Of a stretch of DNA of 34,004 bases, positions 1 through 34,004 are shown in pieces (within the stretch, counting starts at the first letter, position 1; every line of letters begins with the position of its first letter). The position numbers were made by a program, and so were the translations under genes. The notes beneath the pieces were generated by a model. That model ran no database searches and was not told the origin of the DNA. It saw nothing but the letters and a program-made list of their open reading frames with translations. Origin of the DNA: Candidatus Eiseniibacteriota bacterium (GTDB taxonomy: Bacteria > Eisenbacteria > RBG-16-71-46); the NCBI GenBank assembly GCA_025357055.1, contig JANXPZ010000056.1, positions 1 through 34,004 of the forward strand, given 5' to 3'.

Positions 1-2
1 CC

Positions 3-407
3 TACGAGGCCACGCTCACCTTCACCAGCGCGGATGAGCCTCTGCCCGGGGCCCAGCCCCGGTCCGACCTGGTCGTGAACCTGCGCGCGCGGTCCACGCA
101 GGAGGGCGCGGGCTTGCCCGGCGGGCCGCCGACGGCGTTGCGTTTCTACCCGCCGCGCCCGAACCCCGCGGCCGGCGCGATCCGCTTCGCCTACGATCTG
201 CCGAAGGCGGCGCCGGTGCGCCTGGAGGTCTTCGACCTCTCGGGACGGCGCCTGGCGATCGTCGTATCGGGACGGATCGAAGCGGGGCACCACGAACTGC
301 GCTGGAGCCCGCGGGAGAGCGTCGAGGGGATCGCCCCGGGTCTGTACTTCGCACGCTTCAGCGTGCCGGGCATGACGCGCATGGTGCGGATCGTCCTGCT
401 GCCCTGA
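3..407 (+). CDS. C-terminal end of a secreted protein with FlgD/Por-type sorting domain (5' partial)
   Basis: The reading frame is open from the left edge, so the true start lies outside the window; about 134 residues are visible. The first ~30 look like the last strands of a beta-sandwich domain. After a short Gly/Pro linker comes a domain of about 80 residues of the FlgD Ig-like / Por secretion C-terminal type: a PxPNPA start, the strand motif LEVFDLSGRRL, a GHHELRW turn, and the closing PGLYFARF followed by a hydrophobic VRIVLLP end. In FCB-group bacteria such domains end secreted or surface-attached proteins. The subtilisin-like protease ending at 6756 carries the same domain. A hairpin at 438-465 follows. 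The function of the missing N-terminal part cannot be told. Confidence 0.8.
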   Translation, partial: YEATLTFTSADEPLPGAQPRSDLVVNLRARSTQEGAGLPGGPPTALRFYPPRPNPAAGAIRFAYDLPKAAPVRLEVFDLSGRRLAIVVSGRIEAGHHELRWSPRESVEGIAPGLYFARFSVPGMTRMVRIVLLP

Positions 408-437
408 CCCGGGCCTGCCGTGGCACGGGCCTCTCCT

Positions 438-465
438 GGGCGGTGGTCCTGACGGACCGCCGCCC
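438..465 (+). terminator. Hairpin terminator after the sorting-domain gene
   Basis: Twelve-base arms (438-449 and 454-465) pair around a TGAC loop with one G-U pair, 31 bases after the stop codon. The tail is TTCGAATT rather than a long T run, so it is a good stem with a weak U tract. Confidence 0.5.
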
Positions 466-666
466 TTCGAATTGGGGCCTGGGCCGCATCAGGGTGTCGG
501 TCGTTGCGACAATTCCCCCAGACAGGGCGATCGGTCCGAATAGTCCGATCATGGCAATCGACTGTCCTGCAACGGATTCAATCCCTCGTTCCAGCACGGT
601 ACAGAGTTTGCGTTACCGGGGGTTAAGGATTGATTCATCAGAGGCCCCAAACGAGGAGGCAATCCC

Positions 667-993
667 ATGAAGCGCATCGCGCTGACACTTGCAGCCCTGA
701 CGGTTGCCGCGAGCACGGCACTGGCCTACGTGCAGCCGGGCCAGCTCCCGCAGACGCAGCCACAGACCGTCTCGGGCCCGACCCTGGTGCCGACCGACGG
801 CCAGAGCACGACTCCCAACACGGGAAGCGGCGTGGACTGCCTCCGGCCGGGGGACCGCACGCCAAGGGTCCGTCCCCCGAGTGACCGTCCCCCTCCCGGC
901 GCCACCAACCCGGTGCCCGAGCCCGGGACCATGGTGCTGGCTTCGATGGGACTGCTCGCTCTGGGCGCCGCCCTGCGTCGGCGGAATCACTAA
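667..993 (+). CDS. Very small PEP-CTERM sorting-domain protein
   Basis: This 108-residue protein has a Sec signal peptide (MKRIA then a hydrophobic core, likely cleaved after STALA near residue 20). The mature part is only about 60 residues, rich in Pro, Thr, Gln and Gly, with one Cys and no recognisable fold. The last 26 residues are a textbook PEP-CTERM signal: VPEPGT, a hydrophobic helix (MVLASMGLLALGAAL) and a basic RRRNH end. In known systems this tripartite tail is cut by an exosortase, and the proteins are linked to exopolysaccharide or biofilm matrix. The start is fixed by a strong GAGGAGG site at 653-659, seven bases before the ATG. The gene stands alone, with terminators on both sides. 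No exosortase is in the window. Confidence 0.85.
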   Translation: MKRIALTLAALTVAASTALAYVQPGQLPQTQPQTVSGPTLVPTDGQSTTPNTGSGVDCLRPGDRTPRVRPPSDRPPPGATNPVPEPGTMVLASMGLLALGAALRRRNH

Positions 994-1037
994 GACAGGA
1001 GCCCCCCAGCCCGGGCACATCGGTCCCGGCGCCCTGA

Positions 1038-1070
1038 CAGAAGGCGGCAGCCACAAGCTGCCGCCTTCTG
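1038..1070 (+). terminator. Perfect 13-bp hairpin terminator after the PEP-CTERM gene
   Basis: The arms at 1038-1050 and 1058-1070 are exact reverse complements around the loop CCACAAG. It lies 45 bases after the PEP-CTERM stop codon and isolates that gene from the downstream operon. The T tract is nearly absent. Confidence 0.7.
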
Positions 1071-1156
1071 CATTCCCGCCCCGGGCGGCTGCCCCCTGCG
1101 CCTTGCGACAACCGGCCCGCGCCCGACCGGCGCTCGCGTGGGCGCGCGCGCCCCGC

Positions 1157-1162
1157 TAGACT
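1157..1162 (+). promoter_or_regulatory. -10 element TAGACT placed for a leaderless transcript
   Basis: TAGACT ends 8 bases before the ATG at 1171. Transcription starting about 7 bases after a -10 would begin at or next to the start codon. No Shine-Dalgarno site precedes this ATG, and no good -35 is visible. Confidence 0.45.
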
Positions 1163-1170
1163 CCACCGCC

Positions 1171-3306
1171 ATGTCCGCCGCACCCTCCAGCCGACGACCC
1201 GGGCCCCACCGGCCTGCCGCCCCGGGGAGCGCCCCGCGCGGGTCGCGGACGCGTCCGGGCGCGGTCGCACTCCACGCCCTGCCGGGGCTCACGCCCGGAC
1301 TGGACCGCCTGCTGTGGCGGTCGACCCTGCTCGTCGTCGCGCTGCTGGGTGTCGCCATCCTCGTCATGGTGCTGGGGCCCCACCGCGTCGGCGACTACAT
1401 GACCGAGACCGACTTCTACGGTCAGTACGCCCAGGGCGCGCGCCTGATCCAGCACGGCCACCTCGAACCGGCGCGCTACGGCGTGGTCGGTCCGGGCTAC
1501 GAACTGGCACTGGCGGTGGCCGGGCTCGCCGTGCGGGACCTCTTCCTCGCAGCCGGGCTCCTGTCCCTCGTCTCGAACTCGCTGGTGTTGCTCCTGTGGG
1601 CCGCCCTGCTGCGCCGGCGCGCCGATGCGCGCGCCGCCCTGGGCGTGACGCTCTTCATGGCCACGAACGCCACCTTCTTCCGTTACGGCTATTCCGTCAC
1701 GACCGATGCGTTCGCCCTGGCCCTGCAGGCCGCCACGCTCTACGTCCTGCTCGCCCGCCCCGGCCTTCGCGCCGCCGCCGGGGCCGGCGTGCTGGCCGCG
1801 CTCGCCTTCCTCACGCGCTACAACGCCGGCGTGCTCCTGCCGGCCGGGCTCGTCGCCATCGCCGCGGGGGGCGCGCTGCAGGAGAAGCGTGGCCGCGCGG
1901 CGCTGCTGTTCGCCGCCGGGTTCCTCCTGCCAGTCGTCCCCTGGGTGATCTACTCGTTCGCGCACGGTACGGGCGTGACGTTCCAGCTCCACCACAACAT
2001 CGCCTACGAGGTGTTCGCGCGCGCGAAGGGCATCCCCTGGGACACCTACCAGCGCACGATGCAGCCGCAGTTCCACAGCCTGGCCGACGTGATCGCGCGC
2101 GATCCCGGTGCGGTCGCGAGCCGGATGTTCTTCAACGTCCACGACCATCTGCGCCTGGACGCCACCCGGCTGCTCGGCTGGCCGCTCGCGCTTTGCGCCG
2201 CGCTGGGTCTCGGCCTGGGCCTCGCGGACGGAACGCTGCGGCGCCTCTGGCCGCTCGCGGCGGCCTGGGCGCTGCTCTTCCTCGCGCTGGTCCCGGCCTT
2301 CCACTCCGAGCGCTACTCGCTCGCCCTGCTGCCGTATTACGCCGCCGCCGCCGCGCTGTTCTTCGCCTCGCCGCGCTTCGCGCTCGTGCTCCTGCGCGGG
2401 CCCCGCCCCTGGCTCAAGCCCGCGCTCGCCCTGCTGCCCCTGGCCTTCGCCCTCGCCGCCACGGTGCGGTCGCAGGCGCGGGTGCTCGACCAGTTGCCGG
2501 TGGAGGTGCTGGACGCCGCGCGCACGCTGCGCTCGCTCGCGCGGCCGGGCGACCGGGTCATCGCGCGCAAGGCCCACCTCGCCTTCCACTCCGGGGTCGA
2601 GCCCGTGCCCTTCCCGTTCGTCGGCACGCTGCCCGAACTGGCGGACTACGCCCGCTCGCAGGGCGCGCGCTGGCTGTACTTCTCCTGGCCCGAGGGCCAG
2701 ACCCGCCCGGAGTTCTGGTACCTGCTCGACACCACCGCGGTGGTCCCGGGCCTCACGCCCCGCCGCGTCACCGCCCCGCACCCCGCGGTGCTCTACGAGA
2801 TCGGGCCTGCCTTCGGCCGGGCGCCGCAGTGGGCTGCGAACGACACTTTGTCCGCCCTGCACGCGGCGCGCGGACAACTCGCCGTGGACCCCTCGGACCC
2901 CCAGGCCCTGCGCTCGCTGGGAAGCGTCGAGCTGGCGCGTGGTCGGCTGGCCGAGGCACGCGTCGCCTACGAGCGCGCGGCCCGACGCCTGCCCCGCGAC
3001 GCGGCGCTGCGACTCGCGATCGGCAAGGTGTGCGTGCGGCTGGGTGATTTCGCGGCGGGCGCGGCGGCCTTCGAACAGGCCGAGGCGCTCGATCCGTCGA
3101 GCGTGGACGCCCGGATCGGACGCGGCTGGGCGTTGCTGTTCGCGCGGCGCCCGCAGGATGCCGCCGCCGCGTGGCGCCCGGTGGTGGCGCTGACGCGCGA
3201 CTCTGATACGCTGCGCGGCATGATCCAGCTGTACCAGGCGCTCGGCGACCGCGAGACCGAGGCGCGGGCGCGCGCCGCCCTCGCACAGACGGAGGCCGGG
3301 AGGTGA
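1171..3306 (+). CDS. GT39-like polytopic membrane glycosyltransferase with C-terminal TPR domain
   Basis: The protein has 711 residues from ATG 1171. A Pro/Arg-rich N-terminus of ~45 residues leads into a first membrane segment (about 51-69), then a loop with TETDFYGQYAQGARLI, where D81 resembles the acidic residue of the first outer loop in GT39/PMT enzymes. About ten hydrophobic segments follow to residue ~440, then a soluble region (~460-550). Residues ~560-711 form about three TPR units (A..A...YERA and F.QAEALDP patterns). GT39-type enzymes transfer sugars from polyprenyl-phosphate donors outside the membrane; donor and acceptor are not predictable here. An upstream in-frame start at 1138 lacks a ribosome site and is less likely than 1171. 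The stop overlaps the next gene by 4 bases (GTGA), so the two are coupled. Confidence 0.75.
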   Translation: MSAAPSSRRPGPHRPAAPGSAPRGSRTRPGAVALHALPGLTPGLDRLLWRSTLLVVALLGVAILVMVLGPHRVGDYMTETDFYGQYAQGARLIQHGHLEPARYGVVGPGYELALAVAGLAVRDLFLAAGLLSLVSNSLVLLLWAALLRRRADARAALGVTLFMATNATFFRYGYSVTTDAFALALQAATLYVLLARPGLRAAAGAGVLAALAFLTRYNAGVLLPAGLVAIAAGGALQEKRGRAALLFAAGFLLPVVPWVIYSFAHGTGVTFQLHHNIAYEVFARAKGIPWDTYQRTMQPQFHSLADVIARDPGAVASRMFFNVHDHLRLDATRLLGWPLALCAALGLGLGLADGTLRRLWPLAAAWALLFLALVPAFHSERYSLALLPYYAAAAALFFASPRFALVLLRGPRPWLKPALALLPLAFALAATVRSQARVLDQLPVEVLDAARTLRSLARPGDRVIARKAHLAFHSGVEPVPFPFVGTLPELADYARSQGARWLYFSWPEGQTRPEFWYLLDTTAVVPGLTPRRVTAPHPAVLYEIGPAFGRAPQWAANDTLSALHAARGQLAVDPSDPQALRSLGSVELARGRLAEARVAYERAARRLPRDAALRLAIGKVCVRLGDFAAGAAAFEQAEALDPSSVDARIGRGWALLFARRPQDAAAAWRPVVALTRDSDTLRGMIQLYQALGDRETEARARAALAQTEAGR

Positions 3307-4208
3307 GCCGGGCCCGCCGCGACTTCGCCGGCCGCGTGCTCGTGGCCGCCTTCGGCCTGCTCGCGCTCGCCGCGTGCGCGAAGAGCGTAAAGAGACCCGA
3401 CGTCACGACCGACCGGCCCGGCACGCCCGTGGACTCCGTCACGGTGGCCCTGTGGCGGATGGACGAGACCGGCGGCATTCACGCGGCCGATGCCGGCCGG
3501 TCCCGGCTTGACGCCGTGGCCGGGCCGGACACCCGCACCATCTTCGGCCGCTTCCGGGGCGCGCGGCTCTTCACGCGCTCGACCAACTCCTTCCTCCACG
3601 TGCCCTACAGCCCGCTGCTCGATTCGCAGTCGGCGCTCAGCATCGAGGCGTGGGTCGCGCCGAACGCCTACACGCCGTACGAGGATTCTCCCATCGCCAC
3701 CCGGTGGTCGCCGACCACCGCCGAGCACAGTTGGATGTTCTCCATCGTCGGCTCCGATCTGCCTGCCCGCCTGCGGCCCGCCGAGTTCGGCATCGGTACG
3801 GGCCCCTTGTGGCACCAGGAGTTCGTGCGGGATGTTCCGGCTGGCCGGCTCCTGTTCGTCTTCCAACCCGAGGACGCAGGCGCGCCCCGCGCGTTCATCT
3901 CGCTGAGCGCGATCGAGTTGCAGCGCTGGACCCACGTGGCCGTCACGTTCGACGGCCAGGTCGTGAGCTTCTTCGTGAACGGCCAGCCCGACGGCACCTT
4001 CGCGACCTCCGGGCGCATCCGCGCGAGCGAGGCCCCGCTGCTGGTGGGCAACTTCTTCGACACGCGCTTCCTCACCGACTTTGGCGGCGACCTGCGCCAG
4101 GGGCCCACGACCGACCCGGCGCCCTGGTACGCGTTCGACGGGGGCATCGACGAGTTGCGCCTCTCGCGCGCGGCGCGCACGGAATTCCCGCTGCAAGGAG
4201 GGCGATAG
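3303..4208 (+). CDS. LamG/concanavalin-like lipoprotein
   Basis: The 301-residue product starts at GTG 3303, overlapping the stop of the glycosyltransferase gene. It begins with a lipoprotein signal: basic MSRARRD, a hydrophobic core and the lipobox LAAC with Cys25. The rest is one LamG / concanavalin-A-like jelly-roll domain: ALWRMDE near the start, an LSIEAWV strand, RWTHVAVTFDGQ, SFFVNGQPDG, and a closing FDGGIDELRLSRAART, all hallmarks of the LamG_3 family. Such domains bind glycans or act as structural beta-sandwiches on surface proteins. The coupling suggests this lipoprotein works at the same surface or glycan as the upstream glycosyltransferase, but the ligand is unknown. Confidence 0.8.
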   Translation: MSRARRDFAGRVLVAAFGLLALAACAKSVKRPDVTTDRPGTPVDSVTVALWRMDETGGIHAADAGRSRLDAVAGPDTRTIFGRFRGARLFTRSTNSFLHVPYSPLLDSQSALSIEAWVAPNAYTPYEDSPIATRWSPTTAEHSWMFSIVGSDLPARLRPAEFGIGTGPLWHQEFVRDVPAGRLLFVFQPEDAGAPRAFISLSAIELQRWTHVAVTFDGQVVSFFVNGQPDGTFATSGRIRASEAPLLVGNFFDTRFLTDFGGDLRQGPTTDPAPWYAFDGGIDELRLSRAARTEFPLQGGR

Positions 4209-4254
4209 GAACGGGCGTCTCGGCCATTCGTCCAGCCCGGGCACGTTGCTTGCG

Positions 4255-6756
4255 ATGAGTCCTGTCATCCCCCGCGCCCCCTCCGACCCGCCTCCCGCAA
4301 TGGATCCCATGTCCGTCCTGCGCGTTTCGCTCCTTGGGGCCGCCCTCTCGATCCTCCCGGCCGTGGTCGCACCCCTCGCCCGGGCCGGACCCGCGCGCGA
4401 GCTGGTGGTGGCGCTCGCGCCCCCGCCTCCCGGCAGCGCAGCCCGCGTGGCCCGGGCGGAACTGGCCACGCGGCTCGAGACCCTCGGCCTGCGTTTCCGC
4501 GAGTCGCTCGCCGACCGGCTCCCGCCCGCCGGCGCACCGCCCCCCGGCAGCGGCGCCGAGCTCCGCTTTCAGACGCCGGCCGCCGAACCCGGCCCCTTCG
4601 ACCTCGACCCGGAGCGCATCTGGCTGCTCGAGGCGTCCGACTCGACCGCCGCCACCACGGCACTCGAAGCGCTGCTCGCCGACCCCGCCGTGGAGTGGGC
4701 CGAGCCCAACCGCGTGCGCGAGTTCGCCGCGCTGCGTCTCGATCCGCCCGTGCCGGACGATCCGCTGCTGCGCGACGGGCGCCAGTGGGGCCTGCGCAAC
4801 CTCGGGCCCGCCGCGCCCTGGGGTGGTGTCGCCGGCGCCGACATCCGCGCGCTCGAGGCCTGGGCGCTCTGCTCCGGATCGAACGATGTCCTGCTCGCGG
4901 TGGCCGACACGGGGATCGACCCCGCGCACCCGGACCTCGCGGCCACGCTGCCCGACGGCTCGTCGCGCATCGTCCACGCGGTGAACCTCACCGGAATGGA
5001 GCCCGCGGACGCCTTCGCCGATTCGGTCTACCACGGCACGGGGGTCGCCGGCGTGATGGCGGCGCGCACCAACGACGGGCCGCACCTCGACTCGCTCGGG
5101 ATTGCAGGCGTGTGCGGCGGCGACGGCCGCGGCAACTTCGGCTGCCGCCTCGTGCCCATCAAGATTTCTCCCCGCCACAGCGGGTCCGCGAGCTCGTACG
5201 CCATCTCCGCCGCCGCGCTCTACGCCACCGCGGTGGGCGCGCGCGCCATGAACCTGTCGTACGCGGGGGTGTCCCCCAGCCGGCTCGAGCGCCTGGCGAT
5301 GCACTGGGCCATCGCCCGCGACTGCGTCGTCGTGGCGGCCGCCGGCAACAGCGGCGGGCCCGGCCCGCAGTACCCCGCCGCCTACGCCGCGGACGGACTG
5401 GGCATCCAGGTGGGCGCCACCGACCGCTTCGACCACCGCACGGACTGGTCGTCCTATGGCCCCGGCCTGGACCTCATGGCCCCGGGCCTGGACATCTGGA
5501 CCACGTACATGACCTACCCGAACGCCGTCGGCACCGCCTATCCCGGCTACGTCGCCATGTCCGGGACCTCGTTCGCCGCCCCGTTCGTGGCCGGCGCGGT
5601 GGGCCTGCTCGCCGCCGCGCGGCCCGAGCTCACCGACGTGGACTTCAAGCACGTGCTGCGCGAGAGCGCGCACGACATCGGCGACCCGGGCGTGGATGCG
5701 ATGACCGGCTGGGGCCGGCTCGATGCCGCGGCCGCACTGGAGGCCGTGGGGCCGGCCATCGGCCTCTGGCACGACGAGGTCGCCGGCCAGTCCTTCCGCG
5801 CGCTCGGCTTCGACACGCTGCAGGTCGACGAGGGCGGCTTCGGCACGCTCGGCCACTGGACTGGACGGCGTCCCGCGCAGCTCATCGAGGTCACCGCGAA
5901 CCTCGCGCTGCCCGATTCGTTCCTCGGGCCGGTGCGCGTGTGGCCGCGCGTGGGCGGCACGACGACCCTGCGCAGTGGCTGGCGCCTGCCGTACTTCGTG
6001 CCCTGGGCCGAAGTGGCGGAATGGGTCCCCCCCGGCACCACCCTGCCCGGCGCGGCACGCTCGTTCACGCTGCGTGGCTATCTCTACCGCATCGCCACCG
6101 CCGACTGCCCCGGCTGCCCCGAGGACGAGTACGTGCCGCTGCCGCCCACGCAGATGCGCTTCGGCTTCACCGTGCTGGGCCGCGTGGACCGCCCGCCCAC
6201 GCTGACGCTGCTCGCCCCCGCGCCCGGCGACACGCTGGCCCCCGGCGACACCCTCACCGTGCGCTGGACGGCGACCGATCCCGACGAGGTCACGACGGTC
6301 GGGGTGGACCTGGTGCAGGGCGGGCGGCCACCGCTGGCGCTCGCGCGCGTGACCGCCGGGGCGGGGGCGGCGGGCGTGACCGTTCCGTGCGGGGCGTGGC
6401 CGGGCGGCGGCGCGCTGCGCGTGACCGCCTACGACGAACACGGCGCACAGCACGACCAGGCCTGGGCTGACGCCGCGCTCCAAATCCGCGCCGCGGCCTG
6501 CAACGGCGGAGCGGACGCGGCGCTGCGCATCGCGCCCAACCCGTTCCGCGGCGCGCTGCGCATCTCGGGGCCGGCGGGGACGCGCATCACCATCTTCGAC
6601 CTCTCGGGCCGCAGGCGGCGCGCGGCCGTGCTGGACGGCGGCGGCGCCTTCGCCTGGGATGGCCGCGACGACTCCGGCCGCCCGGTCGCCCCTGGTCTCT
6701 ATTTCGCGCGCGCCGGGAGCGCGACGAGGCTGACGAAGCTGGTGCGGATCGAGTAG
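4255..6756 (+). CDS. Secreted subtilisin-like (S8) serine protease with C-terminal sorting domain
   Basis: From ATG 4255 the protein has 833 residues; ATGs at 4300 and 4309 are equally possible and would place the signal peptide (LLGAALSILPAVVAPLARA) closer to the start. An inhibitor-like pro-region (~60-165) precedes the S8 catalytic domain. The catalytic triad is intact: Asp218 in VADTGID, His260 in YHGTGVAG and Ser439 in SGTSFAAP, with oxyanion Asn365 in AAAGNSGG. A beta-rich region follows, with a Cys pair DCPGCPED and an Ig-like stretch. The C-terminal ~80 residues are a FlgD/Por-type sorting domain (IAPNPFRG, ITIFDLSGRR, PGLYFARA) like the one ending at 407. The enzyme is predicted to be secreted and surface attached. 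It follows the LamG gene by 46 bases. Confidence 0.9.
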   Translation: MSPVIPRAPSDPPPAMDPMSVLRVSLLGAALSILPAVVAPLARAGPARELVVALAPPPPGSAARVARAELATRLETLGLRFRESLADRLPPAGAPPPGSGAELRFQTPAAEPGPFDLDPERIWLLEASDSTAATTALEALLADPAVEWAEPNRVREFAALRLDPPVPDDPLLRDGRQWGLRNLGPAAPWGGVAGADIRALEAWALCSGSNDVLLAVADTGIDPAHPDLAATLPDGSSRIVHAVNLTGMEPADAFADSVYHGTGVAGVMAARTNDGPHLDSLGIAGVCGGDGRGNFGCRLVPIKISPRHSGSASSYAISAAALYATAVGARAMNLSYAGVSPSRLERLAMHWAIARDCVVVAAAGNSGGPGPQYPAAYAADGLGIQVGATDRFDHRTDWSSYGPGLDLMAPGLDIWTTYMTYPNAVGTAYPGYVAMSGTSFAAPFVAGAVGLLAAARPELTDVDFKHVLRESAHDIGDPGVDAMTGWGRLDAAAALEAVGPAIGLWHDEVAGQSFRALGFDTLQVDEGGFGTLGHWTGRRPAQLIEVTANLALPDSFLGPVRVWPRVGGTTTLRSGWRLPYFVPWAEVAEWVPPGTTLPGAARSFTLRGYLYRIATADCPGCPEDEYVPLPPTQMRFGFTVLGRVDRPPTLTLLAPAPGDTLAPGDTLTVRWTATDPDEVTTVGVDLVQGGRPPLALARVTAGAGAAGVTVPCGAWPGGGALRVTAYDEHGAQHDQAWADAALQIRAAACNGGADAALRIAPNPFRGALRISGPAGTRITIFDLSGRRRRAAVLDGGGAFAWDGRDDSGRPVAPGLYFARAGSATRLTKLVRIE

Positions 6757-6819
6757 GGCGACGGCGGCGCCCTTCGGCGGCCGCTGCGTCCATATCCTCG
6801 TCAAACCTTCGTTCGGCGA

Positions 6820-6849
6820 TTGTCGCTGGTTCGCGACGCGTGCTAGGCT
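6820..6849 (+). promoter_or_regulatory. Sigma70-type promoter of the MoxR operon
   Basis: The -35 TTGTCG (6820-6825) and -10 TAGGCT (6844-6849) are 18 bases apart. The predicted start of transcription is about 6856. If translation begins at GTG 6938 the leader is about 80 bases; if it begins at ATG 6860 the message would be almost leaderless. Confidence 0.6.
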
Positions 6850-6937
6850 TTCGCCTCCGATGAAGTCCCGGGCGCGCCGGACCCGCCTTCGGCGGGTGCC
6901 CTGCGCCCTGCCGTCTTCCCGACCCCACGAGGTGCAC

Positions 6938-7957
6938 GTGAGCCCCGAAGCCGCCGGTTCCGATCTGCAGGCCGTCGAGCGCCTCAAGGCGGCGCGGGAG
7001 AAGATCCTCGCCGAGTTGCACAAGGTGATCGTGGGCCAGGACCTGGTGGTGGAGCAGTTGCTCACCGCCCTGTTCGCCAACGGCCACGTGCTGCTGGTGG
7101 GCGTGCCGGGGCTCGCCAAGACCCTCCTCATCTCGAGCCTCGCGCGGGTGCTGGATCTCAAGTTCAGCCGCATCCAGTTCACGCCCGACCTCATGCCGAG
7201 CGACATCACCGGCACCGACATCATCGAGGAGGACCACGCCACCGGGCGGCGCTCGTTCCGTTTCATCCACGGGCCGGTGTTCGCGAACATCGTGCTGGCG
7301 GACGAGATCAACCGCACGCCCCCGAAGACCCAGGCGGCGCTCCTGCAGGCCATGCAGGAGAAGGAGGTCACCACCAGCGGGCAGACCTTCCCGCTGGCGC
7401 TGCCGTTCTTCGTGCTCGCGACCCAGAACCCCATCGAGCTCGAGGGCACCTATCCGCTGCCCGAGGCACAGCTCGACCGCTTCATGTTCAACGTGCTGGT
7501 GGACTACCCGAGCCGGGACGAGGAGGAGCGCATCGTCGCCACCACGACCTCGGCCTACGAAGCGAAGCTCGAACGCGTGCTGTCGGGCGCGGACATCCTC
7601 GAGCTGCAGCAGCTCATCCGCCGCGTGCCGGCGGGCGATCACGTGGTGCGCTACGCCGTGCGGCTGGCGCGCGCGACGCGCGGCGGGGCCTCGGCTGAAG
7701 GCGGCGCGGAGGCGCCGGAGTTCGTGCGGCAGTGGGTCTCGTGGGGCGCGGGCCCGCGGGCCTCGCAGTACCTGGTGCTGGGTGCGAAGACGCGCGCCGT
7801 GCTGCACGGCCGCTTCGCCCCGGGCATCGAGGACGTGCGGGCCGTCGCGCCCGCCGTGCTGCGCCACCGCATCGTCACCAACTTCACCGCCGAAGCCGAG
7901 GGCGTGAAGCCCGAACGCATCATCCAGGAACTGCTCAAGACGGTGCCGACCGAGTAA
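6938..7957 (+). CDS. MoxR-family AAA+ ATPase
   Basis: The chosen start is GTG 6938, preceded by GAGGTG at 6929-6934. An in-frame ATG at 6860 would add 26 basic residues that do not look like a MoxR N-terminus. The 339-residue product has the family's usual length and order: Walker A GVPGLAKT (Lys61), Walker B IVLADEIN (Asp122-Glu123), sensor 1 VLATQNP, the diagnostic EGTYPLPEAQLDRFMF segment, and a C-terminal lid with the conserved LRHRIVTNF. MoxR proteins are chaperone-like ATPases that act with von Willebrand A (vWA) proteins; the partners here are probably the DUF58 and BatA-like products downstream. An amino-acid permease gene lies between, which is unusual. Confidence 0.92.
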   Translation: MSPEAAGSDLQAVERLKAAREKILAELHKVIVGQDLVVEQLLTALFANGHVLLVGVPGLAKTLLISSLARVLDLKFSRIQFTPDLMPSDITGTDIIEEDHATGRRSFRFIHGPVFANIVLADEINRTPPKTQAALLQAMQEKEVTTSGQTFPLALPFFVLATQNPIELEGTYPLPEAQLDRFMFNVLVDYPSRDEEERIVATTTSAYEAKLERVLSGADILELQQLIRRVPAGDHVVRYAVRLARATRGGASAEGGAEAPEFVRQWVSWGAGPRASQYLVLGAKTRAVLHGRFAPGIEDVRAVAPAVLRHRIVTNFTAEAEGVKPERIIQELLKTVPTE

Positions 7958-7964
7958 TCCGCGC

Positions 7965-9320
7965 ATGGCTCCCGCCCCGCACGCGCCCCGCCAGGAAGTG
8001 GATCTCAAGCGCCAGATCGGCCTCTACGCCGCCACGGCCATCACGGTCGGCAACATCGTCGGCTCGGGCATCTTCAAGTCGCCGAACTCGGTCGCGCAGT
8101 TCCTCGACCAGGCGCCGGCGATGATCGCCGTCTGGGTCGTCGGCGGCGTGCTCTCGCTCTGCGGCTCGCTCGCGCTGGTGGAGCTGGCGGTCGCGCACCC
8201 GAAGACCGGCGGGCTCTACGTCTTCATCCGCGAGGGCTTCGGCGACGCCTGGGCCTTCACCTTCGGCTGGGCCAACCTCTGGGTCATCAAGCCCACGCTC
8301 ATCGCCGCCATCACCTTCGTGTTCGCCGAGTACTTCTGCGACGCCGTGGGCCTGCCGCGCGGCGCGTTGCTGCCGGCGGGCTGCGCCGCCATCGTGCTGC
8401 TGACCGGCGTCAACGCGCTGGGCGTGCGGGAGGGCGCGCGCACCGCCTCGCTCTTCACCACGCTCAAGGTGCTCGGCATCGCGGCGCTGTGCGTGGCGGC
8501 GTTCGCGCTCCCGCACTCCGGCGCGCTGGCGGGTGCGCCGGTCGCCGCCGGACCCGCCGCGCGGCCGCTGCTGCTCGCCATGGTGCTGGCGATGATCCCG
8601 GTGCTCTTCGCCTACGACGGCTGGACCGACGCCACCTACGTGGGCGGCGAGATCGTGGAGCCGAAGCGGAACCTCCCGATCGCCATCCTCTGGGGCACGG
8701 TGCTGGTCATCGCGATCTACGTGGTGACGAACCTGGCCTACTTCCGCGTGCTCACTCCGGCGGAGGTGGCCGCCTACCCGGTGGTGGGCGCCGAGACCAT
8801 GCGCCGCCTGCTCGGGCCGTGGGGCAGCCGCGCGCTGGCGGTGCTGGTAGCGGTCTCGGCCTTCGGCACGGTGAACGGCGCCATCCTCACCGGGCCGCGC
8901 GTCACGCTCGCCATGGCCGCCGACGGACTGCTGTGGAAGCCGCTCGCCCACGTGGACCCCCGGCGCTCCGCGCCCGACCGCGCGCTGTGGCTGCAGGCGG
9001 CGCTCTCCTGCCTCTGGCTGTGGATCGCCAGTTCGTTCGAGGACGTCTCGGGCTGGTTCGTGACCACGATGTGGCTCTTCTACGGGGTCACGACCGCGGC
9101 GCTCTTCGTCCAGCGCCGCCGCGAGCGCGAGTCCGGCGTGCGCCTCTCCGATTACCGCACGCCGCTCTACCCGCTCACGCCCATCGTCTTCATCCTCGTC
9201 ACCGTGGCCATCATCGCGAGCGACCTGTCGGCCAGCGGCTGGCGCGCCGCAGCCGGCGTGATCCTCGCCGCGCTCGGCTTCCCGGTGTACTTCGTCTGGC
9301 GCAGGCGAAGGGGCGCATGA
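7965..9320 (+). CDS. APC-superfamily amino-acid permease
   Basis: This 451-residue integral membrane protein has about 12 hydrophobic segments. The start of helix 1 carries the family signature ITVGNIVGSGIFKSP; the Gly-rich unwound stretch GSGIF binds the substrate amino and carboxyl groups in APC transporters. Other family marks are KTGGLYVFIREGFGD and FAYDGWTDATYVGGEI. It resembles the L-type/basic amino-acid antiporter branch, but the substrate cannot be read from the sequence. It starts 7 bases after the MoxR stop, and its own stop overlaps the DUF58 start (ATGA at 9317-9320). It is therefore built into the MoxR-DUF58 operon rather than loosely adjacent. Confidence 0.9.
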   Translation: MAPAPHAPRQEVDLKRQIGLYAATAITVGNIVGSGIFKSPNSVAQFLDQAPAMIAVWVVGGVLSLCGSLALVELAVAHPKTGGLYVFIREGFGDAWAFTFGWANLWVIKPTLIAAITFVFAEYFCDAVGLPRGALLPAGCAAIVLLTGVNALGVREGARTASLFTTLKVLGIAALCVAAFALPHSGALAGAPVAAGPAARPLLLAMVLAMIPVLFAYDGWTDATYVGGEIVEPKRNLPIAILWGTVLVIAIYVVTNLAYFRVLTPAEVAAYPVVGAETMRRLLGPWGSRALAVLVAVSAFGTVNGAILTGPRVTLAMAADGLLWKPLAHVDPRRSAPDRALWLQAALSCLWLWIASSFEDVSGWFVTTMWLFYGVTTAALFVQRRRERESGVRLSDYRTPLYPLTPIVFILVTVAIIASDLSASGWRAAAGVILAALGFPVYFVWRRRRGA

Positions 9321-10279
9321 GCGCCTCCTTCCCGCGCTCCGGCTCCGGCGCCCGCCCCGACCTCGGGCTGGCGGGCGCGCGCCCCGCGGGCCGGGAGCTG
9401 CTCGACCCCGCCGTGGTCGCGCGGCTCGCGCACCTCGACGTGCGCGCGCGGCTGGTGGTGGAGGGCTTCATCGCCGGCATGCACCGCTCGCCGTTCCACG
9501 GCTTCAGCGTCGAGTTCGCCGAGCACCGGCCCTACATGCCCGGCGATCCGCTCAAGAGCCTCGACTGGAAGGTCTGGGCGCGCACCGACCGCTTCCTCGT
9601 CAAGCAGTACAACGAGGAGACCAACCTGCGCTGCCACCTGCTGGTGGACTTCTCGGGCTCGATGGGTTTCCGCTCGGCGCGCGCCGCCATGACCAAGCTC
9701 GAATACGCCCAGTGCCTGGCCGCCTCGCTCGCCTGGCTCATGCTCCATCAGCAGGACGCCGTGGGCCTGCTGCTGTTCGCCGAACGGCCGCTGCGCTACG
9801 TGCCGGCGCGCGCCGTGCGCTCGCACCTCGACGTGGTGCTGAAGACGCTCGGCGGGATCGAGCCGCAGGGCCGCACGCGGCTCGGGCCCGCGCTGCACGA
9901 GCTGGCCGAGCGCATCAAGCGCCGCGGCCTGGTCGTGCTCTGCTCGGACCTCATGGACCGGCCGGGCGAGGTGCTGGCCGGGCTCCAGCATTTCCGCCAC
10001 GACCATCACGAGGTGGTGGTCTTCCACATCCTCGACCCCGACGAGCTCGACTTCCCCTACACCGACAGCACGACCTTCGTCGACCTGGAGAACGGTGAGC
10101 GGCTCACCACCGAGCCCTGGGAGATCGCGCGCCGCTACCGCGAGCGGCTCGCCGCCTGGACCGCGCAGTACCGGCGGCAGTGCCGCGAGAACCGCATCGA
10201 CTACGTCCAGATCGACACGCGCACCCCGTTCGACCAGGCGCTGCTCGCGTACCTCGAGAAGCGCGCGAGGCTGCTGTGA
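9317..10279 (+). CDS. DUF58-family protein with vWA-like domain
   Basis: The product has 320 residues. It shows the DUF58 core: HRSPFHGFSVEFAEHRPY, then GDPLKSLDWKVWARTDRF, a segment strongly conserved in this family. A vWA-like fold follows, with the metal-site motif DFSGSM and a later LVVLCSDLMD strand. No membrane segment is evident, so it is probably cytoplasmic or peripheral. DUF58 proteins are the regular partner of MoxR ATPases. The start is ATG 9317, overlapping the permease stop. Its own stop overlaps a possible micro-gene start at 10276. Confidence 0.92.
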   Translation: MSASFPRSGSGARPDLGLAGARPAGRELLDPAVVARLAHLDVRARLVVEGFIAGMHRSPFHGFSVEFAEHRPYMPGDPLKSLDWKVWARTDRFLVKQYNEETNLRCHLLVDFSGSMGFRSARAAMTKLEYAQCLAASLAWLMLHQQDAVGLLLFAERPLRYVPARAVRSHLDVVLKTLGGIEPQGRTRLGPALHELAERIKRRGLVVLCSDLMDRPGEVLAGLQHFRHDHHEVVVFHILDPDELDFPYTDSTTFVDLENGERLTTEPWEIARRYRERLAAWTAQYRRQCRENRIDYVQIDTRTPFDQALLAYLEKRARLL

Positions 10280-10383
10280 TCCGCCACCCCGGCCCCGCAG
10301 CGCCCGGCCGGGGGATCCACCCGCTCCCCCGGATCGAGGCGCGGGAGGCGGCGGGCCCCGCGGGGCGTGAGGTGGCGCCGTGA
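10276..10383 (+). CDS. Possible 35-residue micro-gene linking the DUF58 and BatA-like genes
   Basis: GTG 10276 overlaps the DUF58 stop (GTGA) and has GAGG at 10267-10270, five bases upstream. Its stop at 10381-10383 overlaps the GTG start of the next gene (GTGA at 10380-10383). The product would be a Pro/Arg/Ala-rich peptide with no known fold. The two exact 4-base overlaps and the ribosome site are seen in the sequence; real translation is inference. It may serve only to carry ribosomes across the 100-base gap. Confidence 0.35.
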   Translation: MIRHPGPAAPGRGIHPLPRIEAREAAGPAGREVAP

Positions 10384-12449
10384 GCTTCCTCAACCCGTTC
10401 TTCCTCTTCGGCCTGCTCGCCGCGGCCATCCCGGTCGTCATCCACCTGTTCACGCGGCGGCGCCCGCGCGAGCGGCCGTTCCCCTCGCTCGAGTTCCTCG
10501 CCGAGGTGAACCAGAGCGAGATCCGCCGCCTGCGCCTGAGACAATGGCTGCTGCTCCTGCTGCGCACGCTGGCGGTGGCCGCGATCGCGCTGGCCATGGC
10601 GCGGCCGGCCGTGCGGAGCACCGGGGCCCATTCCCGCGCCGCGACCACCGTGATCGCGCTCGTGGACGTGAGCGGCAGCATGGGCGCCGCCGCCGGCGTG
10701 TCCCCGCGGGGCCTGGCGGCCACGCTCGCGGGGCAGGCCCGCCAGGTGGTCGAGGACCTGCTCACGACGCTCGGGCCGTCCGACGAGCTGCTGCTCGTCC
10801 CCTACGACCGCGCCCCGCATCCCGGGAGCGCGCGGCCGAGCAGCGACGTCGGACGGCTGCGCGCGGCCGTGCAGATGCTGGACGCGGGCGCGATGACCAC
10901 GGACCACCGCGCCGCACTCGAGTTCGCCGCCCGCGCACTGGCCGGGACGCAGGCGCTCAACCGCGAGTTGTTCTGGGTCTCGGACTTCCAGGCTGCGGGC
11001 TTCCCCGGGAACTCGTTCCGCGCCGCGCCCGCCGGGCCCTGGGCGCTGGCGCGCGTCTACCTGGTCCCGCTCGCCCCGCGCAGCCGCGCCAACGTGGCCC
11101 TCACCGATGCGGCGCTCGCGCCCACGGAGAGTGGCCTCGCGCTCACCGTGTCGGCCTCGTCGTACGGCGCGAACCCGGGCGATCTCGCCGTCGAGGCGCA
11201 CGACGCGCAGACCGGCGCCGAGCTGGCGCGCGGCTTCCTCGGCCTGCCCGCACGCGGCGCCACGGCGACGCTCCTGCCGCTCGCGCGCATCCCCGACCAG
11301 GGCGGCGTGGTCACGATCCCGGACGATCCCCTGCCCCTCGACGACCGCCGCGTGTTCGCGGCCGGCCGCTCGGGCACGCTGCGCGTCGTGCTGCGCGAGG
11401 ACGGCCCGCCCTCCACGCTCCGGCTCGCGCTCGAGGCGGGGGCCCCGGCCTCGGGTCTGGCGGTCGAGACCGTGGCCGCGGCGGCGCTGCCCGCGCGGCT
11501 CGCGGGTGCGGACGTGCTGGTGCTGAACGATCTCGAGCGGCTGGGCGCGATGGAGACCCAGGCCGTGCTCGACTTCCAGCGCTCGGGCGGCGGCGTGCTC
11601 GTCGTGCTCGGCGGCCGCGCCGACGCCGCCTTCTGGAACGGTTCGCTGCTGCGCGAGGCGGGTCTGGGCACGCTCGGCGTCGTCGAGCAGGCCGCGCCCG
11701 GGGCCGCCTGGCGCCTGGTGCGCTCGCTCGCGGGACACGCCGCGCTCGTGGGCTTCCCCGCGCGGCCGGGGGAGCCGTTCACCACCGCGCGCTTCCGCTC
11801 CATCCGCGCGTTCGCCGCGGCCCCGGGCGCCCGCACCCTGCTCGAGTTCGACCGCGCGCACCCCGCGCTGGTCGAGGGCACGCGCGTGCTGGCCTTCGCG
11901 GCGGGGCTCGACCCGCAGGTCTCCGACTTCCCCGTGAGCGGCGCGTTCCTGCCGCTCCTGCACCAGGCGGTCAAGGTGCTGGGCCGCGGCACGGCGGCCG
12001 CTTCCTTGATGCCGGGTGAGCGCTACCGTGCGCCCGCGGCGACCGGCCTGTGGCGCATCGAGGACGAGCAGGGGCGCGAGGTGCCGGCCGAACTGGTCGC
12101 CGCGGCGGGCGCGACGCGCCTGGTCTCGGCTCCGCTCGAGCGGCCCGGCCTCTACCGCGTGGTCCAGGGCGCGACCGTGCGCAGCACGTTCGCCGTGAAC
12201 CCGGACCCGCGCGAGTCGGACCTGGCGGCCCTCCCGGGGGCGGCGCTGCTGCGCGCGTTCCCCGCCGGACGCGCGCAGATCGTCGAGCCGGGCGCCGACC
12301 TCGCGCGCCGCGTGCGCGAGGCCCGCTTCGGGCGCGAGTTGTGGTCCTGGTTCGTGGCGCTGGCGCTGCTGCTGCTCGTCGCCGAGAGCGTGGTCGGACG
12401 GCTCGGCCTGGCGGGGCCCGGGGGCGCCGCCGCTCCGCCGCGCACCTAG
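10380..12449 (+). CDS. BatA-like membrane protein with vWA domain (aerotolerance-regulator type)
   Basis: The 689-residue protein starts at GTG 10380 behind GAGGTGG (10369-10375). Residues 1-~75 are the BatA N-terminal domain: MSFLNPFFLFGLLAAAIPVV, then IHLFTRRRPRERPFPSLEFL and a second membrane helix. A vWA domain follows, with the metal-site motif DVSGSM at residues 96-101. The middle (~260-580) holds beta-rich and class-I glutamine-amidotransferase-like stretches, as in large BatA-type proteins. One helix near the C-terminus (WSWFVALALLLLVAESVVG) anchors the end. With MoxR and DUF58 it forms the usual ATPase/vWA set thought to handle envelope proteins or stress. The stop is 8 bases before the next ATG. 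Confidence 0.85.
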   Translation: MSFLNPFFLFGLLAAAIPVVIHLFTRRRPRERPFPSLEFLAEVNQSEIRRLRLRQWLLLLLRTLAVAAIALAMARPAVRSTGAHSRAATTVIALVDVSGSMGAAAGVSPRGLAATLAGQARQVVEDLLTTLGPSDELLLVPYDRAPHPGSARPSSDVGRLRAAVQMLDAGAMTTDHRAALEFAARALAGTQALNRELFWVSDFQAAGFPGNSFRAAPAGPWALARVYLVPLAPRSRANVALTDAALAPTESGLALTVSASSYGANPGDLAVEAHDAQTGAELARGFLGLPARGATATLLPLARIPDQGGVVTIPDDPLPLDDRRVFAAGRSGTLRVVLREDGPPSTLRLALEAGAPASGLAVETVAAAALPARLAGADVLVLNDLERLGAMETQAVLDFQRSGGGVLVVLGGRADAAFWNGSLLREAGLGTLGVVEQAAPGAAWRLVRSLAGHAALVGFPARPGEPFTTARFRSIRAFAAAPGARTLLEFDRAHPALVEGTRVLAFAAGLDPQVSDFPVSGAFLPLLHQAVKVLGRGTAAASLMPGERYRAPAATGLWRIEDEQGREVPAELVAAAGATRLVSAPLERPGLYRVVQGATVRSTFAVNPDPRESDLAALPGAALLRAFPAGRAQIVEPGADLARRVREARFGRELWSWFVALALLLLVAESVVGRLGLAGPGGAAAPPRT

Positions 12450-12457
12450 CCCGGACC

Positions 12458-13345
12458 ATGCCACCGCGCCTGCAGGCCTTCCTCGCCGTCGTCCTCTGGG
12501 GGATCTCGTTCGTCGCCACCAAGGCGGCGCTGCGCGAGATCTCGCCCGTCACGCTCATCTTCACGCGTTCCGCGCTGGGGACCCTGCTGCTGCTCGCCAC
12601 GCTCGCCGCGCGCCGCCTGCCGCTGGTGCCGCCGCGCGCCTCGTGGGGCCCGCTCGCGCTGATGGGCTTCGTCGGGGTGTGCTTCCATCAGCTGCTCCAG
12701 GCCTTCGGCATCCGGCTCACGACCGCCGTGCAGGCCGGCTGGATCGTCGGGCTGATCCCCATCTGGTCGGCGGTGCTGGCGGGGTTGTTCCTGCGCGAGC
12801 GCTTCGGCACAGGCAAGATCGCGGGGCTCGCGCTCGGCTTCGCGGGCGCCGCGCTGGTGGTGTCCCGCGGGCGCGCGACCCCGGACCTCCTCGCCCTGCC
12901 GGGCACGCGCGGCGACCTGCTGATGCTCGCGAGCACGCTCAACTGGGCGATCTACACCACGCTCGGGCACGCCACGATCCGGCGCCTCGGAAGCCTGCGC
13001 GCCACCGCGGGCGCGATGCTCGTCGGCGGGCTGATGCTCACTCCGCTCTTCCTGGGCACGGGCGGCTGGCGGGAATACGCGACGCTCTCCGGCGCCGGGA
13101 TCGCGGCGGTGCTGTACCTGGGGATCGGCGCCTCGGGACTCGGCTACCTGTTCTGGTACGGCGCACTCGAGCGCGTGGAGGCCTCGCGGGTCGCGGCGTT
13201 CCTGTACCTCGAGCCACTCGTGACGCTGGTCACGGCCGTCGCACTGCTGCACGAGCCCGTGGGTCTGACGACCCTGGCCGGCGGGCTCGTCGTACTCGCG
13301 GGCGTCGCGCTGGTGCAACGCGCACCGGCGCGTGCCGCCCCCTGA
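12458..13345 (+). CDS. EamA/DMT-family transporter
   Basis: The 295-residue protein has ten hydrophobic helices in two EamA repeats. Each half opens or closes with family motifs, such as LWGISFVATKAAL at the start, FLRERFGTGKIAGLALGFAGAALV at the first repeat's end, and YLEPLVTLVTAVALLHEPVG in the second. EamA proteins export amino acids, nucleosides or other metabolites; the substrate is not predictable. It follows the BatA-like gene by 8 bases and precedes a small cupin gene by 19 bases, so it is probably co-transcribed with both. Confidence 0.9.
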   Translation: MPPRLQAFLAVVLWGISFVATKAALREISPVTLIFTRSALGTLLLLATLAARRLPLVPPRASWGPLALMGFVGVCFHQLLQAFGIRLTTAVQAGWIVGLIPIWSAVLAGLFLRERFGTGKIAGLALGFAGAALVVSRGRATPDLLALPGTRGDLLMLASTLNWAIYTTLGHATIRRLGSLRATAGAMLVGGLMLTPLFLGTGGWREYATLSGAGIAAVLYLGIGASGLGYLFWYGALERVEASRVAAFLYLEPLVTLVTAVALLHEPVGLTTLAGGLVVLAGVALVQRAPARAAP

Positions 13346-13364
13346 CCGGGAGGGACACGTTCCG

Positions 13365-13706
13365 ATGACACCCGCTGAGCAGGACCCGCAGGGCACCGCA
13401 CCGCTGACGGGCGTGATGGCCGACCTGGTGTCCTACCAGGCCGGCTCGGTGGTGAGCCGCATCATCCTCAAGCAGAGCACCGGCAACGTGACCGTGTTCG
13501 CCTTCGACCAGGGCCAGGGCCTGAGCGAGCACACCACGCCCTTCGACGCGCTGGTCCAGATCCTCGACGGCGCGGCGGAGATCACCGTGGGCGGCACGCC
13601 CCACGACCTGCGGACGGGAGAGATGATCCTCATGCCCGCGAACGTCCCGCACGCGCTCAAGGCGAACCAGCGCTTCAAGATGACGCTGACGATGATCCGT
13701 TCGTAG
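13365..13706 (+). CDS. Small cupin-domain protein
   Basis: ATG 13365 is preceded by GGGAGGG at 13348-13354; the upstream in-frame ATG at 13332 lies inside the EamA gene. The 113-residue product is a single cupin barrel. Motif 1 is SEHTTPFDALVQILDG and motif 2 is GEMILMPANVPHALKA. Motif 1 has only one His and no clear Glu, so metal binding may be reduced compared with the HxH...E consensus. The family covers many small binding or isomerase proteins, and no substrate can be named. The gene ends an operon: a strong hairpin follows. Confidence 0.85.
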   Translation: MTPAEQDPQGTAPLTGVMADLVSYQAGSVVSRIILKQSTGNVTVFAFDQGQGLSEHTTPFDALVQILDGAAEITVGGTPHDLRTGEMILMPANVPHALKANQRFKMTLTMIRS

Positions 13707-13720
13707 ACCGGGATGATGCG

Positions 13721-13756
13721 CGAAGCCCCCGGCGCCTTCCGGCCCCGGGGGCTTCG
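13721..13756. terminator. Bidirectional hairpin terminator between cupin and ompA genes
   Basis: Perfect 12-base arms (13721-13732 and 13745-13756, CGAAGCCCCCGG and its complement) with a 12-base loop lie between two convergent genes, 14 bases after one stop and 15 from the other. It can serve both strands. Confidence 0.75.
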
Positions 13757-13771
13757 TTCGCTTCCGCCGCG

Positions 13772-14608
13772 CTACTTGCCCTGCTTCTCTTTGATCGTCA
13801 CGTCCCTGGGGAGCACCTCGGGGTTGATGGCCTTGAGCACCACGCGGCGGTTCATCGCGTAGTCGTCGGCCGACTTCTCCGGCGACACCGCGAGCTGGCT
13901 CTCGCCGTAGCCCTTGGCGAAGACGTTGTCGGCATTCAGGTGGAAGTGCGCCAGCAGGTACTCGCGCACCATCTCCGCCCGGGCCTGGCTCAGCTTCTCG
14001 TTGAACTTCGCCGCGCCGCGCGAATCCGTGTGGCCCTGCACCTCGACCTTGAGGTCCGCGAATTTCTCGATCGCCGCGCCAGCCTCGTCCAGCCGCGCCG
14101 CGGACTCGGGCAGCAGCGTGGCCTTGCTGGTCTCGAAGTAGACGTCACGCAGCACGATGTTCCCGGTCTCGACCAGCTGCTTCTCGACCTCGGACTGCGC
14201 CGGCGTGGCGGCCGGGGGCGGCGTGACCGGACGCTGGATCTCCTGGGCGGGCGGCGGGGGCGGCGGCGTGGCCGGCACGGTCGCGACCGCCAGCTGGCTG
14301 GCGCTGCAACCCACCTTGTTCACCTTCTCGCCCTTGGGGGTGTCGGCGCACTGGTCGAGACCGTCGCAGACCCCGTCACCGTCCGCGTCCGTCTGGCAAC
14401 CCGTCGCGTCGACGAGGCAGCCCTTCGGGGTGTTGTTGCAGTAGTCCACGCGGTCGAAGACGCCGTCCTGGTCATAGTCCACGGCGGGGCAGCTGAAGCA
14501 GGGGGCGGCGGGATCGCGAGGGGTGGCGGCCGTGGCCGTGGTGGCCGAGACGGCGGCGACAAGGGTGACCAGCAGCAGCAGGACAGACAACCGGCGACGG
14601 GTAGACAT
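13772..14608 (-). CDS. OmpA-family outer-membrane/peptidoglycan-binding protein with thrombospondin type-3 repeats
   Basis: The start is ATG 14608 (MSTRRRLSVLLLL), with GGAGGAGG at 14617-14624 on the minus strand; longer frames upstream are not needed. The 278-residue protein has a signal peptide (to about residue 27), then two thrombospondin type-3 calcium-binding repeats (DYDQDGVFDRVDYC, DADGDGVCDGLDQC) with paired Cys. A Pro-rich linker follows, and then an OmpA C-terminal domain (~150-270). That domain shows the peptidoglycan-binding pattern GHTDSRG...N..LS..RA..V..YL and the closing NRRVVL. It has no N-terminal beta-barrel, so it is more a periplasmic peptidoglycan tether than a porin. 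It is transcribed alone from 14685-14714. Confidence 0.93.
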   Translation of the reverse strand: MSTRRRLSVLLLLVTLVAAVSATTATAATPRDPAAPCFSCPAVDYDQDGVFDRVDYCNNTPKGCLVDATGCQTDADGDGVCDGLDQCADTPKGEKVNKVGCSASQLAVATVPATPPPPPPAQEIQRPVTPPPAATPAQSEVEKQLVETGNIVLRDVYFETSKATLLPESAARLDEAGAAIEKFADLKVEVQGHTDSRGAAKFNEKLSQARAEMVREYLLAHFHLNADNVFAKGYGESQLAVSPEKSADDYAMNRRVVLKAINPEVLPRDVTIKEKQGK

Positions 14609-14684
14609 CGGTGCGACCTCCTCCATGATCTGTCGGCCCCCTGGACGCGGACGCGTCGCGGTTCCCGGCGATTCGTAGGACACA

Positions 14685-14714
14685 GTAATACCCTGTCTGG
14701 TTCTTGTGAGCCAA
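14685..14714 (-). promoter_or_regulatory. Promoter of the ompA-like gene
   Basis: On the minus strand, -35 TTGGCT (14714-14709) and -10 TATTAC (14690-14685) are 18 bases apart. The predicted leader is about 70 bases and ends with a strong ribosome site. It lies in a 329-base divergent region shared with mfd. Confidence 0.55.
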
Positions 14715-14817
14715 GCGCCGCTTTTGGGATGCCGGGCGCACGGAATCGGTTCACCGGTGCGGCCCGGGCCCGCCGGGGGCCACCCGCGCCATACCCAACC
14801 ACCCTTCCAGCCGACAC

Positions 14818-14847
14818 TTGAGGCTCCCCACAGCTGGCTGCTAGGCT
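14818..14847 (+). promoter_or_regulatory. Promoter of mfd
   Basis: The -35 TTGAGG (14818-14823) and -10 TAGGCT (14842-14847) are 18 bases apart. Transcription would start near 14854, giving a leader of about 85 bases before ATG 14938. Confidence 0.5.
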
Positions 14848-14904
14848 GCCCCGGTTCCCGCCCTCGTTCCGGGGTCGGAGCAGCATCGTGAACGCGGCCG
14901 TGGA

Positions 14905-14934
14905 CCGCCCGGGAGATCCTCGTGGCGGGTTTTT
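14905..14934 (+). promoter_or_regulatory. Terminator-like hairpin in the mfd leader
   Basis: CCGCC (14905-14909) can pair with GGCGG (14924-14928), with extra inner G-C pairs. It is followed by G and then five T (14930-14934), ending only three bases before the mfd ATG. It could be an attenuator, but the stem is short. Confidence 0.3.
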
Positions 14935-14937
14935 GGC

Positions 14938-17900
14938 ATGGCGCTCGAACCGGGGAGCACCTTGAAGAGACAGGACGCGCCACCACCACCGCCTGCCGGG
15001 ACGTTCCTGCGGGACGAGCTGGCCGAGCGCATCGCGCAGTACGCCGGACGCATCCCCGAGGCGGCGGAACTGCTGGAGATCGTGCGCGCCGGCCGCTCCC
15101 GCGCGGGTCTGCGCGGGCTCACGGGCTCGGCCCGCGGCTGTCTCGCGGCCTGGCTGCAGCGGACGACGGGCCGCCAGGTGCTCTACGTGGTCGGCCACGG
15201 CGACGAATTCGAAGAGGCCCGCGACGACCTCGAGTACTTCCGTGGACCGGGCGCGACGCTCGCCCTGCCGGAGCCGGACACGCTCCCGTACGACCCGTCC
15301 TCGCCTCACCCGGGCAACACCGCCCAGCGCCTCGAGACGCTGGGCCGCCTCGCCCGCGAACGGCTGGCGGGCGCTTCCGGGTCGGGCGTGGTGCTCGCCA
15401 CGGTGCGCGGCGTGCTGCAGAAGGTGCCGCGGCCGGAGCGCCTGGCGCGCGCCCTGCTCGAGCTCCGCGTGGGACACGACTACGACCCGGTCGCGCTCAT
15501 GGAGCGGCTCGTCTTCATGGGCTACGAGCGGTTCGCCGAGGTCGAGTCGATCGGGCACTTCGCGCGGCGCGGCGGCATCCTCGACGTCTACGCGGCCGGG
15601 CTCCCCGACCCGCTGCGGCTCGAGTTCGACGGCGACACGCTGGTCTCGCTGCGGCGCTTCGACGCCTCCACCCAGCGTTCGCTCGAGCAACTGCCCGTCG
15701 CCACGGTCCTGCCGCGCTACGAGGTCGTGATCGAGCCCCACGAGGCTGCCGCGGTGACCGAGCGGCTGCGCGCGGCGCGCGAGGAGCGCGGCTCCGGATC
15801 GGACGCGGACGACGCCCGGGCCCGCGGCTCGTGGCTCTTCCACGACGGCATGGAGCGTTTCGCCGCGCACTACGACCCCGATCTGGGCACGCTGCTCGAT
15901 TACCTCCCGGACGACGCGATCGTCGTGCTCGACGACCCCGGCCGCCTGCGCGCGCGCGCCGGGGAGCTGGACGAGCTCGTGCGCCATGGCTTCGAAGCGG
16001 CGCGCGGGCCCTATCCCTCGATCTCCCCGCCGGAGGCGCTCTTCCAGCCGGGCGCGGCGCTCGACGCGCTGGCCGCCTCGCGGCCGGGGGTGGACTGGCT
16101 CGGCCCCATCGTCGAGGCCGGCGACGCCGGGCGCTATCCGCGCACCCTGGTAGTGGACTGCGCGCCCGCCGAGCCGGTGCAGCGCTCGATGGAGCGGCTG
16201 AAGAGCCACCTCGCCGAGCTGGGCGCGAACGGGGTGCAGCCCGTCATCCTCTGCGACAACCCGGGCCAGCGCGACCGGCTCTTCGAGCTGCTCGGCGACA
16301 CCGGCGCCGCGCTCGGCGTGGGCCTGGTCTCGGCGGGCTTCACCCTGCGGGCGGCCGGGCTCGCCGTCCTCACCGACCACGAGATCTTCTCGCGCTACCG
16401 GCGGCGGCGGCGGCGCCTGAAGAAGACCGGCGGACTCTCGCTGGCCGAGCTCTCGGCGCTCAAGCTGGGCGACTTCGTGGTCCACGAGGACCACGGCATC
16501 GGCGTCTACCGCGGCATGCAGCGCCTGACCCTGAACGGGCAGGAGACCGACTGCCTCGAGCTCGCCTACGCCGAACGCGACCGGCTCTTCGTGCCGGTGC
16601 AGCAGTTGACGCTGGTCTCGCGCTACGCCGCCGGCGAGGGCGCGCGCCCCGCGCTCCACCGGCTGGGCTCGGGCGCGTGGCAGAAGACCAAGGCGCGCGC
16701 CCAGCGCGCCATCCAGGACATGGCCGAGGGCCTGATCCGCGCCTACGCCGCGCGCCAGGCGCTCAAGGGACACGCCTTCCCGGCCGACGCCGTCTGGCAG
16801 CGCGAACTCGAGGCCTCGTTCCCGTACGAGGAGACGCCCGACCAGCTCAAGGCCATCGCCGAGGTCAAGCGGGACATGGAATCGGAGCGGCCCATGGACC
16901 GCCTGATCTGCGGCGACGTGGGCTATGGCAAGACCGAGGTGGCGATCCGCGCCGCCTTCAAGGCGGTTCAGGACGGACGGCAGGTGGCCGTGCTCGTGCC
17001 CACGACCATCCTCGCGCAGCAGCACCTGCTGGTCTTCCGTGAGCGCCTCGCCGACTTCCCGGTCAAGGTGGAGGTGCTCTCGCGCTTCCGCTCGCCGAAG
17101 CAGCAGAAGGACACCGTGGCCGGTCTCGCCCGCGGCGACGTGGACATCGTGATCGGCACGCACCGGCTGCTCTCGAAGGACGTCCGGTTCCGCGACCTCG
17201 GGCTGGTCGTGATCGACGAGGAGCACCGCTTCGGCGTGGCGCAGAAGGAGAAGATCCGGCAGATCACCACCACCGTGGACGTGCTGGCCATGACCGCCAC
17301 GCCCATCCCGCGCACGCTCAACCTCTCGCTGGCCGGGGCGCGCGACATGTCGGTCATCGAGACCCCGCCGCGCGACCGGCTGCCGGTGCACACCGAGATC
17401 CTCGAGCTCGACGAGGAGGTCGTGACCGACGCCATCCTGCGCGAGGTGGACCGCGGCGGACAGGCGTTCTTCGTCCACAACCGGGTCGAGACCATCCACA
17501 ACGCCGCGCTGCGCCTGCAGAAGCTGGTGCCCCAGGTGCGGGTCGCGGTCGCGCACGGCCAGATGCACGAGCGCGAGCTCGAGCGCGTGATGCTCGAGTT
17601 CCTCGACCGGCGCTGGGACGTGCTGGTCTCGACCATGATCATCGAGTCCGGCATCGACATGCCGAGCGTGAACACGCTGATCGTGGACCGCGCCGACACC
17701 CTGGGGCTGGCCCAACTCTACCAGCTGCGCGGGCGGGTCGGGCGCTCGGCGCACCGCGCCTACGCCTACCTGCTGGTGCCTTCGCGCCGCGTGCTCACCG
17801 AGGAGGCCGAGAAGCGCCTGCGCGTCATCGAGGAGCTCGACGAGCTGGGCGTGGGCTTCAAGATCGCCCTCAAGGACATGGAGATCCGCGGGGCCGGCAA

Positions 17901-18471
17901 CCTGCTGGGCCCCGAGCAGCACGGCTTCATCCTCGGGCTCGGCTTCGACCTCTACGTGAAGCTGCTCGAGGAGGCGGTGGCCGCGCTCAAGGGCGCGGCT
18001 GCGGAGGTGAAGCCCGAGCCGCGGCTCCTGACCGACTGGAGCGCCTTCCTGCCCGACGACTACGTGCCCGACGAGCACGAGAAGCTCAATCTCTACCGCC
18101 GCCTCGCCGACACGCGCACCGCCGACGAACTGGACGACCTCACGCTCGAGATGCTCGACCGTTTCGGCCAGCTCCCGCCGCCCGCCGTGGCGTTGTTCGA
18201 GTTGCGCGGCCTGCGGCTGCTCGCCGCGACCGGCGAGGTCGAAAGCCTGCGGGTCTTCCAGGAGGTGACCGAGTTCGTGCTGCGGCGGCCGCTCCGGCCC
18301 GCCGAGATCCGCACCGTGGTGGGGTCGCTCCCCTTCCAGGTGGAGTTCTTCAGCGGCCGCGAGTTCGGTCTGCGCGTGCGCGGCCAGAGCCTGGTGCTGC
18401 TGAACCGCACGCGCGAAGCGCTGCAGGCCCTGGCCGTGGCGGTGGCGCCGCCGGCCGGGGGCGGCGCGTAG
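14938..18471 (+). CDS. mfd: Transcription-repair coupling factor Mfd
   Basis: This 1177-residue protein has the usual Mfd length and order. An N-terminal UvrB-like region comes first (to ~350). The RNA-polymerase interaction (CarD-like) domain starts near residue 508 (LGDFVVHEDHGIGVY). Next are the RecG-like superfamily-2 motor, with Walker A GDVGYGKTE near 660, DEEH near 760 and MTATPIPRTLNLSL, and the second motor half with MIIESGIDMPSVNT and QLYQLRGRVGRS. The C-terminal TRCF domain follows. Mfd pushes RNA polymerase off lesions and recruits UvrA. An alternative start is TTG 14962, just after GGGGAG, which would remove eight residues. The next gene, DUF5674, starts 34 bases downstream. Confidence 0.97.
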   Translation: MALEPGSTLKRQDAPPPPPAGTFLRDELAERIAQYAGRIPEAAELLEIVRAGRSRAGLRGLTGSARGCLAAWLQRTTGRQVLYVVGHGDEFEEARDDLEYFRGPGATLALPEPDTLPYDPSSPHPGNTAQRLETLGRLARERLAGASGSGVVLATVRGVLQKVPRPERLARALLELRVGHDYDPVALMERLVFMGYERFAEVESIGHFARRGGILDVYAAGLPDPLRLEFDGDTLVSLRRFDASTQRSLEQLPVATVLPRYEVVIEPHEAAAVTERLRAAREERGSGSDADDARARGSWLFHDGMERFAAHYDPDLGTLLDYLPDDAIVVLDDPGRLRARAGELDELVRHGFEAARGPYPSISPPEALFQPGAALDALAASRPGVDWLGPIVEAGDAGRYPRTLVVDCAPAEPVQRSMERLKSHLAELGANGVQPVILCDNPGQRDRLFELLGDTGAALGVGLVSAGFTLRAAGLAVLTDHEIFSRYRRRRRRLKKTGGLSLAELSALKLGDFVVHEDHGIGVYRGMQRLTLNGQETDCLELAYAERDRLFVPVQQLTLVSRYAAGEGARPALHRLGSGAWQKTKARAQRAIQDMAEGLIRAYAARQALKGHAFPADAVWQRELEASFPYEETPDQLKAIAEVKRDMESERPMDRLICGDVGYGKTEVAIRAAFKAVQDGRQVAVLVPTTILAQQHLLVFRERLADFPVKVEVLSRFRSPKQQKDTVAGLARGDVDIVIGTHRLLSKDVRFRDLGLVVIDEEHRFGVAQKEKIRQITTTVDVLAMTATPIPRTLNLSLAGARDMSVIETPPRDRLPVHTEILELDEEVVTDAILREVDRGGQAFFVHNRVETIHNAALRLQKLVPQVRVAVAHGQMHERELERVMLEFLDRRWDVLVSTMIIESGIDMPSVNTLIVDRADTLGLAQLYQLRGRVGRSAHRAYAYLLVPSRRVLTEEAEKRLRVIEELDELGVGFKIALKDMEIRGAGNLLGPEQHGFILGLGFDLYVKLLEEAVAALKGAAAEVKPEPRLLTDWSAFLPDDYVPDEHEKLNLYRRLADTRTADELDDLTLEMLDRFGQLPPPAVALFELRGLRLLAATGEVESLRVFQEVTEFVLRRPLRPAEIRTVVGSLPFQVEFFSGREFGLRVRGQSLVLLNRTREALQALAVAVAPPAGGGA

Positions 18472-18492
18472 GCAGGCCGTCCCGGGGTGTGC

Positions 18493-18498
18493 GAAGAT
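18493..18498 (+). promoter_or_regulatory. Possible -10 element for a leaderless DUF5674 transcript
   Basis: GAAGAT matches the two best-conserved -10 positions (A2, T6) and ends seven bases before ATG 18506, the same spacing seen at 19299, 30957 and 31060. The match is weak on its own. Confidence 0.25.
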
Positions 18499-18505
18499 GC
18501 CCTGC

Positions 18506-18877
18506 ATGAACGGACCGCCGCCCATCGTCCTGCTGTCGAGCCGGATCGACACCATCGCGCTGGACCGCCTGGTGCAGGATGGGTTCCGCGACATGGTGAA
18601 GTTCGTCGCAGACATCGGGCGCGGGCGGATCGCCGTCGGTGGCGAACTCCACGCGGATGCGGAGCAGTTGTTGCTCGAGGACGGGAGCCAGCCCGAGGAC
18701 CTTTGGGGCGCGAACTACTATCCGGGCCGGGGACGCGAAGGCTGCATCGAGTTCACCTCGCTCATCAACGTCCGGCCCGCCCGGGACAACCCGGGGATGG
18801 AGATCGCCGACCCCGTGATCCAGGAGCGCGTCCGGGCCCTGACCTTCGAGTTGGTCGGCAACGGGGAGCCCCTCTGA
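18506..18877 (+). CDS. DUF5674-family small protein
   Basis: From ATG 18506 the product has 123 residues; ATG 18497 would add three. The centre holds a pattern I associate with DUF5674: MVKFVADIGRGRIAVGGELH, ADAEQLLLEDGS, LWGANYYPG and IEFTSLINVRP. Conserved His, Glu and Asp in GGELHADAE suggest a metal or catalytic site, but no activity is known to me for this family. No signal peptide or membrane segment is present, so it should be cytoplasmic. A second small gene starts one base after the stop, so they form a tight pair. The family name rests on pattern memory and should be checked with a profile search. Confidence 0.65.
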   Translation: MNGPPPIVLLSSRIDTIALDRLVQDGFRDMVKFVADIGRGRIAVGGELHADAEQLLLEDGSQPEDLWGANYYPGRGREGCIEFTSLINVRPARDNPGMEIADPVIQERVRALTFELVGNGEPL

Positions 18878-18878
18878 A

Positions 18879-19241
18879 ATGGCGCAGCACGCGGGCCTCA
18901 CGCTGGAGCGCTGGGCCGGGTTCACGCCCGACCAGCAGCTGATGATGATCGCAAACGAGATGAACCGCGCCGCGAAGCTGATGGCGCCACCGGACCGGGA
19001 ACGGCTGAAGAACTCCTACGCGCGGGCGCTTCAGCTCACGGATCTCACGGTCGCCGCGCGTCGCGAACACGGTTTTCGCCGCGAACTGCTGCGCTGGCGT
19101 GACCTGCTCGCCCGCCTGTGGCTCGGCGCCGGGAGCGACCCGCAGGCTCACCGGGACGCGATGCGTTGTCTGTTGCTCTTCTCGCCAGCGACGGCGCGGC
19201 AGATCCCGTTCGTGCTCGGGGAAGGCCCCGCCGTTTCCTGA
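18879..19241 (+). CDS. Small unknown alpha-helical protein paired with DUF5674
   Basis: The 120-residue product is not recognised. It is mostly helical, with the pattern FTPDQQLMMIANEMNRAAKL near the start and YARALQLTDLTVAAR then RRELLRWRDLLARLWLG in the middle, and no signal peptide or membrane segment. The pattern (a start like QL..IA.E..RA, then RALQL.DLT, then ELLR.R..L) resembles small conserved proteins of unknown function from uncultivated bacteria; this is memory, not a search result. It begins one base after the DUF5674 stop, so the two are surely co-translated and may form a complex or a toxin-antitoxin-like pair, which is speculation. Confidence 0.7.
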   Translation: MAQHAGLTLERWAGFTPDQQLMMIANEMNRAAKLMAPPDRERLKNSYARALQLTDLTVAARREHGFRRELLRWRDLLARLWLGAGSDPQAHRDAMRCLLLFSPATARQIPFVLGEGPAVS

Positions 19242-19298
19242 GCGGCCCGTTGACCGGCCACCCGCGCGGCCGCGCTGGCCGCGGGACCACCGAGGCGC

Positions 19299-19304
19299 TA
19301 GCCT
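19299..19304 (+). promoter_or_regulatory. -10 element TAGCCT placed for a leaderless transcript
   Basis: TAGCCT ends seven bases before ATG 19312, so transcription should begin at the start codon. No Shine-Dalgarno site is present. The best -35-like match (TTGACC at 19250) is too far upstream. Confidence 0.4.
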
Positions 19305-19311
19305 GACGCGC

Positions 19312-20004
19312 ATGAACGGGGACCCGGCATCCTCCTGCGGCTGCGCGGCGCCGGAAACCACACCACCCCCCGCCCGCGCCCACCAGCTGCGCGACGCGCT
19401 GCGGCTCGAATACCTGACCATCGGCTGGAACGCGATCGAGGGGATCGTCGCGGTCGCCGCCGCGCTCGCGGCACGCAGCATCGCCCTGCTCGCCTTCGGG
19501 CTCGACTCCTTCGTCGAGACGGCCTCTGCGCTCATCCTCGTCTGGCGGCTCGGCGCGGAGCTCGACGCCGTGACCGCGGACCGGACGCTGGACCGTGCGG
19601 CCGTCGAACGGCTCGACCGGCGCGCACATCGCCTGGTCGGATTCTCGCTCTTCCTGCTGGCCGCATACGTGGCATTCGACGCGATCGGGGCCCTCTGGCG
19701 ACACGAGCGCCCCGAGCCGAGCCTGCCGGGCATCGCGATCACGGCGCTCTCGCTCGGCGTCATGGCCTGGCTGGCCCGCACCAAGCGCCGCGCGGCCAAC
19801 CGCCTCGGGAGCCGCGCACTCGCAGCCGACTCGTTCCAGACCACCGCCTGCTGGTGGCTCTCGCTCATCACCCTGGGAGGCATCGGGCTCAACCTCCTGC
19901 TCGGCTGGTGGTGGGCCGATCCGCTGGCCGCCCTGGGCATGACCTGGTTCCTCGCCGCCGAGGGCCGCGAAGCGTGGCGCGGAGCAGACTGCGGCTGCCC
20001 CTGA
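19312..20004 (+). CDS. Short cation-diffusion-facilitator-like transporter with CGC motifs at both ends
   Basis: The 230-residue protein has about six membrane helices. Helix 2 carries FGLDSFVETASA (Asp65) and helix 5 AADSFQTTACWW, at the places where CDF metal-efflux proteins hold their intramembrane metal site. The usual cytoplasmic C-terminal metal-sensing domain is missing; typical CDF proteins have about 300 residues. Both tails instead hold a Cys-Gly-Cys: Cys9/Cys11 at the N-terminus and Cys227/Cys229 in DCGCP at the extreme C-terminus. These may collect soft metals such as Zn, Cu or Cd. The ion is not predictable. A leaderless -10 element lies directly upstream. Confidence 0.75.
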   Translation: MNGDPASSCGCAAPETTPPPARAHQLRDALRLEYLTIGWNAIEGIVAVAAALAARSIALLAFGLDSFVETASALILVWRLGAELDAVTADRTLDRAAVERLDRRAHRLVGFSLFLLAAYVAFDAIGALWRHERPEPSLPGIAITALSLGVMAWLARTKRRAANRLGSRALAADSFQTTACWWLSLITLGGIGLNLLLGWWWADPLAALGMTWFLAAEGREAWRGADCGCP

Positions 20005-20021
20005 ACCCGGCGGGACACGGT

Positions 20022-20050
20022 TTGCACCCGCCGCCGGACGCCTGTAAACA
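20022..20050 (+). promoter_or_regulatory. Promoter of the parvulin-type lipoprotein gene
   Basis: The -35 TTGCAC (20022-20027) and -10 TAAACA (20045-20050) are 17 bases apart. The predicted leader is about 36 bases and contains AAAGGA (20081-20086), six bases before ATG 20093. Confidence 0.55.
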
Positions 20051-20092
20051 CAGGGCCGACCCGGCCGCCACGACCATCCCAAAGGAACGCCC

Positions 20093-21553
20093 ATGAGACC
20101 CCTGCCGATAGCCGCCCGCCTGCTCGCCCTGGTATCCGGCTTCGTCGTCCTCACCGCGCTGCTGGCGGGCTGCTCCTCCGGCCCCCCCGTGCTGGCGAAG
20201 GTCGGCGACCGCGCCATCACGGTGGATGACTTCCTCGACGTGGCCAGCCGCAGCCAGGACCAGTACACGGGGAGCCCCGACTCCGCCAAGGCCGCCCTGC
20301 TCGAGGACCTGGTCAAGCGCGAACTGGTGGTGGGCGAAGCCATCCGGCGCGGCCTGGTCAGCCCCGGGGACCAGGCCCGGATGCTCCAGCAGGCGCAGGA
20401 GCAGGTCGCGCTGCGTGCGCTGATCCAGCAGCTGGCCCCGGGCGACGTGCCGGTGAGCGACGCCGAGGTCCAGGCCCTCTACCAGCAGCGCGCCAACGAG
20501 GCGCACGCGCTGATCGTGTTCACGCCCGACCGCGCGGCGTGTGCCCAGGCGTTCGGAGAGATCCAGCGCGGCGCCGATTTCGGGGCGACCGCCGACCGCT
20601 TCAACACCACGGGCATGACCCCGCCGGGTGGCGACCTGGGATTCATCACCCCCGGCACGCTGATGCCCGTCCTCGACGAAGCGCTGACCCGCGGCGCCCC
20701 CGGGAAGGTGCTCGGCCCGATCGAGTCGCCGGCCGACGGCTGGTTCCTCGTCAAGGTGCTCGAGCGCCGGCCACGCCAGCAGGAGCCCTTCGAGCAGGTG
20801 AGCCCGATGCTGCGTCAGGGCCTCCAGCAGGGCAAACAGCGCGTCCTGATGAACCGCGTCCAGCGCGAACTGACGACGCAATACCACGTGACCGTCGAGG
20901 CGGGCGCGTTGCAGGCGCTCTTCGCGCGTCACAACGCTCCGCAGGACACGGTGTCGGTGGGCGGTCTCCGGGTGCCGGTCGCCGCCCGACCCACGCCCGA
21001 AGAGGAGCGCCAGGTGCTCGTGCGCTACGACGGCGCGGAAGGCCGGCCTGGCACCTACACGCTGGGGGACGCGGTCCTGGACCTGCAGGACCGGTCGAGA
21101 CCCGGCCCCAACTGGTCGGTCATGCCCACGATCGACCTGTGGCTGAAGAACGCGGCGCTGCAGCGCGTCGCCCTCATCGAGGCCCGCCGGCGCCGCCTCG
21201 GCGAGGAGCCGGCCCGCGCCCGCGCGGCCCGCGCGCAGGTGGAGAACGCGCTGCTCCAGACCGCCTACGAGACGCTCGTGCTGAGCCCGACCACGATCAG
21301 CGGGGAGGACGTGCAGGCCGCCTACCTGCGCCACGCGGCGCAACTGCTGGGTGGGGACGGCATGCCGATCGAGTACGCGAAACTCGACCCGAACACCCGG
21401 CAGGCGCTCCAGAGCGAGGCGCTCGAATTCGCGCGCGAGCGCCGGCTCAAGGAGCTGACGGACTCCCTCGCGCTCCAGCGGAAGCCGGTCATCCACCAGG
21501 AACGATTGAAGCGGCTCCCGTGGCCGGTGCCCCCGGCCGGGCCGGGAAGGTAG
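20093..21553 (+). CDS. Periplasmic parvulin-type peptidyl-prolyl isomerase lipoprotein
   Basis: The 486-residue product starts at ATG 20093 behind AAAGGA. It has a lipoprotein signal with lipobox LLAGC (Cys27). A SurA-like N-terminal chaperone region follows (VLAKVGDRAITVDDFLDV, then LLEDLVKRELVVGEAIRRGL), then one parvulin domain (~140-230) with GADFGATADRF and GGDLGFITPGTLMP. The last ~240 residues are helical and not assigned, with YTLGDAVLDLQ suggesting a second chaperone-like half. It should fold or escort proteins in the periplasm, anchored to a membrane by lipid. It converges on the response-regulator gene with only 12 bases between the stops. Confidence 0.88.
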   Translation: MRPLPIAARLLALVSGFVVLTALLAGCSSGPPVLAKVGDRAITVDDFLDVASRSQDQYTGSPDSAKAALLEDLVKRELVVGEAIRRGLVSPGDQARMLQQAQEQVALRALIQQLAPGDVPVSDAEVQALYQQRANEAHALIVFTPDRAACAQAFGEIQRGADFGATADRFNTTGMTPPGGDLGFITPGTLMPVLDEALTRGAPGKVLGPIESPADGWFLVKVLERRPRQQEPFEQVSPMLRQGLQQGKQRVLMNRVQRELTTQYHVTVEAGALQALFARHNAPQDTVSVGGLRVPVAARPTPEEERQVLVRYDGAEGRPGTYTLGDAVLDLQDRSRPGPNWSVMPTIDLWLKNAALQRVALIEARRRRLGEEPARARAARAQVENALLQTAYETLVLSPTTISGEDVQAAYLRHAAQLLGGDGMPIEYAKLDPNTRQALQSEALEFARERRLKELTDSLALQRKPVIHQERLKRLPWPVPPAGPGR

Positions 21554-21565
21554 TCCGGGCCGCCT

Positions 21566-22363
21566 CTACCTCAACCGGCGGCGAACCTCGGCTGCACGCC
21601 GTTCGCTCGCCTCGACGCGCGTGCCGTCCCGGAGCTTCAGGACCAGCACACCATCCTCGCCGCCGTAGCTCTCGATGGCGTCCACGTTGACGAGCGCGGC
21701 GCGATGCACGCGCACGAACTGCCCTTCGGGCAGCCGCTGCTCCAGTTCCTGCAGCGTGTAGTCCACGAGGTACTCGTGGGTCTCGCAGCGCGCCAGCACC
21801 AGCCGGTCGCGAGAGAAGATGAGCGGCACCTGGACCAGGTCGAGCAGCTTCACCTCGCGGCGATGCCGCACGGGCAGGCGCCGCAGCGGCGACAGCTGGC
21901 TCGCCATCCCGGGTGAGTCGAGCGCCTGGCGCAGCGCCTCGGCGCGCGCGGCAGGCCTGCCATTGCGGGCCTCGGCGACCACGCGCCGGACGGTCTCCGC
22001 CAGGCGCTCCCGCTTGAGCGGTTTGAGGATGTAGTCCAGCGCCGCCACCTCGAAGGCCTCGGTCGCGTACTTGTCGTAGGCGGTCACGAACACCACGATC
22101 GGCGCGTCCGCCCCGCGCAGGTGACGCGCCACCTCGAGCCCCGAGAGATCGGGCATGTGGATGTCGAGGAACGCCACGTCGGGCTTGAGGCTGGCGATCA
22201 GCTGCAGCGCCTCGGCCCCGCTCCGCGCCGCCCCCACCAGGTCGAGCTCCTCGTGCTCACCCAGCAGCTTCTCCAGGAACTGCCGCGCGCGCGGCTCGTC
22301 GTCGGCGATCAGGGCGCGCAGGCGCGTCCCGGCGGTCCCACCCTCGCTCGCGCGTGGACTCAT
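21566..22363 (-). CDS. LytTR-family response regulator
   Basis: The 265-residue product has a receiver domain (1-~130) with the acidic pocket ADDE, phospho-acceptor Asp67 in [20 protein letters not shown] and the Lys of LKPLKRE. A ~40-residue linker leads to a LytTR DNA-binding domain (~165-265): [28 protein letters not shown] and an ending like [12 protein letters not shown]. LytTR regulators bind paired direct repeats. The ATG (22363) overlaps the stop of the histidine-kinase gene, so the two are one translational unit. The stop is 12 bases from the convergent lipoprotein gene, and no terminator is visible between them. Confidence 0.95.
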
Positions 22364-24540
22364 CGGCTCACTCCCTTCGTGACCGGCCAGCGCAGGCGCA
22401 CCACAAAGCCCGGCTGCGGTGTTCCGCCGTCGCCCTTACGGGCGCCGGCCTCCATGGTGGCGTCCGTGCCGGCGAAGCGGCGCAGGCGCTGCTCGAGATT
22501 GGTCAGGCCCACACCCAGGCCCGGGGCGCCGCCCGACGGGGCGACCCCGTCGTCCAGGAACGTCAATTCGACGAATCCATCGTCCTGGCCGGCCACGAGC
22601 TCGAGCTGCAACCCCGGCGCGTTCGGCGCGCAGCCGTGCTTGAGGCTGTTCTCGACCAGCGGCTGCAGCAGCAGCGGCGGCACCGCCAGCGAGAGCAGTT
22701 CCTGAGGCCCGCGGTAGGCGAATGCGAGCGGGGTCTCGTAGCGTTCGCGCGCCACGCCCAGGTAGTCCTCGACGAAACCGATCTCCTCCGAGAGCAGGGC
22801 GACCGGACGGTTCCCCGCCTCCACGGTGTAGCGCAGCATGTCGGCCAGCCGCTCCGAGAAGCGCTGTGCGGCGGGCGGATCGGTCTCGATGAGGTAGGCG
22901 AGCGCGTTGAGCGCGTTGAAGAGGAAATGCGGCTGCACCTGCGCCTGCAGCGCCCGCAACTCGGCGCGCGTCGCGGCCTCGCGCAACTCGACGGCCTGGC
23001 GCTCGGCCGCCGCGCGGTGCTCCTGGAGCGCCAGGTTCTCGAGACGGATCCCGGCCTGGAGCAGCAGGTTCTCGACCGCGCGTTGCGCGTGCTCGGGCAG
23101 CGCTTCGCCCGCGGCCAGGCGCGGCGGGCCCGGCTCGGGCCACTCGAGCGCCACCTCGCGCTTGAGCCCGCGCTGGAGCCCGACCTCGACCGAGCGGCGC
23201 ACCTCGTCGTGGTCGAGCGCCCCCAGCAGCTCGCGCCCGGCCTGGTCCAGGGCGACGCGCAGGACGTGGGGGTCGCGTCCATAGAGCCGGTCCAGGGCAT
23301 GCTGGGTCCGGGTCCAGAGCGGCGCGAAGGCGAAGGCCACGGCCAGCGCGGCGACGACGTTGAAGATCATGGACTGCTCGCCGGTGGCCGCGGCGAAGAG
23401 CCGCTGGGAGCCCACCACGACCGCGAGGTAGATCCCGGCCAGCACGACGGAGAGCAGGGCGAAGGGCAGGCTCTGGACCACCACGCGGCGCGGGTCGAAC
23501 ACCGGGTCGTTGGCGATGAGGTAGGCGATCACCAGCGGCGCCGCCAGGAAGGCGAAGGTGATGGAAGTGGAGGCCAGGCGCACGAGCGGGAGCGAGAGCC
23601 AGTCCATGAACTGCGGGGATTGCCAGAGGGCCGACGAGGCGGCGTTCAACAGCAGCGTGACCGCCACGGCCAGTGCCAGCACCCGCTCGCCCGACCGGGG
23701 CTGGTGCCCCTCCCGATCGCGTCGGGCGTAGTGCTCGATGAGCGAGAGCGTGCCCAGGGGCAGGGCGAGGGTCTGGAACCAGAGCATGCCCGGCCCGGAA
23801 TAGGCCTTGATCGGCCCGTGCCCGAAGATCCACAGCAGCGGCGGAGTGGCGTAGGCGAGGACGGTGACCCAGAACCACAGGCTGGCCGACGGGCGGGGCC
23901 GGCGCCACCGGGGCCGCGGGAAGACCGTCATGAAGTGCAGGTAGGCCGCCGGGTACCAGCAGATGAGTGCGGCGTAGACGTTCAGGTACGCGCGGAAGAG
24001 CGGACCGGCGTCGCCCTGCCGGTAGCCGAACAGGTCCCACACGACCGACACCGCCTGGAGCGTGGCGAGCCAGAGGAAGATCCAGGCCGCGCTGAGGTCG
24101 GGGCGCCGCCAGACCAGCAGGAAGGCCACGAGCGGGGCCGCGACGACCGTGGCGAGCGGGTAGATGGAAAGCCGCACGCGCATCCACAGGCTCAGCTTCA
24201 AGGGCGGCAGCGTCAGCCGGAGCACCTGGCCCTGGCGTTCGATCACCAGGTCGAGCGGCCCCTTCGGGTACCCGCCCTGCGGCTTCAGCTTCTTCCACTC
24301 CTCCTGGGTGGACGGGCGGCCCTCCACGAGCAGCAGCACGTCGCCCTTCTGGAGCAGACCTCTCGACGGCGGCCCCTCCGCCTTCGTGATGCGCGTCAAC
24401 CCGCGCGACGGCTCGTACTCGAACTCGGCGCCGAAGCGGGGGTACGGCGTGTGGGTGAGGAACCGCGGCAGGGCGATGGCGACGGCAAGCGCCACGGCCG
24501 CCACGGCGAGCAGCCGCCTGGTGCGATGACTGGCATTCAC
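22360..24540 (-). CDS. Membrane histidine kinase (His_kinase/LytS-like) with N-terminal PDZ-like domain
   Basis: The 726-residue kinase starts at GTG 24540 behind GGGAGAG. One membrane helix (~8-27) is followed by a PDZ-like domain (~43-112): [37 protein letters not shown] and [14 protein letters not shown]. It should lie in the periplasm. Then come about seven to eight membrane helices (to ~410) and a linker with helical, GAF-like character. The catalytic part is the His_kinase type paired with LytTR regulators: His538 in [18 protein letters not shown]-box [10 protein letters not shown], and G-box [13 protein letters not shown]. The PDZ-like domain implies sensing of peptide C-termini or misfolded proteins; this is inference. 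It is divergent from surA and translationally coupled to the response regulator. Confidence 0.92.
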
Positions 24541-24614
24541 GAGCGGACTCTCCCACACGGGCGGAGCCCTATCAACGGGTACGGACGAAGGGGGAGGCCG
24601 GTCCACGATGACCA

Positions 24615-24633
24615 AGGATACCCCGGACCGGGG
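24615..24633 (-). promoter_or_regulatory. Possible kinase promoter (-10) with adjoining palindrome
   Basis: On the minus strand TATCCT (24620-24615) is a -10 candidate about 75 bases before the kinase start. Directly upstream of it lies CCCCGGACCGGGG (24621-24633), a perfect 6+1+6 palindrome that would sit in the promoter spacer and could be an operator. The -35 is poor. Confidence 0.35.
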
Positions 24634-24692
24634 AGGGGGCCACCGGCAGCGGACGAGCGCGGCAGTTGGGGGGGCGAAAGCCCCGGTCGAGG

Positions 24693-24744
24693 TTGCCGGG
24701 GGGCCCGCCGGCGCATAGGCTCCGACCGAAGGAGTCGCTATACT
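24693..24744 (+). promoter_or_regulatory. surA promoter region
   Basis: The -35 TTGCCG (24693-24698) and -10 TAGGCT (24716-24721) are 17 bases apart. A second, better -10, TATACT (24739-24744), lies downstream but without a good -35. Transcription starts near 24728 or 24751 would give leaders of about 100-125 bases. The divergent kinase gene is on the other side. Confidence 0.5.
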
Positions 24745-24790
24745 GCCGCGTCGCTCCCAACCAGGGGCTCCGGAGCATCCGGCCGGGCCC

Positions 24791-24833
24791 CGGTCCATTC
24801 GCGCCACGCGGAGTCCTCCGCGCGGCCGGACCG
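24791..24833 (+). promoter_or_regulatory. Nested hairpin in the surA leader
   Basis: CGGTCC (24791-24796) pairs with GGACCG (24828-24833). Inside, CGCGGAG (24807-24813) pairs with CTCCGCG (24816-24822). The structure ends only 7 bases before ATG 24841, and the GGAGGT ribosome site at 24843-24848 lies just past it, so folding could affect initiation. Confidence 0.35.
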
Positions 24834-24852
24834 TCATCCCATGGAGGTCACG

Positions 24853-26286
24853 TTGAAGTCCTCGCGCTGGGCGCTCGCCGCCCTCCTGCTTGCCATCGCG
24901 GTCCTGCCCGCGCTGGCCCAGACCGCGAAGCCCCGCTCGACCGGAACGCCCGGCGCGGCGCGGCCCGCAGCCCCGAGGACCGCCCCGGCCCCACGTCCGA
25001 TCGCGCCCGCCGCGAGCGCTCAGCGCCTCGACGGCATCGCCGCGGTGGTGAACGACGAGGTCGTGCTGCAGAGCGACGTGGAGGAGCAGGTCTACCTGTT
25101 CGTGATGCGCAACCAGCTGCGCCCCGACTCGGCCATGGTGGACACGCTGCGCCGGCAGGTGCTCGAAGAGATGATCAACGAGAAGCTGGTCGTGGCCGAG
25201 GCGAAGCGCCAGGGCCTGGTGGCGAGCGAGGCCGAGGTGAACCGCGAGGTCGACAAGGCGATCCATGACGCCAAGGACCGCATCGGGCCCGCCGGCTTCC
25301 TGGAACAACTCGCCAAGGAGAACCTGACCGAGGAGCGGCTGCGCACGAAGTACCGCGAGGAGGCTCGCCGCCAGCAGCTCGCGCAGCGCATGGTGCAGAA
25401 GGCGCTGCCGCGCAAGCCGGTGCCGCAGGCCGAGGCCGAGACCTATTTCAAGGCGGACCCGGGCAAGTTCCCGCTGGCCCCCGGCCAGATCCGTCTCTCC
25501 GTGATCCAGATCCCGGTCATGCCCGACTCGGCGGCCGACGCCGTGGCGCACCAGCGGACGCTGGGGATCCGCAAGCGGATCGTGGGCGGCGAGAAGTTCG
25601 CGAAGGTCGCGGCCGAGATCTCGGATGACCCCGGCTCCGCCAAGGCCGGCGGCGACCTCGGGTTCTTCTCCCGGGGCGCGATGGACCCCGCGCTCGAGCA
25701 GGCGGCCTTCAGCCTCAAGCTCGACGAGGTGAGCGAGCCGGTGCGCAGCCCCTTCGGCTGGCATCTCCTGCAGGTCCTCGAGCGCGACACGATCAAGACC
25801 GTCGCGGGCGTGGACAGCCTCGGCCCCGACGGCGGGGTCATCCCCGAGGCGCACGCGCGCCACATCCTGATCCGGGTCGAGACCACCGACGCCGACCGCG
25901 AACGCGCCAAGGCGCTGGCCGACCGGGTCCGCACCGAGGCGGTCAAGGGCGTGGATTTCGGGACCCTGGTGCGCCGCTACAGCAAGTATCCCGCGCCGGC
26001 CGGCCCGGATGGCGACATCGGTTTCATCTCCCTGGGCTCGCTCATGCCCCAGATCCGCGCGGGACTCGACACGCTCGAGGTCGGCCAGGTCAGCGAGGCG
26101 CTCGAGAACCAGGCCGGCTTCAACATCTTCAAGATCGGTGACCGCAAGCCGGAGCGGCCGTACACGCTCGAAGAGATCAAGGAGCAGCTCCCCGAGGCGG
26201 TCGGGCAGATCAAGTTCAAGGAGCGCTACGACGAGTGGCTGAAGGGCCTGCGCGCGAAGGCCGTCGTCGAGATCCGCGGTCTCTAG
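24853..26286 (+). CDS. surA: SurA-type periplasmic chaperone / peptidyl-prolyl isomerase with two parvulin domains
   Basis: I favour TTG 24853, because GGAGGT (24843-24848) is correctly spaced for it and the product then starts MKSSRW with a normal signal peptide (cleaved near ALAQ); ATG 24841 would add four residues. The 477-residue protein has a Pro/Ala-rich spacer, then the SurA N-terminal domain ([39 protein letters not shown]). Two parvulin domains follow, with [13 protein letters not shown] and [15 protein letters not shown] in the first, and [21 protein letters not shown] and [13 protein letters not shown] in the second. It guides outer-membrane proteins through the periplasm. Downstream, ftsE-ftsX-envC follow on the same strand after an 84-base gap. 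Confidence 0.92.
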
Positions 26287-26299
26287 CACCGGACGAGCC

Positions 26300-26374
26300 A
26301 TGACCTGCTGCTGCGAATCCGACGGGACCGCGGTCTGCCGCGGACCGCGCCGCCCGCCGGGCGGCCGCCGATGA
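26300..26374 (+). CDS. Possible 24-residue Cys-rich leader peptide upstream of ftsE
   Basis: ATG 26300 opens a frame of 24 codons with three consecutive Cys codons near the start and an Arg/Pro/Gly-rich end. Its TGA (26372-26374) overlaps the ftsE ATG (ATGA). Only a weak GGACGAG site precedes it. Whether it is translated is unknown; the exact overlap and the absence of a ribosome site for ftsE make translational coupling plausible. Confidence 0.25.
   Translation: MTCCCESDGTAVCRGPRRPPGGRR
26328..26365 (+). promoter_or_regulatory. Two hairpins just before ftsE
   Basis: CCGCGG-TCTG-CCGCGG (26328-26343) and a 7-base stem GCCGCCC/GGGCGGC with loop GCC (26349-26365) lie in tandem. The second ends five bases before the ftsE ATG, where a ribosome site would normally be. 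Confidence 0.35.
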
Positions 26375-27105
26375 TCACGTTCGAGCACGTCTCGAGGCGC
26401 TACCGCGAGCGCCTGGCGCTCGACGCCGTCTCGTGGCACATGGACGAGGGCGAGTGCGTGGTCTTCGCCGGCCCCAGCGGGGCCGGCAAGACCACCCTGT
26501 TGCGGCTCATCACCCATGAGCTCGCGCCCAGTTCCGGCACCGTCACCGTCGGCACCTTCCGCGGGGCGCGCCTGCCCCGCGCCAAGCGCGCCCTGCTGCG
26601 CCGCACGCTCGGCATCATCTACGAGGACTTCCGGCTGCTGAACGACCGCACGGTGTTCGAGAACGTCGCGCTCGCCGTGCGCATCACCGGGCACTTCGCC
26701 GACGCCGAAGTCGTGCCGCGCACGCTCTACGCGCTCGAAGAAGTGGGCCTGCAGCAGAAGCAGGCCGCCTACCCGTCCGAGCTCTCGGCCGGCGAGAAGC
26801 AGCGCGCGGCCATCGCGCGTGCCATCGTGAACCGCCCCGCCGTGGTGCTGGCCGACGAGCCCACCGGCGCGCTCGAGCCCGCCAGCGCGAAGGAGATCCT
26901 CGCGTTGCTGCGCCGCATCCACGAGGAGGGCGCGGCGCTCCTGGTGGTCACGACCCGCCCCGAGGTCGGAGCGGAGCTGGGCGGGCGCGTCCTCCGGCTC
27001 CAGGACGGCCGGATCGCGGCAGACGAGGCACCCGCGCGCTCGCCCTACGCCCAGCCGGCGTTCGGCGTCACCCCGCCCGCCGCGACGCCGGACCCGGGGG
27101 CCTGA
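26371..27105 (+). CDS. ftsE: FtsE-like cell-division ABC ATPase with altered catalytic loops
   Basis: The 244-residue ATPase is identified by FtsE-type sequence (VSRRYRERLALDAVSW, DFRLLNDRTVFENVALAV) and by ftsX directly after. Walker A GPSGAGKTT (Lys40), signature LSAGEKQR (138-145) and Walker B VVLADE (Asp162-Glu163) are intact. Three other loops differ from the norm. The Q-loop Gln is Glu85 (IIYEDFRLL), the D-loop Asp is Glu169 (GALEP instead of NLDP), and the H-loop His is Thr195 (VVTTRPE instead of a VATHD-like motif). A ~25-residue Pro-rich tail is extra. FtsE normally drives FtsX to turn on cell-wall hydrolases through EnvC. Here ATP may be bound but hydrolysed slowly or differently. 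Confidence 0.9.
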   Translation: MITFEHVSRRYRERLALDAVSWHMDEGECVVFAGPSGAGKTTLLRLITHELAPSSGTVTVGTFRGARLPRAKRALLRRTLGIIYEDFRLLNDRTVFENVALAVRITGHFADAEVVPRTLYALEEVGLQQKQAAYPSELSAGEKQRAAIARAIVNRPAVVLADEPTGALEPASAKEILALLRRIHEEGAALLVVTTRPEVGAELGGRVLRLQDGRIAADEAPARSPYAQPAFGVTPPAATPDPGA

Positions 27106-27107
27106 GC

Positions 27108-27965
27108 GTGCACCTGTACTATCTGCGCGAGGCGTGGCGCTCGTTCCGCCACCACCAGGGGCTGGCGTGGACAGCCATGATCTCCCTCACGGCGACGCTG
27201 CTGCTGTGCGGCATCTTCCTGCTGCTCACGCACAACGCGCAGTCGGCGGTGCGCTTCATCGGCGACCGGCGCGAGATGGTGGTCTACCTCCGCGACGAGA
27301 TCGCCCCCGAACAGCGCGACGCCCTGATCGCGCGGCTCAATGAGCTCTACGGGAGCACCACCTTCGTGAGCCGCGAGCAGGCCTGGGAGGAGTTCTCGCA
27401 GCAGATCGGCGACCCGCAGCTGTTGCAGGCCGTGGACCAGAACCCGCTGCCCGCCTCGCTGCGCGTGCGCCTGCGGCCCGAACTGCTCAACTACCCCGCC
27501 ATGGAGCAGGCCGCGAAGCAGGTCTCGCAGTTCCCCGAAGTCGAGGACGTGCGCTACGGCGGCGAGTGGGTGCGGCGGCTCGACGAACTGCAGGCCACGC
27601 TCGCGCGCGGCTCGCTGGTGGTCGGGATCGCGGTCGCGCTCGCGATCCTGCTGGTCATCTACAACACCATCCGCCTGACCGTGATGGCGCGCCGCCGCGA
27701 GGTCGAGATCATGATCCGCCTCGGCGCCTCCGACCGCTTCATCGCCACGCCGTTCGCGCTCGAGGCCCTCGGCCAGACCCTGGTCTCGGCGCTGGCGGCG
27801 CTCGCCCTGCTCTTCACGCTCGAGCAGTTCGCCGTGCAGCAGGTCGTGCACGCGACCTTCCTCCCGCCCGTCTGGATCGCGGCCTTCCTCGGCGGGGCCG
27901 TCCTGCTCGCGTGGGCTGCCGCCGCCCTCGCGCTCGCGCGCACACTCCGCTCGGCCGGGCCATGA
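27108..27965 (+). CDS. ftsX: FtsX-like cell-division permease
   Basis: The 285-residue protein starts at GTG 27108, two bases after the ftsE stop. It has the FtsX layout: an N-terminal helix (~20-42), a periplasmic domain (~45-165) with MVVYLRDEIAPEQRDAL, TTFVSREQAWEEF and NPLPASLRVRL, then three helices in the C-terminal FtsX domain with MARRREVEIMIRLGASDRFI. The periplasmic domain is the part that contacts EnvC-like activators. The stop overlaps the start of the envC-like gene (ATGA), so the three proteins are made together. Confidence 0.93.
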   Translation: MHLYYLREAWRSFRHHQGLAWTAMISLTATLLLCGIFLLLTHNAQSAVRFIGDRREMVVYLRDEIAPEQRDALIARLNELYGSTTFVSREQAWEEFSQQIGDPQLLQAVDQNPLPASLRVRLRPELLNYPAMEQAAKQVSQFPEVEDVRYGGEWVRRLDELQATLARGSLVVGIAVALAILLVIYNTIRLTVMARRREVEIMIRLGASDRFIATPFALEALGQTLVSALAALALLFTLEQFAVQQVVHATFLPPVWIAAFLGGAVLLAWAAAALALARTLRSAGP

Positions 27966-29206
27966 GCCGGAGGCTGCCCGCGCTGGCGCTCGCGGCCGCG
28001 CTCGCGGCCGGGCTGCCCGCGCCCGCGGCCGTTCGCGCGCAGTCCCCGCCGGCGGACAGCGCCACGAGCCACGCCCGCGAGCAGCAGCTGCGTCTCGAGG
28101 CGTCCAAGCGGCGCGAGCTCGAGGAGATCAACCAGCAGGCCCGCGAGAGCCGCGAGCAGGCCAGCCGTCTCAAGGGCAGGGAGACCCAGGCGCTCGGCCA
28201 GCTGCGCCGCACCCAGCGCGAGTTCAATCTCACGCGCCGCCGGTTGCGCACGCTGCAGAACCGTCGCAACGCGCTCGGCCAGCAGCTCGGCGTCACGCGC
28301 GAGACCCTGCAGCAGACGCTGCTCACGCTCGACCAGCAGAAGGCGAAGCTCGCGCGCCGCCTGCGCAACATGTACAAGGTCGGCGCCGAACGGGAGCTCG
28401 AGTTCCTGCTCTCGACCGACTCCTTCGCCCAGTTGCTGGCGCGCTGGGACTTCGTCGTGATGGTCGCCGAGCAGGACCGGGTGCTGCTCGAGGACATCCA
28501 GGGCAAGAAGGAGCAGGTCCAGGCCGTTCAGCAGCAGCTCGAGGCGAACCTCGGCGAGACCCGCGTCAACGAACAGCAGACCGCGACGCAGAACCGCAAG
28601 CTCAGCCAGCTGACCACGCAGCGCGAGCGGCAGGTCGCGCAGATCCGCACCGAGCGCAAGACCTACGAGGCGGCCGCGGCCGAGCTGGAGAAGACCGCGA
28701 AGGACATCCAGCGGCTGCTGGCCCGGCTCGAGCGCCAGCGCCAGACCGAGGATCAGCGGCGCAAGGCGGGCGGGCGCACGCCCGAGCCCTACACCGGCGA
28801 CTTCGCGCGGGCCCGCAAGCGGCTCGACTGGCCGGTCGAGGGCAGCGTCGTGGGACGCTTCGGCCCGGAACGCCACCCGCGCTTCGGTACCACCACGCTC
28901 AACAACGGCATCGACATCGCGTCGACCACGGGCGCGGCCGTGCGCGCCGTGGCGCGGGGCCGCGTGGACTTCACCAGCGACGATTTCGCCGCATTCGGCC
29001 AGGTCATCGTGGTGAACCACGGCAACGGCTACTACACGCTCTACGGTCATCTCTCCGAGATCCTGGTGAAGCAGGAGCAGGAGGTGGCGGCGGGACAGAC
29101 GATCGGCCGCGTGGGCGACAGCGGAACGTCGCTCAAGGGCACGGCGCTCCACTTCGAGGTCCGCAACGGCGCCAGCGCGCTCGATCCGGAGGACTGGCTG
29201 AAGTAG
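27962..29206 (+). CDS. envC: EnvC-like coiled-coil protein with degenerate LytM (M23) domain
   Basis: The 414-residue protein has a signal peptide (cleaved near VRAQ) and a long coiled coil (~35-270) rich in Gln, Arg and Glu, with the conserved RRLRNMYKVGAERELEFLLS hinge of EnvC-type proteins. A C-terminal LytM fold follows (~285-414). In active M23 enzymes the first motif is HxGxD; here it is N314-N-G-I-D318, so the His ligand is lost. The HxH motif reads A395-L-H397, so the catalytic His is lost too. His363 in LYGHL is kept. It should therefore not cut peptidoglycan but activate an amidase, as E. coli EnvC does. It overlaps ftsX by four bases and ends the operon. Confidence 0.92.
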   Translation: MSRRLPALALAAALAAGLPAPAAVRAQSPPADSATSHAREQQLRLEASKRRELEEINQQARESREQASRLKGRETQALGQLRRTQREFNLTRRRLRTLQNRRNALGQQLGVTRETLQQTLLTLDQQKAKLARRLRNMYKVGAERELEFLLSTDSFAQLLARWDFVVMVAEQDRVLLEDIQGKKEQVQAVQQQLEANLGETRVNEQQTATQNRKLSQLTTQRERQVAQIRTERKTYEAAAAELEKTAKDIQRLLARLERQRQTEDQRRKAGGRTPEPYTGDFARARKRLDWPVEGSVVGRFGPERHPRFGTTTLNNGIDIASTTGAAVRAVARGRVDFTSDDFAAFGQVIVVNHGNGYYTLYGHLSEILVKQEQEVAAGQTIGRVGDSGTSLKGTALHFEVRNGASALDPEDWLK

Positions 29207-29366
29207 GCGGGCCGGCACCGCGGCCCCCGACCGCGCTCCTCGGTCCCGGTCCGCCGCGCGTCGCTCCCACCCCGGCGGGGCCACGGAGCACGCGAGGGAC
29301 TGCGGGCCGATCTCGGGCGGACCCGTCCGGTGGGGGCCCCCTCGAACCTGGTGTGCGGGCGGGGGT

Positions 29367-30395
29367 CTACAGGCCCCGCTCGAATTCTCCCTTGCTCAGG
29401 GCGCGCAGCAGGATCTTGCGCTCGACGACGGTCTGGATCTTCTGCGGCAGGACGGCCCCGGAGGTCTCCTGCACGACGAACTCGGCCAGCGCGGCCTGCC
29501 TCACCGTCTGCGATGCCAGGTCGACGTACAGGTCTCCGAAGAAGTGCGAGCTTCCGCGGACCTCGAGGCTGACCCGCGGCGCGGGCCTCACCGTCATCCT
29601 CAGCGAGGCGTCGCCGGAGTCGTAGCCGACCAGGGCACAGCGACGCCCGTCCACCAGGCTCAGGCCCTTCAACTCGAGCGTCACTTCACCCAGCCTGAAG
29701 ACCGAGCCCGGCTCGGCGAACCCGACCATGGAGATGGGCGCCTCGACGCGCGCCGCGGCGTGCACGACCTTCTGGCCGATGCGGTGGAGGTCCTGGATGC
29801 CGCCTCCCCCGCTCGTGCGCTCGGCGAAGACCTGGCAGAAGCTGTGGAAGTCCACGAAGGCGTTGAACATGCAATAGGCCACGGCCTGCGGAAGGGCCGC
29901 GCCCCGCTCGTCCGCCAGCTTCGCGAACCTCTCCTGGTCGATGCCGAAGATCCAGCCCCGCTCGTCGAGGCCGGTCGCCGTGCGGCGGAATCGATACGAC
30001 CAGCCGCCGAGCGCGGGGATCGCCACCGCGGCCGAATCGCCCTGCCTGAACGTGTAGCGGCGGCAGGTGACCTTGATGTCTCCGCCGGGCTCCGGCGCGC
30101 ACTCGATCCAGAGGTCGTGGACGTCGGGCGCCACGCGTCGGCCGTCCGGCTCGATCCTGACGTACTCCGTGATCATCCGGTAGTAGCCCGGGGTCGAATC
30201 GGGCACACCCGTCAGCCGAACGTCCCCGGCCAGATCGCCCTGGGCCCGGGCGCGGCCCCCGGCGAGCGCGCCCAGCAGCGCGAAGAGGACGACTCCCGCC
30301 AGGCGGGCCGGTCCGACGTGTCTCTGGATGCGGTACGACAGGGTCCATCCCCCCGGGTGACGTGTGCATCGCTCCGCGCAACTTGTCGTCTTCAT
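29367..30395 (-). CDS. Unknown secreted protein coupled to a PadR regulator
   Basis: The 342-residue product is not recognised. It starts at ATG 30395 with GGAGAAG just upstream, overlapping the PadR stop (ATGA). After ~30 residues comes a signal-peptide-like helix (LAGVVLFALLGALAGGRARA, likely cut before QGD). The mature part is about 290 residues, mixed alpha/beta with four or five Cys. It has a beta-rich second half, including RGSSHFFGDLYVDLASQTV and LAEFVVQETSG, and an ending with VVERKILLRAL. No lipobox or membrane anchor is present, so it should be periplasmic or released. The PadR link suggests conditional expression, perhaps against a small hydrophobic compound or stress. No enzyme motif is visible. 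Confidence 0.8.
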   Translation of the reverse strand: MKTTSCAERCTRHPGGWTLSYRIQRHVGPARLAGVVLFALLGALAGGRARAQGDLAGDVRLTGVPDSTPGYYRMITEYVRIEPDGRRVAPDVHDLWIECAPEPGGDIKVTCRRYTFRQGDSAAVAIPALGGWSYRFRRTATGLDERGWIFGIDQERFAKLADERGAALPQAVAYCMFNAFVDFHSFCQVFAERTSGGGGIQDLHRIGQKVVHAAARVEAPISMVGFAEPGSVFRLGEVTLELKGLSLVDGRRCALVGYDSGDASLRMTVRPAPRVSLEVRGSSHFFGDLYVDLASQTVRQAALAEFVVQETSGAVLPQKIQTVVERKILLRALSKGEFERGL

Positions 30396-30949
30396 GGCTT
30401 CTCCTTCGTCTTCTCCAGCGTCCGGGCCGCGTTCCGCGCCCAGGCGACCTTGGTCTCGTGCAGTGCCAGGCCGTGCTCGAAGGCCAGGCGGCCCGTGAGC
30501 GACCAGGTGTGCGACTGCTCGCCGTGATGGCGGCGCAGGTCCTCGAGCTGCGAGGCCATCCGGCGCTCGTACTCCCGCAGGAATCCCCGGATCACGGCCG
30601 CCGGCAGCGCCTGGCCCATGAACGCGAAGCGCAGCATCAGCGCGTCGGGGTCGGACACCACGTCGGCAGCGGTCACGGGCAGCCGCAGCCAGGCGCCCAA
30701 CGCCGCGCGGCCGCGGGCGCTGATGCGGTACTCCTGCCGCCGTCGCCCGCCCTGCGGCGCGCCGGCGCCGACCCAGCGGCGCGCGACCAGGCGGCGCAGC
30801 GCCGGGTAGATCGCGCCGGGCGAGTCGCTGAAGTACCCCAGCGGCGTGTGGGCGAAGAGCCTTCGGAGCCCGTAGCCCGAGTGCGGCTCCTGGTCGAGCA
30901 ATCCGAGCAGCGCGTACTCGAGGGTCGTGGCCCGTTTCGCGGATCTCAT
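30392..30949 (-). CDS. PadR-family transcriptional repressor
   Basis: The 185-residue protein is a PadR winged-helix regulator of the longer (Vir-like) type. The DNA-binding part (~8-85) has the family signature LEYALLGLLDQEPHSGYGLRR, then SPGAIYPALRRLVARRWV and RRRQEYRISARGRAALG. The C-terminal ~95 residues form the helical dimerisation and ligand domain, including FMGQALPAAVIRGFLREYER. The start, ATG 30949, sits seven bases after a -10 element, so the message is probably leaderless. A perfect palindrome (30954-30978) covers the promoter, which predicts self-repression. The stop overlaps the start of the secreted-protein gene. Confidence 0.93.
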   Translation of the reverse strand: MRSAKRATTLEYALLGLLDQEPHSGYGLRRLFAHTPLGYFSDSPGAIYPALRRLVARRWVGAGAPQGGRRRQEYRISARGRAALGAWLRLPVTAADVVSDPDALMLRFAFMGQALPAAVIRGFLREYERRMASQLEDLRRHHGEQSHTWSLTGRLAFEHGLALHETKVAWARNAARTLEKTKEKP

Positions 30950-30953
30950 GGGA

Positions 30954-30978
30954 CCGATAGTACGCTGAGTACTATCGG
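30954..30978 (-). promoter_or_regulatory. Palindromic operator in the padR promoter
   Basis: Ten-base perfect arms, CCGATAGTAC and GTACTATCGG, with the 5-base centre GCTGA. The site overlaps the -10 and spacer and ends five bases before the padR start codon. PadR proteins usually bind such AT-bearing palindromes at their own promoters. Confidence 0.75.
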
Positions 30979-30985
30979 CAGTCAA
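30957..30985 (-). promoter_or_regulatory. padR promoter, leaderless layout
   Basis: On the minus strand, -35 TTGACT (30985-30980) and -10 TACTAT (30962-30957) are 17 bases apart, the best promoter match in the window. The -10 ends seven bases before ATG 30949, so transcription should start at or next to the start codon. Confidence 0.75.
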
Positions 30986-31059
30986 GCCCTTCCGGCGCAG
31001 GCTCCCCGGGAGGCCGGCGGCGGCCTCCGCGCGCCCTTCGCCCCCCTCTCCCCACCGTG

Positions 31060-31065
31060 TATCCT
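31060..31065 (+). promoter_or_regulatory. -10 element TATCCT placed for a leaderless transcript
   Basis: TATCCT ends seven bases before ATG 31073 of the polymerase-subunit gene. A weak -35, TTCGCC (31037-31042), lies 17 bases upstream. No Shine-Dalgarno site is present. Confidence 0.45.
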
Positions 31066-31072
31066 CCCGGCC

Positions 31073-32278
31073 ATGACGGTCGTCCGCCTCTCCGAACTGC
31101 TCGGCCAGCCCGGCCCCTCCACGTTCCTGCGCGGGGTCGTGGCCGGCGGGCGCTACGCCAACGCCTACCTGTTCCTGGGCGCGGCCGGGGTCGGCAAGGG
31201 CACGGCGGCGCTGGCGTTCGCGCGCGCGCTGCTCTGCGAGACGCGCAACGGGCCGAAGGCCCAGGGCGGTCTGTTCGACCCGGCGGCCCCCTCCGCGCCC
31301 CCCGACGCGCCGGCCGACGACGCCTGTGGCGTGTGCGAGGCGTGCCGGAGATCGGCACAGCTGACGCATCCGGACCTCAAGTTCCTCTTCCCGGTCTCGG
31401 GCGAGGAGAAGGACCTGGACAAGACCGTCGCCGAGACACAGCAGGCGCTGCGCGAGGACCCGTTCTTCGTCTTCAACTACGAGAAGGCGGCCTCGATCCG
31501 GCTCTCGCTCACCCGCGAGTTGCTGCGCGAGCTGGCCTACCGGCCTTACGAGGCGGAGCGCCGCGTCGTCGTGGTGCGCGACGCCGACCGCATGCGCGAG
31601 GACCAGTACTCCGCGCTGCTCAAGTCCATCGAGGAGCCGGGCGCCTCGACCGTCTGGGTGCTGACCACCGCCCGCGCTTCACGGTTGCCGGCCACCATCC
31701 CTTCGCGCTGCCAACGCGTGCGCTTCGCCCCGCTGCCCGAGCCGGCGATCCGGCAGTTCCTCGAGCAGCGCGCCGGGGTCGGGAACAGCGACGCGCGCCT
31801 GCTGGCCGCGCTCTCCGGCGGATCCCTCGCCCGCGCGCTCACGCTGCGCGACGGCACGCCGCTGAAGGAGCGCGACCGGGCGCTGGCGTTGCTCGAGCCT
31901 GCGCTCCGGGGCGATCCGGCCTCGCTCTGGCTGGCGGTGCGGGACGTGACGAACTTCGGCCGGGCCGGGCGCGAGGTGCTGCGCCGGATGGTCGAATTCA
32001 ACCAGCTCTGGCTGCGGGACCTGTTGCGCGCGCGCTACGGGGCGCCGCGCGAGGCGCTGGTGAACCGCGACCGTGAGACGGAGATCCGCCGCCAGGCGGA
32101 GCTTACCGGGCCCGCCGAGATCCGCCGGCGCCTGATGGTGCTCGAGGAGATGCTGCGCACCATCGAGGGCAACGTCACGCCCGAGCTGGCCATGTTCTCG
32201 GCGCTCTCGCGCCTGGGCGGCGAGCGCGTCGCCGGGGATCCCTGGCCCCCGCACCCGACCGCGCGGTGGGACTACTAG
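31073..32278 (+). CDS. holB: DNA polymerase III subunit delta prime
   Basis: The 401-residue protein is a clamp-loader AAA+ subunit. Residues ~30-60 carry YLFLGAAGVGKGTAALAFAR, a complete P-loop. A zinc-ribbon region follows, with Cys at the CET segment and CGVCEAC. Further family marks are RRVVVVRDADRMREDQYSALLKS (walker-B-like region, no catalytic DE pair), the sensor segment IEEPGASTVWVLTT, and SRCQRVRF, the SRC arginine-finger motif. The C-terminal helical collar completes it. It loads the sliding clamp together with gamma/tau and delta. The P-loop is better kept than in E. coli delta prime, so a DnaX-like role is possible, but size and motifs favour HolB. It stands alone, facing away from padR. 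Confidence 0.88.
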   Translation: MTVVRLSELLGQPGPSTFLRGVVAGGRYANAYLFLGAAGVGKGTAALAFARALLCETRNGPKAQGGLFDPAAPSAPPDAPADDACGVCEACRRSAQLTHPDLKFLFPVSGEEKDLDKTVAETQQALREDPFFVFNYEKAASIRLSLTRELLRELAYRPYEAERRVVVVRDADRMREDQYSALLKSIEEPGASTVWVLTTARASRLPATIPSRCQRVRFAPLPEPAIRQFLEQRAGVGNSDARLLAALSGGSLARALTLRDGTPLKERDRALALLEPALRGDPASLWLAVRDVTNFGRAGREVLRRMVEFNQLWLRDLLRARYGAPREALVNRDRETEIRRQAELTGPAEIRRRLMVLEEMLRTIEGNVTPELAMFSALSRLGGERVAGDPWPPHPTARWDY

Positions 32279-32576
32279 AGAAGCCGCGGCGCGGGGCCGG
32301 GGCCAGTGACGGGTGATGGCTTACGGCCAGCAAGGGTGGGGGCCACTGGCAGGGCTCGCCCCGCCGCAGGCAACCGTGTTCCAAGTGGCGCGGCGGCGCA
32401 GTACCATTGCGGGGCGTCGGATGGCTTCCAGGCATGACGCTCCGGGCCCCCTCCGGGATGACCGGGGGGAGGGTGTGCACCGTCCGAGTCGACGCTTGCC
32501 GAAGAAGTCCACCGCCGGCGAAGTCGTACCCGCCCCTTACGCCTCGCCCTGCGCAGCAGGAAGGAGAGGGTTCACA
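32279..32576. other. Intergenic region before the last gene
   Basis: 298 bases without a gene. A possible -10 TACCAT is at 32402-32407 with a poor -35. An outer pairing of GCGTCG (32414-32419) with CGACGC near 32492-32497 could form a long folded leader. No known riboswitch consensus was recognised. Confidence 0.3.
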
Positions 32577-34004
32577 ATGAGCCGCGTTGTCGGAGCCTCG
32601 TTGGCCATCGCGCTGTTCGCTTTCGTAGCCTCCACCGCCTCCGCTGTAGACGCGTATCCGCCGGGGCCGTCGTACCGCCCCACCTGCACGGACAGCGTGA
32701 CCATGTTCCAGGTCCAGCAGGCTGACACCACACTCAACCCCTGCTATCCCGCCATCGCCGACACGGTCAAGGGCATCCGCGGGATCATCACTGCTTTCCG
32801 GCTCCGCTCCACGGGCCGCATCTACATGCAGAACTCGAACGGTTCCCCCTACAACGCAGTGCAGGTCTATACCGTCGGACACACCGAGAGCCAGGGTTTC
32901 GCGCTCGGCGACAGCATCTCGGTCTGCGGACTTTCGCAGTCGTACCAGGGCGAGAGCCAGATCCAGGGCACGCTCGGCACTTCGCTGACCGTCCGCAAGA
33001 TCAGCAGCAACAATGCGCTTCCGCCCTACCACGCTGGCACCACGAGCGACTTCAAGTGGGCCCCGGCCGCGGGCGCGGGAAGCGCATTCGCCCACTGCAA
33101 TCCGCTGGAAGGGGCGCTGGTCAGGGTCAACGGCCCGCTCAAGGTCGCCCGCGTCGCGGCCGGCGCGGGCCTGTACAGCCCCACCAACTGGCTGCTCGTC
33201 AACGCCGACGGTTCCGCCCCCGGCGACAGCGTCATCGTCGACGGGTACACGCTTCCGCTCCTCAACATCAACGCACCGCCGCTGGGTACCCAGGTCGATC
33301 AGGTCCAGGGCATCCTGCGCCGGGCCACCAACAACGGCGTCGACTGCTGGCTGGTCTCCCTGCGTGACATTGACGACACGATCCAGCCTTTGCCCAACCT
33401 GGCGGAGGCCTACCCCGTCGCCGAGAACAAGGTGCGGCTCACGTTCGATTCGAACGTGGACGTTGCGACCGCGCAGAACGCCGCGAACTACACGCTGGGC
33501 TCCGCCATCGGCGGTTCCACCGTGGACCTCGCCACGGTCGTCGGCGGTGCCGGCAACGTCGTGGATCTGACCATCACGGAGACCCTGCCGCGGCTCTCGC
33601 TCGAATCGATCCAGACCGAAGGGATCGGCTCGGCGACGTGCCCGACCTGCCTTTCGCCGCAGCAGTCGCTGAGCTTCATCCTCGGCGTGCTCTCGGTCGC
33701 CGAGGTCCAGGCGCCGCTGGCGGACTCGCTGGGTGGCGTGCCGTGCCTCGACAAGTCGCGGTTCGCGAGCGGTGGCTCCGCCTGGGGCTCGCGGCTGACG
33801 GTGCGCGGCGTGTTCGTCAAGCAGTACGGCACCCTCTACTTCATGGAGGATGCGGCGGGTGGCCAGCGCAGTGGCGTCGCCGCCTACAACGTGCCCTTCG
33901 GGATGACGGCCGGTCACCAGTACCTGCTGGCCTGCCGCGTCCAGGAGTTCTACGGCATGACCGAGTTGTCCAACCCCGCGGCCCTCATCGACGAGGGTGT
34001 GGTC
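32577..34004 (+). CDS. Secreted multi-domain OB-fold / Ig-like protein (3' partial)
   Basis: ATG 32577 is preceded by AAGGAGAGGG (32561-32570). The frame runs open to the right edge (476 codons), so the end is missing. It begins with a signal peptide (MSRVVGASLAIALFAFVAST, cut near ASA). Residues ~40-130 and ~165-260 look like two OB-fold-like domains of the kind found in extracellular nuclease-associated proteins (GIITAFRLRSTGRIYMQ, GDSISVCG; LVRVNGPLKV, GDSVIVDGY). Next is an Ig-like domain (~280-340) with NKVRLTFDSNVDVATAQNAA then NYTLG, and another OB-like domain at ~400-470 (RGVFVKQYGTLYFMED). Several Cys are present. It probably ends in a sorting domain like the two others here, but that is outside the window. 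The function is not known. Confidence 0.8.
   Translation, partial: MSRVVGASLAIALFAFVASTASAVDAYPPGPSYRPTCTDSVTMFQVQQADTTLNPCYPAIADTVKGIRGIITAFRLRSTGRIYMQNSNGSPYNAVQVYTVGHTESQGFALGDSISVCGLSQSYQGESQIQGTLGTSLTVRKISSNNALPPYHAGTTSDFKWAPAAGAGSAFAHCNPLEGALVRVNGPLKVARVAAGAGLYSPTNWLLVNADGSAPGDSVIVDGYTLPLLNINAPPLGTQVDQVQGILRRATNNGVDCWLVSLRDIDDTIQPLPNLAEAYPVAENKVRLTFDSNVDVATAQNAANYTLGSAIGGSTVDLATVVGGAGNVVDLTITETLPRLSLESIQTEGIGSATCPTCLSPQQSLSFILGVLSVAEVQAPLADSLGGVPCLDKSRFASGGSAWGSRLTVRGVFVKQYGTLYFMEDAAGGQRSGVAAYNVPFGMTAGHQYLLACRVQEFYGMTELSNPAALIDEGVV

Follow-up and report, generated by a model that had tools for sequence, protein, structure and literature searches.

In this study, we describe a sensor kinase and LytTR regulator pair encoded in the window (the whole stretch of DNA that was analysed, 34,004 nt), which, judging from its sequence and distribution, is a real, conserved and family-restricted two-component system. 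The best explanation, which we consider probable, is that a ComP-type input is connected here to a kinase of the LytS type and to a LytTR regulator which activates its own operon, and that a gene array which already existed received the pair in reverse orientation. Such a system would couple a ComP-type PDZ-membrane input to LytS/LytTR output in an uncultured phylum whose members have an outer membrane. In the proposed mechanism, the PDZ domain would bind a periplasmic peptide or protein by its C-terminus. The kinase would autophosphorylate on His538 and pass the phosphate to Asp67 of the regulator, and the regulator would bind direct repeats of CCGCGYTCGTC which lie some 45 to 75 bp upstream of the start of kinase transcription, and may thereby activate its own operon by positive feedback. 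The insertion into the mfd-lipoprotein-surA-ftsEX-M23 array would date to the common ancestor of one Candidatus Eisenbacteria family, where surA would be driven by its own promoter.

Open reading frames and domain searches placed the pair as the earlier note had described, with a parvulin lipoprotein gene converging on it at one side and surA diverging from it at the other. The genes, with the input domain of the kinase, are as follows.

20093-21553, forward strand: parvulin-type (PpiC/SurA-like) lipoprotein gene; lipobox LLAGC at the N-terminus, Rotamase_2 46.7 bits
21566-22363, reverse strand: LytTR response regulator with receiver Asp67; Response_reg 84.9 bits and LytTR 61.3 bits
22360-24540, reverse strand: sensor kinase with GTG start; Pfam His_kinase PF06580 76.9 bits, TM profile, ORF and alignment
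24202-24444, reverse strand: predicted periplasmic PDZ domain of the kinase, about residues 33-113; PDZ_6 in orthologues, profile, model and Foldseek
24841-26286, forward strand: surA, divergent from the kinase; SurA_N and two parvulin domains, alternative start TTG at 24853
26371-27105, forward strand: ftsE, downstream of surA; ABC_tran, order kept in the class
27108-27965, forward strand: ftsX; FtsX_ECD and FtsX domains
27962-29206, forward strand: M23 peptidase with PcsB-type coiled coil (EnvC/PcsB-like); Peptidase_M23 98 bits, CC_PcsB, 4-nt overlap with ftsX

The regulator and kinase genes overlap by 4 nt (ATGA), and the lipoprotein and regulator genes converge with a 12-bp gap. The window also contains a cation diffusion facilitator-like gene (19099-20004; 47.7 bits, below the cut-off) between mfd and the lipoprotein gene, which was not seen at this place in the relatives.

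The kinase has the order TM1, PDZ, about nine TM helices, linker, LytS-type dimerisation/phosphoacceptor domain (His538) and ATPase domain. For the PDZ domain, the window kinase itself gave no match with Pfam and no equivalog in NCBIfam; PDZ_6 was matched in 9 of 18 kinase orthologues (Pfam), and the profile built from the orthologues matched the PDZ domains of DegP, RseP and AlgW. Using an AlphaFold model of residues 1-130 (pLDDT 75), Foldseek returned the PDZ domains of CtpA, AlgW, DegS and HtrA, and the segment claimed earlier (about residues 43-112) is predicted to fold as a PDZ domain. A chance resemblance was rejected because profile and fold agree. The model of the full-length kinase (pLDDT 73, pTM 0.48) is too poor for judging the packing of the TM helices. 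Hydropathy indicated about 10 TM helices, and in the orthologue alignment the loops facing the same side of the membrane as the N-terminus are rich in Arg. Because the TM number is even and the positive loops lie on the N side, the PDZ domain is predicted to be periplasmic, as had been proposed, and the kinase domain cytoplasmic. In the kinase part, the H-box and N-box (LVENSLKHG) of PF06580 are intact and conserved among orthologues, and the best structural match is the GanS kinase domain. The LytTR regulator shares an operon with the PF06580 kinase, and the two are kept together in relatives. This combination is that of the known LytS/LytTR pairs AlgZ-AlgR and BtsS-BtsR, and the regulator comes nearest to the BtsR model, with 163 bits against a cut-off of 246; the difference from these pairs is the input, which is here a PDZ domain with about nine TM helices.

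The earlier note knew of no described system of this form, and this is not supported, since ComP of Bacillus has the same layout and the sensor form is therefore already known. In Bacillus ComP, which has ten TM helices, the PDZ domain forms the first extracytoplasmic loop, which spans residues 27-111 in BaComP (PMC9620489) and about 30-117 in the window kinase, and a streptococcal ComP-like kinase has one TM helix, a PDZ domain and nine TM helices (PMC3353171). The window kinase shares with ComP of the ComQXPA quorum sensing system the N-in orientation, TM1, the PDZ as the first extracytoplasmic loop, ten TM helices, a cytoplasmic subdomain and the kinase (PMC9620489, PMC3353171), a likeness of layout, compared by published description. 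In contrast, ComP pairs with the NarL-type regulator ComA, whereas the present pair belongs to an outer-membrane organism; the HPK7/HisKA_3-type kinase and NarL-type regulator of ComP-like systems are replaced here by a PF06580 kinase of the LytS type and by LytTR. Thus, what varies from the described sensor form is the LytS/LytTR output. For a PDZ kinase with LytTR, our literature search gave only the streptococcal ComP-like paper, and for a PDZ with SpoIIE and kinase architecture it gave none. In addition, PDZ-multiTM-SpoIIE proteins of the same phylum (L145, L146 and L147) align with the input module along most of its length, so that the PDZ and membrane module is co-linear in both groups and the output differs, being a SpoIIE-type phosphatase in place of a kinase. 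The predicted PDZ-membrane module is in this sense a reusable input, which is also joined to SpoIIE phosphatases. A search for the input module in plasmids gave no match.

Autoregulation of the pair is suggested by the intergenic region between the kinase and surA, in which three short features were recognised.

24652-24662, reverse strand: element CCGCGCTCGTC, putative LytTR half-site (proximal copy), conserved in 16 orthologous intergenic regions
24615-24620, reverse strand: TATCCT, putative -10 box for the operon of kinase and regulator, at a spacing of 31 bp downstream from the element, consensus-based
24739-24744, forward strand: putative -10 box TATACT of surA, consensus-based, matched with at most one change in 16 of 16 intergenic regions

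On the kinase strand, CCGCGYTCGTC was found exactly in 15 of the 16 kinase-surA intergenic regions and with at most one mismatch in all 16 (exact matches in shuffles: mean 0.08, maximum 2). In 14 of 16 genomes the promoter-proximal copy is followed, at a distance of 31-33 bp, by a -10-like hexamer (maximum 6/16 with random anchors in 1000 trials); counts over these 16 genomes are not independent because of shared ancestry, and the remainder of the intergenic regions has diverged. Five genomes have a second copy, CCGCGCCGGTC, which is 20 bp nearer the promoter and holds a 32-bp spacing, with a clear -10 box there in four; other genomes have a related half-site about 22 bp upstream of the element. 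AlgR binds CCGTTCGTC, and LytTR proteins recognise direct repeats about 12 bp apart (PMC4064291). The CCGCGYTCGTC-type element is close to this AlgR site; the direct-repeat period is 20-22 bp in many relatives, and the distal half-site is not recognisable in the intergenic region of the window. The element and its spacing have the geometry of a LytTR activator site, and we infer that the cognate regulator binds the element. Because the element keeps a fixed spacing to the kinase -10 box, the regulator likely controls its own operon.

When the direct-repeat pattern was scanned in 20 family genomes, about two matches per genome were obtained, compared with about one for the reversed control, and the kinase promoter was found in 8 genomes. 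With this strict pattern no other recurring locus with the repeat was recognised in these genomes, so no regulon can be named. The only other LytTR regulator of the genome G000 (C160; L058 5621-7490) has its own LytS-type kinase.

The distribution of the pair points to a family-specific gain. Among the 20 genomes from one Candidatus Eisenbacteria family, 19 carry the kinase and likewise the regulator, and the one exception is 79% complete; when 27 further genomes of the class were searched, neither gene gave a match above the strict cut-off. All named records with orthologues are Candidatus Eisenbacteria. Within the family, the regulator orthologues are 67-83% identical, and the gene order mfd, lipoprotein, regulator, kinase, surA, ftsE, ftsX, M23 is retained in most genomes. 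The neighbourhood on which the earlier note relied is conserved in about 13 genera, with the lipoprotein gene or surA not always the immediate neighbour. For example, genus g3 has a gene between the lipoprotein and regulator genes (L036 6359-8494, L043 5117-7270) which we take, from reading its sequence, to encode a GH31-like glycosidase, and genus g9 has a SpoIIE-type phosphatase gene between surA and the kinase (L046 1-1000, L123 9200-10478), an order which rests on a contig overlap of 253 bp at 98.4%. One assembly, G015, contains two copies of the kinase-regulator pair (on C310 and C246) and may be a mixed bin, because of these two copies and 6% contamination. In other families of the class, mfd, the lipoprotein PPIase gene, surA, ftsE, ftsX and the M23 gene are co-directional without the kinase pair, and the simplest reading would be a single reversed insertion of the pair between the lipoprotein gene and surA in the family ancestor. 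Because the foldase genes were adjacent before the insertion, the sandwich alone is not evidence that the kinase governs foldases, and we rejected this adjacency, which is older than the insertion, as functional evidence.

The PDZ domain itself bears on the ligand. Its carboxylate-binding loop PYxRLG (P32, Y33, R35 and G37) is nearly invariant (mean entropy 0.63), and few stretches in the N-terminal half of the kinase are so well conserved; the groove strand and groove helix (entropy 2.10 and 2.34) are among the most variable parts of the domain; we presume these segment assignments from predicted secondary structure and general knowledge of PDZ domains. The pattern suits a predicted receptor for peptide C-termini with diverged specificity, and it is harder to match with a ligand that stays constant, for instance the C-terminus of an outer-membrane protein. 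One alternative to the preferred reading is that the kinase senses a secreted or self-made peptide as a ComP-like cell-cell signal, with its regulon elsewhere and its location beside foldase genes incidental. This agrees with the ComP input layout, with the hypervariable groove combined with a conserved loop and with foldase neighbours that predate the insertion; however, no comX/comQ-like pheromone or modification gene was seen beside the pair, and the strict pattern revealed no second recurrent locus in the family, and we regard this alternative as doubtful.

A second alternative is that the nine-TM part senses the state of the membrane and that the PDZ domain is merely structural. In the orthologue alignment the TM core shows stronger conservation than the PDZ domain (mean entropy 1.31 vs 1.70), and there are related SpoIIE phosphatases which lack the PDZ and have retained part of the TM module. 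However, a purely structural domain does not readily account for a carboxylate-binding loop which ranks with the best-conserved stretches of the N-terminal half, and this explanation is unlikely.

The envelope-stress circuit of the earlier note, which itself offered the regulatory link as inference, likewise appears improbable. In this reading the PDZ domain would sense outer-membrane proteins that are not assembled, by their C-termini, and the regulator, acting in the divergent region that both promoters share, would raise expression of surA and perhaps of ftsEX-M23. Several observations favour it. First, the PDZ domain is related to those of DegS, AlgW and RseP, and its loop PYxRLG is conserved. 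Second, the divergent surA adjoins the kinase in all 16 genomes in which the kinase-surA interval was fully read. Third, BamA and DegP were found in the source genome, and RseA_N gave no match there. In contrast, the geometry of the element fits the kinase promoter and not the surA promoter: between it and the surA -10 box there are anywhere from 87 to 198 bp, and a second conserved element at the surA promoter, sought in the intergenic regions, was not found beyond the -10 box. The TATACT box of surA is also present in two genomes in which the surA contig ends short of the kinase. In genus g9, with the SpoIIE gene in between, surA keeps TATACT and the element is absent upstream of it; on the kinase side of this genus the exact element is also absent, and a GCGYTGGGA direct repeat with a 21 bp period is found instead. 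The highly variable groove strand and helix are also not what a constant ligand would lead us to expect. Variable distances do not prevent a regulator from acting on a divergent gene, and for this reason the spacing lowers the claim of surA control without removing it; an action of the regulator on surA is possible, with the balance of the sequence evidence against it. If surA control were true, the pair would be an envelope-stress sensor of new design, and the 11-bp element with the promoter pair is a defined target for a direct test of it.

The likeness to the sigma-E pathway of DegS, AlgW and RseP lies in a periplasmic PDZ domain related in fold and profile, and the differences are a kinase without protease domain, a genome without an RseA_N match and a putative output by phosphorelay. 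The more specific proposal, that a PDZ receptor for unassembled envelope protein C-termini sets the supply of SurA and FtsEX-M23 through a LytTR phosphorelay in place of the sigma-E protease cascade of E. coli, is quite improbable. As a separate observation, a DegP-like PDZ stretch was found directly before a second BamA-like gene (G000:C14 3118-5782).
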